Origin: Salinicola socius
GTDB taxonomy: Bacteria > Pseudomonadota > Gammaproteobacteria > Pseudomonadales > Halomonadaceae
NCBI RefSeq assembly: GCF_001937195.1
Contig: NZ_MSDO01000003.1
Coordinates: 62,001 to 126,000 of the forward strand
Direction: 5' to 3'
Length of the DNA: 64,000 bases
The translations under genes were made by a program, and so were the position numbers. The first letter of the stretch is position 1, and every line of letters starts with the position of its first letter. The notes under the pieces are model-generated. The model ran no database searches. It saw only the letters and a program-made list of their open reading frames with translations, and was not told the DNA's origin. Of the stretch, positions 1-64,000 are shown one piece after another.

Positions 1-174
1 GTCGATACGGGTAACGCCTTCGATGAATGGTGGCCGGATGAACTCAAGACCGGCGCCGGGGTCGGCGTGCGCTGGATATCACCCGTCGGGCCGATCCGTT
101 TCGACATCGCCCATCCGTTTGACGACGAGGAGGACTCTTGGCGTCTCCATTTCTCCATCGGACCGGAGTTCTGA
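1..174 (+). CDS. tamA: TamA, C-terminal end (partial)
   Basis: This is the last 57 codons of an Omp85-family outer-membrane protein whose start lies outside the window. Frame 1 reads through to TGA at 172-174. The translation has a beta-strand pattern with GVGVRWISPVGPIRFDIAHP, typical of the last strands of BamA/TamA barrels, and ends in phenylalanine (IGPEF) as outer-membrane barrels usually do. TamA pairs with TamB in the translocation and assembly module. The next gene is tamB, which starts 37 nt inside this one, and that decides TamA over BamA. Confidence 0.85.
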   Translation, partial: VDTGNAFDEWWPDELKTGAGVGVRWISPVGPIRFDIAHPFDDEEDSWRLHFSIGPEF

Positions 175-3100
175 TTCGGCTTCTGGTGTTTCTGATCCTG
201 TGGCTGCTGGGTCTGGTGCTGACGCTCGTCGGGTTGGGGTTGTCACCCTGGGGCAGCCATTGGCTGTTCGAGCAGGCCCAGTCGCGCGGCTGGGTCGAAG
301 CCCAGCGTTTCGAGGGTGCGCCGCTCGATGAGTTGACCATCGACGGGTTGCGTCTCTCCGCCGGCACGCTGGATCTTGCCGTGGATCACTTCCACCTGGC
401 GTGGGCCGAGGATTGCCTGCTCAAGGGGCGAGTGTGTCTCGACGATCTGAGCATCGCCGGGGCGCGTATTCGGCTGAGGGAGAGCGATACCCAGGCCCCG
501 CCGCCGCCCGAGGCGGAGGATGGCGGAGGCATGCCGTCGATTGCCGTACCGTTACCCATCGAGATCCGTCAGGTTCGGCTGGATGATGTGGGCATTCGCC
601 TGGCCAACGGTACCGACATCCATTGGCAGCATTTCCAGACCGGTGCCGACATGTCCGGCAATCACCTGAAACTGCTGCCGACGACGCTGGAACAGACGCG
701 CATTCAGTTGCCACGAAGCCCGGGGCAGACGCTCGCCATGCCCGAGCTTGGCACGGGCGTCCTGAGCCCGGACGCCATCGATGCCTCGGTCGCCATCAAT
801 GCGCCCGATGAGGACACGACAGCGCCGGAGACGCCTGCAGAGCGCATGCGACCGGCAGCGCTCCCCGACGATTCGCCGACGATGGCGTTGTCACCGTTGA
901 CGCTGGCCGCCGCGGCCAATGTCGCCGACGCCGATACCCAGCAGCCCGACGCCCGTCTCGAACAGATCGAGCAGAGTCTCCAGGCGCTTCGCGAGCAACT
1001 GCCCGATATCCAGTTGCCGCTGGAGATCGAGGCACCGGACGTAACGGTCACTGATCTAAGGCTGGACGGCCCGACCCCGCAACAGCTGGATCGCCTGGCG
1101 CTCTCATTCTCGGCCATGGATCGCAAGATCGAGATCCAACGGCTGCAGCTGGAGTCGCCGGAGGGTCATGCCGAGCTCACCGCCAGTGCGGAGCTTCAGG
1201 GCGATATCCCGCTCTCGCTGTCGATACAGGGGCGGGTGACCCGGGCCCCCGTCTACGGACAGACGGTCACGCTCGACGCCGACGGTACGCTTGCCGATCT
1301 GAACGTCAAGCTGCACACCGTCGGTCATGCCGAGGCGTCGGTCGATGCGCGAGTTCAGGCCTTCGAACCGGGAGTACCGTTCTCGCTTCACGTCGACACC
1401 GGTCGACTGCGTTGGCCGTTGGCCACACGGCCCTTTGCGCCTTTTACCGATCTGGACGGAGGCATCGACGAGAATGCGATCCTCGCGGCACGCGAACTAC
1501 GCGGCCCGGCACCCGTCGGCAGGGCCCCGTCCGAACCCGCGATCCAGTACCAACTCGACCATCTGGGACTGGATGTCGATGGCACGTTACGGAACTACCG
1601 TGCCGCCATCGATCTTGCCGGTCAGGGCGAGGGGTTGCCGCCCGTCACGTTGACTCTTGCGGGCGAGGGGGATCTGGATCATTTCCATTGGCAACCGATG
1701 CAGCTGGCAAGCCAGGGCGGCAAACTCCAGAGCCAGGGGACGGTGCGCTGGGCGCCGGCTCTCTCCGCCAGCCTGAATCTGGATTTCCAGAATCTCCCAC
1801 TCGGGGCCTTCACCCAGGCCGTCAGCGGGCAGTTGAACGGCCGAACGCGCGCGGCTTTCGCCATGCGTGACGACGGCGGCTGGCAGCTGTCGGTCCCGCA
1901 ACTGGCGATCGATGGCAAGCTGCAGCAGCGGGCACTCAAGTTGAACGCGCAGGTCGACGGTAACAGCGAGATGCAGTGGGATATTCGCGAACTCGACTTC
2001 CGGCAGGGTGACAACCGGATTACCGCCCGCGGGCGTATCGATCAGAATCTCGACATCGACGGTCGGATCGATGCTCCCGCGCTGGGCACCATACTGCCGG
2101 ATCTTTCCGGTGCGTTGCGGGGTCAGTTTCAGGGCCGCGGAACACTGCAGCGTCCGCAGATCGCGATCGATCTTCAGGGCAACGATGTCGGCTATGCCGA
2201 GAATCGGCTCGAACAGTTGACCCTCAAGGCCAATTCCACCGGCACTCAGGATCCACAGTTCGATGTCGATCTCGCGGCAAGCGGCATTCAGACCGGAGGC
2301 CAGCAGATTCGCTCCGTCGATCTGGGGCTCGCCGGCCGCCTGTCCCGGCATCAGCTATCCCTCGACATGAGCGGTGGCGAGGGCCTGCCCGTCTCGCAAG
2401 CGTCCATCCGCCTGGAGGGTGGACTCGATAGCGCCTATCAGCGCTATCAGGGCGCATTCTCGAGACTGTCGGCCTCGACCGACTACGGCGATATTGCACT
2501 GCGCGACTCGCTGAATTTCAACGCCAATCTGACCCAGTCAAGCGCCACGATCGCGCCGTTCTGTCTCGCTCGTCAGCAAGGCGGTGCGCTTTGCCTGACC
2601 GAGCGCATGAATGCCTCAAAGGATCAGGGACGAGCCGCGCTGTCCATCGATGACATTCCAATGGCATTGCTCAACGACTTCATGCCGAGCGATTGGCAGA
2701 TCGATGGCCAGACGAATGGCAACGTGGTCGCCAGCTGGTCACGAGGGGGGCAGGCCTGGGCTGCCAACGCCGACATCGATAGTAACGTGGCGGTCAGCGG
2801 CGTCGACGCGAGGGGTGCACCCTGGCAGGTGCCGGCAGCGACGATGTCACTGTCGCTGGATGCCAACCAGCAGCGGGCGGAAACCCGGCTCGATCTGCAA
2901 CTGGAAGACGCGGGCCGGATTCAGCTGCAGGCCCGGATCGATGATCCGGCCGGCGATGGTGCGCTGCAGGGTCGACTGCAGCTGAACGATCTTCGTTTCA
3001 GCCCGTATCAGCCGCTGGTGGCGGGAATCGATCAGTTGGAAGGCGCCGTCAACGGTGATGTCTCGCTCGGTGGCACGCTGGCCATGCCGGCATTGAATGG

Positions 3101-4310
3101 CGATATCGTGATCGATGGCGTCAAGGTCAAGGGTGGCGTCTCGCCGATCGCGGTAACGGACGCCCAACTGACTCTGGCGTTACAGGGGCAGTCGTCGACG
3201 CTCGAGGGTTTCGTGCAGAGCGATGAAGGGCGGCTCGATCTCACGGGCAACGCCGACTGGCAGGAGCCGGCCGAGTGGCGGGCCAACGTCAACATCGATG
3301 GCACCGAATCGCCGCTGCTGGTGGCGATGCCGGCTTACGGTCGCCTGAGAATCGCCCCGGATCTCCAGATCCATGCCATGCCGCAGCGGTTGCAGGTGCG
3401 AGGTGACGTCAGCGTGCCGTGGGCGCGCCTCGAGATCGGTCAGATTCCCTCGTCGGCCCAGGCGCCCAGCAGCGATGCCGTCATCATCACCGAGGAGGAG
3501 GATCGCCAGCAGCAGGCCGCGGCCGCCGCCCGCCAGAACGAAGAGGGCGCCGGTACCGCCCAGGCACTGGCCGATGCGGGGATGCAGCTCGACGTCCGCG
3601 TCAACCTTCACCTGGGTCCGGACATGAAACTGGAAGCCTACGGGCTCGAGGCGGGCCTCAGGGGCGAGCTGCAGGTGCGTCAGGGCACGGGGCCGGTTCA
3701 GCTGTATGGCGACGTCAATCTCGTCGACGGCACCTACACCTCGTTCGGACAGGACCTGATCATCCGTCAGGGACAGGTCTTGTTCAGCGGGCCGGCGTCG
3801 CAACCGAGTCTGCAGTTCGAAGCCATCCGCAACCCGGATACCACCGAAGACAACGTGGTGGCCGGGTTGCGAGTCACCGGTTCGGCATCGGCGCCGCGAC
3901 TGACGATCTTCTCCGAGCCGGCAATGACGGAGAGTCGAGCACTCTCCTACATTCTACGGGGCCGAGCCCCGGAGGATTCCGGTAGCGGGGACGACGCCCT
4001 GACCTCGGCTTTGATCGGGCTCTCGCTATCCCAGACCGGTAGCGCCGTGGGACAGGTGGGCCAGGCCTTCGGTGTGCAGGATCTGAGCCTGGATGCCTCG
4101 GGTTCGGGTGACGACAGCCAGGTGGTCGTCAGCGGTTATGTGTTCGACGACTTGAAGGTGAGCTATGGCGTCGGCATATTCTCTCCCATCGCCGAACTGA
4201 CCTTGCGCTACCGCCTGATCCAGAACCTCTATCTGCAGGCCGTTTCAGGGGCAGCGCAGGCCGTCGACCTGATCTACACGTTCAGCCTGGGTCGGGCGAG
4301 TGGCACCTGA
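138..4310 (+). CDS. tamB: TamB, inner-membrane-anchored translocation/assembly protein
   Basis: A 1390-residue protein of the TamB/YtfN (DUF490) family. One N-terminal membrane anchor (about residues 10-36) precedes a long periplasmic region of repeated short beta strands. The conserved TamB C-terminal domain fills roughly the last 330 residues and ends in a beta-rich stretch with an aromatic-rich tail. With TamA it bridges the two membranes and supports outer-membrane protein assembly and lipid transport. The start is TTG at 138, chosen because GAGGAGG lies about 5 nt upstream and the anchor follows directly. It overlaps tamA by 37 nt, which suggests translational coupling. Confidence 0.93.
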   Translation: MASPFLHRTGVLIRLLVFLILWLLGLVLTLVGLGLSPWGSHWLFEQAQSRGWVEAQRFEGAPLDELTIDGLRLSAGTLDLAVDHFHLAWAEDCLLKGRVCLDDLSIAGARIRLRESDTQAPPPPEAEDGGGMPSIAVPLPIEIRQVRLDDVGIRLANGTDIHWQHFQTGADMSGNHLKLLPTTLEQTRIQLPRSPGQTLAMPELGTGVLSPDAIDASVAINAPDEDTTAPETPAERMRPAALPDDSPTMALSPLTLAAAANVADADTQQPDARLEQIEQSLQALREQLPDIQLPLEIEAPDVTVTDLRLDGPTPQQLDRLALSFSAMDRKIEIQRLQLESPEGHAELTASAELQGDIPLSLSIQGRVTRAPVYGQTVTLDADGTLADLNVKLHTVGHAEASVDARVQAFEPGVPFSLHVDTGRLRWPLATRPFAPFTDLDGGIDENAILAARELRGPAPVGRAPSEPAIQYQLDHLGLDVDGTLRNYRAAIDLAGQGEGLPPVTLTLAGEGDLDHFHWQPMQLASQGGKLQSQGTVRWAPALSASLNLDFQNLPLGAFTQAVSGQLNGRTRAAFAMRDDGGWQLSVPQLAIDGKLQQRALKLNAQVDGNSEMQWDIRELDFRQGDNRITARGRIDQNLDIDGRIDAPALGTILPDLSGALRGQFQGRGTLQRPQIAIDLQGNDVGYAENRLEQLTLKANSTGTQDPQFDVDLAASGIQTGGQQIRSVDLGLAGRLSRHQLSLDMSGGEGLPVSQASIRLEGGLDSAYQRYQGAFSRLSASTDYGDIALRDSLNFNANLTQSSATIAPFCLARQQGGALCLTERMNASKDQGRAALSIDDIPMALLNDFMPSDWQIDGQTNGNVVASWSRGGQAWAANADIDSNVAVSGVDARGAPWQVPAATMSLSLDANQQRAETRLDLQLEDAGRIQLQARIDDPAGDGALQGRLQLNDLRFSPYQPLVAGIDQLEGAVNGDVSLGGTLAMPALNGDIVIDGVKVKGGVSPIAVTDAQLTLALQGQSSTLEGFVQSDEGRLDLTGNADWQEPAEWRANVNIDGTESPLLVAMPAYGRLRIAPDLQIHAMPQRLQVRGDVSVPWARLEIGQIPSSAQAPSSDAVIITEEEDRQQQAAAAARQNEEGAGTAQALADAGMQLDVRVNLHLGPDMKLEAYGLEAGLRGELQVRQGTGPVQLYGDVNLVDGTYTSFGQDLIIRQGQVLFSGPASQPSLQFEAIRNPDTTEDNVVAGLRVTGSASAPRLTIFSEPAMTESRALSYILRGRAPEDSGSGDDALTSALIGLSLSQTGSAVGQVGQAFGVQDLSLDASGSGDDSQVVVSGYVFDDLKVSYGVGIFSPIAELTLRYRLIQNLYLQAVSGAAQAVDLIYTFSLGRASGT

Positions 4311-4378
4311 GTTCCCACATTGACATTGTCGGCGTCCGGCCATGCCGTGCGCCCACTTCGATCACTCGGAGATAAGCC

Positions 4379-5017
4379 ATGTTTCAACGACGTTCCGAAT
4401 CGTTGCCAACCGCGGAGACAGCACTCCCTGGCCGCAACACGCCGATCACCATCAGCGGCGAACATCTGATCAACGGCGCCTCGATGCTGCCACCGTTTCC
4501 GGCCGGTACCGAGCAGATCGTACTGGGGCTCGGCTGCTTCTGGGGCGCCGAGCGTCTGTTCTGGGAGCTGGATGGCGTGGTCGTCACGGCAGTGGGCTAC
4601 GCCGGCGGCGTCACGCCGAACCCTACCTACGAAGAGACCTGCACCGGCAAGACCGGGCATGCCGAAGTCGTGCGGGTCGTTTACGACCCGGCCCGCGTGT
4701 CGCTGGCGTCGTTGCTGGGCACGTTCTGGGAAGCCCACGACCCCACCCAGGGAATGCGCCAGGGCAATGATCTCGGCACCCAGTATCGCTCGGCGATCTA
4801 CACCACCAGCGAGAGTCAGCGTGCGACGGCCGAGCAGAGCCGCGACGAGTATCAAGCGGCGCTGCAATCTCAAGGGCTGGGGAAGATCACGACCGAGATC
4901 CGTCCACTGGAAACGTTCTACTATGCCGAGGAGTATCATCAGCAATATCTCGCCAAGAACCCCAATGGCTATTGCGGCCTGAAGGGCACCGGTGTCAGCT
5001 GTCCGTTACCCGCCTGA
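4379..5017 (+). CDS. msrA: Peptide methionine sulfoxide reductase MsrA
   Basis: A 212-residue protein, the same length as E. coli MsrA. It reduces methionine-S-sulfoxide in proteins. The active-site motif GCFWGAE puts the catalytic Cys at 53, and the resolving cysteines fit Cys199 (GYCGLKG) and Cys208 near the C-terminus. The N-terminal ALPGRNTP segment and the [12 protein letters not shown] and GTQYRSAIY blocks are family signatures. GGAG lies just upstream of ATG 4379. The gene is probably monocistronic; the next gene converges on it. Confidence 0.95.
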
Positions 5018-5045
5018 TCCCGAAGGGACTGCCTCTCGGCAACGC

Positions 5046-6074
5046 TTATCGATCGTGCTGAGGATAAGGTACGGTTAGGCGCTGTCTGCGAGGCGCCCAC
5101 TGCTGTAGTTGCGCCTCGACGCGCCGGGTCAGCCAGGAGCACAGGCGCCCGCCGCGTCTCTCCACATACCCGACGTGGCCACCGTGGCGAGCAATTTCCA
5201 CCCGCACCGATGGCGAGGGTGGCGGCAATCGCGAAAACAGATTTGCCGGCATGAACGGGTCGTCGTCGGCATGCAGAATCAGTGTCGGCAACTCGATTTC
5301 CCCCAACAGCGGACCTGCCGAAGCTCTGCGATAGTAGTCACTCGCGGAGTGGAACCCGTGCAGCGGGGCGGTGACGTCATTGTCATACGCCCAGAAGCTG
5401 TTCAGCTGGCGAACCTGTTGCGCATTGATCTTGAGGGGCAAGGGCATGGCTTCCATTCGCGCCAGCACCTTGCATTTGAGCTGACGCAGCAGGTAGTGCT
5501 GGTAGAGGCGGGAAACGCCCTGATTGAGGGTGTCGGCGCTTGCGGCAAGATCCAGTGGTGCATTGATCGCGATGGCCCCCTCCAGCGGTAGACCATCGCC
5601 ACCCTGTTCGGCGACCAGCTTGAGCAGCATGTTAGCCCCCAGCGAAACGCCCGCCGCGGCCATCAGTGCATGGGGGTAGCGCTGGGCCAGTTGACCCATG
5701 ATCCAGTACGCATCGGCGGTGTCCCCCGAATGATAGGCTCGCGGCAGCCGGTTCGGCGTCTGGCCGCAGCCGCGAAAATGCATCAGCACGCCGCGCCAGC
5801 CCATTCGGCCCGCAGCGTGGAGCAGTTCGCGGGCGTAGGGTGAATCGAACGATCCTTCCAGGCCGTGGAAAAGCAGAAAGATCGGCGCGTCATGGTGCTG
5901 AGGCGCTGGCCGAATCCAGGCCAGTTCCACGAAATCGCCATCCGGCAGATTGACGATTTCCGTGTCTCTCGCCACGGGTCTCAAGGGCAGTACCCGCGGC
6001 AGCATTGTCTGGAAATGCGCATTGTGCAGCCCCGACGGCGGGCGAAAGTCAGCCGATACGATCGTGCTTGCCAT
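5046..6074 (-). CDS. YheT-family alpha/beta hydrolase
   Basis: A 342-residue alpha/beta hydrolase of the YheT group. The catalytic triad is visible: the nucleophile Ser144 in AAAGVSLGANM, an acid among Asp270-272 (LILHADDDPF) and His300 in HGGHVGYVE. The HFRGCG and YHSGDT motifs are typical of the family. The physiological substrate is not known; relatives are esterases or lipases. It starts 8 nt after the pepQ stop on the same strand and is probably the last gene of the peptide-use block. Confidence 0.85.
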   Translation of the reverse strand: MASTIVSADFRPPSGLHNAHFQTMLPRVLPLRPVARDTEIVNLPDGDFVELAWIRPAPQHHDAPIFLLFHGLEGSFDSPYARELLHAAGRMGWRGVLMHFRGCGQTPNRLPRAYHSGDTADAYWIMGQLAQRYPHALMAAAGVSLGANMLLKLVAEQGGDGLPLEGAIAINAPLDLAASADTLNQGVSRLYQHYLLRQLKCKVLARMEAMPLPLKINAQQVRQLNSFWAYDNDVTAPLHGFHSASDYYRRASAGPLLGEIELPTLILHADDDPFMPANLFSRLPPPSPSVRVEIARHGGHVGYVERRGGRLCSWLTRRVEAQLQQWAPRRQRLTVPYPQHDR

Positions 6075-6082
6075 GGAAAGCT

Positions 6083-7420
6083 TCAGTCCTCGGCGATCGG
6101 TCTGCCCTGGGTCAGATTGTCGTGCCCCTCCGATGTGATGATCACGTTATCCTCGACCCGGATGCCACCATGATCCTGGAGCCGGTCGACGGCGGCCCAG
6201 TTCACCGCATCACGCTGCGGCCCCTGCCGAAATGGTGCCAGCAACATCGGAATCACGTAGATCCCCGGTTCGATGGTAACCACCATGCCGGCATCGAGGG
6301 TGCGGGTTAGACGCAGAGCGGGGTCCGCGGCCGGAGGCGGCAGTGGTGCACCCGAACCATCCCGCTGACGCCCCCCCACGTCATGAACCTGAATGCCCAG
6401 GCTATGCCCCAGCCCGTGCGGACAGAAGGCGCGCGTCAGGCCGCTCTCCATGGCGGCTTCGGTGCTGGTCGATATCACATCTGTATCGATCAGCAGCTCG
6501 GCCAGATGGCGATGCATCTCCTGGTGCAGCTCGATGAAATCCAGCCCTGGAGCCAGACGTGAAATCAGATGCTGCTGATAGTCGGTCACGCCCTGGATGA
6601 GCCGCTCGAACAGCGGGTCGGCTCGAGTGGAGGCCCAGGTACGGGTGATGTCTGCCGCGTAACCCGCATGGGAATGGCCGGCATCGACCAGCAACGATTT
6701 CGGCGTATCGGGGGCATCCACGTCGTAGTGTTGATAGTGAAGAGTGCCGGCATGGTGATTGATGCCGATGATATTCTGATAGGGGACCTGGGATTCCCGC
6801 TGGCGAGTCGCCGCGAGATAGGCGAGCTGGATATCCAGCTCGCCGGCGCCCAGCGCGAAGGCTTCCCTGGCGGCATCATGGCCGGCCAGCGACCACTGGT
6901 TGGCGACGAACAGGCAGTGTCGTTCGTAGTCGTCCTTGCGCATGCGCAGTTCATCCAGCGCGGCTAACAGTGCCGGCGGATTGAGTTCGGCCCCGAGAGG
7001 CATCGACGATGCTTCCAGATTGCCGATCACCGCCAGTCGCCGGGCGGAAAGGTCTCGCGGGGGCGGCCAGCCGGTATCACGGAGCGGCTGTGGCGTCAGC
7101 ACTTCCGCCAACACGCCTTGGGGTGCCGGTGTGGCCAGGTGCCAGAAGTCTTCCGGTGCGTAGTAGTACCAGCGGGGCGAACTGCCGGGCTGGATCAGCA
7201 GCCAGTCGTGCTGATGGTGACTGGCGCCGGTCCAGTGCACGAAATGACCGTAGCTCTTGAAAGAGGCTTCCTGGTCATCGGCGAAGTGAACGCCGGCGTG
7301 ACCGCTGTAGATGAGAACGGCATCGAACTTGTGAGCGGCCAGAACGTCGGCGTACGCCGCCTTCAGACGTTCGAGATGCGCGCGCTGTAGGGTTTCGAGG
7401 GTGTCGATGGGGAGGTTCAT
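6083..7420 (-). CDS. pepQ: Xaa-Pro dipeptidase PepQ
   Basis: A 445-residue M24B metallopeptidase that hydrolyses dipeptides with C-terminal proline. The five metal ligands fall at Asp246 (LLVDAGHS), Asp257 (AADITRTW), His339 (HGLGHSLG), Glu384 (TIEPGIY) and Glu423 (IRVEDN), the same numbering as E. coli PepQ. Some relatives also hydrolyse organophosphates. Its ATG overlaps the stop of the upstream LysR gene as ATGA. It lies downstream of a peptide ABC transporter on the same strand, which suggests that imported proline peptides are cleaved here. Confidence 0.93.
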   Translation of the reverse strand: MNLPIDTLETLQRAHLERLKAAYADVLAAHKFDAVLIYSGHAGVHFADDQEASFKSYGHFVHWTGASHHQHDWLLIQPGSSPRWYYYAPEDFWHLATPAPQGVLAEVLTPQPLRDTGWPPPRDLSARRLAVIGNLEASSMPLGAELNPPALLAALDELRMRKDDYERHCLFVANQWSLAGHDAAREAFALGAGELDIQLAYLAATRQRESQVPYQNIIGINHHAGTLHYQHYDVDAPDTPKSLLVDAGHSHAGYAADITRTWASTRADPLFERLIQGVTDYQQHLISRLAPGLDFIELHQEMHRHLAELLIDTDVISTSTEAAMESGLTRAFCPHGLGHSLGIQVHDVGGRQRDGSGAPLPPPAADPALRLTRTLDAGMVVTIEPGIYVIPMLLAPFRQGPQRDAVNWAAVDRLQDHGGIRVEDNVIITSEGHDNLTQGRPIAED

Positions 7421-8403
7421 TGTGCGGTTCCTGTCGTTGAAACGGACGTTGAAACGGACGTTGAAACGGACGTCGAGGCTGTCGCCGGCATTGTCGTCGC
7501 GCCGGCGGAGAGCTGGGTCAGCAGACCCGGCAACGTGGGGTGTCGGCTGTCCTGGCGAAAGTAGAGGCGCAGCGATAGCGGCACATCCCAGCGCTGATCA
7601 CCGGCCCGCGTCAGCTCGCCGGTCTCGAGCAGATGCCGAACCGTCCGCCAGGGCAGCCATCCGAGCCCATAACCCTGCTGCACCAGTTCGCGGATGTTGG
7701 AGGTCTGGACGTTCTCGTTGAGCGTGGCCAGATGCACCTCCTGACGGGAACGCCCCCAATGCGCCTGCAGCGCCGCGGCGATCAATCCGCTGGGATGATA
7801 GGCAATATGCGGAACCGGTTCGCGCTTGCTGCCGGGCAGCGCGAAACTAGGGTGGCCATCGAGATTGGCCACGCTGACGGGCACCAGTCGCTCCTCGCCG
7901 ATCTCGAGATAACGCACGCCACTGAGATCGATATCCAGTGTCGTACGCCCCTCCGGCCAGTAGCACAGCGCCAGATCCACCTCGCCGCGCTCCAGCGCCT
8001 GGAAATACTCCGCGATCAGCCAGCTCGTCGCTCGCAGATAGGGTTCGATCTGGGGCTCGATCGCGTTCGCTTTCACCCACCCGGGAATGAAATGCGTCAA
8101 CAGGCTCTGGGGCGCTGCGAGTTTGACGCGACGGGCGTCCTCTCGACCCAGGTTTTTCAGCCGCTCCCGCGTTACCCGCACGCGCTCGGTAATCTGTTTG
8201 CACAGAATCAGGAACTCTTCGCCGGCCGGCGTCAGGCTGAGTGGCAGCGTCTGACGATTGATCAGCGTGGTGCCCATCGATTCCTCGAGCAGTTTGATGC
8301 GTCGCGAAAACGTCGGTTGGGTGACATTCTGTTGATCGGCGGCACGAGAAAAATGACGCGTTTCGGCCAGGACGATGAAGTCCTCGAGCCAACGTAGTTC
8401 CAT
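7417..8403 (-). CDS. LysR-family transcriptional regulator (HypT/YjiE-like)
   Basis: A 328-residue LysR-type regulator. The winged helix-turn-helix is at about residues 1-60 (RHFSRAADQQNVTQPTFSRRIKLLEE), followed by a substrate-binding domain. The start RWLEDF and FSRRIKLLEE resemble HypT (YjiE), the hypochlorite-responsive regulator, but the effector here is unknown. I chose ATG 8403; an in-frame TTG at 8421 is possible but has no ribosome binding site. The C-terminal tail carries SVST repeated three times, encoded by a perfect 12-bp tandem repeat. Its stop overlaps the pepQ start (ATGA), so the two are probably cotranscribed. Confidence 0.85.
   Translation of the reverse strand: MELRWLEDFIVLAETRHFSRAADQQNVTQPTFSRRIKLLEESMGTTLINRQTLPLSLTPAGEEFLILCKQITERVRVTRERLKNLGREDARRVKLAAPQSLLTHFIPGWVKANAIEPQIEPYLRATSWLIAEYFQALERGEVDLALCYWPEGRTTLDIDLSGVRYLEIGEERLVPVSVANLDGHPSFALPGSKREPVPHIAYHPSGLIAAALQAHWGRSRQEVHLATLNENVQTSNIRELVQQGYGLGWLPWRTVRHLLETGELTRAGDQRWDVPLSLRLYFRQDSRHPTLPGLLTQLSAGATTMPATASTSVSTSVSTSVSTTGTAQ
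7436..7471. repeat. 12-bp tandem repeat, three perfect copies
   Basis: GTTGAAACGGAC occurs three times in a row, with a degenerate fourth start (GTCGAGG). It lies inside the 3' end of the LysR gene and encodes SVST three times in the last 25 residues. Because the unit is 12 bp, a change in copy number by slippage would keep the frame and alter only the tail length. Confidence 0.9.
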
Positions 8404-8532
8404 GGTGTTCTCTATCGTCAATCACACGGTTTCGATGCGGTGGACGGTGGGTTGGCAGATCGACTCGTCAGCATAGAACCGATTCGAAACAGCCTACCCG
8501 ATACGCCCCGAGGCGACTATTGAAGACGACCA

Positions 8533-9588
8533 TCAGATGCGTCCCTCCTCGACGGCGTGGCATGCAACCTGATGATCGCCCCGAAGGGCGAGCGGCTCGG
8601 GATTCTCCCGTTGGCAGCGCGCGTCGGCGTGGGGGCAACGTCCGCGAAACACGCAGCCGCTCGGCGGCGCGATCGGCATGGAAGCCTCGTCTCCCAGCCG
8701 GAGCGGCGCCACATGCCCATCTTCCAACCGTGGACTGGCTGCCAACAGCGCCTGGGTATAGGGATGCCGAGGGTGGGCGAATAGCGTGTCGGTGTCCGCC
8801 AGTTCGCAGATCGTGCCCAGATACATCACCGCCACCCGGGTAGCGAAGTGCTCGACGACCGCCAGGTCGTGGGTGATGAACAGATAGGTCAAGCGTCGCG
8901 CCGCCTGGGCATTCATCAGCAGGTTCAGGATCTGAGCCTGGACCGAGACATCGAGGGCAGAGACGGGCTCGTCGGCGATGACGAACTCGGGGTCCACGCT
9001 CAGCGCGCGAGCGATGGCGATGCGTTGCCGCTGTCCGCCGGAGAACTCGTGTGCGAAGCGTTCGCTCCAGCCGAGATCGATGCCCACGTCGGCCATCAGC
9101 GAATCGGCTCTGTCACGAATCCGCGAACGCGACCAGCCCGGATGGTGGAGGCGAATCGGCTCCTCGAGGCTCTGTCGTACCGTCAGCCGCGGGTTGAGCG
9201 ACGCATAAGGGTTCTGGAAGATCATCTGCATGCGCTGGCGAAACGGGCGCCACTGCTTGGCACTCAGGTGATCGATGCGCTGGCCGTCATAGTGGACTTC
9301 CCCCTCGCTTGCCCTCAGCAGCCCCATGATCAGCCGCGCCAGGGTCGATTTGCCACAGCCCGATTCGCCCACCACACAGAGCGCGTCGCCGCGCTGGATC
9401 TCCAGATCGACGCCGTTCACGGCATGAATCCGTTGACGACGCCAAGCCCGGCTGTGCTTATCGAAACGCCAGGGCAGCAGGCGATCCGGGTATAGCGCGA
9501 AACGCTTGCGCAGGCTAAGCACCTTGACCAGCGGTGCGGGGACGTCGGCAGCGCGACCCAGCGTCCGCAATGCGTCGATCGGGTTCAT
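8533..9588 (-). CDS. Peptide ABC transporter ATP-binding protein (OppF/DppF type)
   Basis: A 351-residue ABC ATPase. It has Walker A GESGCGKS, the signature FSGGQRQRIAIARAL, Walker B FVIADEP followed by VSALDVSVQ, and the switch histidine in FITHDLAVV. The C-terminal oligopeptide/dipeptide transporter domain has the cysteine-rich motif CVFRGRCPHADARC found in OppD/OppF proteins. It is the second ATPase of the five-gene transporter, and its ATG overlaps the stop of the first ATPase. Its place at the end of the ATPase pair and its long N-terminal extension suit an OppF role. The exact peptide class cannot be read from the sequence. Confidence 0.88.
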   Translation of the reverse strand: MNPIDALRTLGRAADVPAPLVKVLSLRKRFALYPDRLLPWRFDKHSRAWRRQRIHAVNGVDLEIQRGDALCVVGESGCGKSTLARLIMGLLRASEGEVHYDGQRIDHLSAKQWRPFRQRMQMIFQNPYASLNPRLTVRQSLEEPIRLHHPGWSRSRIRDRADSLMADVGIDLGWSERFAHEFSGGQRQRIAIARALSVDPEFVIADEPVSALDVSVQAQILNLLMNAQAARRLTYLFITHDLAVVEHFATRVAVMYLGTICELADTDTLFAHPRHPYTQALLAASPRLEDGHVAPLRLGDEASMPIAPPSGCVFRGRCPHADARCQRENPEPLALRGDHQVACHAVEEGRI

Positions 9589-10601
9589 GGCATATCCTCC
9601 TCGACGGGCGCGGTTGCTATCAGCTCCTGCACCCAGTGGCAGGCGACCTGGCTGTCACCGGATACGATGATCCCGGGAACCCGTTCGCGGCAGTCCTGGC
9701 GTGGCTGCCCGGAGGAGGTGAATCCGTATCGGCAGCGGGGGTGGAAGGCACATCCGTCCGGCGCCCGGGAAAGCGTCGGCATGTTGCCGGGGATCTGCGC
9801 CAGACGCTGACGGGGCAGCGTCATCTGGGGCAGGGCGTTGATCAGCCCCTGGGTGTAGGGATGCTGCGCGTCATTGATGATCTCACGGGTCGGGCCCTGC
9901 TCGACGATGCGGCCGGCGTACATCACCAGCAGGCGCTGCGTCAGTTGACCGATGACACCGAGATCGTGAGAGATCACGATCAGACCGACGTTGTGCTTGT
10001 CGCAAAGCTGCCTGAGCAGGGCGATGATCTCGGCCTGGATGGTGACATCGAGGGCAGTGGTCGGCTCGTCGGCAATGATGATGTCGGGATCCAGCAGCAG
10101 CGCGATGGCGATCACGACGCGCTGGCAAAGTCCGCCGGAAAGCTGATGCGGATACTGCTCGAGGCGCTGTTCGGGTGACGACACCTGCAGCTGGCGTAGC
10201 TTGTGGAGCGCCAGGATCCTTGCGTCGCGGGCGGCAATCCGGCGGTGCGCCTTGAGACTCTCGATCATCTGCTGGCCGATGGTCAGCACCGGATTGAGCG
10301 TCGTCAGCGGATCCTGGAAGATCATCGCCACCCGATTGCCCCGGATCCGGCGCAACTGGCGATCGGACAGCGGGGTCAGCTCGCGCCCCTCGAACCGAAC
10401 CTGGCCCCTGACGATACGCCCGGGGCGGGAGAGCAGTTTCAGCAGGCTGAAGGCGAGCACCGACTTGCCGGCACCGGATTCGCCAACGATGCCCAGACGT
10501 TCGCCACGTTCTAGCGTGAAACTGACATCGCGCACCGCTCGTATCTCCCCGTCTCTCGACGGAAAGCACACCTCGAGATGCTCGACTTCCAGTAACGCCA
10601 T
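9585..10601 (-). CDS. Peptide ABC transporter ATP-binding protein (OppD/DppD type)
   Basis: A 338-residue ABC ATPase starting MALLEVEHLEV. It has Walker A GESGAGKS, the Q-loop AMIFQDP, the signature LSGGLCQRVVIAIAL, Walker B IIIADEP and switch His in VISHDLGV. The oligopeptide/dipeptide C-terminal region has cysteines in CAFHPRC. The signature is slightly unusual, with GGLCQR instead of GGMRQR. The reading frame stays open upstream into the permease gene, but ATG 10601 with AAGGA upstream gives a normal family start. The stop overlaps the next ATPase (ATGA). Confidence 0.88.
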   Translation of the reverse strand: MALLEVEHLEVCFPSRDGEIRAVRDVSFTLERGERLGIVGESGAGKSVLAFSLLKLLSRPGRIVRGQVRFEGRELTPLSDRQLRRIRGNRVAMIFQDPLTTLNPVLTIGQQMIESLKAHRRIAARDARILALHKLRQLQVSSPEQRLEQYPHQLSGGLCQRVVIAIALLLDPDIIIADEPTTALDVTIQAEIIALLRQLCDKHNVGLIVISHDLGVIGQLTQRLLVMYAGRIVEQGPTREIINDAQHPYTQGLINALPQMTLPRQRLAQIPGNMPTLSRAPDGCAFHPRCRYGFTSSGQPRQDCRERVPGIIVSGDSQVACHWVQELIATAPVEEDMP

Positions 10602-10639
10602 GGCAGCGGTTCCTTGAGCTGAATTCTTGGGCTGGGCGG

Positions 10640-11599
10640 TTATCGCGAGTCTTCGTGCCGAGCCCGGTGGAGACGGGGGTTCAGCGTGTCGCGCAACCAA
10701 TCCCCCAGCAGGTTGATGACCAGCACTAACGCTACCAGCAACAGGCCCGGCAACAATGTGATCCACCAGGAGCCGGACTGCAGATAATCGAACCCGGATT
10801 TGATCAGTGAGCCCAGTGACGGTTCGGTCTCCGGCATACCCAGGCCCAGAAACGACAGCGCCGCCTCGGCCATGATGGCATTGGCGATCTGGACGGTGGA
10901 GAGCACGAAGATCGGTGCCAGGGCATTGGGCAGGATGTGGCGCCACATGATGCGATAATTCGAAAAGCCCAGCACGCGAGCGGCATCGACATACTCCTTC
11001 TGCTTTTCCGCCAGCACGCTGGCCCTGACGGTACGGGCGTACTGAGGCCATTCGCTCAAGCCGATGATCAGGATCAGGATCGCGACGCCGTAGTCGCCAT
11101 AGAACGCGCCGCCAAACGCGGCCTTGACCACCGCCCCGATGACGATCGCCATCATCAAGGTGGAGAACGACAGCTGGATATCGGCCATTCGCATCAGCAG
11201 AGTGTCGATCACTCCCCCGCGGTAGCCTGCGAGCAGACCCAGCGCCGTTCCCAGCAGCGATTGAACCAGCACCGCCCCGAAACCGATCGCAATCGACACC
11301 CGCGCGCCGTAAAGCATTGTCGAGAGCAGATCCCGCCCCTGCGCATCGGTCCCCAGCAGGTGAGCGGGGTCGCTTCCCGCTATCCACAGCGGCGGCAATT
11401 CGGAGTCGAGCAGGCTGATCTGAGCAAGATCGTAGGGATTGCTCGGCGCAAGCCATGGCGTGAGCAAAAGGCTGGCCATCATCGCCACGAACAGCGTCAT
11501 GCAGATCTGGGCCCGGCGATCTCGCTGCAGGCGGTAGAGGAAATAGGAGTCGCGAAAACGACGCCAGGTCGTTGGCGACGACGGATCCTGGATACTCAT
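10640..11599 (-). CDS. Peptide ABC transporter permease (OppC/DppC type)
   Basis: A 319-residue inner-membrane permease of the BPD transport family. The N-terminal OppC-type domain has one membrane segment (about residues 30-52). It is followed by LLGTDAQGRDLLSTMLYGAR, a signature of DppC/OppC proteins, and several more transmembrane helices. The EAA loop, which contacts the ATPases, is seen as DAARVLGFSNYRIMWRHILPN. ATG 11599 overlaps the stop of the other permease as ATGA, which fixes the start. Confidence 0.88.
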   Translation of the reverse strand: MSIQDPSSPTTWRRFRDSYFLYRLQRDRRAQICMTLFVAMMASLLLTPWLAPSNPYDLAQISLLDSELPPLWIAGSDPAHLLGTDAQGRDLLSTMLYGARVSIAIGFGAVLVQSLLGTALGLLAGYRGGVIDTLLMRMADIQLSFSTLMMAIVIGAVVKAAFGGAFYGDYGVAILILIIGLSEWPQYARTVRASVLAEKQKEYVDAARVLGFSNYRIMWRHILPNALAPIFVLSTVQIANAIMAEAALSFLGLGMPETEPSLGSLIKSGFDYLQSGSWWITLLPGLLLVALVLVINLLGDWLRDTLNPRLHRARHEDSR

Positions 11600-12642
11600 G
11601 CCACGCTCCGGGTCAATATCACTCGCGGATTCAGCAGCCGGTAAACCAGATCGACGAGAGTGTTGGTCACGACGAACATCAAACCGATCACCATCAGATA
11701 GGCCACGATCAGCGGCATATCGGCGCGTTCGATGGCATCCAGGAACATCAGCCCCGCGCCCGGCCACTGGAACACGGTCTCTGTCAGCAGGGTATAGGCC
11801 ACCAGCGTGCCGATCTGGACCCCGCCCAGGGTCACTACCGGCAGCAACGTGTTCTTCAGCGCATGCAGAAAATAGATGCGCGACGGCCGCAGCCCCCTGG
11901 CCTTGGCGTATTTCACGTAGTCAGATTCCAATACATCCAGCATCTCGGCATGAATCAGACGCACGAACAGGGGCAGCATGACGAATGCCAGCGACAGGGC
12001 AGGAAGTAGCAGATAGACGAGACCCTGCAGCGAGGCGAAATTGGTATACCAGACGCCCCAGACATGAACCGGATTGCCACGCCCGTAGGCCGGCATTCCC
12101 CCTTCGATGGAGAGAAGCTGATTGAGCCAGTTTCCCCATTGGGTGTCCGCCGGGAACAGCGTCACCTGCACGCCGATCGAGAAGAGCTGAATCAATACCA
12201 TGGCCGACAGAAATACCGGCACCGAGATGCCGAGCACGGACAGCCCCATCAGTGCTTTCGACGGCCAGCTGCGTGGACGGATGGCGCAGAAGACACCTAT
12301 CGGCACCGACAGCACGAGCGTGAGCAGCGCACTGGCCGCCACCAGCTCCAGGGTGGCGGGAAGATAGCGGGCGATCACGCTGAGCGCGGGTTCGTGGAAA
12401 AAGTAGGAGTTGCCGAAGTTCAGGCGCACGGCATTGCCCGCGAAATGCAGGTACTGAGCCCATAGCGGCTGATCCAGGCCAAGCGAGTGTCGCAACGTCG
12501 TCGATTCCGCTTCGGATGCCGTCGGCCCCAGCATCTGCTGCACGGGGTCCCCCAGCCCGCCCTGAATCGCAAAGCCGATCACGCTGATGACGAACATCAC
12601 CGCGAGCGCCTGGCATAGCCGCCGAATCAGAAACATGATCAT
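11596..12642 (-). CDS. Peptide ABC transporter permease (OppB/DppB type)
   Basis: A 348-residue permease of the DppB/OppB type. It begins MIMFLIRRLCQALAVMFVIS, the usual first helix of the family, and has the LGLDQPLWAQY segment and the EAA loop YVKYAKARGLRPSRIYFLHAL. The start at 12642 is set by an ATGA overlap with the upstream binding protein; an ATG six bases later is the alternative. It should form the translocation pore with the neighbouring OppC-type permease. Confidence 0.88.
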   Translation of the reverse strand: MIMFLIRRLCQALAVMFVISVIGFAIQGGLGDPVQQMLGPTASEAESTTLRHSLGLDQPLWAQYLHFAGNAVRLNFGNSYFFHEPALSVIARYLPATLELVAASALLTLVLSVPIGVFCAIRPRSWPSKALMGLSVLGISVPVFLSAMVLIQLFSIGVQVTLFPADTQWGNWLNQLLSIEGGMPAYGRGNPVHVWGVWYTNFASLQGLVYLLLPALSLAFVMLPLFVRLIHAEMLDVLESDYVKYAKARGLRPSRIYFLHALKNTLLPVVTLGGVQIGTLVAYTLLTETVFQWPGAGLMFLDAIERADMPLIVAYLMVIGLMFVVTNTLVDLVYRLLNPRVILTRSVA

Positions 12643-14231
12643 CGCGGGTGGACGACCACGTCGCCGAGGTAGGGCATGTTCATCACGTTCAACACTGGCG
12701 CAATCTCGACGCGATCGGCCGACGCCCAGGCAAGATTCTGCCAATACAGGGGAATGAACGGGGCATCGTCATGAATTGCCCGCTCTGCCTGTCTCAGCAG
12801 CCGGGCGCGAGCCTCCGGCTGCATGGTGAGGTTGGCACGGCGAACTAGCGCGTCGATCTGCGGATTGCAGTACTCGCTGGCGTTGTATCGGCCCGCGCCG
12901 GTAACGGGATCGGGACAGAAGGTCAGATATTCGAAGAAATTGGCGGAATCGCTGGTATCCGAATACCACCCCATCATCATCATGTCGGCCGCGCGCTCGT
13001 CGTACTCGGCCCAGTACTGATTCTTGGGTAGTGTCTCGAACTCGACAGTGACGTTGATCCTGGCCAGCATGGCGGCTACCGCCAATGCGACCTGCGCGGT
13101 CTGGGCATCGTTAACGTAGCGGTTGTTGGGCGCCATCAGGGTGACCGAAAAACCTTCGGCGTAGCCCGCTTCCTGCATCAGTTTCCTGGCCTTGGCGAGA
13201 TCGTAGCGCGGCTCCAGCGCTGCGACATGGCCCGCATATCCCTCGGGCGACATCTGCCCGGCGGGCGTCGCGAAGCCTTTCAACAGGCGTTCGGCAATCG
13301 CGCTCTGATTGACCGCATAGGCGAACGCGCGGCGAACGCGGGGATCGCGAAATGCCGGCACCCGCTGCTCGTTGAGCTGCAGCATGGTGATACGCGTGCC
13401 GGGCATCGTGACCAGCTCGAAACCATCGGCATGACGCAATCGCTGCACCGCATTGAAGGGCACCGGCGAGATGAAGTCGACATCGCCGGCAAGCAGGGCA
13501 GCCACACGAGTGGCGTTTTCGGCGATTGGTGTCATCACCAGATGATCGACATTGCCCGGCGAATGCTGATCCCAGTAGTTCGGGAAACGGATGAACTCGG
13601 TTCGGGTGCCTGGCTGTCGTTTTACCACTTCGAAAGGTCCGGTACCCGACAGGTGGCTCGACGCGAACGAATTGCCGTTCTTGACGATCTCGCTTTTGTC
13701 GCGCCCGTCCGCTGACATCCCGGTATAGAACCGGCTGTCCATCGGGAAGATGTAGGTCGCGAGATTGAGCAGCAGCGGATAGGGCTGACGGGTCATGAGA
13801 TCGACGGTGAAATCATCGACCGCCTCGATGCGCTCGACAGGGTCGAAAATGGCCTTGAAGTCGGGGCTTCGCTTGAGGCGTCGCACCGTCCAGACGACAT
13901 CCGTGGCCGTGAAGGCGTTACCGCTGTGAAAAGTAACGCCATGACGCAGGTGCAGCCGCATGGTGGTGTCGTCGAGACGTTCCCAGCTCGTGGCGAGACG
14001 AGGTTCGAATTCGAGATCCCGGTTCCATCGAACCAGCGGATCGAAGGCTAGATGCGACAGCTGTAGCATGCCGATCGAGAGCTGCTCCTGGATGTCCAGC
14101 GACACAGGGGCGGTGTCGTATGCCACACGGAGCGTGATGCCCTTGTCGTCATCTGCCAGGGCCGTTGCCGCCATTGACGGCAGCAACTGGGCCCCGACCA
14201 GCAAGCCGAGCATGATCGTCTTGAGACGCAT
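12639..14231 (-). CDS. Periplasmic peptide-binding protein, SBP family 5
   Basis: A 530-residue family 5 extracellular solute-binding protein, normal length for DppA/OppA relatives. The signal peptide is residues 1 to about 26, ending ATALADDD. The mature part has the family landmarks RVAYDTAPVSLDIQ, LEFEPRLATSWERLDD and LHLRHGVTFHSGNAFTATDV. It is the first gene of a five-gene minus-strand transporter operon. The downstream pepQ makes small or proline-containing peptides a reasonable guess for the ligand, but nickel, opine or drug substrates also occur in this family. Confidence 0.88.
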   Translation of the reverse strand: MRLKTIMLGLLVGAQLLPSMAATALADDDKGITLRVAYDTAPVSLDIQEQLSIGMLQLSHLAFDPLVRWNRDLEFEPRLATSWERLDDTTMRLHLRHGVTFHSGNAFTATDVVWTVRRLKRSPDFKAIFDPVERIEAVDDFTVDLMTRQPYPLLLNLATYIFPMDSRFYTGMSADGRDKSEIVKNGNSFASSHLSGTGPFEVVKRQPGTRTEFIRFPNYWDQHSPGNVDHLVMTPIAENATRVAALLAGDVDFISPVPFNAVQRLRHADGFELVTMPGTRITMLQLNEQRVPAFRDPRVRRAFAYAVNQSAIAERLLKGFATPAGQMSPEGYAGHVAALEPRYDLAKARKLMQEAGYAEGFSVTLMAPNNRYVNDAQTAQVALAVAAMLARINVTVEFETLPKNQYWAEYDERAADMMMMGWYSDTSDSANFFEYLTFCPDPVTGAGRYNASEYCNPQIDALVRRANLTMQPEARARLLRQAERAIHDDAPFIPLYWQNLAWASADRVEIAPVLNVMNMPYLGDVVVHPR

Positions 14232-14311
14232 GAGAGTCCCGTCGTCGTTATTGGTGTTGTTATCGAGTATGGCGTTGCGTTGAACCGTTGCTCGGCTGGC
14301 CGGACTGGCAA

Positions 14312-14956
14312 TCACTCCTGAGCGGAAAAAGTGGGCTGGATGCGGATGCTTCCCATCTGATCGGCACGTGACACCGTGCACCCCAGGTCGTTGACGCGGC
14401 CATCGGTCAGGCCGTAGACCCAACCATGAACCGACAGCGGCTGCTCGCGTTCCCAGGCGCGCTGGATGATCTTGGTGCGACACAGGTTGGCGACCTGCAG
14501 GCGAACGTTATGTTCGCACATGCGATCGATCTGTTCTTCCAGAGGGAGCGACTCGAGAGTCGGGCGATGCTGTTGGTAGAGCTCGCTGATGCTGTTGAGC
14601 CAGTAGTCGACGATACCGTGCTCGCCACCGGTGATCGCAGCCTTGACCCCGCCGCAGCCGTAGTGCCCGACGACCATGATGTGCTTGACCTTGAGCACGT
14701 CGACAGCAAACTGAACCACCGAAAGCGCATTCATGTCGTTGTGATAGATCAGATTGGCGACGTTACGATGGACGAAAACCTCGCCCGGCGGCAGATCGAC
14801 GATCTGGTTGGCAGGAACGCGGCTGTCGGAGCAACCGATCCATAGATAGTCCGGGTTCTGCTGTTGCGAGAGCTGCGCAAAGAAGTGCGGATCGCGCTGC
14901 TGAACGCCATCGGCCCAACGCCGATTCTGTTCGAGAAGAGTCTGAATATCGCTCAT
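14312..14956 (-). CDS. can: Beta-class carbonic anhydrase
   Basis: A 214-residue beta-carbonic anhydrase that interconverts CO2 and bicarbonate in the cytoplasm. The zinc ligands match E. coli Can in position: Cys42 and Asp44 (CSDSR), His98 and Cys101 (GHYGCGG). The HRNVANL and SVVQFAVDVLKV blocks are also conserved. It runs toward the peptide transporter with an 80-nt gap, and away from gor across a 214-nt divergent region. Confidence 0.93.
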   Translation of the reverse strand: MSDIQTLLEQNRRWADGVQQRDPHFFAQLSQQQNPDYLWIGCSDSRVPANQIVDLPPGEVFVHRNVANLIYHNDMNALSVVQFAVDVLKVKHIMVVGHYGCGGVKAAITGGEHGIVDYWLNSISELYQQHRPTLESLPLEEQIDRMCEHNVRLQVANLCRTKIIQRAWEREQPLSVHGWVYGLTDGRVNDLGCTVSRADQMGSIRIQPTFSAQE

Positions 14957-15057
14957 GACGGTAACCTGAGGTACGGGGTTGGCGAACGTCGTGTTTCACG
15001 GTTAAGGCCATGATTCTAGGCTATTCGACGAAGTTTTCGAAGTGAGTTCGGCGATGT

Positions 15058-15123
15058 CGGTGTCGGCGCCCTTCACAAGGTATTTTTATATCGCCCCGAT
15101 AGGGAGGGACTTTTCCGACACCG
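15058..15123. promoter_or_regulatory. Divergent can-gor region with a 9-bp inverted repeat
   Basis: CGGTGTCGG at 15058-15066 is the exact reverse complement of CCGACACCG at 15115-15123, with 48 nt between. The pair lies in the 214-nt spacer between can and gor. A weak -10-like TATCAT at 15134-15139 follows. It may be a looping operator or a leader-RNA stem; no regulator is identifiable. Confidence 0.3.
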
Positions 15124-15170
15124 GACCGAGGCTGGTATCATCGCCGCATCATGTCTCAAGGAGTTTTACC

Positions 15171-16544
15171 GTGGCGAATTACGATTACGATCTCTTCGTG
15201 ATAGGAGCCGGTTCGGGTGGTGTGCGCGCCGCGCGCACGGCCGCGGCAACGGGTGCGAAAGTGGCGGTTGCCGAAGATCGCTACCTGGGCGGCACCTGCG
15301 TCAATGTCGGCTGCGTGCCGAAGAAACTCTACTCCTACGCGGCGCATTTTCATGATGCATTCGAGGACAGCCACGGGTTCGGGTGGACGATTCCGCAAGC
15401 GCCCAGCTTCGACTGGGCGACACTGCGCGACAACAAGATCGAAGAGATCAAGCGCCTCAACGGCATTTACAGCCGCCTGCTGGAAGGCGCCGGCGTCACG
15501 CTGATCAACGGCCGTGCCAAGGTCATCGACTCCAATGCGGTCGAGATCAACGGCGAGCGCATCACTGCCGAGAAGATACTGGTCGCCGTTGGCGGCTGGC
15601 CCTGGACGCCGGAGTTCGAAGGTAGCGAGCTTACCGTCAATTCCAATCAGGTCTTCGATCTCGATAGCTTCCCCAGCCGTTTTCTGGTGCTGGGCGGTGG
15701 TTACATTGCCGTGGAATTCGCCAGTATCTTCAAGGGTCTGGGTGCCGATACACATCTGATCTACCGGGGCGAACTGTTCCTGCGCGGATTCGATCAGGAA
15801 GTTCGTGAATTCACGCGTGACGAGATGGCCAAGAAGGGCGTCAATCTGCATTTCGAGACCAATATCGAGCGTATCCGCAAGGTCGAAGGCGGGCTCGAAG
15901 TGACGTTGACCAATGGCGAGCAGCTCGAGGTGGACGCCGTGCTCTCCGCCACCGGACGACGCCCGCACCTGGAAGGTCTCGGGCTGGACGCCATCGGTGT
16001 CGAGCTCGATACCGATGGCACGCTCAAGGTCAACGAGCGCTACGAGTCTTCCGTACCGTCGATCCTGGCGCTGGGCGATGTCACCGGGGGCCCGGAACTG
16101 ACGCCTGTCGCTCTGGCGGAAGCAATGCATCTGGTTCAGCACCATTTTCCCAAAGACCCAGGCGACAAGCCCCCGGCGCCACTCGACTACCAGAACATCG
16201 CCACGGCCGTGTTCTGCCATCCCAACATCGGGACCGTCGGTCTGTCCGAAGAGGAGGCGCGTGAGCGGTTGGGGGCGGTTCGCATCTACAGCGCGGACTT
16301 CCGACCGATGAAGCACACCCTGTCCGGCAGTGACGAACGTTGCCTGATGAAACTGGTGGTCGATGATGCCAGCGACCGCGTGGTCGGGGCTCATATGGTC
16401 GGCGACGAAGCGGGAGAGACCATTCAGGGAATCGCGATCGCCGTGCGGGCCCGACTGACCAAGACCGACTTCGACGCCACGGTGGGGATCCACCCGACGG
16501 CGGCGGAAGAGTTCGTGACCATGCGCAGCCTGACTCGCCGCTGA
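15171..16544 (+). CDS. gor: Glutathione-disulfide reductase
   Basis: A 457-residue FAD/NADPH oxidoreductase that reduces glutathione disulfide. It has FAD-binding GAGSGG, the redox-active disulfide GGTCVNVGC (Cys43 and Cys48), a second nucleotide-binding GGGYIAVE, and the C-terminal HPTAAEEFVTM with the catalytic His-Glu. The frame is open further upstream, but GTG 15171 has AAGGAG 7 nt before it and matches the family start ANYDYDLFVIGAGSGG. The E. coli numbering of the pair (Cys42/47) is one lower. Confidence 0.93.
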   Translation: MANYDYDLFVIGAGSGGVRAARTAAATGAKVAVAEDRYLGGTCVNVGCVPKKLYSYAAHFHDAFEDSHGFGWTIPQAPSFDWATLRDNKIEEIKRLNGIYSRLLEGAGVTLINGRAKVIDSNAVEINGERITAEKILVAVGGWPWTPEFEGSELTVNSNQVFDLDSFPSRFLVLGGGYIAVEFASIFKGLGADTHLIYRGELFLRGFDQEVREFTRDEMAKKGVNLHFETNIERIRKVEGGLEVTLTNGEQLEVDAVLSATGRRPHLEGLGLDAIGVELDTDGTLKVNERYESSVPSILALGDVTGGPELTPVALAEAMHLVQHHFPKDPGDKPPAPLDYQNIATAVFCHPNIGTVGLSEEEARERLGAVRIYSADFRPMKHTLSGSDERCLMKLVVDDASDRVVGAHMVGDEAGETIQGIAIAVRARLTKTDFDATVGIHPTAAEEFVTMRSLTRR

Positions 16545-16574
16545 TCGTCGCCTATCGGCCTCGCAGGACAATGG

Positions 16575-16590
16575 CCGCCCGAGAGGGCGG
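16575..16590 (+). terminator. Possible terminator after gor
   Basis: CCGCCC and GGGCGG flank a GAGA loop, 30 nt after the gor stop. The sequence after the stem (tgattgt) has no real T-run, so termination may be weak. Confidence 0.35.
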
Positions 16591-16711
16591 TGATTGTCGC
16601 TGGGAACCCGACCGACTCCGCTCTGGATATTCTCGTTCCTGTTCGTTCCCCGCCTCATCGATGGTCATCTTTTCCAACCTGTCGCTGACCTTGATCTACA
16701 CTCACGATGTT

Positions 16712-16745
16712 CGGGTTCCCGCCGGGCACCCGAATATAAATATTC
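16712..16745 (+). promoter_or_regulatory. Inverted repeats upstream of ectA
   Basis: GAATAT-AA-ATATTC at 16732-16745 is a perfect palindrome with a 2-nt centre, about 95 nt before the ectA start. It follows an imperfect GC hairpin, CGGGT...ACCCG (16712-16732). The AT-rich stretch 16732-16757 is the most promoter-like part of the gor-ectA spacer. In Halomonas elongata ectA is driven by sigma70 and sigma38 promoters, but I cannot fix -35 and -10 boxes here. Confidence 0.35.
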
Positions 16746-16839
16746 ATTATTGAATTGATGCAGTGAAATAACCTGCCGTTTGAAGCTTGGGTGCCTCGCT
16801 GTTATCCTTGATCCCAAATTCGCCATAGCGACAATGACG

Positions 16840-18773
<1,934 letters not shown>

Positions 18774-18795
18774 ATCGGAAACCGGCGCTGGAAAG

Positions 18796-18820
18796 GTGGC
18801 CCTGCCCGGGCCACTTTTTT
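18796..18820 (+). terminator. Intrinsic terminator-like hairpin between ectB and ectC
   Basis: GTGGCCC (18796-18802) pairs with GGGCCAC (18808-18814) around TGCCC, followed directly by six T (18815-18820). This is a textbook rho-independent terminator 22 nt after the ectB stop. The hairpin also holds a GG-N10-GC spacing (18798-18811) that could be read as a poor sigma54 -24/-12 element, relevant because ectC has its own sigma54 promoter in H. elongata. Confidence 0.8.
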
Positions 18821-18881
18821 CGCCCTTCAGGTCATCTCTGATGTTCCCCTTAACGTAGTCACCCACCAGGAGTTGTAATCG

Positions 18882-19277
18882 ATGATCGTACGTAATCTTG
18901 ATGAATGCCGGAAAACCGACCGTTTCGTCAAAGCCGAAAACGGCAACTGGGATAGCACCCGTTTGATGCTGGCCGAAGACAACTGTGGTTTCTCGTTCAA
19001 CATCACACGTATTCATCCGGGTACGGAAACCCATATTCACTACAAGAACCATATCGAAGCGGTGTTCTGCTACGAGGGTGAAGGGGAAGTGGAAACCATT
19101 GCCGATGGCAAGATCCACACCATCAAGGCCGGCGACATGTACCTGCTTGACCAGCACGACGAACACTGGCTGCGTGGCAAGGAGAAGGGCATGACCGTTG
19201 CCTGCGTCTTCAGCCCGGCCTTGACCGGTCGTGAAGTGCATCGTGAAGATGGCTCCTACGCGCCGGCGGACGACTGA
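18882..19277 (+). CDS. ectC: L-ectoine synthase EctC
   Basis: A 131-residue cupin enzyme that cyclises N-gamma-acetyl-diaminobutyrate to ectoine, the compatible solute made under salt stress. Glu59, Tyr87 and His95 fit the iron ligands known from Paenibacillus EctC (Glu57, Tyr85, His93). The start [14 protein letters not shown] is characteristic. AGGAG lies about 8 nt before ATG 18882. It is 108 nt from ectB, with a terminator-like hairpin between, so separate transcription or controlled readthrough is likely. Confidence 0.96.
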
Positions 19278-19287
19278 GATCCAGGCG

Positions 19288-19327
19288 CCTCCAGCGTCAG
19301 CTCTCGACCTCCAGCGTCAGCTCTCGA
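19288..19327. repeat. Perfect 20-bp tandem duplication after ectC
   Basis: The 20-bp unit beginning CCTCCAGCGTCAG occurs twice head to tail (19288-19307 and 19308-19327) with no mismatch. It lies between the ectC stop and the shared terminator. It looks like a recent local duplication with no coding role. Confidence 0.9.
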
Positions 19328-19347
19328 TGAGCGCGATACAAAAAAAA

Positions 19348-19369
19348 GACCGCCTCGGCGGTCTTTTTT
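19348..19369. terminator. Bidirectional terminator between ectC and cyoE
   Basis: GACCGCC (19348-19354) and GGCGGTC (19357-19363) form the stem, flanked by seven or more A on the left and six T on the right. It can therefore stop transcription of ectC on the plus strand and the cyo operon on the minus strand. Confidence 0.88.
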
Positions 19370-19395
19370 ATTGAACAACGTCTACTCGACACCAT

Positions 19396-20292
19396 TCACC
19401 GCAATAAGGCGAACGACAGCAACGATTCAGTCATCGGCATGCGGCTATCCACCGACATCATCACGCTCAGAGCGGTCACCACCATGATCGAGATGCCAAA
19501 GACCTTGCGAGCCCAGGCTCGATCATCGGTGGTCCGATAGCCCTTGAGCGTCACGCTGAGCCAATAGACGCCGACCGCGATGGCGACGATCGCATAGGCC
19601 CAGCCGGTATAGCCGGCGACGGAAAGCATGACCGAGGCGATCACGAACAACGCGGTATAGATCACGATGTGTCGTTTGGCCACGGCGACGCCGCATTTTA
19701 CCGGCAGAACCGGGATGGACGCCGATGCGTAATCGTCGTATCGAAAGATGGCGATCGCGTAGGAATGCGGCATCTGCCACATGCTGAAAATGATCAGCAG
19801 CAGAAGGGCACCCAGATCGAACTGTCCCGTTACTGCACAGTAGCCGATCACCGGTGGCGAGGCGCCGGACAGACTGCCGATCAGCGTGCTGTATACCGAG
19901 TGGCGTTTGAGATAGAGGCTATAGGCACCGACGTAGATGGCGAAACCGAATGCCGCGAACCCCGTCGCCAGCGGCGTCGTCATCCCTGCCAGCAGGCCGA
20001 AGCCGGCGATACCCAACGCGCAAGCCAGCAGCAGGGCAATCGGAATCGAAATCTCGCCGGTCACCATGGCCCGGGACTGCGTCCGCGCCATATGACCGTC
20101 GATATCGCGGTCGATCACGTTATTGAAAACGCAACCCGACGCCACGACCAGCGAGGTGCCGAGTACCGCTGCCAGGAACAACCAGAGCTCGAAACGGCCA
20201 CCGGCGGCCAGGAAATAGCCGCCGATGACTGTGACGAGATTGCCGAAGATGATACCGGGCTTGGTCAGCGCCAGATAAGGCTTCAAGGCCAT
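19396..20292 (-). CDS. cyoE: Protoheme IX farnesyltransferase (heme O synthase) CyoE
   Basis: A 298-residue UbiA-family membrane prenyltransferase that makes heme O for the bo3 oxidase. The first prenyl-diphosphate motif is seen as [18 protein letters not shown]. The N-terminus [19 protein letters not shown] matches E. coli CyoE, so I chose ATG 20292, 8 nt after the cyoD stop. A longer form from 20343 would overlap cyoD by 43 nt. It is the last gene of cyoABCDE. Confidence 0.92.
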
Positions 20293-20300
20293 CTGCGGGC

Positions 20301-20633
20301 TTAACCCAGCATCATGTTGACGTGAATGTTGTGCATGATCCATAGCGAACCACCAATGATCAGCACCAGGATACCGCCGGTGAAGACGAAGGAAATCACG
20401 TTCCAGCCACCCTCGGACTTGGTATTCAGGTGCATGAAGAGAATCAGCTGCACGAGCACCTGAAGCACGGCGGTCACGACGACCGTGATCATCATGGCCG
20501 GGATACCGAAACTGCCGGTCATGACCACGCCGAAGGAGATCAGCGTGAGCACGATCGAGAGAATCAGACCGATGATATAGGACTTGTAGCTGCCGTGACT
20601 GGCGCCGTCATGCGAAGTGTGAATATCGCTCAT
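20301..20633 (-). CDS. cyoD: Cytochrome bo3 ubiquinol oxidase subunit IV
   Basis: A 110-residue membrane protein of the CyoD/COX4-prokaryotic family with three predicted transmembrane helices and the conserved [12 protein letters not shown] stretch. It assists assembly of the bo3 oxidase. It follows cyoC by one nucleotide and precedes cyoE in the conserved order. Confidence 0.92.
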
Positions 20634-20634
20634 G

Positions 20635-21252
20635 TCACATGGCTCCTAGCAGATAGACAAAGGAGAAGACGCAAATCCAGACGATGTCCAGGAAGTGCCA
20701 GAACAGACTGAGACAGAGCATCCGCGGCTTGGTCACGCTGTCCAGCCCACGCTTGGATATCTGGAAGAACATGATCGCGATCCAGATCAACCCGAACGTC
20801 ACGTGCAGGCCGTGTGTCCCGACCAGCGTGAAGAACGCCGACAGGAATGCGCTGCGATCCGGACCGGCGCCTTCGGCGATCAGGTGATGGAACTCGTAGA
20901 TTTCCATCGACACGAAGCCTGCGCCCAGCAGGAAGGTGACGGCCAGCCATTTCAGCACGGCCCCGCGGTCACCGGCATTCTGAGCCAGAACCGCGAGTCC
21001 GAAAGTGAAACTGCTGATCAGCAGCAGAAACGTCTCGACCAGCACGAACGGCAGTTCGAAAATTTCCTGCGAGGTCGGGCCGCCGGCTGTCGCCGTCGAA
21101 AGAACACCGAACGTCGCGAACAGGGTGCCGAAGATCACAAGGTCGCTCATCAGGTAAATCCAGAACCCGAAGACCTTCATTGCACCCGCGTCGTGGTGCT
21201 CATGCCCGTCGTGGGCATGAGCGTCATGTTGCTTGATTGTGTCGGTTGCCAT
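20635..21252 (-). CDS. cyoC: Cytochrome bo3 ubiquinol oxidase subunit III
   Basis: A 205-residue heme-copper oxidase subunit III with five predicted transmembrane helices. It has the family segments [19 protein letters not shown] and [14 protein letters not shown]. Its N-terminus is rich in His ([15 protein letters not shown]), which could bind metal ions or may be only a flexible tail. Two nucleotides separate it from the cyoB stop. Confidence 0.92.
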
Positions 21253-21254
21253 GA

Positions 21255-23237
21255 TTAAGCCTGCATCTCCAACCGTTTGTGGTATTCACGTTCGGTCTGT
21301 TCGACCTCGGCGGCGCTGACGTGGTAGTCGGTATCGTCGTTGAAGATACGGAACATGAACGTCACGAACATGCCAATGGCGCCCAGACCCACCAGCCACC
21401 AGATGTGCCAGATCAGAGCGAAACCGAAGAACAGGGCAAACAGCGACAGGATCGGGCCCTCGGCCGTGTTCTTGGGCATGTGAATGTCCTCGAACTCGGT
21501 CGCCAGCTCCCGCTTGAAGCCGCCGGGCTGCTGCTTCATTTCCCAGAAGGGATCGATCGATTCGACGCTGGGAAGATAAGCGAAGTTGTATTTCGCGGGC
21601 GGTGATGCAGCGGCCCATTCCAGCGTACGGCCATCCCACGGATCGCCGGTCAGATCGCGATTCTTCTCGCGGTCGCGAATACTCACGACGATCTGGATGA
21701 CGATACAGGCGATACCCATGGCAATGATGACGGCACCGACCCAGGCCACGATCATCAACGGTTGCCATTCGGTCTGTTCGTAGGACTGCATGCGACGCAT
21801 GGCACCGAAGAAACTCAGCGCATAGAGCGGCATGAACGCCACGTAGAAGCCGATCAGCCAGCACCAGAAGGAGCGCTTGCCCCATTTTTCGCTCAGCGTG
21901 AAACCGAACGCTTTCGGGAACCAGTAGGTGAGACCGGCCATCATGCCGAACACCACACCGCCGATGATGACGTTATGGAAGTGGGCAATGACGAACAGGC
22001 TGTTGTGCAGCACGAAGTTGGCACCCGGTACGGCCAGCATGACACCGGTCATTCCACCCAGCGTAAAGGTGATGATGAAACCGATGGTCCAGAGCACGGG
22101 CGTGGTGAACTGGATACGACCGCGATACATCGTGAACAGCCAGTTGAAGATCTTCACCCCGGTCGGGATGGCGATGATCATCGTCATGATGCCGAAGAAG
22201 GCGTTGACGTTGGCACCTGCACCCATGGTGAAGAAGTGGTGCAGCCATACGATGAACGACAGTACGGTGATGGCAGCGGTGGCCCAGACCATCGTCTTGT
22301 AGCCAAACAGACGCTTCTTGGTGAAGGTCGCGATGACCTCGGAGAAGACACCGAATGCCGGCAGGATCAGAATGTAGACCTCAGGATGGCCCCAGGCCCA
22401 GATGAGGTTGACGTACATCATCTGGCTGCCGCCCATGTCATTCGTGAAGAAGTGCATGCCCAGATAACGATCCAGCGTCAGCAGGGCGACGGTCACGGTC
22501 AGAATCGGGAACGACAGAATGATCAGGACGTTGGTGCAAAGCGCAGTCCACGTGAAGATCGGCATGCGGAACAGGGTCATGCCCTTGGTGCGCATCTTCA
22601 GGATGGTGACGAAGAAGTTGATCCCCGTCAGCGTCGTGCCGATCCCCGATAACTGTAACGCCCATATCCAGTAATCGACCCCGACATCCGGACTGTACTG
22701 CAACTCCGATAGCGGCGCGTAGGCCAACCAGCCGGTCTTGGCGAACTCACCAACGACGAGTGAAACGTTGACCAGAATCATGCCCACCGCGAACAGCCAG
22801 AAGCTCAGGTTGTTCATGAACGGGAAGGCCACGTCGCGGGCACCGATCTGTAGCGGCACCACCAGGTTCATCAGACCGATGACCATGGGCATGGCGACGA
22901 AGAAAATCATGATCACACCGTGAGCGGTGAAGATCTGATCGTAGTGGTGGGGCGGCAGGAAGCCTTCCGACCCGCCCGCTGCAATGGCCTGCTGGGTACG
23001 CATCATGATGGCATCGGCGAAACCGCGGATGAGCATGACAAGCGCGACCAGAAAATACATCACACCGATCTTCTTATGATCGATGGAAGTTACCCACTCG
23101 GTCCAGAGGTAGCCCCATTTGCGATAATAGGTAATCAGACCGACGACCAGCGCACCGATGATCCCGATGGCCGCCGCAGTGACCATGATGATCGGCTCGT
23201 GGAATGGAATCGAATCTAAGCTGAGTTTTCCAAACAT
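21255..23237 (-). CDS. cyoB: Cytochrome bo3 ubiquinol oxidase subunit I
   Basis: A 660-residue heme-copper oxidase subunit I (E. coli CyoB has 663), the catalytic proton-pumping subunit. Landmarks include [28 protein letters not shown] with a heme-ligand His, [17 protein letters not shown] with the copper-ligand His cross-linked to Tyr, and HHFFTMGAG. The frame is open upstream, but ATG 23237 ([16 protein letters not shown]) fits the family and has GGAG upstream, inside the end of cyoA. Confidence 0.95.
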
Positions 23238-23241
23238 GACG

Positions 23242-24171
23242 TTACTCCGCTGCCTGCGCACTCATGGGCATTGAAGACTCCCGTGCTTCGTTGTGCTCGC
23301 CATGGCTATCGGTGCCGCCATGACCCGCTTTGTAACTTTTGATCAGGTCGCCGTAGAAATCGGGCGAGACCTGCGAGAAGTACTCCACCGGATTGGCAAT
23401 CGAGGGCTTCGCGATCTGGTTGTAGTCTTCCGGGAACCTCATGCTCTTGGGAGACTGCTTGACCTTGTTGACCCAGGCCCGAAAATCCTCGTCCGATGTC
23501 ACGTGCGTATCGAACAGCATTTCCGAGAAACCTTCACCGCTATAGTGGGTCGAACGGCCGCGGAAGTTGCCGATCTCGTTGCCTTCGAGGTAGACATCGT
23601 TGTTCATGCCAGCCATGGCGTAAATCTGGCTGCCCAGCGTGGGAATCATGAAGGAATTCATGACGGTACCGGAGGTCACACGGAAGTGAACCGGCGTATC
23701 CACGGGGATTGCAACCTCGTTGATGGTAGCAATGCCTTCGTCCGGATAGACGAACAGCCATTTCCAGTCGAGCGAAATCGCATCGATGGTCATGGTTTCC
23801 TCTTCACTGGCAATCGGCTTGTGCGGATCGTAGGAGTGCGACGTCTGCCATGTCAGGATGGCAAGGAAGAAGATGATGACGCACGGGATGGCCCAGACGA
23901 ATATCTCGATGATGTTCGAATGTTCCCAATTGGGCGTGTATTTGGCCGCGAGGTTGGTCCCGCGGTATTTCCACGCAAACAGAATGGTCATCACGATGAC
24001 CGGGATCACCACGATCAACATCAAGCCAAAAGACGTAATGATCAACGATTTCAGGCCCTGACCCACTTCACCGGTCGGGTCCATCAACGCTGATCCACAG
24101 CCACTCAACAATAATGGCGCGGTTAGCCACGTCATCACACTCAAATATTTGAGGGAGTTCCTTTTTCTCAT
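23242..24171 (-). CDS. cyoA: Cytochrome bo3 ubiquinol oxidase subunit II (lipoprotein)
   Basis: A 309-residue subunit II. The lipobox LLLSGC gives an acylated N-terminal cysteine, followed by two transmembrane helices and a periplasmic cupredoxin-like domain. As in quinol oxidases, the copper-A cysteine pair is absent. [20 protein letters not shown] and SQIYAMAGM match E. coli CyoA. ATG 24171 ([12 protein letters not shown]) gives a signal peptide of normal length. It is the first gene of the operon. Confidence 0.93.
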
Positions 24172-24694
24172 CTCACGACCCCAGTGGAGGAAAGCTTTTC
24201 GGCCCTGCATCAATCGGTTAGCGGCCTGCATCATACGCCGCTAGCCAGGACTGACAACTCTGACACGACGCAAAATGACGTATCCAGCATCGGATGTCGC
24301 CAACAGAAGTAGGGATTTCGCGGTCGGTATTGTACCGAAAAAATGGCTGACGATCAGACGGTGGCGACAAAGTTCCCGCCAGTGTGGCGATTTGCCGCAG
24401 ACCGTCGCAGCTCACTCGATGATGCTTCCTCAAGCGTAGCGCAACTCGGTAACGACCCAAGTGGTTTTCGAGATGAACGCCGTCGGGGCGATTCGCAGCA
24501 TCAGGTCAGATGTGCAGTGATGATCGGGACCGAGCCGCTTCGAGCGACGGCCCCTTAGGTTCGCATAATATATATTATGTTAAATATGCTATCCAGTTAC
24601 GGATCTCGATCCTTCGCCACGGCCGTTTCCTTCCGTCCGGTGGTTCCAGCCAGCGCGAGCGCGTAGAATATAGCCCTCTCGATACTTGCCGGGA
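24172..24694. promoter_or_regulatory. Divergent cyoA-zur spacer, with a 16-bp AT palindrome
   Basis: This 523-nt stretch separates cyoA (minus) from the Fur-family gene (plus); I see no convincing gene in it. It contains the perfect palindrome CATAATATATATTATG at 24564-24579, about 115 nt before the regulator start. AT-rich palindromes of this kind are used as Zur or Fur boxes in proteobacteria, so autoregulation or control of a distant zinc gene is possible. The promoters of cyoA and of the regulator must both lie here, but I cannot assign -35 and -10 boxes with confidence. Confidence 0.4.
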
Positions 24695-25144
24695 ATGTCG
24701 ATGTTCGATTCCGAAGTGCTACTCAAACAGGCAGATATACAGTGTCAGGAACGCGGCGTCCGCTTTACGCCCATTCGTCGGCGCGTACTGGAAATGATCT
24801 CCGGTACGCCGGGCGGTCTCAAGGCCTATGATCTGCTCGATCGCCTATCGGACGAACATGCCGCGGCCAGACCGCCGACGGTCTATCGCGCCCTGGATTT
24901 CCTGATCGAGCAAGGTCTGGTTCATCGCATCGAGTCGCTCAATGCTTACATTGCGTGTCCTTGCCCCGAGCACGTTCATCGATTTCAGCTGCTGATCTGT
25001 CGTCACTGCGGTCGTGTCGAGGAACTGCATCAGGAAGCCGTCGGTGAAATGCTGGCCGCCACGGCCCGCGAACGCGGATTCACTATCCAGCGTCAGACCA
25101 TCGAGCTGCTCGGCGCCTGTGATGCCTGCCTCGAAAAAGCCTGA
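24695..25144 (+). CDS. zur: Fur-family regulator, Zur-like
   Basis: A 149-residue Fur-superfamily repressor. The winged helix region has GVRFTPIRRRVLEMI and PTVYRALDFLIEQGLVHRIE. The dimerisation domain has two cysteine pairs, CRHCG and CDAC at the C-terminus, for structural zinc, plus a CPCPEHVHRFQ metal site. The extra cysteines and the absence of Fur's HHDH motif favour the zinc uptake regulator. ATG 24695 or ATG 24701 are both possible starts. No znuABC is next to it, so Zur is by family resemblance only. Confidence 0.8.
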   Translation: MSMFDSEVLLKQADIQCQERGVRFTPIRRRVLEMISGTPGGLKAYDLLDRLSDEHAAARPPTVYRALDFLIEQGLVHRIESLNAYIACPCPEHVHRFQLLICRHCGRVEELHQEAVGEMLAATARERGFTIQRQTIELLGACDACLEKA

Positions 25145-25181
25145 TCGCGCCTAGCTCAACCCCAGTACCACGGAAATACTC

Positions 25182-25625
25182 ATGTCCGGTCTTTTCCATG
25201 ATCTCGAACGATCGCCGACGAACACCCAGGTGGCGCTGGACGAACTGCTTTCGGCCGCCAAATGGAACGATGACGGCCTGATACCGGCCATCGCCCAGCA
25301 GCATGACAGCGGCGAAGTATTGATGATGGCCTGGATGAATCGTGCCGCACTGGAAGAGACGCTGTCGACCGGGCGAGTCTGCTACTGGTCCCGCTCGCGC
25401 CAGGCGTTCTGGCGCAAAGGCGAAACGTCGGGTCAGCAGCAGCAGCTCGTCGAGGCACGATTCGACTGCGATGGAGATACCCTGCTGTTGCAGGTGGACC
25501 AATCGGGCCCTGCCTGCCATACCGGACGTCGCAGCTGCTTTTACCTCAGGTTGAGCACATCGATGGCCGAAATCGACCGGGAGCCGCTGATGTCCGCCGA
25601 CGAGCTCTACGGCATGAACCGCTGA
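25182..25625 (+). CDS. hisI: Phosphoribosyl-AMP cyclohydrolase
   Basis: A 147-residue HisI-type enzyme for the third step of histidine synthesis. It has [14 protein letters not shown], the WSRSRQ segment, the metal-binding DCDGDTLL and the C-terminal [11 protein letters not shown] with zinc-ligand cysteines. There is no fused HisE domain. It stands alone, away from other his genes. Zinc-free HisI paralogues are known members of Zur regulons, and the Zur-like gene 37 nt upstream makes that alternative worth noting, although the cysteines here look canonical. Confidence 0.88.
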
Positions 25626-25633
25626 GATTCGAT

Positions 25634-25915
25634 GTGATCGCCAGGATTGCCACGTGGCTGATGACGGCACTGATTCAATGTTATCGCTACGGGATCAGCC
25701 CGCTTCTCGGCCCGCGCTGCCGATTCTGGCCGACCTGTTCCAGCTATGCGCTGGAAGCGATCCAGCTGCATGGGCCTTGGCGTGGCGGTTGGCTTGCCCT
25801 TCGTCGACTGCTCAAGTGCCATCCGTTCCACGCCGGTGGTGTCGACCCGGTACCCGAGCCCGATCGGAAAACCTGCCGCTGCCCACCGGGCGGCGGCGAC
25901 CAACGCCAGGAGTGA
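25634..25915 (+). CDS. yidD: Membrane protein insertion efficiency factor YidD
   Basis: A 93-residue YidD protein with the family core [18 protein letters not shown] and [24 protein letters not shown]. It starts with an N-terminal amphipathic or membrane helix and helps YidC-dependent insertion. The start is GTG 25634, 8 nt after hisI. It is not next to rnpA-yidC here, which is its usual place. Its TGA abuts the sufE stop on the other strand, sharing TGATCA. Confidence 0.9.
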
Positions 25916-26344
25916 TCAGTGAAGCTGTTGATTAGCGTGGGCTTCACGAGCGATACCGTAGATGCGCTCGATCATGGCATGCAAACCGTTGCTGCGGGTC
26001 GGAGACAGATGCTGATCGAGCCCCAGCTCGGTAAGAAACTGCGGTTCACCCTCGAGAATTTCCCGCGGCTCGCGGTCATCGTAGATACGCATCAAGATGG
26101 CGATCAGTCCGCTGACGATGGCGGCATCCGATGTCGCCTGGAAACGTAGCCGCCCCGCTTCTTGCGTGGATCGCAGCCACACGTTCGACTGACAGCCCTC
26201 TATCTTGTAAGCCGCCGCCTTGTCCGCTTCCGGATAGTCCGGGAGTTGCCGCCCCATGTCGATGATGTACTGATAACGATCCATCCAGTTATCGAACATC
26301 GAGAACTCGTCCCGCAGTTCGGCCTGGGCCTGTCCAATACTCAT
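25916..26344 (-). CDS. SufE-family cysteine desulfuration protein
   Basis: A 142-residue SufE/CsdE-type sulfur acceptor. The persulfide-carrying Cys51 lies in KIEGCQSNVWL, the same number as in E. coli SufE. It would take sulfur from a cysteine desulfurase for Fe-S assembly, but no sufS or csdA is adjacent, so SufE and CsdE cannot be separated. ATG 26344 has a strong GGGAGG 3 nt upstream. It converges on yidD with directly touching stop codons. Confidence 0.87.
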   Translation of the reverse strand: MSIGQAQAELRDEFSMFDNWMDRYQYIIDMGRQLPDYPEADKAAAYKIEGCQSNVWLRSTQEAGRLRFQATSDAAIVSGLIAILMRIYDDREPREILEGEPQFLTELGLDQHLSPTRSNGLHAMIERIYGIAREAHANQQLH

Positions 26345-26462
26345 AGCGCCTCCCTCTTTGAATTCGCTCATTATAGAGCCTGAGCCGGCGTATCCCCATA
26401 GCAGGCGAGCTCGAACTTGGGAACTATCGAGCAACGATCAGCCGAAACGATGCTCAAAAATT

Positions 26463-26485
26463 TTTACGTATACAGTTTACGTAAA
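26463..26485. promoter_or_regulatory. Candidate operator TTTACGTA-N7-TACGTAAA
   Basis: A perfect 8-bp inverted repeat with a 7-nt spacer, TTTACGTA at 26463-26470 and TACGTAAA at 26478-26485, 67 nt before the KfrA-like gene. TTTACGTA also occurs as a direct repeat in it (26463 and 26477). Its size and symmetry suit a dimeric repressor. It lies in the 208-nt spacer between sufE and the KfrA-like gene; since KfrA proteins autorepress, that gene product is the obvious candidate. Confidence 0.6.
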
Positions 26486-26552
26486 TCGCCTATGCTGTGT
26501 GTCAGGAGCCCCAAGAGCCTCCAGCGACATCAGCAACGCAAGGGAATTCGAC

Positions 26553-27524
26553 ATGGCACGAAATGGTATTCGGTACGACGATGTCTGCCGCGCCATCGAC
26601 ACGTTGCAACAACGTGACGAAACGGTCAGCGTTCAGAAGATACGCGAGCTTCTGGGCACCGGTAGCTACACCACGATCAGCGACCATCTACGGGACTGGC
26701 GGCTTCGTCAGAACGGAGACTCGGTTCAGTCCATTCCCCGCAATCTCGAGCGCCCCGAGGGTCTCGATAAATGGGTGGCCGATATCTGGGACAAGGCGCA
26801 ACAGGCCGCCTACGAAAAGTTGGCCGTCTATCGGCAGGAGGCAGACGAACAGATTCGCGAAGCGGACGACGTCAGCCACCAGGCGCAGCGCCAGTGTGAA
26901 AATGCAGAGCAGCGACTGCAGGCGCTCAACGACCACATGCTTCGTGTTCAGGAGCGCTTCGAGAACAAGACGACCGAAGCCGCCCACCTTCAGGCCGAAC
27001 TGCAGTCGCTGCAGTCTGCACAGAGTCAGCAGCAAAAACGAATCCTTCAGCTCGAGCAGACCCTCCAACGCCATCAATCCAGCCTGGAACAGGCCGAGAA
27101 ACAGCACCGCGATGCCATGGCCAAGCAGCATCAAGCCAATCAGGCCAAGCTCGCTCAGGAAGAGAAACGGCATGAATCCGCCGAGACGCGCCTCATGGGG
27201 TTGCTGGAAGACGCCCGCCAGGAGCGATTGAAGCAGGAAAAGCAGTACGAGCAGCGTCTGGCTTCGCTGGATCAGCGCTGTGAGCGCCTGCAACAGGACC
27301 TCTCCGAGCAGCGCCGCCAGTACGGCCAGCTTCAGGAGTCATTGCGCGCTGACAAGGTGCATATGGAGCAGGCCGAAAGCGAGAAGCGCGTGAGCGACGA
27401 CCGGGTCAAATCGATGCAGCAGGAGCGACAGCGTCTGGAGAGCGAACTCAAGAACCTGCGAGCCGCCAATCGTGAACTGCACGACCGATTGTCTCGTGCG
27501 TCGTTGCCGCCCACGGCGAGCTAG
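26553..27524 (+). CDS. KfrA-like DNA-binding protein with long coiled coil
   Basis: A 323-residue protein. The N-terminal KfrA_N-type DNA-binding region (about residues 1-70) reads IRYDDVCRAIDTLQQRDETV and SVQKIRELLGTGSYTTISDHLRDW. Almost everything after residue 90 is a continuous Gln/Glu/Arg/Leu-rich coiled coil. KfrA is best known from IncP plasmids, where it autorepresses and helps maintenance; chromosomal relatives exist and their role is unclear. ATG 26553 has AAGGGA upstream. A clear 23-bp inverted repeat precedes the gene. Confidence 0.8.
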   Translation: MARNGIRYDDVCRAIDTLQQRDETVSVQKIRELLGTGSYTTISDHLRDWRLRQNGDSVQSIPRNLERPEGLDKWVADIWDKAQQAAYEKLAVYRQEADEQIREADDVSHQAQRQCENAEQRLQALNDHMLRVQERFENKTTEAAHLQAELQSLQSAQSQQQKRILQLEQTLQRHQSSLEQAEKQHRDAMAKQHQANQAKLAQEEKRHESAETRLMGLLEDARQERLKQEKQYEQRLASLDQRCERLQQDLSEQRRQYGQLQESLRADKVHMEQAESEKRVSDDRVKSMQQERQRLESELKNLRAANRELHDRLSRASLPPTAS

Positions 27525-27539
27525 CCAACGCCAAGCGGA

Positions 27540-28517
27540 TCAATCACTGCTACCGGGCAGCAATCCGATTTCCTGATAATAGCGCCGCGCGCCGTCATGT
27601 AGCGGCGCCGTCAGCCCCTCCCGGACCATGCCCTCCGGGGTCAGTGCCGCCAGAGAGGGATGTGACTGGCGGAAGGCATCCAGATGGCCAAACACGGCTT
27701 TGACCAGTTGATAGACGCGCTCTTCGTCGACATCCGCACGGGCCATCAAGGTGGCCCGGACGCCAAAGGTCATGACGTCATCGGGTGTGTGGGGATAAGT
27801 GCCGCCGGGAATCACGGTGACGCTGTAGTAGGGCGCCCTATCGATCAGGGTATCGATATCCTCGCTCGCGACGCCGACCAGGTGAGCCCCGCAACGTCGG
27901 GTCGCTTCGGTGATCGCCTGCGACGGGTGGCCAACCACGTAGAAGAAAGCATCCAGCTTGCCGCTGCACATCACTCGGGTCATGTCTTCAGGCTTCAGTT
28001 CACTCGCCAGAGCAAACATCCCTTCCGTCTCGCCTTTCACCGCCAGTAGCGCGTTGAGCGTGGCGCGGTGGCCAGAGCCTGGATTGCCGACATTGACACG
28101 CCTGCCCGACAGATCGTCGAACACCTGGACATCTGGCGGCTTGGCGACGATGGTGAAGGCCTCTGCATGCAGCGAAAATAGCGCCCGCAAATCGGGGCTG
28201 GGGCCGCTATCGTAGAATTCGGCCGTGCCCTGAGAGACGGCATACTGAATGTCAGACTGGACGATGCCGAAGTCGAGATCGCCGTTGCGAATGCTATTGG
28301 CATTGTACAGCGAGCCACCCGTCGGTAGCGCCTGGCATGTGGCACCGGTCCCCTGCCGATAGAGCTCGCAGATGGCCTGCCCCACTGTCAAATAGACGCC
28401 GGAGGTGCCTCCGGTGCCGATTACCACCGGCGTCTCTGCCCAGGCGGGCGCGCACCAGAGCGTAATGACGACGGCGATGGAATGACGGCAAGCCCACCGG
28501 GTACGCATGAAACGCAT
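27540..28517 (-). CDS. TAXI-family TRAP transporter solute-binding protein
   Basis: A 325-residue periplasmic binding protein. The signal peptide is residues 1 to about 27, ending CAPAWA. The mature part has TPVVIGTGGTSGVYLTVGQAIC and LPTGGSLYNANSIRNGDLDFGIVQSD, diagnostic of the TAXI group. Such proteins usually work with fused DctQM TRAP permeases, but no permease gene is nearby, so it is an orphan whose partner would be elsewhere. Ligands in this family include glutamate and other dicarboxylates; none can be assigned. GGAG lies 9 nt before ATG 28517. Confidence 0.87.
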   Translation of the reverse strand: MRFMRTRWACRHSIAVVITLWCAPAWAETPVVIGTGGTSGVYLTVGQAICELYRQGTGATCQALPTGGSLYNANSIRNGDLDFGIVQSDIQYAVSQGTAEFYDSGPSPDLRALFSLHAEAFTIVAKPPDVQVFDDLSGRRVNVGNPGSGHRATLNALLAVKGETEGMFALASELKPEDMTRVMCSGKLDAFFYVVGHPSQAITEATRRCGAHLVGVASEDIDTLIDRAPYYSVTVIPGGTYPHTPDDVMTFGVRATLMARADVDEERVYQLVKAVFGHLDAFRQSHPSLAALTPEGMVREGLTAPLHDGARRYYQEIGLLPGSSD

Positions 28518-28817
28518 TCGCTCATCTCCGCTGCCACAATCTGGTCAATGATTTGAACCCCGAGATCAACCAGAGTATCGGCAACGCCGGGTGCGGCTGA
28601 AATACGAATGTCATCGAGCCAGGCTGAAACCCGGCGAGAGCCGCCAAAGGGCACTCACTGGAGCACCCTCTCGTCCAGTGATTGCCCATGACGCTTCCAT
28701 CAGCCTCATCATGACTTTCCGAGCCATGGGCTCAGTGTGCCGACCCAGTGGAAAGGCCTGGGTGAAAGAACCTCGATGGAGAGGCTTCAGTAGAAAGACC
28801 TGGTAGACCTGATAGAC
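28518..28817. other. Intergenic region between nfuA and the TAXI gene
   Basis: About 300 nt with no convincing gene. The part next to nfuA holds a short 9-bp tandem repeat. CACTGG and CCAGTG flank 13 nt in the middle of the spacer and may form a weak hairpin. The TAXI promoter must lie here, but I cannot recognise clear boxes. Confidence 0.4.
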
Positions 28818-28822
28818 CTAGT
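28796..28822. repeat. Degenerate 9-bp tandem repeat at the nfuA stop
   Basis: Three consecutive 9-bp units, AGACCTGGT, AGACCTGAT and AGACCTAGT, run into the nfuA stop codon (CTA on the plus strand at 28818-28820). Slippage here could move or remake the stop codon. Confidence 0.75.
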
Positions 28823-29405
28823 AGTAGGCATTGGTGGTGTCGGTATGGTCGGTCACGTCGCGAATCCCGGCCAGCTCGGGAATCCGCTCCATGAGCGTCT
28901 TCTCCACCCCCTCCTTGAGGGTAAGATCGACCGCCGCACAGCCCTGGCACCCGCCACCGAACTGCAGCACCGCGACCTGTTCTTCGGTCATCTGGATCAA
29001 CCGGATCTCGCCGCCGTGTGACGCCAGCCCCGGGTTGATCTCGCTGTAGAGGATGTAATTGACGCGATCCTCGAGAGGGCTGTCGGCATTGACCTTCGGC
29101 ATCTTGGCATTGGGGGCCTTGATGGTGAGCTGCCCGCCCATGCGATCGGCGTTGAAATCGACGACGGCTTCTTCCAGAAACGGCAGGCTGTTCTTGTCGA
29201 GATAGACGCTGAACTTCTCCAGCTCGACCCGCTCGTCGCTCGGCTCTTCCTCGCCTGGACGGCAATAGGCCAGACAGGTCTCGGCATAGGGTGTGCCGGG
29301 CTGCGTGATGAAGACACGCACGGCGATGTCATCCACGCCCTGCTTGGCCAGCAATTCGGCCAGATATTCCTGGCCGCTCTCGGTAATCTGAATCGGTTGG
29401 CTCAT
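28818..29405 (-). CDS. nfuA: Fe-S biogenesis protein NfuA
   Basis: A 195-residue Fe-S carrier. The N-terminal degenerate A-type (HesB-like) domain lacks the usual cysteine set, and the C-terminal Nfu domain has [10 protein letters not shown] with Cys153 and Cys156, which bind a 4Fe-4S cluster between two subunits. It delivers clusters and protects them under oxidative stress or iron limitation. ATG 29405 matches the family start. It diverges from metH. Confidence 0.94.
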
Positions 29406-29663
29406 GACTGGGAACTCTGCTTGAGATTTAGCGTTATGGTAGGAAAAAGCGCGCAGCAAAACAATCCCGAGTGATTTAGTCAGGCTTGTGTCAGAACGGT
29501 CGCCAGGCCGTCACTACTGATCGTTGTCACGGCCTTTGCTACAGCCCTTTGCTACACAGCCCCTTGCCAAAGTCCCGCCAATCGTGCCTTTCTGATACCA
29601 TGCGGCCCCTTGGCGTCTCGGACGGGACGCGATCCGTTCCCCTGCTGTTGGAGAGTCACCGCC

Positions 29664-32600
29664 ATGACTGCCATTACCGCCACTCCCTCGCCCGATGCAT
29701 TGAGTCAGGCGCTGAGACAGACGCTTGGTGAACGCATCGTGATTCTCGATGGTGGCATGGGCACGATGCTGCAGGATTATCGTCTCGAGGAAGCGGATTT
29801 TCGCGGCGCGCGCTTCGCTGACTGGCCCAGTGAACTCAAGGGCAACAACGATCTGCTGACGCTTTCGCGACCGGATATCGTCGAATCCATCCATCGCGCC
29901 TACCTGGAAGCTGGCGCCGATATCGTCGAGACCAACACCTTCAACAGCACCCGGCTGTCGCAGTCGGACTACGGCATGGAATCGCTGACGGCGGAGCTCA
30001 ATCGCGAGGCGGCCCGCCTGGCACGGGAAGTGTGCGACGCCGTGGCCTCGGAAACCGGCGTTCCACGCTTTGTCGCCGGCGTATTGGGCCCGACCTCGCG
30101 CACCGCGTCGCTGTCGCCGGACGTCAACGACCCGGCCCGGCGTAACGTCACCTTCGATCAACTGCGTGACAACTACATCGAAGCCGCCACGGCGCTGATC
30201 GAAGGCGGCGCCGATCTGATCCTGATCGAGACGATCTTCGATACGCTCAACGCCAAGGCCGCCATCTACGCCCTCGAGGCGCTGTTCGAAACGCGTGGCG
30301 AGCGCCTGCCGGTGATGATCTCCGGCACCATCACCGATGCTTCCGGGCGCACGCTCTCCGGCCAGACCACCGAGGCGTTCTGGAACGCCGTGCGTCACGC
30401 GCAGCCGTTCTCGGTGGGCCTCAACTGTGCGCTAGGCGCTGAAGAGCTCAGACCCTATCTGCAGGAACTTTCCGCCAAGGCCGACACTTTCGTGTCCGCC
30501 CACCCCAATGCGGGCCTGCCCAACGAATTCGGCGAATACGACCAGACCGCCGAGGAAATGGCCGAGATCGTTCGCGAGTTCGCCGCAAGCGGCTTGATCA
30601 ACGTCATCGGTGGCTGCTGCGGTACCACGCCGGAGCACATAGCAGCCGTCAAGCGCGCCGTCGACGGGGTCGTGCCACGGGCCATCCCCGAGCGCCCCGC
30701 CGCCTGCCGACTCTCCGGCCTCGAGCCGTTCAACATCGAGGCGGATTCGCTGTTCGTCAACGTCGGCGAGCGCACCAACGTGACCGGCTCGGCGCGCTTC
30801 AAACGCCTGATTCAGGAAGAGGATTACACCACTGCCCTGGAGGTCGCCCTCGAGCAGGTCGAGAACGGCGCCCAGGTGATCGACATCAACATGGACGAAG
30901 GCATGCTGGAGTCCGAGGAAGCGATGGTGCGTTTCCTCAACCTGATCGCAGGCGAACCCGATATCGCCCGTGTCCCGATCATGGTCGACTCGTCGAAGTG
31001 GTCGATCATCGAGGCCGGCCTCAAGTGCATTCAGGGCAAGGCGATCGTCAATTCGATCTCGCTGAAGGAAGGCGAAGCCGCGTTTCGCCATCAGGCCAAC
31101 GAGTGCCGACGTCACGGTGCCGCCATCGTGGTGATGGCATTCGACGAGCAGGGTCAGGCCGATACCTTCGCGCGCAAGACCGAAATCTGCCAGCGCGCCT
31201 ATCGATTGCTGGTCGACGATATCGGATTCCCGGCCGAGGACATCATCTTCGATCCCAATATCTTCGCTATCGCCACCGGGATCGAGGAACACAACAACTA
31301 CGCTGTCGATTTCATCGAAGCGACCCAGTGGATTCACGAGAACCTGCCCCACGCGATGATTTCGGGTGGGGTTTCCAACGTCTCGTTCTCATTTCGCGGC
31401 AATAACGCGGTGCGCGAAGCGATCCATTCGGTGTTCCTCTATCACGCCATCAAGGCAGGCATGTCGATGGGGATCGTCAACGCCGGCCAGCTGGCCGTCT
31501 ACGATGATCTGCCGACCGAGCTGCGCGAAGCCGTCGAGGATGTCGTGCTCAACCGCCGCGACGACGGCACGGAAAGACTACTGGACGTCGCCGAACGCTA
31601 TCGTCAGAACGGAGGGGGCGATGGCAGCGGCGCGGCAAAGAAAGAAGATCTCGAATGGCGCAGCTGGGAGGTCAACAAGCGGATCGAGCACGCCCTGGTC
31701 AAGGGGATCACCGCTTATATCGAAGCCGATACCGAGGAGGCCCGCGCGGCCGCCGATCGCCCGATCGAGGTGATCGAAGGCCCGCTGATGGATGGCATGA
31801 ACGTGGTCGGCGACCTGTTCGGTGCCGGCAAGATGTTCCTGCCCCAGGTGGTCAAGTCCGCCCGCGTGATGAAGCAGGCCGTCGCCTACCTCATCCCGTA
31901 CATCGAGGCGGAAAAGTCCGGCGAGGTGCAGTCCAAGGGCAAGATCGTGATGGCGACGGTCAAGGGCGACGTGCACGATATCGGCAAGAACATCGTCGGC
32001 GTGGTGTTGCAGTGCAACAACTACGATGTGATCGACCTTGGCGTGATGGTCCCCACCGAGAAGATCCTCAAGACCGCACGGGAGGAAAACGCCGACATCA
32101 TCGGCCTGTCCGGCCTGATCACCCCCTCGCTCGACGAGATGGTTCACGTCGCCAAGGAGATGAAGCGTCAAGGCTTCCAGTTGCCGCTGCTGATCGGCGG
32201 AGCGACCACCTCGAAGGCCCATACCGCGGTCAAGATCGCACCTCAGTACGATGAACCGGTGATCTACGTCAGCGACGCCTCCCGCGCCGTAGGCGTTGCC
32301 AGCCGACTGCTCTCGCCGACGCAGAAGCCGGCCTATTTTGCCGATATCCGGCAGGAGTACGACCAGGTCCGCGAGCGTAACGCCAAGCGTCGCCCCAAGG
32401 CTTCCGACCTGCCCTACGCTTCGGCCCGAGAGCGGCGCTTTCAGGTGGACTGGAACCATTTCGAACCGATCAAGCCGATCCAGCCAGGGATCACCGTGTT
32501 CGACGATTACGATCTCGACGAGCTCGTCGAGTTCATCGACTGGACGCCCTTCTTCATGACCTGGCAGCTGTCGGGCAAATATCCGCGGATTCTCGAGGAT

Positions 32601-33461
32601 GAGGTGGTCGGCGAAGCCGCTCGCAACCTGTTCCGCGATGCCCAGGTCATGCTGCGCAAGCTGATCGACGAGCGTCACATCCAGGCCCGTGGCGTGATCG
32701 GTCTGTGGCCCGCCAACAGCGTCGACGACGATGTCATCGAGGTCTATGCGGACGAGAATCGCGGAACGGTGGTCGAACGGCTTCATCATATTCGACAGCA
32801 GAGCACCAAGGGCCGCGACGGCATCTGCCATAGCCTGGCCGACTTCATCGCGCCGCGTTATCGAGAGAACGGAGAGCTCAGCGACAAGCTCGACTGGATC
32901 GGCGGATTCGCAGTGACCTCCGGCCACGGCGCCGACGAACTGGCCAAGCGTTACGAAGCCGCCGGTGACGACTACAATGCGATTCTGGTTCAGGCGCTGT
33001 CCGATCGTCTGGCGGAAGCCTTTGCCGAACGGTTGCACGAACGCGTGCGCAAGGAGTTCTGGGGATACGTTCCGGAAGAAACACTGGACAATGACGCCCT
33101 GATTGCCGAGAAATATCAGGGTATCCGCCCCGCCCCCGGCTATCCGGCGTGTCCGGATCATACCGAGAAGGCCACCCTGTTCCGGCTGCTGGATGCCTCG
33201 GCCCATACCGGTATCATCCTGACCGACAGTTTCGCCATGTGGCCGGCGGCAGCGGTGTCGGGCTGGTATTTCGCCCACCCTCAGTCGAAATATTTCTCCA
33301 CCGGCAAGATCGGCCGCGATCAGGTCGAGGTATTGGCGCGACACAAGGCGATGCCGCTGGCGGAGCTCGAACGGTGGCTGTCCCCCGTGCTCTCCTACGA
33401 TCCGGATGTCTCCGAAGCAGGTGACGATGAACGGGACCCAAGCTCGGCACTGGCATCGTGA
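29664..33461 (+). CDS. metH: Cobalamin-dependent methionine synthase MetH
   Basis: A 1265-residue four-module enzyme that methylates homocysteine using methyltetrahydrofolate and B12. The homocysteine domain carries the zinc ligands Cys255 (GLNC) and Cys318-Cys319 (GGCCGTT). It is followed by the pterin-binding domain ([13 protein letters not shown]), the B12 domain with the cobalt-ligand His771 in [11 protein letters not shown], and the C-terminal AdoMet activation domain with [15 protein letters not shown]. The ATG at 29664 has GGAGA upstream. I found no cobalamin riboswitch in the 258 nt between nfuA and metH. Confidence 0.97.
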
Positions 33462-33502
33462 TCGCATGGCTGTAATAACGATAAAGCAATAAATTATGAG
33501 TA

Positions 33503-33523
33503 TTTATTCTTTTGTAGAATAAA
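33503..33523. promoter_or_regulatory. Inverted repeat and promoter-like region before the sulfite reductase
   Basis: TTTATTC (33503-33509) and GAATAAA (33517-33523) are perfect 7-bp arms around 7 nt, in an AT-rich stretch 56 nt before the sulfite reductase gene. A possible -35 TTATGA (33494-33499) and -10 TAGAAT (33515-33520) have a 15-nt spacer. A sulfur regulator such as CysB is plausible by context only. Confidence 0.4.
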
Positions 33524-33578
33524 GCGCCCGGGGTAAGGTGCACTCATTGGCAATCCATGACTAGCAGGATCAGGCCCG

Positions 33579-35234
33579 ATGTATCGCTACGATTCTTATG
33601 ACCAGACGCTCGTCGACGAGCGCGTTGCGCAGTTCCGTGACCAGATGGACCGCTATCTCGCCGGCAAGCTCGGCGAGGAGGAGTTTCGCCCGGTCCGGCT
33701 GCAGAATGGTCTCTACATTCAGCGCCATGCGCCGATGCTGCGTATCGCCATCCCCTACGGCATGTTGAGCAGCCATCAGCTACGCGCACTGGCGACCATC
33801 ACTCGTCGCTACGATCGCGGTTATGGCCACTTCACCACCCGTCAGAACCTGCAGCTCAACTGGCCGGCGCAGGAAGACGTGCCCGATATCCTGGCGGATC
33901 TCGCCAAGGTGCAGATGCACGCGATCCAGACCAGCGGCAACTGCATCCGCAATACCACCAGCGACCAGTTCGCGGGTATTGCCAAGGATGAAGTGGTCGA
34001 TCCACGCCCCTGGTGCGAGCTGATTCGTCAATGGTCCACGCTGCACCCTGAATTTGCCTATCTGCCGCGCAAGTTCAAGATTGCAGTCACCGGCGCCACC
34101 CATGACCGCGCTGCGATCCACGTTCACGACATCGGCCTTCGGCTGTTTTTGAACGACGACGGCGAGCTTCGCTTCCGCGTCCTCGCCGGCGGCGGCATGG
34201 GCCGCACGCCGATGATCGGCGAGGTGGTACGCGCCGATCTGCCCTGGCAGCATCTGCTGACCTATCTGGAAGCCATCGTTCGCGTCTACAACCAGTTCGG
34301 TCGTCGCGACAACAAGTTCAAGGCGCGGATCAAGATTCTGGTCAAGGCGCTGGGTGTCGAGGAGTTCGCCCGTCGCGTCGAAGCCGAATGGGCCCATCTC
34401 AAGGATGGTCCGCAGACGTTGAACGAAGGCGCGGTGGACGAAGCCAAGACCCACTTCCCCGAGCCCGAGCGCCGCCCGGTAGCGGAGTCGGCGATCGTTG
34501 CGTTTGATCAGCTGCGACAGAACAACCGAGCCTTCGCGCGATTCGTGACCAACAACGTCATGGATCACAAGGTGCCGGGTTACAAGGCGGTCACCCTGTC
34601 GTTGAAACGTCGCGAAGCGGCGCCGGGCGATATTACGGCAGACCAGATGGACGCCGTGGCCGATCTTGCCGAGACCTTCGGCTTCGGCGAACTCCGCGTT
34701 ACGCATGAACAGAACCTCGTTCTGTCCGACGTCCCCGTCGACGACCTCGAAACGCTATGGCAGAAACTCGACGCGCTGGGCATGGCCAATCCCACCGTGG
34801 GCACGCTCAACGATATCATCTGCTGCCCCGGCGGTGATTTCTGCTCGCTGGCCAATGCTGTCTCGATCCCCATTGCCCAGGCGATTCAGGAGCGCTTCGA
34901 GGATCTCGATTTTCTCTACGACCTCGGCCCGATCGACCTGAACATCTCCGGCTGCATGAACGCCTGCGGTCATCACCATGTCGGTAACATCGGTATCCTC
35001 GGTGTCGACAAGAAAGGCGAGGAGTACTACCAGATCTCGCTCGGCGGCAATGCCGACGACGATGTCTCGCTGGGCAAGATCCTGGGCCCTTCCTTCTACC
35101 GCGAAGACGTTCCCGGCGTCATCGACAAGGTCCTGCAGGTTTACGTCGAGAAGCGTCTGGATGAAGAGCGTTTCCTCGATACCTACCGCCGTGTCGGCCA
35201 CCAGGTTTTCAAGGAGCGTGTCTATGCAGCCTGA
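33579..35234 (+). CDS. cysI: Sulfite reductase hemoprotein (siroheme, 4Fe-4S)
   Basis: A 551-residue nitrite/sulfite reductase. The C-terminal half binds the 4Fe-4S cluster and siroheme through CCPGGDFC (C-X5-C) and SGCMNACGHHHVG (C-X3-C). Two ferredoxin-like half-domains precede siroheme-binding repeats (TTRQNLQLNWP and VTHEQNLVLSDVP). The type matches Pseudomonas aeruginosa PA1838, which sits next to a DUF934 gene just as here. It reduces sulfite to sulfide for cysteine synthesis. No cysJ flavoprotein is nearby, so the electron donor is unknown, perhaps ferredoxin. Confidence 0.9.
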   Translation: MYRYDSYDQTLVDERVAQFRDQMDRYLAGKLGEEEFRPVRLQNGLYIQRHAPMLRIAIPYGMLSSHQLRALATITRRYDRGYGHFTTRQNLQLNWPAQEDVPDILADLAKVQMHAIQTSGNCIRNTTSDQFAGIAKDEVVDPRPWCELIRQWSTLHPEFAYLPRKFKIAVTGATHDRAAIHVHDIGLRLFLNDDGELRFRVLAGGGMGRTPMIGEVVRADLPWQHLLTYLEAIVRVYNQFGRRDNKFKARIKILVKALGVEEFARRVEAEWAHLKDGPQTLNEGAVDEAKTHFPEPERRPVAESAIVAFDQLRQNNRAFARFVTNNVMDHKVPGYKAVTLSLKRREAAPGDITADQMDAVADLAETFGFGELRVTHEQNLVLSDVPVDDLETLWQKLDALGMANPTVGTLNDIICCPGGDFCSLANAVSIPIAQAIQERFEDLDFLYDLGPIDLNISGCMNACGHHHVGNIGILGVDKKGEEYYQISLGGNADDDVSLGKILGPSFYREDVPGVIDKVLQVYVEKRLDEERFLDTYRRVGHQVFKERVYAA

Positions 35235-35760
35235 ACAGGAACTTCAAGAGACTCAGGAAGCCGCCGTGGCCACGACGAGCGTATTGATCAAGCTGGGCCA
35301 GCAAGTGACCGATACCTGGGTGCTGTCGCGGGAAGAGGAGACCCTGCCGTCGACGCGTCCGGCCATCGTCCCGTTGGCGCTTTGGCAACAGCATGCGGAT
35401 CAGGACGACCTGGCCCCGTGGCTGCCGAGCGACACCGAGCTGACACCGGAACTGGTCGCTGAGCTGGAACAGACGGCACTGGTGGCGATCGATTTCCCCG
35501 CCTTCACCGATGGCCGTGGTTATACGCTGGCAAGACTGCTGCGGGAGCGTTTCGGATACGCCGGCGAAGTGCGCGCCATCGGCGATGTGCTGATCGATCA
35601 GCTCTACTACATGAGCCGCTGTGGCTTCGACGCGATGGCACTGCGCGCGGACCAGGAGCTCGAACCCGCCCTGAATGCACTGAAAGCGTTCAGCGTCAGC
35701 TATCAGCCAGCCGTGGACCTCGACGAGCCGCTGTTCGCTCGCCGCCTTCGGGAGCGGTAA
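35224..35760 (+). CDS. DUF934 protein, sulfite reductase partner
   Basis: A 178-residue DUF934 protein, recognised by AIDFPAFTDGRGYTLARLLRER and GDVLIDQLYYMSRCGFDA. Genes of this family almost always follow this type of sulfite reductase, suggesting an accessory or electron-transfer role, but the biochemical function is not established. Its ATG at 35224 lies inside the end of cysI (11-nt overlap), so translation is probably coupled. Confidence 0.87.
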   Translation: MQPEQELQETQEAAVATTSVLIKLGQQVTDTWVLSREEETLPSTRPAIVPLALWQQHADQDDLAPWLPSDTELTPELVAELEQTALVAIDFPAFTDGRGYTLARLLRERFGYAGEVRAIGDVLIDQLYYMSRCGFDAMALRADQELEPALNALKAFSVSYQPAVDLDEPLFARRLRER

Positions 35761-35790
35761 GCCAATCGCGACGGCGCATGCTTGCAAACC

Positions 35791-35816
35791 ATGACCCCGG
35801 CTTCGGCCGGGGTCAT
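35791..35816. terminator. Strong hairpin with UUCG tetraloop after DUF934
   Basis: ATGACCCCGGC (35791-35801) pairs perfectly over 11 bp with GCCGGGGTCAT (35806-35816) around TTCG, the very stable C(UUCG)G loop. It lies between the DUF934 gene and the convergent smrA. There is no good T-run, so it may act as an RNA-stabilising 3' end as much as a terminator. Confidence 0.6.
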
Positions 35817-35852
35817 TGCATCGCACGGTTCCTCCGTCAATCGTCGGCCTTT

Positions 35853-36452
35853 TCAGCCACGGCGTTTCTGCTGGCGCTCGCGATTGCGAGATCTTGCTCG
35901 TTCGGACTTGCGCAACATCACGAAGGTCGCCCCGATGCTGCCCTGTCGAGCCGGTGCCGAGCTGAACGCCTGAACCGGCTCGAGCTGCTGGAGCCAATGA
36001 CTCAGATAGGAACGCACGATATTGGAGTGCCCATCGTCCTCGCGGGAGCGCCCGTGAACGATGAGGACGCTGCGTAGATCGTGCTCGTAGGCATCGCGCA
36101 CGAAACCGAATACGGCGCGGCGACACTCGATCACCGGCATGCGCATGATGTGCAGACGTGCCTCGGCATCGTAACCGCCGTGGCGCAATCGCTCGAGCAC
36201 GCCGAGCTGAATGCCGTCCCGGCGAAACTCGATCGGATCGTGCGCGCCAATCAGATCGACGAACTCATCCGAGAGGAAATCGCGTTCGTCACGGCTGGTT
36301 TGCTGGGCGCTCTCGCGGCGTGCCAACTGAGCATCGGAGGGTGACGTCTGATTCCGGGCCAGCGCGATCTTGTCCCGGCTCTTCGTAAGAGGTTGCACAT
36401 CGTTACCCAAGGCTTCGCGGAATGCCTGGTAGTCGTCGGCGGCGTAACTCAT
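35853..36452 (-). CDS. smrA: Smr-domain DNA endonuclease SmrA
   Basis: A 199-residue protein with a C-terminal Smr domain, as in E. coli SmrA/YdaL. The N-terminal part is basic and charged. The Smr core is seen in MPVIECRRAVFGFVRDAYEHDLRSVLIVHGRS, with the LDLHG-like strand replaced by EARLHIM upstream, and ends with HWLQQLEPVQAFSSAPARQGSIGATFV. Bacterial Smr proteins are nicking nucleases; the physiological role here is open. The Lys/Arg-rich C-terminus may bind nucleic acid. Confidence 0.82.
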   Translation of the reverse strand: MSYAADDYQAFREALGNDVQPLTKSRDKIALARNQTSPSDAQLARRESAQQTSRDERDFLSDEFVDLIGAHDPIEFRRDGIQLGVLERLRHGGYDAEARLHIMRMPVIECRRAVFGFVRDAYEHDLRSVLIVHGRSREDDGHSNIVRSYLSHWLQQLEPVQAFSSAPARQGSIGATFVMLRKSERARSRNRERQQKRRG

Positions 36453-36624
36453 GATGGCGTTCCTCCGGCAATAACGTCGTTAGCGCTTCGACTTCAAATG
36501 CTAGCATGGGGTTCAAGACCGTATTCAACGGCGTGTCGTCCATCCCGACAACATAACGCACCGAGCCCCGGTGCAGGCTGTTCTGACAGTCTCTCGACCT
36601 AATCCACGTAGATCAGGATTGTTC

Positions 36625-37053
36625 ATGATACGACGTCTTTTCAAGTGGCTGGCCGTGTTGTCGATCGCGGGTATCGCCATCGCCGCCGGCGGCTTCTGGT
36701 ACACCTTCATGAGTCCCTATGGTTACCACCCCGCGGAGCCGGCGATCATCGACGAGCGGATCCCGGAGCAGGACGTCTTCGTCTACGGCACGTTGCGCTA
36801 CGACTGGCTGCGCTGGATCATCATGGGTACACCGGCCGAGACGCGCGAGGCAACGCTCAAGGGTTATCGACGTCAGGATCTCGATATCCAGCCACAAGCG
36901 GGCGCCGAGGTGACGGGTGAAGTTCTCACCGTCACTCCCGATGCCCTGAAGGCTCTGGACCGCTATGAACGTCTCGGGGTCCGCTACACGCGCGAAAGCG
37001 TCAAGCTCGAGAACGGTGATACCGCCTGGGTCTACAAGCGCTTGCCGGAATGA
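36625..37053 (+). CDS. Membrane-anchored gamma-glutamylcyclotransferase-like protein
   Basis: A 142-residue protein with an N-terminal membrane anchor (about residues 8-28) followed by a GGCT/AIG2-like domain. The fold signature VFVYGTLRYDWLR and LDRYERLGVRYTRESV with a likely catalytic acid are visible. Soluble relatives cleave gamma-glutamyl compounds; the anchor would put this domain outside the cytoplasm, which is less usual. AGGA precedes ATG 36625. The substrate is unknown. Confidence 0.78.
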   Translation: MIRRLFKWLAVLSIAGIAIAAGGFWYTFMSPYGYHPAEPAIIDERIPEQDVFVYGTLRYDWLRWIIMGTPAETREATLKGYRRQDLDIQPQAGAEVTGEVLTVTPDALKALDRYERLGVRYTRESVKLENGDTAWVYKRLPE

Positions 37054-37165
37054 GCTCGAGCAGGCGTACCCGGGGCGATAATTGAGGCCACCTCGTAACA
37101 ACCGCTACAATGCGGGCCTGCCCTGCCGAAACCGCCGTACCGCCATAGAAGGTTCTGCCATACCG

Positions 37166-38554
<1,389 letters not shown>

Positions 38555-38558
<4 letters not shown>

Positions 38559-39811
38559 GGCTTTCTTCCATCCTGATCCTGGCTATGCTGACCCTCAGCG
38601 TGGCCTGCAACCTGATCGGCTGGCCGATCTGGCCGGCGGCGATACTGGCCTGGCTGGCAACGTTACGACTTTTCCGAACGCTGCCACGAACCGCGCGGCG
38701 GCAGGCCGGAACGCTATTTGCCGCCGGCCTGCTGCTATGGGGAGTCGCGCTGATTCGCGGAACCCCCTATCCCCTGCTGAACGCGCTGACCATCAACCAG
38801 TCGCTGCTGATGATGTTCGCCGGGGTCAGCTTTCTGACCATGGCCACACCCAGAGTCAGCAGCGACCACCAGCAGCCGGGGAGCATGGTCGGTACCATGC
38901 TGGGGGCGCATCTGTTCGGCGCGGCCATCAATCTTTCCGTGGTCTTTCTGTTCGGCGAACGCATGCAGCGTGACGGAAAACTGACGCGGTCGCAGGCGCT
39001 CATCGTCGGGCGTGGATTCACCGCCGCCGCGGCCTGGTCGCCGTTTTTCGTTGCGATGGGCGTGGCTCTGACCTACGCACCGGGGCTCGACTACTTGAGC
39101 CTGTTGCCCTGGGGACTTCTGGCGGCCGCGCTGCTTCTGATCCTCAACTGGATCGATGTCTGGCGATTGAAGGCCCCGTTCATCGGCTATCCCATCGAGA
39201 AAAGCGCACTACTAATGCCCTGCGCGCTGGCAGTCGTGGTGGTCACGCTGCATCTGCTCTCGCCGAGTCTTTCCATTCCACTGATCATCGCCATCGTTGC
39301 CCCGCTGTTCTCGTTCCTCCTGATGCCACGCGACAATCGGCGCGAGCGAATGCACCACCAGTTCACCCACGGATTGCAGCGCCTGGCGCCTCAATTCGCG
39401 CTGTTTTTGGGCGCTGGCGTCATCTCTACCGGACTGGCGGCGCTGCTGGCCAGTCTCCCCGACGGACTCGATTTGCCGATCGATCATTTCGGCCACTGGC
39501 ATGCCTGGTTCGCGCTCGGCCTGATCGTGGTTATCTCCTTTACCGGTATCCATCCGCTGATCGGCATTGCCACGCTGGCGCCGCTGATCGCCCCGCTGCA
39601 TCCTGACCCTACCCTGCTCGGCATGCTGTTCCTGATGTGCTGGGCGCTGGGAACCGGCAGCAGTCCGCTGTCCGGCAGCAATCTGGCCATCTGCGTGCGC
39701 TATCAGATTGCCGTTCGAGACATGCTGCGCTGGAATCTGCCCTACGCCGTTCTCGGCTGGGGCTGTTGCGGCGTCGTACTGGCGCTTCACGCCGCGCTAG
39801 GCTTTGTCTGA
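38555..39811 (+). CDS. Multi-pass membrane protein, unknown transporter type
   Basis: A 418-residue protein with about ten to twelve hydrophobic helices and few charges outside the loops. The C-terminal half has GIHPLIGIATLAPLIAPL and WALGTGSSPLSGSNLAICVRY, reminiscent of ion-transporter-superfamily permeases (DctM or CitMHS type), but I cannot place it in a named family. It overlaps the DUF2069 gene (ATGA). The last three residues (GFV) and the stop codon come from the end of a MITE-like element starting at 39801; without the element the reading would end ALA-stop. Confidence 0.65.
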
Positions 39812-39982
39812 AAAGTCGACGAGCGAGGGTAAGACCGGGGCGCGTAGCCAAGGCAAAAATCGGCGCAGACGGACCGGGCTGGCGTACCAGTTTACGGGGT
39901 GTCAATGAGCATCTTGATCGGACTGGCGCACCAGCCGTTTTTTAACGCCGCATGGGCAAGCACGGTATTTTTCAGACATAGC
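39801..39982. mobile_element. MITE-like element, copy 1 (182 bp)
   Basis: The left end GCTTTGTCTGAAAA (39801) and the right end, read in reverse, GCTATGTCTGAAAA (39982) are inverted repeats with one mismatch. CTAG flanks both sides (39797-39800 and 39983-39986), matching the 4-bp YTAR target duplication of IS5-group elements. It has no transposase gene. A related 138-bp copy lies at 54526-54663; this one has 44 extra bp that repeat an internal segment ending CTGGCGCACCAG. Confidence 0.82.
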
Positions 39983-40073
39983 CTAGCCTAATGGTTGAGA
40001 CACAAAGGCACCCTCAATCAGAGGCTCGGGTTACACTGGCCTTCATTCACAGCGTCCGCACGGAGAACCACTG

Positions 40074-40721
40074 ATGAGCGACCTCGCCGGTATGCGACGA
40101 GACTACGAGGGCGAAGCTCTGGCGCCGGAACATACGCCCGATACGCCACTTTCCCTGTTCGAAGCGTGGCTGGAACAGGCCACCGAGAGCGAAGGGCTGG
40201 ATGCCAACGCCATGACCCTGGCAACGGTCGATAGCGAAGGACACCCTCACGCACGCATCGTGCTGTTGAAGGGATTCGACTCGCAGGGCTTTCGCTTCTA
40301 CACCAACTATCAGAGTCAGAAAGGCAATGAGCTGGCCCACGTCCCCAGTGCGGCTCTGGTGTTCTGGTGGCCGGCGCTCCAGCGCCAGGTTCGCGTCGAA
40401 GGCAACGTCGAGAGGGTCGACGCCCAGCAGTCGGACGATTACTTCGCCGGCCGCCCGCGCAAGAGCCAGCTAGCCGCCTGGGTTTCGCAGCAAAGCGTCG
40501 AAATACCCAACCGTGACTGGATGAGAGAACGCCTGTCGCGTTTCGAACAGGTCTACAAGGATCAGGACGTGGAGAGACCGCCACATTGGGGCGGCTATCT
40601 TCTGGTGCCCCACACGATCGAATTCTGGCAGGGACAGCGTAGCCGGCTGCACGATCGCGTGCGCTACACGCGCCGAGACAGCCAGGCAACGGAGTGGCAT
40701 CGCACCCGCCTGGCGCCCTGA
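40074..40721 (+). CDS. pdxH: Pyridoxamine 5'-phosphate oxidase
   Basis: A 215-residue FMN enzyme that makes pyridoxal 5'-phosphate. It has the N-terminal MRRDYEGEAL, ARIVLLKGFDSQGFRFYTNYQSQKG for FMN binding and the C-terminal EFWQGQRSRLHDRVRYTR with substrate-binding residues. The gene starts 91 nt after the MITE-like element and ends before a clear terminator. Confidence 0.95.
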   Translation: MSDLAGMRRDYEGEALAPEHTPDTPLSLFEAWLEQATESEGLDANAMTLATVDSEGHPHARIVLLKGFDSQGFRFYTNYQSQKGNELAHVPSAALVFWWPALQRQVRVEGNVERVDAQQSDDYFAGRPRKSQLAAWVSQQSVEIPNRDWMRERLSRFEQVYKDQDVERPPHWGGYLLVPHTIEFWQGQRSRLHDRVRYTRRDSQATEWHRTRLAP

Positions 40722-40773
40722 CTCAGGACGAGTGCCGCCTAACGGCTAACTTGCGTGATCGCTGAACGCAGAG

Positions 40774-40804
40774 ACGCCCGGCCATGAGACCGGGCGTTCT
40801 TTTC
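40774..40804 (+). terminator. Terminator after pdxH
   Basis: ACGCCCGG (40774-40781) and CCGGGCGT (40790-40797) form the stem with an 8-nt loop, followed by TCTTTTC. It lies between pdxH and the convergent betaine-binding gene. Confidence 0.8.
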
Positions 40805-40844
40805 ACGACACATGAAATGTGGTCGACGGTCGATATCCGCTTCG

Positions 40845-41729
40845 TTACTCGGCGGTACCGTCGGTCCATTCGGCGACGACGTCGGGATGCTCGTCGACCC
40901 ATTTCTTGGCATTTTCGTAGGGATCCGAACCCTCTTCCTGGTTCATGAGCATGACTTCGCCCATCTGATCCGGCGTCCAGTGGAAGTTATCCAGGATCGC
41001 GTAGGCCTGCGGCATCTTGTCTTCGAGCCCTTTGTGCACGACGGTGCTGATATGCTCGGAGTCTCCATAGGCTTTCTTCGGGTCGTCGAGATACTTGAGA
41101 TCCCAACGCGCGAACATCCAGTGCGGCGTCCAGCCGGTCACCACGATGTCTTCCTTGTTCTTGACCGCGTTGGCCAGCGCGGAAGTCATTGCGGCGCCAC
41201 TGCTCGACTGCAGTTGCAGATTGTCGATACCGTAGGCGTCGATAGCGTCTTCGGTCTGCGCCATCAGCCCGGCACCCGGATCGATACCCACGATTTTGCC
41301 ATCGAATTCATCGGCATGGTCATTTAACTGATCGATCGAGTCGATATCGGTATAAGCCGGTACCACCAGCCCGAGCTTGGTCCCTTCCAGGTTGGGGCCG
41401 AGGTCTTCGACATCGTCCTGCACCTGCTTGAGATAATCGCCGTGTGTCGTCGGCAGCCACGCAGCGACCATGGCGTCGGCATCGCCGGTACCCACGGCCT
41501 GCCACATGACGGCAGCACCCAGCGAATTCATTTCGACGTCATAACCCTGCTCTTCGAGCACGGCGCGAATCACGTTGGTGGAAGCGACTTCAGAAGCCCA
41601 TTCGACGTAGGCGAGCTTGATGGTTCCCTTGTCATCCTGCGCCTGCGCGACACCGGCGCTCATGCTGACGCCGGCTGCCATCATCAAGGCACCGTAGCGA
41701 ACGGCTTGTGACATTGCATTACGTGTCAT
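40845..41729 (-). CDS. Glycine betaine/proline-type substrate-binding protein (OpuAC family)
   Basis: A 294-residue periplasmic binding protein. The signal peptide is residues 1 to about 31, ending GVAQAQDD. The mature part has KLAYVEWASEVASTNVIRAVLEEQGY and DAMVAAWLPTTHGDYLK, typical of OpuAC-type betaine receptors, with Trp residues (VEWAS, AAWLP, GWTPHWMF) that can form the aromatic box for a quaternary amine. It is the last gene of a three-gene osmoprotectant uptake operon, 119 nt after the permease. A GGGGA site precedes ATG 41729. Confidence 0.9.
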   Translation of the reverse strand: MTRNAMSQAVRYGALMMAAGVSMSAGVAQAQDDKGTIKLAYVEWASEVASTNVIRAVLEEQGYDVEMNSLGAAVMWQAVGTGDADAMVAAWLPTTHGDYLKQVQDDVEDLGPNLEGTKLGLVVPAYTDIDSIDQLNDHADEFDGKIVGIDPGAGLMAQTEDAIDAYGIDNLQLQSSSGAAMTSALANAVKNKEDIVVTGWTPHWMFARWDLKYLDDPKKAYGDSEHISTVVHKGLEDKMPQAYAILDNFHWTPDQMGEVMLMNQEEGSDPYENAKKWVDEHPDVVAEWTDGTAE

Positions 41730-41848
41730 CGACTTTCCCCTTCTTGTGGTTTGCGTACCGCCAGTCATGCTGCCGGCGAACCGCCGACAGCATTGGACTC
41801 TGTCTTGTTTCTCTTTCGTTTCTCATTCTCTTCCGATGCTGTCTCGGT

Positions 41849-42691
41849 CTACTGCTTTTTCTTGCCGCCGCTGAGAGACTGCGTCAGGCGATCCAGCAGC
41901 ATCGCCATGATGACGACCGCGATACCGGCCTCGAAGCCCTCGCCGGGACGCAAACGCTGGATGGCGCGCCACACTTCGCTACCCAGACCGTTGGCGCCGA
42001 TCATCGCCGCGATCACCACCATCGACAGTGCCAGCATGATGGTCTGGTTGATACCGCCCATCAGCGTCGGCAGGGACAGCGGCAGCTGGACCTTGATCAG
42101 CTTCTGGCTGCGCGTGGAACCGTATGCGTCCGCGGCCTCGATCAAATCTTTCGGCACCTGCCGAATCCCCAGCGTGGTGAAACGGATGGCCGGGGGCATC
42201 GAGAAGATCACCGTGGCGAAAATGCCGGACACCGAACCGATGCCGAAAAAAGGAATCGCCGGGATCAGGTAGACGAATGCCGGCATCGTCTGCATGAAAT
42301 CGAGTATCGGCATGATCACCCGGTAGAAGCGATCGGATATCGCGGCCAGGATGCCCAGCGGCAGCGCGATCACGATGGCGATCAGTGTTGCGATGACCAC
42401 CAGCGTCAGCGTCTGGATCATCGGATTCCAGAGCCCGAGGTTCCAGATCAGAGCCAGACCGAGCAAGGCGCCAATGGCCAGGCGACGGCCGCCGACTCTC
42501 CAGCACAGCAGCGTCACGAGCGCGATCAGCGCCCACTCCGGGACCCACATCAACCCGTCGTTGAGCAAGTTGATACCGGTCTGCGTACCGCGGGAAATGG
42601 CTCGAGTGACACCGGAAAACTCGGTGGTCAGAAAATCCAGTCCGCTTTCGATCCAGTCGCCCAGCGGAATTCTTGGAATATCGAAGTCCAT
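41849..42691 (-). CDS. proW: Glycine betaine ABC transporter permease (ProW type)
   Basis: A 280-residue permease with about six transmembrane helices. It has LDFMQTMPAFVYLIPAIPFFGIG and the cytoplasmic coupling loop EAADAYGSTRSQKLIKVQLPLSLPTLMGGINQ of the ProW/OpuAB family. Its start codon shares one base with the stop of the ATPase (TGATG). With the ATPase and binding protein it imports betaine-type osmoprotectants at high salinity. Confidence 0.92.
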   Translation of the reverse strand: MDFDIPRIPLGDWIESGLDFLTTEFSGVTRAISRGTQTGINLLNDGLMWVPEWALIALVTLLCWRVGGRRLAIGALLGLALIWNLGLWNPMIQTLTLVVIATLIAIVIALPLGILAAISDRFYRVIMPILDFMQTMPAFVYLIPAIPFFGIGSVSGIFATVIFSMPPAIRFTTLGIRQVPKDLIEAADAYGSTRSQKLIKVQLPLSLPTLMGGINQTIMLALSMVVIAAMIGANGLGSEVWRAIQRLRPGEGFEAGIAVVIMAMLLDRLTQSLSGGKKKQ

Positions 42692-43893
42692 CAGTGTTCT
42701 CCCGTCTGCGCGAGTTGTTCGAGTACGGCACCCTTGACGACCACGCCGAGCAGCCGCTGTTCGTCATCGATGACCGCAACGGGGAAACTCTTGCCCTGGA
42801 ACATGGGATACAGCGTTGCCAGCGATTCGTCCGGACCGATATGCGGGAAATCCGTCGACACGATCTCCTGAATCGAATCCTTGCCGGCCTTGGCCGCTTC
42901 GTCGACGCTATCGGCCTCGACGATCCCCAGCAGCTTGCGCTCGCGATCGACGACGTAGATCGAATCCAGCGAATTCTCGCTCATCTTGCGCAGTACGGTG
43001 CGCGGGCCGTCGTCGTGACGGGCCGTGGCGCGAACCGGGCGCATCACGCGTCGCGCCGTGACCACTCGCGAGCGGTCGACGCCTTCGGTGAAGCGCGCCA
43101 CGTAGTCATCGGCAGGCCGGGTCAGCACCTCTTCCGGCGTGCCGATCTGCACGATCTCGCCATCCCGCAGCAGAATGATGCGGTCGCCGATATTGAGCGC
43201 TTCGTCGAGATCATGGGTGATGAAGATCGTGGTCTTCTTCATTCTGTGCTGCAGCTCGATCAGCTCCTGCTGCATGTCCCGACGAATCAGCGGATCGAGC
43301 GCCGAGAAGGCTTCGTCCATCAGCAGCACGCTGGAATCGTTGGCCAGGGCGCGCGCCAGGCCAACACGCTGCTGCATGCCGCCGGAGAGCTGGCTGGGAT
43401 AGGCATGCTCCCACCCCTCGAGGCCCACCTGCTTGAGCGAATTCTTGGCTTTTTCGGCACGCTCGCCCTTGGCGATGCCGCGGATCTCGAGCCCGTACTC
43501 GGCGTTCATCTGCACCGTGCGATGCGGGAACAGCGCGAAGTTCTGAAACACCATCGAGAAATGGCGCCGACGACAATGCAGCAGCGCCTTGTCGTTGAGC
43601 TGGGGGATGTTCTCCCCGCCGATGATGATATCGCCTTCGGTCGGTTCGATCAGTCGGTTCAGGCACCGAATCAACGTCGACTTGCCGGAGCCGGAGAGCC
43701 CCATGATGACGAGAAGCTCGCCTTCCCGGACGTCGAAGTTGATATTGGAAAGCCCGAGCGTCTGCCCGGTCTTCTCGAGGATCTGGGCGCGGTTGAGCCC
43801 CTCGTCACGTAGCTTGAGCGCTTTCTTGGGATCGTCGCCGAACACCTTGCTCAAGTTCCGCACTTGAATCTTGGTTTGCTGTGTATCGGTCAT
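42691..43893 (-). CDS. proV: Glycine betaine ABC transporter ATPase with CBS domains (ProV type)
   Basis: A 400-residue ATPase, the length of E. coli ProV. The ABC domain has Walker A GLSGSGKST, the signature LSGGMQQRVGLARAL, Walker B VLLMDEAFSALDP and FITHDLDEAL. The C-terminal 120 residues form a CBS pair (DSIYVVDRERKLLGIV and FPVAVIDDEQRLLGVV), the ionic-strength sensor in OpuA-type transporters. The family insert KALKLRDEGLNRAQILEKTG is present. It is the first gene of the operon. Confidence 0.94.
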   Translation of the reverse strand: MTDTQQTKIQVRNLSKVFGDDPKKALKLRDEGLNRAQILEKTGQTLGLSNINFDVREGELLVIMGLSGSGKSTLIRCLNRLIEPTEGDIIIGGENIPQLNDKALLHCRRRHFSMVFQNFALFPHRTVQMNAEYGLEIRGIAKGERAEKAKNSLKQVGLEGWEHAYPSQLSGGMQQRVGLARALANDSSVLLMDEAFSALDPLIRRDMQQELIELQHRMKKTTIFITHDLDEALNIGDRIILLRDGEIVQIGTPEEVLTRPADDYVARFTEGVDRSRVVTARRVMRPVRATARHDDGPRTVLRKMSENSLDSIYVVDRERKLLGIVEADSVDEAAKAGKDSIQEIVSTDFPHIGPDESLATLYPMFQGKSFPVAVIDDEQRLLGVVVKGAVLEQLAQTGEH

Positions 43894-43984
43894 GTCAGGC
43901 CTAGGTTGGCAAAGCAGAAGAAGTTCTTAACGCCGCCGTTAAGACGCGTGTCGAACGGTATCTGTTAGTGTTGTTAGGTTTCGT

Positions 43985-44013
43985 ATCATACGGTTTTATC
44001 AATAACCCTTCAA
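43985..44013 (-). promoter_or_regulatory. Sigma70-type promoter for the betaine uptake operon
   Basis: On the minus strand TTGAAG (44013-44008) and TATGAT (43990-43985) are separated by exactly 17 nt. The -10 box lies about 92 nt before the proV start, so the leader would be near 85 nt. Confidence 0.65.
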
Positions 44014-44028
44014 ACGACAATATCCTAT

Positions 44029-44048
44029 AATTGAATGAGCGTTCAATT
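44029..44048. promoter_or_regulatory. TetR/BetI-like inverted repeat upstream of proV
   Basis: AATTGAA (44029-44035) and TTCAATT (44042-44048) are perfect 7-bp arms around TGAGCG. It lies 15 nt upstream of the -35 box of the betaine operon and downstream of the patZ-like gene. The core TTGAA...TTCAA resembles operators of choline-sensing BetI-type repressors, which would fit the operon, but no betI is in the window. Confidence 0.5.
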
Positions 44049-44092
44049 GCCGCTGGTCATCGCGCTTATCCGCCGCTTGCGCCCTTCTCATC

Positions 44093-46858
44093 TCAATCCA
44101 GTGCCGCCTCCAGGCGGTGTCGCTGCCAATCGCTCTGCGGTTCATTCAATCGCAACGTGGCTTCCAGTACCCCCTCCTCGACATTGACGCGCAGCGCGAA
44201 CCCGAGACCGGCCAACAGCCGCCGCATCGGCAGGTTGTCGCTCAGGATCGTGCCTACCATGGTCAGCGTTCCTACCTGCCGGCTGTAGTCGATCATTTTT
44301 CGCATCAAAAGCCGCCCCAGACCGATACCGTGAAAGTCATCGCGGATGATGATCGAGAACTCGGTACGAATATTGTCCGGATCGTTCCAGACCCGGACCA
44401 CGCCCAGCATCTCCTCGTCGGCCGTCTGGTCCCTGGCGATGGCCTGTTCTCGATGACGAACGGCGATGAACGCCATCTGGCGGTCGTAGTTGATCTGACT
44501 CAACTGGGCCAGATCCCGGGTCGACAGCACGGCCTTGTGATGAAAATAGCGATAGCGGATGCTCTGCTCGGATAGAAACGTATGGAAATGAGTGATCAAC
44601 GGCGCGTCTTCACCGCGGATCGGGCGGATCTCGACGTCCATTCCTGCCAGCACCAGCGTCTCGCGCAACTGCTCCGGGTACGGCATGATCGCCTGCGTCG
44701 ACGACGCCCCCAGATCCAGCGCAAAATCGACCGCCATCAAGCCTTCACGATTGAGCAGTAGCGGGTTGATCTCGAGCCCGTTGAGCCGCGGCAGATCCGA
44801 AGCCATCTGAGACAGCTTGACCAGCAGGCGAGCCACCCAGGCGACCGCCTGGGGCGGATCTTCACTATGCTCACGAATCAGTCGGCCAGCGCGCGTGCGA
44901 TCGATCAACTCCTGCGCCAGACGCAGGTTGAGCGGCGGCAGCGCCGTCTGGCGATCCGCCATCACGTCGATCTTGTATCCGCCGGTGCCGAACACGATGA
45001 CCGGGCCGAACTCCGCATCCCGGGTGATACCGGCGCACAGCTGCAGCGACCCTTTGCCACGCTGCATCGTCTGCAGGCAGTAACTGTAGATCGGGCTCTT
45101 CGGCAGCGTGTCGCTGATCCGCGTTTCCAGACGCACGACGGCATCCACGACGCTGCCGGGCTGCTCCAGATCCTGGATCAACGAGGCCGCCTGCCGACGC
45201 GATTCGCCGTCATAACGGAACGGTTCGCAGTTATCCCGATGCACGATCTTGATCGCCCACGGGCCTTGCAGTCTTTCGGTCGCGCGCTCCGCCTGTTCCA
45301 GGTCGAACACGTATTCGCTGGGGGCGCATTCGATGCCATAGGCGTCCAGCACGTTGCCGGTTTCCTGGTGGGTCAGCCGATCCCGTTGACGCGCCAGCGC
45401 ATCATCGATGAGCGCATGACAGCGCTGACGCCGCTCGGCGCTCGCATCGAGGGGAAGCGATGGCGGCGTCTCCTGAAGCAGATGCTGCACTTGGCGATAA
45501 CGCACCAGGTGCAGAAACGCCCTCACCGCCTTTTCCGGAGAGACGTAGCTGGGAATACCGGCGCGGTTGCAGGCGGCACGCGCGTCCAACGCCTCCTTCA
45601 ATCCCATCCAGCTCACCAGCAGGCGGTGCCGAAACCGTTGGCGCGCCTCGATCAGGGCGTTGGCCGTTGCCAACGACGGTGCCAGCCGCGTCGGCGCGTG
45701 CAGTACCAGAACTGCATCGACGTTGGGATCACGGGTCACGATCGCCAGCGCATCCAGATAGTCCTCCGGTGTGGCGCTGCCACCCAGATCGACCGGATTG
45801 CGCCCCGGCCGGCTGATATCCAGCTTCTGTTCTATCAGGGCCTCGGCGGATGCCTTACCGAGCTCGGCCAACAGACCGCCACCGTCGATCAACTTGTCGA
45901 TGGCCAGCAGCGCCGGCCCCACGCCATTGGAGACGATCGCCAGACGATCGCCTTTCGGCGGCTTGAACCGCGAAAGCGTTTCCAGGGCGTCGAACAGCTC
46001 GTCGGAATCACTGACCCGCACCACTCCGGCGCGGGCCAACGCGGCGTCGACGATGGCGTCCCGTCGATCGATACCGGCAGTCGGCGGCACGGGGCTCAAT
46101 GTCGCCTCCGCGGTACGCCCGCTCTTGATGGCGAGCACCAGGCGATTGCGCGACGACTCTCGCAGGGCCGTCATGAAATGGCGCGCATTCTGAAACGACT
46201 CCAGATGTAGCAACAGCGCGCGACAGCGAGCGGATTGGTTCAGGTAGTCGATCACATCCGGCAATTGAACGTCGAGGCTGTCTCCAAGCGTCACGAGATG
46301 GGAAAAACCAATCTCGCGACCCGCGGCCCAGTCGATCATCGCATTGCCCAGCATGCCTGACTGGCCCAGATAGGCGACGCTCCCGTCGCGGATCGGCTGA
46401 CTGGCGTAGGTTGCGTTGAGCTTGACGAAGGGAACGGCGACGCCCAGACACTCCGGCCCCAGTACCCGCATGCCAGAGTGCAACGCCGCCCGCTGCAGCC
46501 GCGCGCGCAGCGACCTGCCCGAGGTCGAGTCAGCGCTCAGCGAGGCCCCGCCGGAAACGATCAAGGCGGCCCTGACCTCCCTGGCGCCAAGCCGCTCCAG
46601 CACCTCGGGTACGCCGCTCAAGGGCGAGCAGACGACGGCCAGATCCGGCGTTTCGGGAAGATCGGCAATACGTCGAAAGCACGCCACGCCATGCACCTCC
46701 TTGTAGCCCCGCGGGTTGACCGCCCATATCGGACCGGGGAACCCGGCTTGAAGCAGGTTCTGAAGGACGACTCCCCCGGTCGATTCGGGTTTGGGGGAGG
46801 CTCCGATCACTACCAGTGACCGCGGAGCGAAAAATCGGCGCAGGAATTGCGTGGCCAC
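44093..46858 (-). CDS. patZ: PatZ/YfiQ-type protein lysine acetyltransferase
   Basis: A 921-residue protein with the Pat architecture: an N-terminal ADP-forming acetyl-CoA-synthetase-like CoA-binding part, an ATP-grasp-like part, then a C-terminal GNAT domain (about the last 170 residues, with RDDFHGIGLGRLLMRKMI for acetyl-CoA). Where active synthetases have the phospho-histidine SHTG motif, this one reads PPTAG (E. coli PatZ has NTTAG), so the synthetase part should be non-catalytic and sensory. I chose GTG 46858, which has GAGG upstream, over GTG 46870. It diverges from a deacetylase-family gene. Confidence 0.9.
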   Translation of the reverse strand: MATQFLRRFFAPRSLVVIGASPKPESTGGVVLQNLLQAGFPGPIWAVNPRGYKEVHGVACFRRIADLPETPDLAVVCSPLSGVPEVLERLGAREVRAALIVSGGASLSADSTSGRSLRARLQRAALHSGMRVLGPECLGVAVPFVKLNATYASQPIRDGSVAYLGQSGMLGNAMIDWAAGREIGFSHLVTLGDSLDVQLPDVIDYLNQSARCRALLLHLESFQNARHFMTALRESSRNRLVLAIKSGRTAEATLSPVPPTAGIDRRDAIVDAALARAGVVRVSDSDELFDALETLSRFKPPKGDRLAIVSNGVGPALLAIDKLIDGGGLLAELGKASAEALIEQKLDISRPGRNPVDLGGSATPEDYLDALAIVTRDPNVDAVLVLHAPTRLAPSLATANALIEARQRFRHRLLVSWMGLKEALDARAACNRAGIPSYVSPEKAVRAFLHLVRYRQVQHLLQETPPSLPLDASAERRQRCHALIDDALARQRDRLTHQETGNVLDAYGIECAPSEYVFDLEQAERATERLQGPWAIKIVHRDNCEPFRYDGESRRQAASLIQDLEQPGSVVDAVVRLETRISDTLPKSPIYSYCLQTMQRGKGSLQLCAGITRDAEFGPVIVFGTGGYKIDVMADRQTALPPLNLRLAQELIDRTRAGRLIREHSEDPPQAVAWVARLLVKLSQMASDLPRLNGLEINPLLLNREGLMAVDFALDLGASSTQAIMPYPEQLRETLVLAGMDVEIRPIRGEDAPLITHFHTFLSEQSIRYRYFHHKAVLSTRDLAQLSQINYDRQMAFIAVRHREQAIARDQTADEEMLGVVRVWNDPDNIRTEFSIIIRDDFHGIGLGRLLMRKMIDYSRQVGTLTMVGTILSDNLPMRRLLAGLGFALRVNVEEGVLEATLRLNEPQSDWQRHRLEAALD

Positions 46859-47011
46859 GCTGGACCTCACGAGGTCGGCTATGAGGGTTTCAACCCTACA
46901 CGGTCAGGCCGACAAGGTTTAGCCAATAGACTAAAGTCGATGCCTGATGGTGTGACGCGGCGCTTCACTCTCGCTCAGAATGAAGCGACTTCGAACCGGC
47001 CGGCGAGACTC

Positions 47012-47947
47012 ATGATCACTTCGTATCTCACGCACCCTGACATCGCGTTGCATGACATGGGATCTCACCATCCGGAATCTCCCATGCGCCTCCAGGCCAT
47101 TCGCGCCAGGCTCATGCTGAGCGGGCTGCTACAGCAGACGATGCAATCGGAGCCGGGCCCGGCGACGAGACTCCAGCTCGAACGGGTGCATGCCCCAGAC
47201 TACCTCAGCGCGCTGGACGCGCAGCAACCGCAAAGCGGCCTTCAGCAGCTCGATAGCGACACGCGAATGGGGCCCCACTCGCTGGAGGCCGCAGCGCTCG
47301 GTGCCGGCGCTGCCGTTCGTGGCGTCGACCTGGTCTGCGGCAATCGGGCCGACAACGTGTTCTGTGCCGTGCGCCCGCCCGGCCATCACGCCGAGCGGGC
47401 GTTGGCCATGGGTTTCTGCTTCTACAACAACATCGCCGTGGCCGCCGCCCACGCGCGCGCCGTTCATGGCATCGAGCGAATCGCCATCCTCGATTTCGAT
47501 GTCCATCAGGGCAACGGCACCCTGGACATCTTTCACGATGATCCGGCGATACTGGTCTGCAGCAGCTATCAGGAGGCGTTCTATCCCTGGCGCTATCTGG
47601 CAGGAGATTGGCCCAACATCGTCAATACGCCGCTGGCCGCCGGCACCGGAAGCCTCGGCTTCAGAAACGCGGTCGAGCGTGAATGGCTGCCGGCGCTGGA
47701 GCGGCACCGGCCGCAACTGATATTGCTTTCCAGCGGCTTCGATGCCCATCGCGACGATCCGCTGGGGCAGTTGGCGCTGGACCACGAAGACTTCCACTGG
47801 ATCACCACGTTCGCGATGGATATCGCGCGCCGCCATGCCGGCGGCAAGCTGGTGTCGGTACTGGAAGGTGGATACCACTTGAAAACCTTGCCATTGAGCG
47901 TCGAGGCTCATCTGACCGCGCTGCTGGGGCATCCCTACTCGCCTTGA
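47012..47947 (+). CDS. Histone deacetylase family protein (AcuC/AphA-like)
   Basis: A 311-residue zinc-dependent deacetylase. The active-site pair is in RPPGHHAE, the zinc ligands in LDFDVHQGNG (Asp and His) and GFDAHRDD (Asp), and EGGY closes the pocket. The N-terminal HPDIALHDMGSHHPESPMRLQAI is typical of class II bacterial members. It may remove acetyl groups from proteins, or act on small acetylated amines. It diverges from the patZ-like acetyltransferase across 153 nt. Confidence 0.9.
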   Translation: MITSYLTHPDIALHDMGSHHPESPMRLQAIRARLMLSGLLQQTMQSEPGPATRLQLERVHAPDYLSALDAQQPQSGLQQLDSDTRMGPHSLEAAALGAGAAVRGVDLVCGNRADNVFCAVRPPGHHAERALAMGFCFYNNIAVAAAHARAVHGIERIAILDFDVHQGNGTLDIFHDDPAILVCSSYQEAFYPWRYLAGDWPNIVNTPLAAGTGSLGFRNAVEREWLPALERHRPQLILLSSGFDAHRDDPLGQLALDHEDFHWITTFAMDIARRHAGGKLVSVLEGGYHLKTLPLSVEAHLTALLGHPYSP

Positions 47948-48051
47948 AGCGTCGACGGGGTCGGTTTCAGCGCGCAGCCCGCGCGTCTCGCTGTGATATT
48001 CTTGCGCCTTCACGCGACACATCGTTTTTCCACGCTCCGACAGAGAGTTTC

Positions 48052-48684
48052 ATGGCCGCCAGTAACGATCAGGATGCCGCGCTGCGCATCGCCGCCGGAC
48101 GCAAAGCCTTCGTCGAACCCCTTCGTCTGGGCGAGCGGCTCAAGGAGATACGGCTTTCGAACCAGTGGACGCTGGGCGACGTCAGCACCCGGACCGGACT
48201 GGCGCGTTCGACGCTGTCAAAGATCGAAAACAATCAGATTTCGCCGACGTTCACCGCCGTCCAGAAACTGATTACCGGGCTGGGCATAGACCTGCCCCAA
48301 TTGCTCAAGCCCACCAAGCCCAAACGTCAGTCCAGCGGCCGGCGCGATCTCACCCCGCGCGGCAACGGCAAGCAGCACCCGACTCCGACCTACGAACATG
48401 AGCTCCTGTCGTGTCAGTTGGCGCAGAAGCGGATGATTCCGTTCAAGACGATCGTTCGCGCTCGCCACTTCGAGGAGTTCCATGAGTGGGTTCGCCACGA
48501 CGGAGAAGAGTTTCTGATGATTCTCGAGGGTGAAATCCTGATGTACTCGGAGTTCTACGAACCGGTGGCGATGGTTGCCGGCGACTCGCTCTATTTCGAC
48601 AGCGACATGGGGCATGCCCTGGTTTCCACGAGCGAGAGCGATGCCGTGGTGCTATCGGTCTGCACGCCCGGCGACGCCGGCTGA
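48052..48684 (+). CDS. XRE-family regulator with C-terminal cupin
   Basis: A 210-residue regulator. A helix-turn-helix at about residues 20-80 (RLGERLKEIRLSNQWTLGDV, STRTGLARSTLSKIENNQIS) is followed by a cupin domain at about 130-205 (FEEFHEWVRHDGEEFLMILEGEILMY). The cupin is likely the ligand sensor, as in PuuR/SutR-type regulators. Its targets are unknown; it lies between the deacetylase and the molybdopterin genes on the same strand. Confidence 0.85.
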   Translation: MAASNDQDAALRIAAGRKAFVEPLRLGERLKEIRLSNQWTLGDVSTRTGLARSTLSKIENNQISPTFTAVQKLITGLGIDLPQLLKPTKPKRQSSGRRDLTPRGNGKQHPTPTYEHELLSCQLAQKRMIPFKTIVRARHFEEFHEWVRHDGEEFLMILEGEILMYSEFYEPVAMVAGDSLYFDSDMGHALVSTSESDAVVLSVCTPGDAG

Positions 48685-48742
48685 CAGCTCGACTACTGTT
48701 ATTCCTTCTGATGCCAATCATCCGCAACGACGGGAGTCCTTC

Positions 48743-49078
48743 ATGAATCATCTCGATCCAGAGACCCGCACCGAGCTCGAAGCGGCCGCGTTCCGGCGCC
48801 TGCTTCGCCATCTCGACGACAACAAGGACGTCCAGAACATCGACCTGATGATTCTGGCGGACTTCTGTCGCAACTGCCTGTCCAAGTGGCTGGTCAGCGC
48901 GGCCGAGACCCGCGGCACCGAGCTGGATTATGAAACGGCTCGCGAGTACGTCTACGGAATGCCCTACGCCGAGTGGAAAACCCACTATCAGGCGCCGGCG
49001 AGCAATGAACAGCTCGCCGCGCTGGAAGCGCGCCAGGCACGCAAGCGTGAAGCCAACGACTCAGAGGGGGCGTCATGA
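48743..49078 (+). CDS. DUF1244 protein
   Basis: A 111-residue DUF1244 (SMc04008-like) protein, recognised by AAAFRRLLRHLDDNKDVQNIDLMILADFCRNCLSKW and AREYVYGMPYAEWK. The C-X2-C pair lies in DFCRNCL. The function is not known. AGG precedes ATG 48743, and its stop overlaps the moaB start (ATGA), tying it to the molybdopterin genes. Confidence 0.87.
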   Translation: MNHLDPETRTELEAAAFRRLLRHLDDNKDVQNIDLMILADFCRNCLSKWLVSAAETRGTELDYETAREYVYGMPYAEWKTHYQAPASNEQLAALEARQARKREANDSEGAS

Positions 49079-49605
49079 ACGAAACGGCCATGATCCCGCT
49101 GTCGATCGCCGTGCTGACGATCTCGGACACCCGGGACGAGAGCAGCGACCGCTCAGGGCAGGCACTCATCGACGGCCTCGAGTCGGCCGGGCATCGCCTC
49201 GCCGAGAAGCGTATCGTGCCGGACGATATCTATCGGATTCGCGCCGTCGTCGCAGGGTGGATCGCCGATGCCGACGTACAGGTCGTGCTGACGACCGGCG
49301 GTACCGGCTTCACCGGGCGCGACGCTACGCCGGAAGCGATCGGACCGCTGCTCGACAAGCGCATCGAGGGCTTCGGCGAACTCTTTCGCCAGCTCTCGTT
49401 CGAGGAGATCGGCAGTTCTACCGTCCAGAGCCGCTGCCTCGGTGGGCTGGCCAACGCCACCGTCGTCTTCTGTCTGCCGGGTTCGACCGGCGCCTGCCGT
49501 ACAGGCTGGAAGCGCATACTCGAGGAGCAGCTGGACAGCCGCCATCGGCCGTGCAACTTCGCCAATCTGGTGATTCCCGAGCGAGGCACGCACATTCATG
49601 GTTGA
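49075..49605 (+). CDS. moaB: Molybdenum cofactor biosynthesis protein MoaB
   Basis: A 176-residue MogA/MoaB-type protein that adenylylates molybdopterin or supports molybdenum insertion. It has LTISDTRDESSDRSGQAL, the nucleotide-binding TTGGTGFTGRDATPEA and the CLPGSTGAC segment. It overlaps DUF1244 (ATGA) upstream and moeA by 8 nt downstream, so the three should be translated together. Confidence 0.9.
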   Translation: MNETAMIPLSIAVLTISDTRDESSDRSGQALIDGLESAGHRLAEKRIVPDDIYRIRAVVAGWIADADVQVVLTTGGTGFTGRDATPEAIGPLLDKRIEGFGELFRQLSFEEIGSSTVQSRCLGGLANATVVFCLPGSTGACRTGWKRILEEQLDSRHRPCNFANLVIPERGTHIHG

Positions 49606-50833
49606 GCCATCTCCTGCGGGCCAGTCCAGCGCCGCACGACCAACGAGTGAACTTCAGAGCGTCGAGCGTGCTCTGGAAGCGCTCCTCCACGGCGTCGACC
49701 GTCTCGACAGCGAGCGCATTGCCTGTCTCGACGCCGACGACCGAATCCTCGCGACCGACGTGCTGGCTGCCATCGACGTGCCGCCGGCCGACAACAGCGC
49801 CATGGATGGGTACGCCCTTGCCAGCGCAGATAGCGGCAAGCGCCTGCCGATTTCCCAGCGCATCCCCGCCGGTCAGCCCCCGCAGCCGCTTGCCCCCGGC
49901 ACGTGCGCCCGAATTTTCACCGGCAGCGAAATACCGCCCGGCGCGGATTGCGTGGCGATTCAGGAGAACGTCGAGCTGGATGGTGACAGTGCCATCGTTC
50001 CGACCATGCAAGTCGGCCAGAACGTGCGTCGTCGGGGGCTGGACGTCACCACGGGGCAACCACTGCTCGCCGTTGGCACGCGCCTTGGCGCCGCGGCGCT
50101 GGGCTTGCTGGCCGGGCAGGGTTTTTCGACGGTCGAGGTGGTCAAACGGCCCAGAGTGGCGCTGCTGCTCACCGGCGATGAGATCGTCGAACCCGGTCAG
50201 CCCCTGTGCCGAGGACAGATCTACAACAGCAACGGCCCGATGCTGGCGACGCTGATCCGACGCTTCGGCGGAGATCTGGTCAGTCAGATCAAGGTGGCCG
50301 ATGATTTCGACACCACGCGGGAGCGCCTGCGGGAAGCCGCGGCCCGGGCCGATGTCATCGTCACCACGGGCGGTGTCAGTGTCGGCGAGGAAGATCACGT
50401 CAAACCGGCGCTCGAGCAGCTTGGCGAACTCTCGCTGTGGCGCCTGGCGATGCAGCCGGGGAAACCGCTGGCACTGGGAACGATCGACAAGGCCCGACTG
50501 GTGGGCCTGCCCGGCAATCCGGTGTCGAGTTACGTCGGCGCCTGGCTCTATCTGCGGCCGCTGTTGGGGCGACTGCAGGGTTGCCGCGACAGGGAGTCGC
50601 TCCCGGTGGTCAAAGCCTAGGCACAATTCGAGACTCGCACTCAGGGGCGGCGCCACTACATGCGCGCCCATCTCGAGTTTCAGGGAGAGCGCGTCGTGGC
50701 AAGCGTCTACCCCGAGCAGAGTTCGGCGGTGTTGACCTCCTGCGCCGCGACCAATGCGTTTGCCGTGATCCCGGCCGGAAGCCATGTTCGCCCCGGCGAT
50801 CGCGTCGATTGTCTGTGGCTGCAGGGTCAATGA
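49598..50833 (+). pseudogene. moeA: Molybdopterin molybdenumtransferase MoeA, interrupted by an in-frame amber codon
   Basis: MoeA inserts molybdate into adenylylated molybdopterin. The first 340 codons contain NSAMDGYA, TGSEIPPGADCV, LLTGDEI, TTGGVSVGEEDHV, QPGKPLALG and GLPGNPVSS, that is domains I-III. TAG at 50618-50620 stops the frame. The same frame continues for 70 more codons to TGA 50831-50833, with QGRRHYMRAHLEFQGERVV and VIPAGSHVRPGDRVDCLWL, which is the missing domain IV. The total of about 411 codons is the normal MoeA length. The break is thus one point mutation, a sequencing error or stop-codon readthrough. A 340-residue product without domain IV may be made. Confidence 0.85.
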
Positions 50834-50848
50834 GCCCGGTACCGGGCT
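50833..50848 (+). terminator. Palindrome at the end of moeA, possible weak terminator
   Basis: AGCCCGGT-ACCGGGCT is a perfect 16-bp palindrome beginning in the moeA stop codon. In RNA it can form a five-pair stem, AGCCC/GGGCT, around GGTACC. Only a broken T-run (GGCGTTCTC) follows. Confidence 0.4.
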
Positions 50849-50884
50849 GGCGTTCTCGGCTCTGCCGGACTGTGCAGCATCGAT

Positions 50885-51433
50885 TCATTCGCTGAAGCGA
50901 TGCTGCATATCGGGCCATAGCGAAAAGAAGGCGGCTTCGAGATTATCGTATTCGTCGCGCAACCAGGGCGTCAGTGCGGCGAGTTGGTTGGGCCCGCGCA
51001 GGCGCTGACCGATGCCGGCGATGGCACGACAGGTAAAGTCGAAGTCCGCATACCGCTGTAGCCAGTCGCCGTCGATCATTGCCGGCACCATTCCTGCCAG
51101 GCGCTCCGGTGCCTGCCGCTCGCCCAACACCTGATAGCAACGCTCGACCAGCGCTACATCGGGGCTGCGGCTTGCCAGAAAATGATCCCAGACCAGATCC
51201 AGCGCGATTCCCGTGAAACGACGCTGCGCGCTCGGCGCCATCTGCAGCAGGCGCAATACTTCGGCATGGCGATCGATCGCGGCATCGACCTGACGATGAT
51301 GGCGAATGCCCGAGGCGATCGCCGTCGGCCAGGATTCGAGACGCGATCCTTTGACACCATCGGCGATCAGGTTGCCATAGAGGAAGTCGTCACTACCGTG
51401 ACGCGAGAGCCAGGCATGGGCAAGAAAGTTCAT
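50885..51433 (-). CDS. acpH: Acyl carrier protein phosphodiesterase
   Basis: A 182-residue DUF479/AcpH protein. It begins MNFLAHAWLS, and contains YGNLIADGVKG, IRHHRQVDAAIDRH and ALDLVWDHFLA, with the His/Asp residues of an HD-like metal site. AcpH removes 4'-phosphopantetheine from ACP in E. coli. It converges with moeA and follows tusE by 25 nt on the same strand. Confidence 0.85.
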   Translation of the reverse strand: MNFLAHAWLSRHGSDDFLYGNLIADGVKGSRLESWPTAIASGIRHHRQVDAAIDRHAEVLRLLQMAPSAQRRFTGIALDLVWDHFLASRSPDVALVERCYQVLGERQAPERLAGMVPAMIDGDWLQRYADFDFTCRAIAGIGQRLRGPNQLAALTPWLRDEYDNLEAAFFSLWPDMQHRFSE

Positions 51434-51458
51434 GATGGAACTCTCGGTTGATCGAGCA

Positions 51459-51809
51459 CTAGAGGCAGTTGGTCGGCTTGGGCAAGCCGGCCAGGCGTGC
51501 ACCGACCTTGGCCGGGCTCTCGGGGAAAAGCTGCATCAGGTAGATCGAACTGCCCTTCTCCTCGCCCAGCGACTGCTTGACCGCCTTGACCAGAGGACGC
51601 ATGGCTGGCGCCGCTTCATAGCGCCGGTAGAAATCCCGCAGCACCTCGATCACCTCCCAATGGGCGGGAGTCAGCTCCCGATCGTCATCCGCCGCCAACG
51701 CCTCGGCGACACGCTCCGACCAGTCGTCGAGCGATACCAGATAGCCCTCCGGGTCCAGCCCGATAGGCCGTCCCTCGACCATCAATGTTCTTGCCGTTGT
51801 CGTAACCAT
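51459..51809 (-). CDS. tusE: Sulfur relay protein TusE (DsrC family)
   Basis: A 116-residue DsrC/TusE protein that passes sulfur from TusBCD to MnmA for 2-thiouridine in tRNA. It has LDPEGYLVSLDDWSERVAEALA, LTPAHWEVIEVLRDFYRRY and the essential penultimate cysteine in PTNCL at the C-terminus. The start overlaps the tusB stop by one base (TGATG). Confidence 0.92.
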   Translation of the reverse strand: MVTTTARTLMVEGRPIGLDPEGYLVSLDDWSERVAEALAADDDRELTPAHWEVIEVLRDFYRRYEAAPAMRPLVKAVKQSLGEEKGSSIYLMQLFPESPAKVGARLAGLPKPTNCL

Positions 51810-52099
51810 CAGAACCAACTCACGCAGCGTTCGTGGGTTTCCGTCAGTGCCAGAAATCCGTTCATGTCGACGACGGCGATGTCTGGGCTGACCCGTTCGG
51901 CCAACCCTCTCGAAATCAGATCTTCCCGCAGTACGGATACCCGTCCGGCGAAGGGTTCGAGCACCGCGCTGGACGGTGGTAACGCCGCGTAGCAAGCGTC
52001 CTCGATCAACAGCAGATGATCGCCCGCACCGAAAGCTTCGCCCAGGTCCCGATAGACCGAGGGCGATTGCGGGGACCGGTTAAGCAGATGCAGCAGCAT
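51809..52099 (-). CDS. tusB: Sulfur relay protein TusB
   Basis: A 96-residue DsrH/TusB protein, recognised by the N-terminal MLLHLLNRSP and LIEDACYAAL. It is the third subunit of the TusBCD heterohexamer. It starts 16 nt after the tusC stop and overlaps tusE. Confidence 0.9.
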   Translation of the reverse strand: MLLHLLNRSPQSPSVYRDLGEAFGAGDHLLLIEDACYAALPPSSAVLEPFAGRVSVLREDLISRGLAERVSPDIAVVDMNGFLALTETHERCVSWF

Positions 52100-52115
52100 T
52101 GGCGTCGTCCCGAGG

Positions 52116-52502
52116 CTAGAAAATCAGGGTGTGGGGATGGCATCGAAGCAGTTTTGCCACCGCTTCGGCATTCAAGGACGTCGTCGGCAACATCAGGTCT
52201 TCTCTCGCAAGTCCCCGTTCCGCGAGCGCGGCTTCGCTGACCCATAACGCTTCGATATCGTACATTTCCAGCATCGCTATCTGCGAATGGGTGCCTTTCT
52301 GCCCCAGGGCCCCTGCCTGCTGGTCCTTCAGCAGCGCGAAGATACCGTCGCCCTGAAACAGCAAGCCGACGCGCTGGCCGAACGCCGCTGCGACCAGCGC
52401 CACGTCGAGACCCTCGCGTAGCCATTGAGTGCCATGGGGGGGATGGCGCAGCACGACCAGCAGATCCTGAGGTTCGATGTCGAATGAGGGATGCGTCGTC
52501 AT
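52116..52502 (-). CDS. tusC: Sulfur relay protein TusC
   Basis: A 128-residue DsrF/TusC protein, with DLLVVLRHPPHGTQWLREGLDVALVAAAFGQRVGLLFQGDG as the family fold and DIEALWVSEAAL later. Its ATG overlaps the tusD stop (ATGA), which sets the start at 52502 although the frame is open further upstream. Confidence 0.88.
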   Translation of the reverse strand: MTTHPSFDIEPQDLLVVLRHPPHGTQWLREGLDVALVAAAFGQRVGLLFQGDGIFALLKDQQAGALGQKGTHSQIAMLEMYDIEALWVSEAALAERGLAREDLMLPTTSLNAEAVAKLLRCHPHTLIF

Positions 52503-52894
52503 GGCGCAAACGTGATCAGTCGGTCGTTGGTGAGCATGGCGTCGACAAGTTGCCCAACGCCGGTCAGTTCGAATGGCGGCTCGACGCTGTGTGAAGCCGA
52601 TCCGTGGCGATTGGCTTCGCCGGCATCCAGCAACCCGCGGCGCAAGCCCGCTGCCACGCAAACCAGAAGCTCGGCGCCGTGCTCATCATGAAGTCGCTTC
52701 CAGCCATCGGCCAGATGCACTTCGTCCTGCGGCGGAGCCATCAACGCCGAAGCGTTATGAACCCCGTCGTGATAGAAAAAGACCGTCTTCAACCGATGGC
52801 CGCCCGCCACGACGGTTTCCGCGAAGCGCAGAGCCGACAGTGCCGCCTGATGGCTGTAGGGCGCAGCGTGTACCAACAACGCGTAATTGAGCAT
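52499..52894 (-). CDS. tusD: Sulfurtransferase TusD
   Basis: A 131-residue DsrE/TusD protein that accepts sulfur from TusA. The active cysteine is in ELLVCVAAGLRRGL, and the N-terminal YALLVHAAPYSHQAALSALRFAE and VFFYHDGVHNAS are typical. It leads tusD-tusC-tusB-tusE and follows yccA by about 116 nt with a hairpin between. Confidence 0.9.
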   Translation of the reverse strand: MLNYALLVHAAPYSHQAALSALRFAETVVAGGHRLKTVFFYHDGVHNASALMAPPQDEVHLADGWKRLHDEHGAELLVCVAAGLRRGLLDAGEANRHGSASHSVEPPFELTGVGQLVDAMLTNDRLITFAP

Positions 52895-52971
52895 GACTCT
52901 GGCGACAGCTCCTTCCGATCGACCAAACCGAATTTGGAAAGGCCCATGGTACCAAACGACAAGGCCCCACC

Positions 52972-52993
52972 GTAGTGGGGCCTCGAGACAGCC
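52972..52993 (-). terminator. Hairpin between yccA and tusD
   Basis: AGGCCCCAC (52972-52980) and GTGGGGCCT (52985-52993) form a perfect 9-bp stem with a 4-nt loop just after the yccA stop. The sequence after it on the minus strand, TTGTCGTTTGG, is only modestly T-rich, so readthrough into tusD is possible. Confidence 0.55.
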
Positions 52994-53010
52994 GATACCG
53001 CTTTCTGCGC

Positions 53011-53682
53011 TTAGTCGCGAGACATGACGCCCAGGATCGACAGCAGGCTGATGAACAGATTGTAGATCGAGACGTAGAGCGTAACGGTCGCGAGGATATA
53101 GTTCGTCTCACCCGCACGATTCACGATCTCGCTGGTCTGGTACAGAATGGCCGCTGACGAGAACAGCACGAAACCGGCAGACACTGCCAGAGCCAGCCCC
53201 GGGATGTTGAAGACCATCGCCGCAACCATGGCCAGCACCAGCACGATGGCACCTGCCATCATGAAGTTACCCAGGAAGCTGAAGTCCTTGCGCGTGATCA
53301 GCGCAACGGCAGACAGCCCCAGGAACGTCGCCGCAGTCATGCCCAGCGCGGTCATCACCAGCTGCGCGCCATTGGGAATCGACAGGTAGAGGTCGATGAT
53401 CGGCCCCAGCGTGAACCCCATGAAACCGGTGAAGGCAAAGATCGCTGCAATGCCTGCGCCGGAGTTGGCAGTCTTGTGAACCAGAAACATCAGGCCGTAG
53501 GCGCCAATGAAGAATACGAAGATATTGAGCTGCGTGACGCCCATCGCCACAGCGGCGCCGGCAGTCACGGCCGAGAAAAGCAGCGTCATGGCCAGCAACA
53601 TATAGGTGTTACGCAACACCTTGTTGGTGCTGACCGCGCTTGATCGACGATCTGTGACGTCGTGCGAAGTCCGGTATTCCAT
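53011..53682 (-). CDS. yccA: Bax inhibitor-1 family membrane protein YccA
   Basis: A 223-residue protein with seven predicted transmembrane helices, of the BI-1/YccA family. It has FVFFIGAYGLMFLVHKTANS, GFMGFTLGPIIDLYL and LYVSIYNLFISLLSILG. In E. coli YccA binds and modulates the FtsH protease. The order tRNA-Ser, yccA, tusE is similar to that in E. coli, where serT lies beside yccA. Confidence 0.9.
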   Translation of the reverse strand: MEYRTSHDVTDRRSSAVSTNKVLRNTYMLLAMTLLFSAVTAGAAVAMGVTQLNIFVFFIGAYGLMFLVHKTANSGAGIAAIFAFTGFMGFTLGPIIDLYLSIPNGAQLVMTALGMTAATFLGLSAVALITRKDFSFLGNFMMAGAIVLVLAMVAAMVFNIPGLALAVSAGFVLFSSAAILYQTSEIVNRAGETNYILATVTLYVSIYNLFISLLSILGVMSRD

Positions 53683-53803
53683 TGTAGCCCCCTCAGTTCT
53701 ATTGAAACTCACCCGTAGACCAGAATGCCCTTGCAAAGTTCCCCTGACAAGCGTTATACGACCGATCCAAAGCGAAATAACTTGTTGAAAGCTAAAGAAC
53801 CTA

Positions 53804-53831
53804 TTGACGTCCACAGACGAGCTGGTAGTAT
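53804..53831 (+). promoter_or_regulatory. Promoter of the tRNA-Ser gene
   Basis: TTGACG (53804-53809) and TAGTAT (53826-53831) are separated by 16 nt. The tRNA begins 16 nt after the -10 box. The GC-rich stretch after -10 fits a stringently controlled stable-RNA promoter. Confidence 0.7.
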
Positions 53832-53846
53832 TCCACGCCGTAAGCC

Positions 53847-53937
53847 GGAGGGATGGCAGAGCGGTTGAATGCACCGGTCTTGAAAACCGGCGTAGGTTAA
53901 TAGCCTACCCAGGGTTCGAATCCCTGTCCCTCCGCCA
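53847..53937 (+). tRNA. serT: tRNA-Ser (UGA anticodon)
   Basis: The acceptor arms GGAGGGA (53847-53853) and TCCCTCC (53927-53933) pair, followed by G and an encoded CCA (53935-53937). The anticodon stem CCGGT/ACCGG encloses CTTGAAA with anticodon TGA at 53881-53883. The long variable arm (GTAGG...CCTAC) and the GGTTCGAATCC T-arm are those of a class II tRNA-Ser. Confidence 0.97.
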
Positions 53938-53946
53938 CTTTTTCGA

Positions 53947-53976
53947 AAAAGGTCAGCTACTTAGCTGGCCTTTTTT
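53947..53976 (+). terminator. Terminator after tRNA-Ser
   Basis: A stem formed by AAAAGGTCAGCTA (from 53947) and TAGCTGGCCTTTT (from 53962), with one G-T pair, is followed by more T and CG. It ends the tRNA transcript. Confidence 0.85.
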
Positions 53977-54180
53977 CGTTTCGGATTGTCAGTTTCTTGC
54001 CCGCCGGTCTCGGCACATTCTCAGATTATCGACTGATTGATGGCAACGAACTCAGGTCTGCACTGAAATCGGGGCCGCCATCTTTCAAAGCCATCCTTTG
54101 ATCACGATGCTAGAGAGCTCACGTCAGAAGTGCCATAGTGTGTGGTACATGTCTTGATACTGGATACCACATTGAATTAC

Positions 54181-54525
54181 ATGACAAAAATATTTGCCGG
54201 CGGAGTTCTTGGCATCCTCGTCGCTTCAACCCACGCGGCCGCAGACGATTTCGAGTGCTCTTCGGACAGCCTGATGAAGCAGGTCAGCAAGCAAACGCAG
54301 CAGATCGATTCCTACATCTCCAGCAGCGACGACCCGCAGCAGACCCAGCAGGCACTGACGAGCATGGCGAGGGGGTTGCGTGAAAACGGTCAGGTCTCCG
54401 ATCATGACGGGGAGATGAAGAAACTGGCCAGCGGTGCCGATTTCAAGCCGTCCCAGTCTTTCTGCAACGACATGCAGACCACGATATCCGCCATTCAGTC
54501 TTATATGGAGAGTCATCCCCACTAG
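54181..54525 (+). CDS. Small exported protein, unknown
   Basis: A 114-residue protein with a signal peptide (MTKIFAGGVLGILVASTHAA, cut near residue 22). The mature part is polar, rich in Gln, Ser and Asp, with two cysteines (FECSSDS and SFCNDMQ) that could form a disulfide. I recognise no family. The stop TAG (54523-54525) is part of the CTAG that borders the second MITE-like copy, so the original C-terminus may have been different. Confidence 0.6.
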   Translation: MTKIFAGGVLGILVASTHAAADDFECSSDSLMKQVSKQTQQIDSYISSSDDPQQTQQALTSMARGLRENGQVSDHDGEMKKLASGADFKPSQSFCNDMQTTISAIQSYMESHPH

Positions 54526-54663
54526 GCTTTGTCTGAAAAGTCGACGAGCGAAGGCAAGACCGGGACACGTAGCTAAGGCAGAAATCGGCGAAGACGGACC
54601 GGGCTGGCGCACCAGCCGATTTTTAAGGCCGTATGGGCAAGCACAGTACTTTTCAGACATGGC
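54526..54663. mobile_element. MITE-like element, copy 2 (138 bp)
   Basis: The ends are GCTTTGTCTGAAAA (54526) and, in reverse, GCCATGTCTGAAAA (54663). The interior aligns along its whole length with copy 1 at 39801-39982 except for the 44-bp block found only there. CTAG flanks the left side and CCAG the right, so the target duplication is partly decayed. No transposase is encoded, and the inner part has arms able to form a long hairpin. Confidence 0.82.
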
Positions 54664-54818
54664 CCAGGATTGTTCTGGTCGGTACCGGTCGCTGTCATCC
54701 GGGCAAGTGGGTCTGGCGAAACGCGCCGCCGTGCCCTCTTTCATTTTCGTCGTCGTGATTGTTTTCGTCTCTGTCATGATCGATACTGTATGAATAAACA
54801 GTTATCGCGGAGTGTTCG

Positions 54819-55061
54819 ATGGTCATTCCTTTCCCTACGCCCGAAGCCCGACTCACACGCCGAGTGGAAAAACTAATCGCGAAGGCGCAGGCCAATCATC
54901 GTCATCAGGTGACGATCAGCCGACGAGAGCTCGAACCCGTCAGTGTCTGGGAAAACCTCGTCGAGCAGTTCGATGACAGCGAGGGAGTCCGCGTGATTCA
55001 TATCACCCGCCACGACATCCTGCTCAACTGGTGCTCGCCGACGTCGGGTCTCGCCTCGTGA
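54819..55061 (+). CDS. DUF1654-like small protein
   Basis: An 80-residue protein whose ARLTRRVEKLIAKAQANHRH, then VTISRRELEPVSVWENLVEQ and a closing ITRHDILLNW, resembles DUF1654 proteins of pseudomonads. The function is unknown; some are linked to DNA damage or phage-related contexts. GGAG lies about 7 nt before ATG 54819. It stands alone in the accessory-looking stretch after tRNA-Ser. Confidence 0.6.
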   Translation: MVIPFPTPEARLTRRVEKLIAKAQANHRHQVTISRRELEPVSVWENLVEQFDDSEGVRVIHITRHDILLNWCSPTSGLAS

Positions 55062-55187
55062 TCCAGACGAAGTAAGAGCGGCAATGTAAGGCTTTGGCGT
55101 CGACCGGATACGGTCGATGTTCGCTTTTTTTGATCGACGGTGAGGATGCAGGACTGAACGGTGCTACCCTGCAACGAGTCTCCAGTG

Positions 55188-55499
55188 ATGTTGCCAATGC
55201 GCCGCGCGTTAATCCTTTTCATCTCTTTTCTTCTATTGGCTGGCTGTGTGTCGGCGACACCGCGGCTGACTGCCACGAACTTTCTGCGGGATAGCAATAC
55301 TTGCGAGCGGCAGTCGCACCAGATCGCCGGCGAGCCGGAGTATCAGCTGTGCATGGCACGTCTGGGCTGGCCCGATCCGCAGAAGCAGACCGCCATGCAG
55401 CAGGCGGATGATAGCCGCAACGATCGTAACGACGGGTTTCTCGACGATGCGATCAATGGTCTTCAATTCGGCTTGCAGTGGGATCTGGATCCGGACTGA
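55188..55499 (+). CDS. Small lipoprotein, unknown
   Basis: A 103-residue protein with a lipoprotein signal, RRALILFISFLLLAGC, acylated at that cysteine. The mature part has two more cysteines (SNTCERQS and YQLCMARLGWPDP) and an acidic C-terminus. The CMARLGWP stretch resembles short lipoproteins of other gammaproteobacteria, but I cannot name a family. ATG 55188 and ATG 55197 are both possible starts. Confidence 0.62.
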   Translation: MLPMRRALILFISFLLLAGCVSATPRLTATNFLRDSNTCERQSHQIAGEPEYQLCMARLGWPDPQKQTAMQQADDSRNDRNDGFLDDAINGLQFGLQWDLDPD

Positions 55500-55604
55500 T
55501 CACTCATGGCATCGTCGCGCCTGCGCACCAGCCTGAAGACCCGCTGCACGACAGCGAAAGCCCAACTAACCTGAAGATCGATGTCTTTACTGGAGGATTC
55601 CATC

Positions 55605-55820
55605 ATGGCAGAACCGTTCGTCGAGATCAGAAAGACTCATAAACCCGGCAACCCTGAACAGGTTTGCTATGAAGTTTATGATGGAGACACCGGGGGCAGC
55701 CTGGGGCATTTCGAAGACGCGACTCAGGCTCAGCAACGCGCCGACAGCATGAACAGCATGACCTCTCGCGAGACCGGCAAGCGCCTGGACAAGCCGACCG
55801 ACGAGGCCGAGGTCGAATAG
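55605..55820 (+). CDS. Small cytoplasmic protein, unknown
   Basis: A 71-residue acidic protein without membrane segment or signal peptide. The N-terminal half reads like a small beta-sheet domain (VEIRKTHKPGNPEQVCYEVYDGDTGG) and the C-terminal half is helical and charged. ATG 55605 has a strong GGAGGA upstream and is preferred over ATG 55581. No family is recognised. Confidence 0.6.
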   Translation: MAEPFVEIRKTHKPGNPEQVCYEVYDGDTGGSLGHFEDATQAQQRADSMNSMTSRETGKRLDKPTDEAEVE

Positions 55821-55870
55821 CGACAATCCATTGCCAGCCATACAGCCCATCACTGGCTTCACTGACTATT

Positions 55871-57580
55871 TCAGTGGTAGAGACGCAGCCCCACTCGGGT
55901 CACGCGATTCCCTTCCATTTCGCTGACGACCCAGTGAAAACCGTGCCAGTCGACGTCATCCCCGACAACGGGATGGCCGCCGACGCGTAGTGCCACGAAT
56001 TCTCCCAATGTCATTTCCTGCTCGCCAGGGCTCAGGGTCAGACCGTAGGCGTTGGCCACCTCTTGCATCAGGGCCTCGCCATCGAGAGTGAACGTGCCGA
56101 AGAAGGCACGCTCTCGTTTCAGTTTCGCCTCGCCGTTGAACAATCGATTGAGGGACGGCAAATCCCCTGTTCGCCCGATCAGGCAGATCACGTCGCGCAG
56201 GCGCAGGCGAGTGCTCCCCTTGGGGTGCAACATCGCGTGCTGGCGAAAGATCGCCGAGATCAGCGTGCCCGATGGCAGTCGAAGCAGGCGAATCGGCACG
56301 TCGTCGAGAGATTCATTCTCGACCTTGTAGACGAACATCTCGTAATCGTTTTCCGGCAGCACGCCCAGCTGTCCCCGGCGATCGGGCGTCGTGGTTTCCG
56401 GCAGCACCACACGCATCCAGCGGGCGACTCTCGCCAGCGTCGACCCCTGTAGCAGAAGCGAGATCAGCACGACGAAAAATGCCACGTTGAAATAGAGAGA
56501 GGCGTTTTCGACGCCACTGATGACCGGGAAAATCGCCAGCACGATGGGGACCGCTCCGCGCAACCCTACCCACGAGATAAAGCAGATCTCCCGCCATCGG
56601 AAACTGAAGAAAGGTACCAGCGAGGCCATCACCGCGACCGGGCGCGCCACGACGATCAGGGCCACGGCCAGAATGGCACTCGGCACCGCATAATCGATCA
56701 TCTCGGAGGGCGTGACCAGCAACCCCAGGACCAGGAACAACCCGATCTGACTCAACCAGGCCAGCCCGTCATGGACAGGCAGGATGTGGGTGAGATGACG
56801 TCCGGGCTGATTGCCGATCATCAGCCCAGTGAGGTAGATCGCCAGAAACCCGCTGCCACCGGCGGCGCTGGTCGCGCCGAAAATGCAGAATCCCAGCGCC
56901 AGCGCCAGCAGGGAATAGAGCCCGGGGGCCAGATCCAGATAGCGCAGCAGTTTTGCCGATACCCAGCCGCCACCCAAGCCGACTGCGAGCCCCAGCCCGA
57001 ACTGCAGGACGAAGCGCATCAACGTTTCCCAGACGCCACCGACCGCCCCGGTGAGCAGGTCGGCAAGCGTGATGGTGAGAAAGATCGCCATCGGGTCGTT
57101 GGTGCCGGATTCGATTTCGAGCGTGGCCCCCACTCGCTCGTTGAGATTGACGCCCTGCCCCTTGAGCATCGAAAACACCGCTGCCGCGTCGGTCGATCCG
57201 ACGATCGCCCCGACCAGCAGACCTTCGACCGGCGTCAGATCGAGCAGCCACATGGCCAGCAGGCCGACGATGCCGCTGGTTAGAAACACTCCGATGGTCG
57301 CCAGCGACAGCGCCGGTTTGAGGCCCACCCGAAAGGTTCGCAAACGCGTGCGCAGGCCACCATCGAGCAGGATCATCGCCAGCGCCAGATGGCCGATCAG
57401 GAACGCCTGGGAGTAGTCGTCGAACTGTAGTCCCAGCACGCCCTCCTCACCCGCGAGCATGCCCAGGCCCAGGAAGAGAACGAGCAGCGGTACGCCGATC
57501 CGGGACGACACCCGGCTGGCCAGAATACTGAGGGCTATCAGCGCCCCACACACGAGAAACAGGCTATTGATCGAGTCCAA
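55871..57580 (-). CDS. nhaP2: K+/H+ or Na+/H+ antiporter, NhaP2 (CvrA) type
   Basis: A 569-residue CPA1 antiporter aligned along its length with E. coli NhaP2. About twelve helices are followed by a cytoplasmic TrkA-C-like domain (RLRDVICLIGRTGDLPSLNRLF) and a CorC/HlyC-like end. The membrane core has GAIVGSTDAAAVFSMLKGQG and ESGTNDPMAIFLT with the ion-binding Asp residues, and FISWVGLRGAVPIVLA. The start is TTG 57580. It should expel K+ or Na+ and fits the saline lifestyle. Confidence 0.93.
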   Translation of the reverse strand: MDSINSLFLVCGALIALSILASRVSSRIGVPLLVLFLGLGMLAGEEGVLGLQFDDYSQAFLIGHLALAMILLDGGLRTRLRTFRVGLKPALSLATIGVFLTSGIVGLLAMWLLDLTPVEGLLVGAIVGSTDAAAVFSMLKGQGVNLNERVGATLEIESGTNDPMAIFLTITLADLLTGAVGGVWETLMRFVLQFGLGLAVGLGGGWVSAKLLRYLDLAPGLYSLLALALGFCIFGATSAAGGSGFLAIYLTGLMIGNQPGRHLTHILPVHDGLAWLSQIGLFLVLGLLVTPSEMIDYAVPSAILAVALIVVARPVAVMASLVPFFSFRWREICFISWVGLRGAVPIVLAIFPVISGVENASLYFNVAFFVVLISLLLQGSTLARVARWMRVVLPETTTPDRRGQLGVLPENDYEMFVYKVENESLDDVPIRLLRLPSGTLISAIFRQHAMLHPKGSTRLRLRDVICLIGRTGDLPSLNRLFNGEAKLKRERAFFGTFTLDGEALMQEVANAYGLTLSPGEQEMTLGEFVALRVGGHPVVGDDVDWHGFHWVVSEMEGNRVTRVGLRLYH

Positions 57581-57661
57581 GTCTCAGCCATCGGTTATGA
57601 GTTGAGATGACCCAGTATGCCATGCAGACGTTGCCATGCGCGGCGAAAAATAGCAGGAAAT

Positions 57662-58528
57662 TTAATCTTTTAGCCAATGCGGGTGATCGATTGTCCGATC
57701 CTTGGCGTTCTCCCCGTGCAGGGACAACAATAGCGCCAGCGCTCGCATCCCGGGGCGAAAGCGCGCGAGATCCGGCAGCGTCTGGAGACGGCCATAGGCC
57801 GCGACGAAGGCATCGCGCTGAGAGGCGTTTTCCAGAAGCAACTCGAGCAGGCACAGGTCGAGCTCCAGTGGCGCCCACACCAACGCTTCCCAGTCACTCC
57901 ATAGCCAGTCCGTCGCGCCTTCCAGAAACTGATCGCTGCGAAGATCCGGCAGCGACCAGACGCTTTTCGAGGGCTGCGGCCAGCTCGGCATTTCCGGAAT
58001 CCAGCGACGACCGGGATGCCCTTCGACGAACGCGCGAGCACGTTGGGGCCAGCTCGATAGCGGCCAGACGTCGGCGCTGGGATGGCCGAAGCCCGGCAGG
58101 GCTTCCCGATGGAGGATCGCGAGCTGCTCGCCGAGCCGGGTTGCCAACGCCACGCTCATCGGAGGGGAAACGGCATGACGCCAAGGCAGGCTCCAGAGCG
58201 GGATGCCCTGTAATCGGCCAAGAAACGTCATCGGCAATGGCGCCATCGGCAGGCGCGGTGGGAGCAGTCCCGGCACTTGGGTCAGCGCTTCGGCCGCCTG
58301 CCAGCGATCGAGGCCGAACAGCTGCTGAATCCCCCACCAGAACCCGTCGGTCGCCGGCGACCTTCGGGCCAGTTTGAGCAGCTGCGGGGAGAGCTCCTCG
58401 CTTCGCCACAGCCAGTTGGCGCTGTCCGGCCAACGCAGCGCAAGCGGCGTCAGCGATTTGCCGGTCAACACCGATACCCGTCGAGTCAGTTCGGCATCCG
58501 CTCGGATCGGGCGATCTCGGGTCGTCAA
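57662..58528 (-). CDS. Degenerate aminoglycoside/choline-kinase-fold protein
   Basis: A 288-residue protein. The second half looks like the C-lobe of APH/choline kinases: LGEQLAILHREALPGFGHP, then SLPDLRSDQFLEGATDWLWSDWEALVWAPLELDLCLLE, matching the HGDLxxxN and DWE motifs. The catalytic-loop His is Leu and the Asn is Gln, so activity is doubtful. I see no clear N-lobe glycine loop. TTG 58528 has AAGGA about 9 nt upstream. It diverges from the TPP riboswitch; a link to thiamine metabolism is only a guess. Confidence 0.55.
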   Translation of the reverse strand: MTTRDRPIRADAELTRRVSVLTGKSLTPLALRWPDSANWLWRSEELSPQLLKLARRSPATDGFWWGIQQLFGLDRWQAAEALTQVPGLLPPRLPMAPLPMTFLGRLQGIPLWSLPWRHAVSPPMSVALATRLGEQLAILHREALPGFGHPSADVWPLSSWPQRARAFVEGHPGRRWIPEMPSWPQPSKSVWSLPDLRSDQFLEGATDWLWSDWEALVWAPLELDLCLLELLLENASQRDAFVAAYGRLQTLPDLARFRPGMRALALLLSLHGENAKDRTIDHPHWLKD

Positions 58529-58599
58529 TGGACTTCATCCTTGCGTCGGTTCGACTATCGCCGGTGGGCAGGCGGCGTCGGGCGGCGTACAATCCCGGG

Positions 58600-58690
58600 C
58601 ACTGGATAGGGGTGCCCGCGCGACGGGCTGAGAGTGCGTTCATGCACAACCCTGGAACCTGAACCGGCTAGTACCGGCGGAGGAAATGCC
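58600..58690 (+). ncRNA. TPP riboswitch (THI element)
   Basis: The conserved parts occur in order: GGGGTGCC (from 58610), GGGCTGAGAG (58625-58634), ACCCTGGAACCTGAACCGG, then the closing GTACCGGCGGAGGAAATG. It precedes thiZ by about 48 nt. A short CCC...GGG pairing at 58719-58730 could mask the GGGAG ribosome binding site, which suggests control of translation. No intrinsic terminator is seen in the leader. Confidence 0.93.
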
Positions 58691-58737
58691 AGCTGTTCTC
58701 GCATGACTTCGCCCGTTTCCCCCTGATGGGAGTTGTC

Positions 58738-59481
58738 ATGTCACCGCCCGGACTCGTCCTCCGCCACGCTTCGCTGACTTTCGGCGATCGCCCGCTGTTT
58801 CAAGCGCTTCAGGCGCGATTCGACGCGGGCAGCTGGACTTGCCTGCTCGGTCGCAGCGGCAGTGGCAAAAGTTCTCTGCTGCGCATGATCGCCAGCCTGA
58901 GACTGCCTGACAACCACCATCTCGATCTCCAGACCAGTGACGGCATCCCGTTGGCAGGCCGTGTTGCCTGGATGGCCCAGCAGGACCTGCTCGTACCCTG
59001 GCAAAGAGTGGCGGGTAACGTCATGCTCAGCGCCCACTGGCAAGGACGACCCACTGCGGCTGATCGACGGCGCGCCGAGCATCTGCTGGCCCAGGTCGGT
59101 CTTGCCGACAAGGCCGATCGATGGCCTGACGAGCTCTCCGGCGGCCAGCGCCAGCGTATTGCTCTCGCCCGCACCCTGTTCGCGGACGCCAGCGTGGTTC
59201 TGATGGACGAGCCCTTCTCCGCCGTCGATGCCATCACCCGGCTCGAACTTCACGATCTGGCTAGCCGGCTTCTGGCCGACCGCACCGTGCTCATGGTGAC
59301 ACATGATCCGCTCGAGGCGCTGCGCCTGGCCGATAGAATCCTGATCCTGCAGGGAGAACCCGCACGCCTGGTATCGATTTCGGTTCCCCCGGGCGACCGG
59401 CCGCGCTCGCTCGACGACAGCGAGCTACAGCGTCGTCAGGCCGAACTGGTGACCCAGTTGCGAGAGACGGACGATGCCTGA
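58738..59481 (+). CDS. thiZ: Thiamine-precursor ABC transporter ATPase
   Basis: A 247-residue ABC ATPase with Walker A GRSGSGKSS, the Q-loop MAQQDLLVPW, the signature LSGGQRQRIALARTL, Walker B VVLMDEPFSAVD and the switch MVTHDPLEAL. The riboswitch and gene order point to ThiZ of the formylaminopyrimidine (thiamine pyrimidine precursor) importer ThiXYZ. I chose ATG 58738, which has GGGAG upstream, over ATG 58726. Confidence 0.88.
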   Translation: MSPPGLVLRHASLTFGDRPLFQALQARFDAGSWTCLLGRSGSGKSSLLRMIASLRLPDNHHLDLQTSDGIPLAGRVAWMAQQDLLVPWQRVAGNVMLSAHWQGRPTAADRRRAEHLLAQVGLADKADRWPDELSGGQRQRIALARTLFADASVVLMDEPFSAVDAITRLELHDLASRLLADRTVLMVTHDPLEALRLADRILILQGEPARLVSISVPPGDRPRSLDDSELQRRQAELVTQLRETDDA

Positions 59482-60250
59482 ACGCGCACTGCTGAAACGC
59501 TTGGTTCGGCCCTTGCTGGCGCTGGTCACGATCGTCGCCATTTGGCAGCTGGTGCTGACCCTGACCGGCGTACCACGCTACATTCTGCCTTCGCCCATGG
59601 CCGTTGGACGCGCCCTGATCGACCAGCGTGGTCTCCTTGCCCATCATGCCGGGATCACCGCCATCGAGATCGTCGCCGGACTGATCGGCGGTATCCTGCT
59701 GGGGCTGACGACAGCACTGGCACTGGCTCGATTCCGGGCATTGCGGCGCACGCTGCTGCCGCTACTGCTGATCAGCCAGGCCATTCCGCTGTTCGCGCTG
59801 GCACCGATTCTGATGCTGTGGCTCGGTTACGGGCTGGGCCCCAAGATTCTGATGGCCATGGTCATCATCTATTTTCCGGTCGCCTCCACCGGCTATGACG
59901 GCCTGCGACAGACACCGCAGGGCTGGCTGGACCTGGCCCAGACATTCGGATTGACCCGGCGCCAGCGGCTGTTGAAAGTCCAGCTGCCGGCCGCGCTGCC
60001 GTCGCTCGCTTCCGGCCTTCGCATGGCAGCGAGCGCGGCACCGATCGGCGCGGTCATCGGCGAATGGGTTGGCTCCAGCCAGGGCCTGGGCTATCTGATG
60101 CTCAATGCCAATGCCCGATTGCAGATCGACCTGATGTTTGCCGCCCTCGTCGTGCTGGTGGCGTTTGCCGTACTGCTCTACTTCGGCGTCGATGCCGCGC
60201 TGAGACTGGCAATGCCCTGGCACCATGACCGTGTGGAATCCGAACCCTGA
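59474..60250 (+). CDS. thiX: Thiamine-precursor ABC transporter permease
   Basis: A 258-residue BPD-type permease with about six transmembrane helices. It has ILPSPMAVGRALIDQR and the coupling loop LAQTFGLTRRQRLLKVQLPAALPSLASGLRMAASAAPIGAVIGEW. It overlaps the ATPase gene by 8 nt. It forms the membrane channel of the riboswitch-controlled transporter. Confidence 0.87.
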   Translation: MPERALLKRLVRPLLALVTIVAIWQLVLTLTGVPRYILPSPMAVGRALIDQRGLLAHHAGITAIEIVAGLIGGILLGLTTALALARFRALRRTLLPLLLISQAIPLFALAPILMLWLGYGLGPKILMAMVIIYFPVASTGYDGLRQTPQGWLDLAQTFGLTRRQRLLKVQLPAALPSLASGLRMAASAAPIGAVIGEWVGSSQGLGYLMLNANARLQIDLMFAALVVLVAFAVLLYFGVDAALRLAMPWHHDRVESEP

Positions 60251-60335
60251 AGCATTCCACGACCGCTCTTTTCGCAAGCTACCGCCTCATCCATGCAGGC
60301 TTGATGATTTCATCGAAACAACAGGGGAACTCCCG

Positions 60336-61343
60336 ATGACAACCCAACGTTCAACATCTTGGCGCCGCGGTCTGGCGATGAGTCTGGCACTGCTTGCCCT
60401 GACTCTGGCGATGCCGGCCCTGGCGCAGGAAGCCGACGACGATCTGGCGCCGCAGATGATTCCGCTGAGCGTCATGCTCGACTGGTACGTCAATCCGGTT
60501 CACGCCCCGATCATCATCGCCAAGCAGCGCGGGCTTTTCGAGAAGCGCGGTCTGGATGTCGACATTCAGGCGCCGGCAGACCCCAGCGTTCCGCCCAAGC
60601 TTGTCGCCGCCGGCCGAATCGACCTGGCGGTCAGCTATCAACCCCAGTTGCACCTGCAGGTCGATCAGGGTCTGCCCATCGTGCGTGTGGGCACGCTGAT
60701 CGCGACGCCCTTGAACGCCCTGCTGGTACGAGCGGACAGCGGCATCGAGGATATCTCCCAGCTCAAGGGCAAGAAAATCGGGTATTCGGTCGGTGGCGTC
60801 GAGGAAGTGCTGCTGTCGGCCATGCTCGAGCATAACGGCCTGAGCCTGGACGATGTCGAGATGGTCAACGTCAACTTTTCGCTGACACCGGCTCTGATCA
60901 GCGAAAAAGTCGACGGCGTGACCGGCGCGTTTCGTAACTTCGAGCCAGCGCAGATGAAGCAGGAAGGCGTCGAGGGCAAGGCGTTCTATATCGAGGAACA
61001 GGGCGTTCCCAGCTACGACGAACTGATCTTTGTCGCCAATCGCGAGACGCTCGATGAGCACCGCGACGCCGACCGGCGCTTCATGGATGCCATTGGTGAA
61101 GCAACGTCCTGGATCATCAACCACCCGGACGACGCGTGGCAGAGTTTCATCGCCTACGACCCCTCGCTGGATACGCCCCTGAACGCCGCAGCGTGGAAGG
61201 CTACCCTGCCGCGCTTCGCCCTGCGTCCCGCGGCACTGGATTCCAAACGCTACCGCGAATTCGAAGCCTTTCTGCTCGAGCGCGGCCAGATCAAAGCGCA
61301 AAGCACGATCTCTCGTCTGGCGGTCGATCTCAACGCGCCGTAG
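60336..61343 (+). CDS. thiY: Thiamine-pyrimidine-precursor binding protein (NMT1/THI5-like)
   Basis: A 335-residue periplasmic binding protein. The signal peptide ends ALAQEA near residue 31. The mature part has LSVMLDWYVNPVHAPIIIAKQRGLFEKRGLDVDI, the NMT1/THI5-like start that in ThiY binds N-formyl-4-amino-5-aminomethyl-2-methylpyrimidine, and VGGVEEVLLSAML. GGGGAA precedes ATG 60336. It is the third gene under the riboswitch, 85 nt after the permease. Confidence 0.9.
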   Translation: MTTQRSTSWRRGLAMSLALLALTLAMPALAQEADDDLAPQMIPLSVMLDWYVNPVHAPIIIAKQRGLFEKRGLDVDIQAPADPSVPPKLVAAGRIDLAVSYQPQLHLQVDQGLPIVRVGTLIATPLNALLVRADSGIEDISQLKGKKIGYSVGGVEEVLLSAMLEHNGLSLDDVEMVNVNFSLTPALISEKVDGVTGAFRNFEPAQMKQEGVEGKAFYIEEQGVPSYDELIFVANRETLDEHRDADRRFMDAIGEATSWIINHPDDAWQSFIAYDPSLDTPLNAAAWKATLPRFALRPAALDSKRYREFEAFLLERGQIKAQSTISRLAVDLNAP

Positions 61344-61367
61344 AGGAAAATCGACTAGATTGATGAT

Positions 61368-62282
61368 ATGACTTCAAGATCATCATGTTACGACGTATTG
61401 CAATACGACCTGCTGCACTACGATCCGCAGCAGGATCCGATCCAGGCGCTGCCCAGCACGAACGTCGATGCACTGGGCGCGCTGCCCGCACGCCCGGGCG
61501 TCTATGTCTTTTTCGGTCACAACGAACTGCCGCTTTACGTCGGCAAAAGCGTCAATATTCGCAGCCGCGTCCGCAGTCATGTCCAGCAGCCGGTTTCCAG
61601 GCGACACGCTCAGATGGTAGCGCAGACCCGACGCATCGCGTGGCTGCGAACCAGCGGCGATCTAGGCGCCCAGCTGCTGGAAGCGGACCTGATCAAACGC
61701 TGGATGCCGCTCTACAACCGTCAGTTGCGCAAGCGCGTGCGGATGGTGAGCTGGAACTGGCCAGACGGCGACGACCGACCGACACTCACCGACGGCCAAT
61801 GGATCGTAACGGCGCGGACGCAGTTCTTCGGGCTGTTTCGCAATCGCCGCGACGCCCAGATGACGTTGCGTGATATCGCCACGGACGAATCGCTCTGCCT
61901 GCGGGTTCTGGGACTGGAGGCCGGTAGCGGTCGCTGTTTCGGCTACCAGATCGGGCGCTGCCGAGGCGCTTGCTGTGGCGCTGAGAGCCTGGAGGCTCAC
62001 GCCCAGCGAGCGCGTGAGGCGATGGAAAGACTGCGTATCGAAAACTGGCCATGGCCGGGGCGCGTCGCCTTTCGAGAAAGCAACCAGCATGGCGAGATCG
62101 GTCTGCATATCGTCGATCACTGGCACTACCTGGGTAGCGTCGAACGGCTAGACGACCTGCATGCGCTGCCCGATACGCGCGGTTTCGATATCGATACCTA
62201 TCGCATTCTCAACCGCTTTATCTCGACGCCGAGCCCAGCCATCGAACCGATTCCGATCGATGGCGAAATTGACCTGATATGA
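61368..62282 (+). CDS. GIY-YIG nuclease, Cho-like (UvrC homologue)
   Basis: A 304-residue protein with an N-terminal GIY-YIG nuclease domain: GVYVFFGHNELPLYVGKSVNIRSRVRSH, and Glu in GAQLLEADLIKRWMPLYN as metal ligand. The central cysteine-containing region CFGYQIGRCRGACCGAE resembles the UvrC-type Cys-rich segment. E. coli Cho makes the 3' incision in nucleotide excision repair and is SOS-induced; I found no LexA box here. It begins 24 nt after thiY and may share its transcript. Confidence 0.82.
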   Translation: MTSRSSCYDVLQYDLLHYDPQQDPIQALPSTNVDALGALPARPGVYVFFGHNELPLYVGKSVNIRSRVRSHVQQPVSRRHAQMVAQTRRIAWLRTSGDLGAQLLEADLIKRWMPLYNRQLRKRVRMVSWNWPDGDDRPTLTDGQWIVTARTQFFGLFRNRRDAQMTLRDIATDESLCLRVLGLEAGSGRCFGYQIGRCRGACCGAESLEAHAQRAREAMERLRIENWPWPGRVAFRESNQHGEIGLHIVDHWHYLGSVERLDDLHALPDTRGFDIDTYRILNRFISTPSPAIEPIPIDGEIDLI

Positions 62283-62325
62283 GACCGAATTGAAACGCCC
62301 CCGTCCTGACCTGATTGCTGCGCTG

Positions 62326-63111
62326 TCAGGATGCGGCGAGGAAGCGGTTCACCGCATCCCGAAACGCTTCCGGCTGTTCGGCGTGCAGCCAGTGCCCGGC
62401 GCCATCCAGCGTCTGCCATTCGGCATTGGGCAGGACCGCATCGACAGACTCGCGATACCGATCCGGAACATAGTGCGAGGCGCCTCCCCGGATCAATAAT
62501 GTCGCGCCTTCGAATGGCCGATCGCCGTCGGGTGGAGCAATGATCGCCTCGTACCCCGCGCTGATTTCGTCGAGACCGACTCGCCAGTACATGATCCCGT
62601 CGTCACCGCGGAGCAGATTGGTGGCCAGAAACTGGCGCGTGGCCGCGTCATCGACTTCTTCCTGCATCAGCGCTGCGGCGTCGCGGCGCGATGTCGGCCT
62701 TCCCGCCTCGACCCGGCGCATTGCCGCAAATATGTCATCGTGGCCGTGGTCGTAGGCAACCGGCGCGACGTCGGCAACGATCAGGTGAGCCACCCGCGCT
62801 GGATGCAAGCGGGCCAGGGTCATCGCGACCTTGCCGCCCATCGAGTGGCCCAGCAGGTCGAATCGTTTGACCTCGAGCTCGTCCAGCAGCGCGACGACAT
62901 CGGCCGCCATCGCAGCATATTGCATCCCGTCGGCATGCGGCGAACGGCCATGGTTGCGCAGATCGACGGCAATCACCCGACGCTCGTCCTGCCACTGCTT
63001 GATGTGGGAACGCCAGTTGTCGGCGCTACCGAACAGTCCGTGAAGTATGACCAGCGGTAGCGTCGCGTCGCCGTTCTCCGGCACGCCCGTATCGATACAG
63101 TAAAGTTGCAC
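62326..63111 (-). CDS. ybfF: YbfF-type esterase (alpha/beta hydrolase)
   Basis: A 261-residue alpha/beta hydrolase. It has the oxyanion-hole HGLFGSADNWRSH, DLRNHGRSPHADG, the nucleophile Ser in LLGHSMGGKVAMTLA and the His near the end in DGAGHWLHAEQP. E. coli YbfF hydrolyses acyl-CoA and short esters. The start is GTG 63111, supported by a perfect AGGAGG 6 nt upstream. It converges with the Cho-like gene. Confidence 0.88.
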   Translation of the reverse strand: MQLYCIDTGVPENGDATLPLVILHGLFGSADNWRSHIKQWQDERRVIAVDLRNHGRSPHADGMQYAAMAADVVALLDELEVKRFDLLGHSMGGKVAMTLARLHPARVAHLIVADVAPVAYDHGHDDIFAAMRRVEAGRPTSRRDAAALMQEEVDDAATRQFLATNLLRGDDGIMYWRVGLDEISAGYEAIIAPPDGDRPFEGATLLIRGGASHYVPDRYRESVDAVLPNAEWQTLDGAGHWLHAEQPEAFRDAVNRFLAAS

Positions 63112-63190
63112 GTCATCCCTCCTGAAAGCCGGTTCGGCAACCCTGGCAGCCGCCGTTGCAAGTTGCAGGATAACAAAATGCCGCCGGGGG

Positions 63191-63871
63191 TTACCCCTGC
63201 TGGCGCGACGCCCCCGGCAGATTGACCTGGTCTCGTTGCGTCAACAGGCGCCGACCGAGGTAGGCCAGCAGCACGCCGTACAGTGGCAGGAAAAAGATCA
63301 GACTGATCGACAGCTTCACGGCGTAATCGAACCAGGCGATCTCCACCCAATGTTCACGCATGAACGGATCGGGACCCTGCCAGAAGGCGATGGCAAAGAA
63401 CGCGAAGGTATCCGCCAGGTTGCCGATGATCGTGGATAAGGTCGGCGCGACCCACCAGGCACGAAGCCGACGCATGCGGTCGAACACATGGATGTCGAGC
63501 AGTTGCCCCAGCACGTAAGCCATGAAACTGGCCAACGCGATGCGTCCGACGAACAGATTCCACTGGGCCAGGGCCTCGAAACCCTGAAACCGTCCCTGCT
63601 GGAACAGCACCGATACCGCATAGGAAATCAGCAAAGCCGGCACCATGACGCCGGCAATGATTCGTCTCGCCGATGACTTGCCGAACAGACGAACCGTCAA
63701 ATCGGTAGCGAGGAAAATGAACGGGAAACTGAAAGCGCCCCAGGTGGTGTGCAGCCCCCACAGCGTGAATGGCAACTGAACCAGATAGTTGCTGGCGGTG
63801 ATCACCATCACGTGAAAGCTGACCAGCCAAAGTAACGCAAGTCGGAGCTGGTGGTTATCGAGTCTCAACAT
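63191..63871 (-). CDS. yhhQ: Queuosine precursor transporter YhhQ (VUT family)
   Basis: A 226-residue membrane protein with about six transmembrane helices. It has the VUT signature ITASNYLVQLPF and WGAFSFPFIFLATDLTVRLFGKSSARRII, then LGQLLDIHVFDRMRR and STIIGNLADTFAFFAIAF. YhhQ imports preQ0 and preQ1 for queuosine in tRNA. I looked for a preQ1 riboswitch in the 129 nt upstream and saw none I could support. Confidence 0.9.
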   Translation of the reverse strand: MLRLDNHQLRLALLWLVSFHVMVITASNYLVQLPFTLWGLHTTWGAFSFPFIFLATDLTVRLFGKSSARRIIAGVMVPALLISYAVSVLFQQGRFQGFEALAQWNLFVGRIALASFMAYVLGQLLDIHVFDRMRRLRAWWVAPTLSTIIGNLADTFAFFAIAFWQGPDPFMREHWVEIAWFDYAVKLSISLIFFLPLYGVLLAYLGRRLLTQRDQVNLPGASRQQG

Positions 63872-64000
63872 GGGAAGCCTTTTTCGTTTGCCGGGCTTTC
63901 GGTCACGGGCGTTCTGGCGTAACGAACGACCGTCAACGGAAGCTTACCGGGCGCCGGTGCGAATGAAGCGGCGGTGCCGGGCCGAGGGGTTAGGGAACCC

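Follow-up and report, generated by a model that had tools for sequence, protein, structure and literature searches.

A private in-frame TAG separates domain IV from the only moeA found in the draft genome of Salinicola socius

In the halophilic bacterium Salinicola socius, moeA, whose product inserts molybdenum into its cofactor, is interrupted by a single in-frame stop codon. We consider it likely that this is a real nonsense (loss-of-function) allele of recent origin, in the single moeA that the genome search recovered. The event is an ordinary one and does not represent a new mechanism. The gene was analysed in a window of 64,000 nucleotides (C80:62001-126000), located on a contig of 261,529 bases, with moeA more than 110 kb away from both contig ends. 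The Salinicola genome is a draft of 4.17 Mb in 156 contigs, with a completeness of 100. The features of the locus, in window positions, are as follows.

49075..49605, + strand: moaB (MoaB/MogA-like), intact, overlapping the start of moeA (TIGR02667 and the open reading frame list)
49598..50617, + strand: moeA codons 1-340, domains I-III (Pfam MoeA_N and MoCF_biosynth; identity to congeners)
50453..50455, + strand: codon 286, Gln, at the site of E. coli MoeA K279 and Cnx1 K294 (molybdate entry)
50618..50620, + strand: in-frame TAG ending moeA, a sense codon in 17/17 congeners
50621..50833, + strand: codons 342-411, domain IV, plus the TGA at 50831-50833 (Pfam MoeA_C, 53.2 bits)

The TAG at 50618-50620 is in frame with the moeA ATG at 49598 and closes the gene after 340 codons. 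Past it, the same frame stays open for 70 codons, up to the TGA at 50831-50833. Both points had been read from the sequence in the earlier note and were confirmed here. The moeA ATG lies upstream of the moaB stop (49603-49605), so the overlap of the two genes described in that note is real, and moaB is intact, with 269 bits against NCBIfam TIGR02667 (cut-off 222). Before the TAG, Pfam searches found MoeA_N (PF03453, residues 21-175, 141 bits) and MoCF_biosynth (PF00994, residues 189-323, 110 bits), and domains I-II and III are thus present in the 340-residue product. MoeA_C (PF03454) was found only past the TAG (53.2 bits, cut-off 22.1, profile positions 10-70 of 72). This match begins at the sixth residue past the stop, which places the stop at roughly profile position 4, so the claim that it falls exactly before domain IV holds to within a few residues. 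The TAG interrupts the frame shared by domain IV and domains I-III, and the two parts are not joined. No frameshift had been seen in the downstream codons, in agreement with the 60 of 69 domain IV residues that are identical to the sister species G009, and likewise to G001. A profile search for a second moeA found none: the draft genome holds one MoeA_N and one MoeA_C match, and within the limits of the draft a second copy elsewhere was rejected.

The locus resembles that of known MoeA, the molybdopterin molybdotransferase (NF007960; E. coli, PDB 1fc5 and 1g8l), with the same order of domains I-II-III and then IV, and with moaB adjoining. The E. coli protein matched the intact S. halophyticus copy over residues 16-401 (E 4.7e-75). 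Unlike these, S. socius has a stop before domain IV, and Gln in place of Lys/Arg at the molybdate-entry position. The eukaryotic Mo-insertases, Cnx1 and the gephyrin E-domain, are homologous four-subdomain insertases, with K294, R369 and S400 of Cnx1 aligned to the S. socius protein. In contrast to them, S. socius MoeA has no G domain fusion and its domain IV lies behind the stop. NF007960 (cut-off 440 bits) was the top NCBIfam model for both the 340-residue product (325.7 bits) and the intact S. halophyticus MoeA (359.7 bits). Since the intact protein also scores below the cut-off, this threshold does not separate the two and was rejected as proof of loss.

All 17 other genomes of the genus that were searched have an unbroken moeA frame, with one match each. 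When the codon was compared in these relatives, the column of the TAG held a sense codon in 17/17. Amino acid identity to these congeners was 75-90% over residues 20-340, and in four of the 17 moeA naturally ends in TAG. The stop is private to the S. socius genome, with an intact orthologue in close relatives. An aligned MoeA without any stop and with domain IV covered was found in 109 relative loci. These are loci and not genomes, 29 from the relatives' genomes and 80 from named genomes, and they include duplicates: G003/S. halophyticus and G036/Halomonas sp. NO4, at the least, were counted two times, and a single MAG contributed two loci. Five members of the relatives' set of 58 had no moeA match and stand outside the comparison. 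No other strains of the same species were found in the genome collection, which possibly has no records very near the window.

Of 250 surveyed genomes of the family, Halomonadaceae, 241, S. socius included, matched moeA at E 1e-80. Among the matches listed, S. socius was alone in having an internal stop in moeA. A further nine family members had been flagged for stops, but these proved not to be inside the gene on realignment: seven had the stop at query positions 9-17, before the gene start, and two had no stop in the realigned gene. A stop in a distant MoeA-like match of G050 was also discarded, as it was not within the realigned part (residues 45-327). Nine of the 250 genomes had no MoeA match at E 1e-80 (G034, G062, G064, G110, G179, G180, G261, G263 and G266); these may represent further losses or diverged copies. 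In the literature on moeA premature stop codons and on Salinicola nitrate reduction, no title or abstract among those retrieved concerned the present case.

In the alignment, residues 286, 351 and 376 of S. socius MoeA correspond to K294, R369 and S400 of Cnx1. Work on Cnx1E assigns K294 and R369 roles in initial molybdate binding and places S400 among the active-site residues (PMC13262936). Residues 351 and 376 fall past the stop, so that a MoeA ending at residue 340 would have an incomplete active site. Because the lost domain carries residues aligned with those of the molybdate site in the plant protein, the 340-residue product is probably inactive. There is very little chance that it remains functional, either by itself or together with a domain IV fragment translated from its own start, even though its Pfam domains I-III are complete. 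The first in-frame ATG past the stop (50660, 13 codons downstream) is preceded, about 12 bases upstream, by an AGGGG run that is a candidate ribosome site, and could start a fragment of 57 residues. However, this fragment would begin after residue 351, the counterpart of the molybdate-binding R369, and a domain IV restart was rejected on that account. The uninterrupted MoeA of the 109 relative loci, spanning domain IV in each, also speaks against a working short or split form.

A second change lies ahead of the stop and had not been part of the first observation. Residue 286, which corresponds to the molybdate-entry residue (E. coli K279, Cnx1 K294), is Gln in S. socius MoeA and Arg in 17/17 congeners. 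The Lys or Arg that is absent here is found in 108 of the 109 relative loci. The sole exception, Pseudomonas sp. 21 (L118), has Gln in a MoeA without a stop, which is a point against the loss reading, although that genome has two MoeA_N matches. Gln also occupies this site in the sequence of one solved E. coli MoeA variant (PDB 2nro). In total, residues 20-340 carry 12 private replacements, and five of these affect sites that hardly vary in the congeners (at least 16/17 identical). The congeners L012, L015, L016, L018, L023 and L024, which carry 7 to 15 private replacements, had 0 to 3 at near-invariant sites, and the three most diverged ones (L019, L025 and L026; 19 to 36 private replacements) had 3 to 7. 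The earlier note had judged everything else at the locus to look functional. This stands for moaB and its overlap, but it is doubtful for moeA itself, because the private Gln286 replaces the conserved Lys/Arg of the molybdate site.

Amber suppression or readthrough, frequent enough to give full-length MoeA, had been another of the proposed readings. The conserved domain IV codons and the maintained Moco enzymes would suit it, but no CTA anticodon was present in the 37 tRNAs typed by ARAGORN, out of 39 matches of which the other two were contig-end fragments. An amber-suppressor tRNA was thus not found among the typed ones; Lys, His and Asp tRNAs were also not seen in the draft's set, which makes the tRNA test incomplete. 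The two tRNA fragments at contig ends in the S. socius draft indicate that tRNA arrays were probably broken in assembly. Among 46 comparable genes of the window, 5 also use TAG as their normal stop, and 0/17 congeners have a stop at this site, so it is no conserved recoding site. Suppression thus found no support, and we regard readthrough as highly improbable. A special form of it, in which the UAG at the domain III/IV junction would be decoded part-time, yielding short and full-length MoeA with readthrough setting molybdate insertion, is barely credible.

Changes private to S. socius were counted against G009, G003 and G017. In domain IV there were 8 silent and 3 replacement changes (binomial P 0.0012, with an assumed neutral replacement share of 0.75). 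Domain IV still bears the signature of purifying selection, and the observation that the codons downstream of the stop show no decay is borne out by these counts. They indicate that domain IV was translated during most of the S. socius branch. Before the stop, S. socius had 23 silent and 23 replacement changes, compared with 106 silent and 40 replacement changes for the other three. The replacement share is thus raised there (23/46 vs 40/146, p=0.0066, uncorrected and for one of 48 segments), the pattern that an earlier relaxation of selection on MoeA would produce. It fails multiple-test correction, and other segments reach p=0.016 to 0.027. A nine-species count of the same contrast was not significant (11/21 vs 28/87, p=0.13). 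For the whole of moeA p was 0.038, and for domain IV alone 0.48, in the opposite direction. The counts no more than hint that the constraint on MoeA may have been relaxed by the time the stop appeared.

The main rival to a real nonsense allele is a base-calling or assembly error in the draft, with an intact moeA in the living strain. We consider such an error unlikely, though clearly the one to reckon with: a single substitution suffices for the stop, the assembly is fragmented into its 156 contigs with several tRNA isoacceptors not found, and the other pathway genes examined are open. On the other hand, the private differences are spread along moeA without a cluster of odd ones near the stop, and poor local sequence quality was rejected for lack of such clustering. 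The separate change at residue 286 suggests weaker selection on moeA itself. Moreover, moeA was the only clearly disrupted conserved gene found in a comparison of the window with three congeners, which gave many flags, judged by eye. Most of the flags look like shadow or upstream-extended frames, since the frame of another congener over the same stretch is unbroken.

Three further features of the window were recorded. The stretch at 10670-12016, a possible second disrupted gene in that comparison, has one stop and matches a 459-codon frame of G003 and G017 (73% identity); it may be a shortened gene or a start-site difference. At 38172-39802, two adjacent genes are present in S. socius and G017, and one open frame of 523 codons in G009 and G003. 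A TPP riboswitch (RF00059, 64 bits) was detected at 58598-58702.

The genome search showed that moaA and moaE are single and open. Besides NuoG, which is not known to use molybdenum, the genome encodes five molybdopterin oxidoreductases, one of them with a selenocysteine TGA, and has four MoCoBD_2 places. Two formate dehydrogenases scored above NCBIfam cut-offs, one with an in-frame TGA, and two proteins were of the FdhF/YdeP type. One assimilatory-nitrate-reductase-like protein was below cut-offs and was named from its best models and its C-terminal BFD domain. The gene with the in-frame TGA encodes formate dehydrogenase-N alpha (L156:16747-19821, G000:C90). The same TGA is present in G009 and G003, and it falls where selenocysteine is expected in formate dehydrogenase-N; TIGR01553 covers the part past it. 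A tRNA-Sec match above cut-off was found at C65:11969-12060.

In none of eight genes (moaA, moaE, NuoG and five Moco enzymes) was there a significant excess of replacements on the S. socius branch, with two of the comparisons resting on two relatives only. The lowest p was 0.059 (moaA, slightly raised). The nitrate-reductase-like gene and two MoCoBD genes (too few close relatives) and the fourth MoCoBD place (C120) fell outside this set. Of the four readings that the earlier note listed without preferring one, a recent loss of MoeA is the best supported. A loss of the molybdoenzymes along with it is not: they remain, those with enough relatives for a comparison show no significant relaxation, and their joint loss was rejected because the genes are open and those compared are constrained. 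As the genome is still equipped for molybdenum use, the loss, if real, would be very recent.

A single-nonsense pseudogene of a biosynthetic gene has one in-frame stop and an otherwise conserved frame, and its relatives are intact. The S. socius moeA shares the one stop, the conserved rest of the frame and the intact relatives. Unlike a generic pseudogene, it stands in a genome that keeps the tested pathway genes and the enzymes they serve, so a loss would be very young or incomplete. Under normal decoding, translation would stop at the TAG and yield a 340-residue MoeA without domain IV, leaving codons 342-411 untranslated. The Moco-dependent enzymes would then be inactive, or reliant on high molybdate, which in some bacteria can partly make up for a defective moeA. 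Even before the stop, the replacement at residue 286 may have impaired MoeA. The event would be young, because the 70 codons downstream are constrained and no stop disrupts moaA, moaE or the molybdoenzyme genes. Against a loss, the lack of decay in the molybdoenzymes would suit a MoeA that is still active just as well as one lost very recently. On loss or dispensability of the function, the genome gives mixed signs: no second moeA was found, yet the Moco enzymes are retained.

If the nonsense allele is real, S. socius would be a natural moeA mutant at the first step of Moco loss, with its molybdoenzyme genes still whole. It would offer a chance to test how fast dependent enzymes decay after the loss of their cofactor, and whether MoeA without domain IV has residual activity. 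For annotation, the case is a warning against inferring active nitrate reductase or formate dehydrogenase from intact genes.
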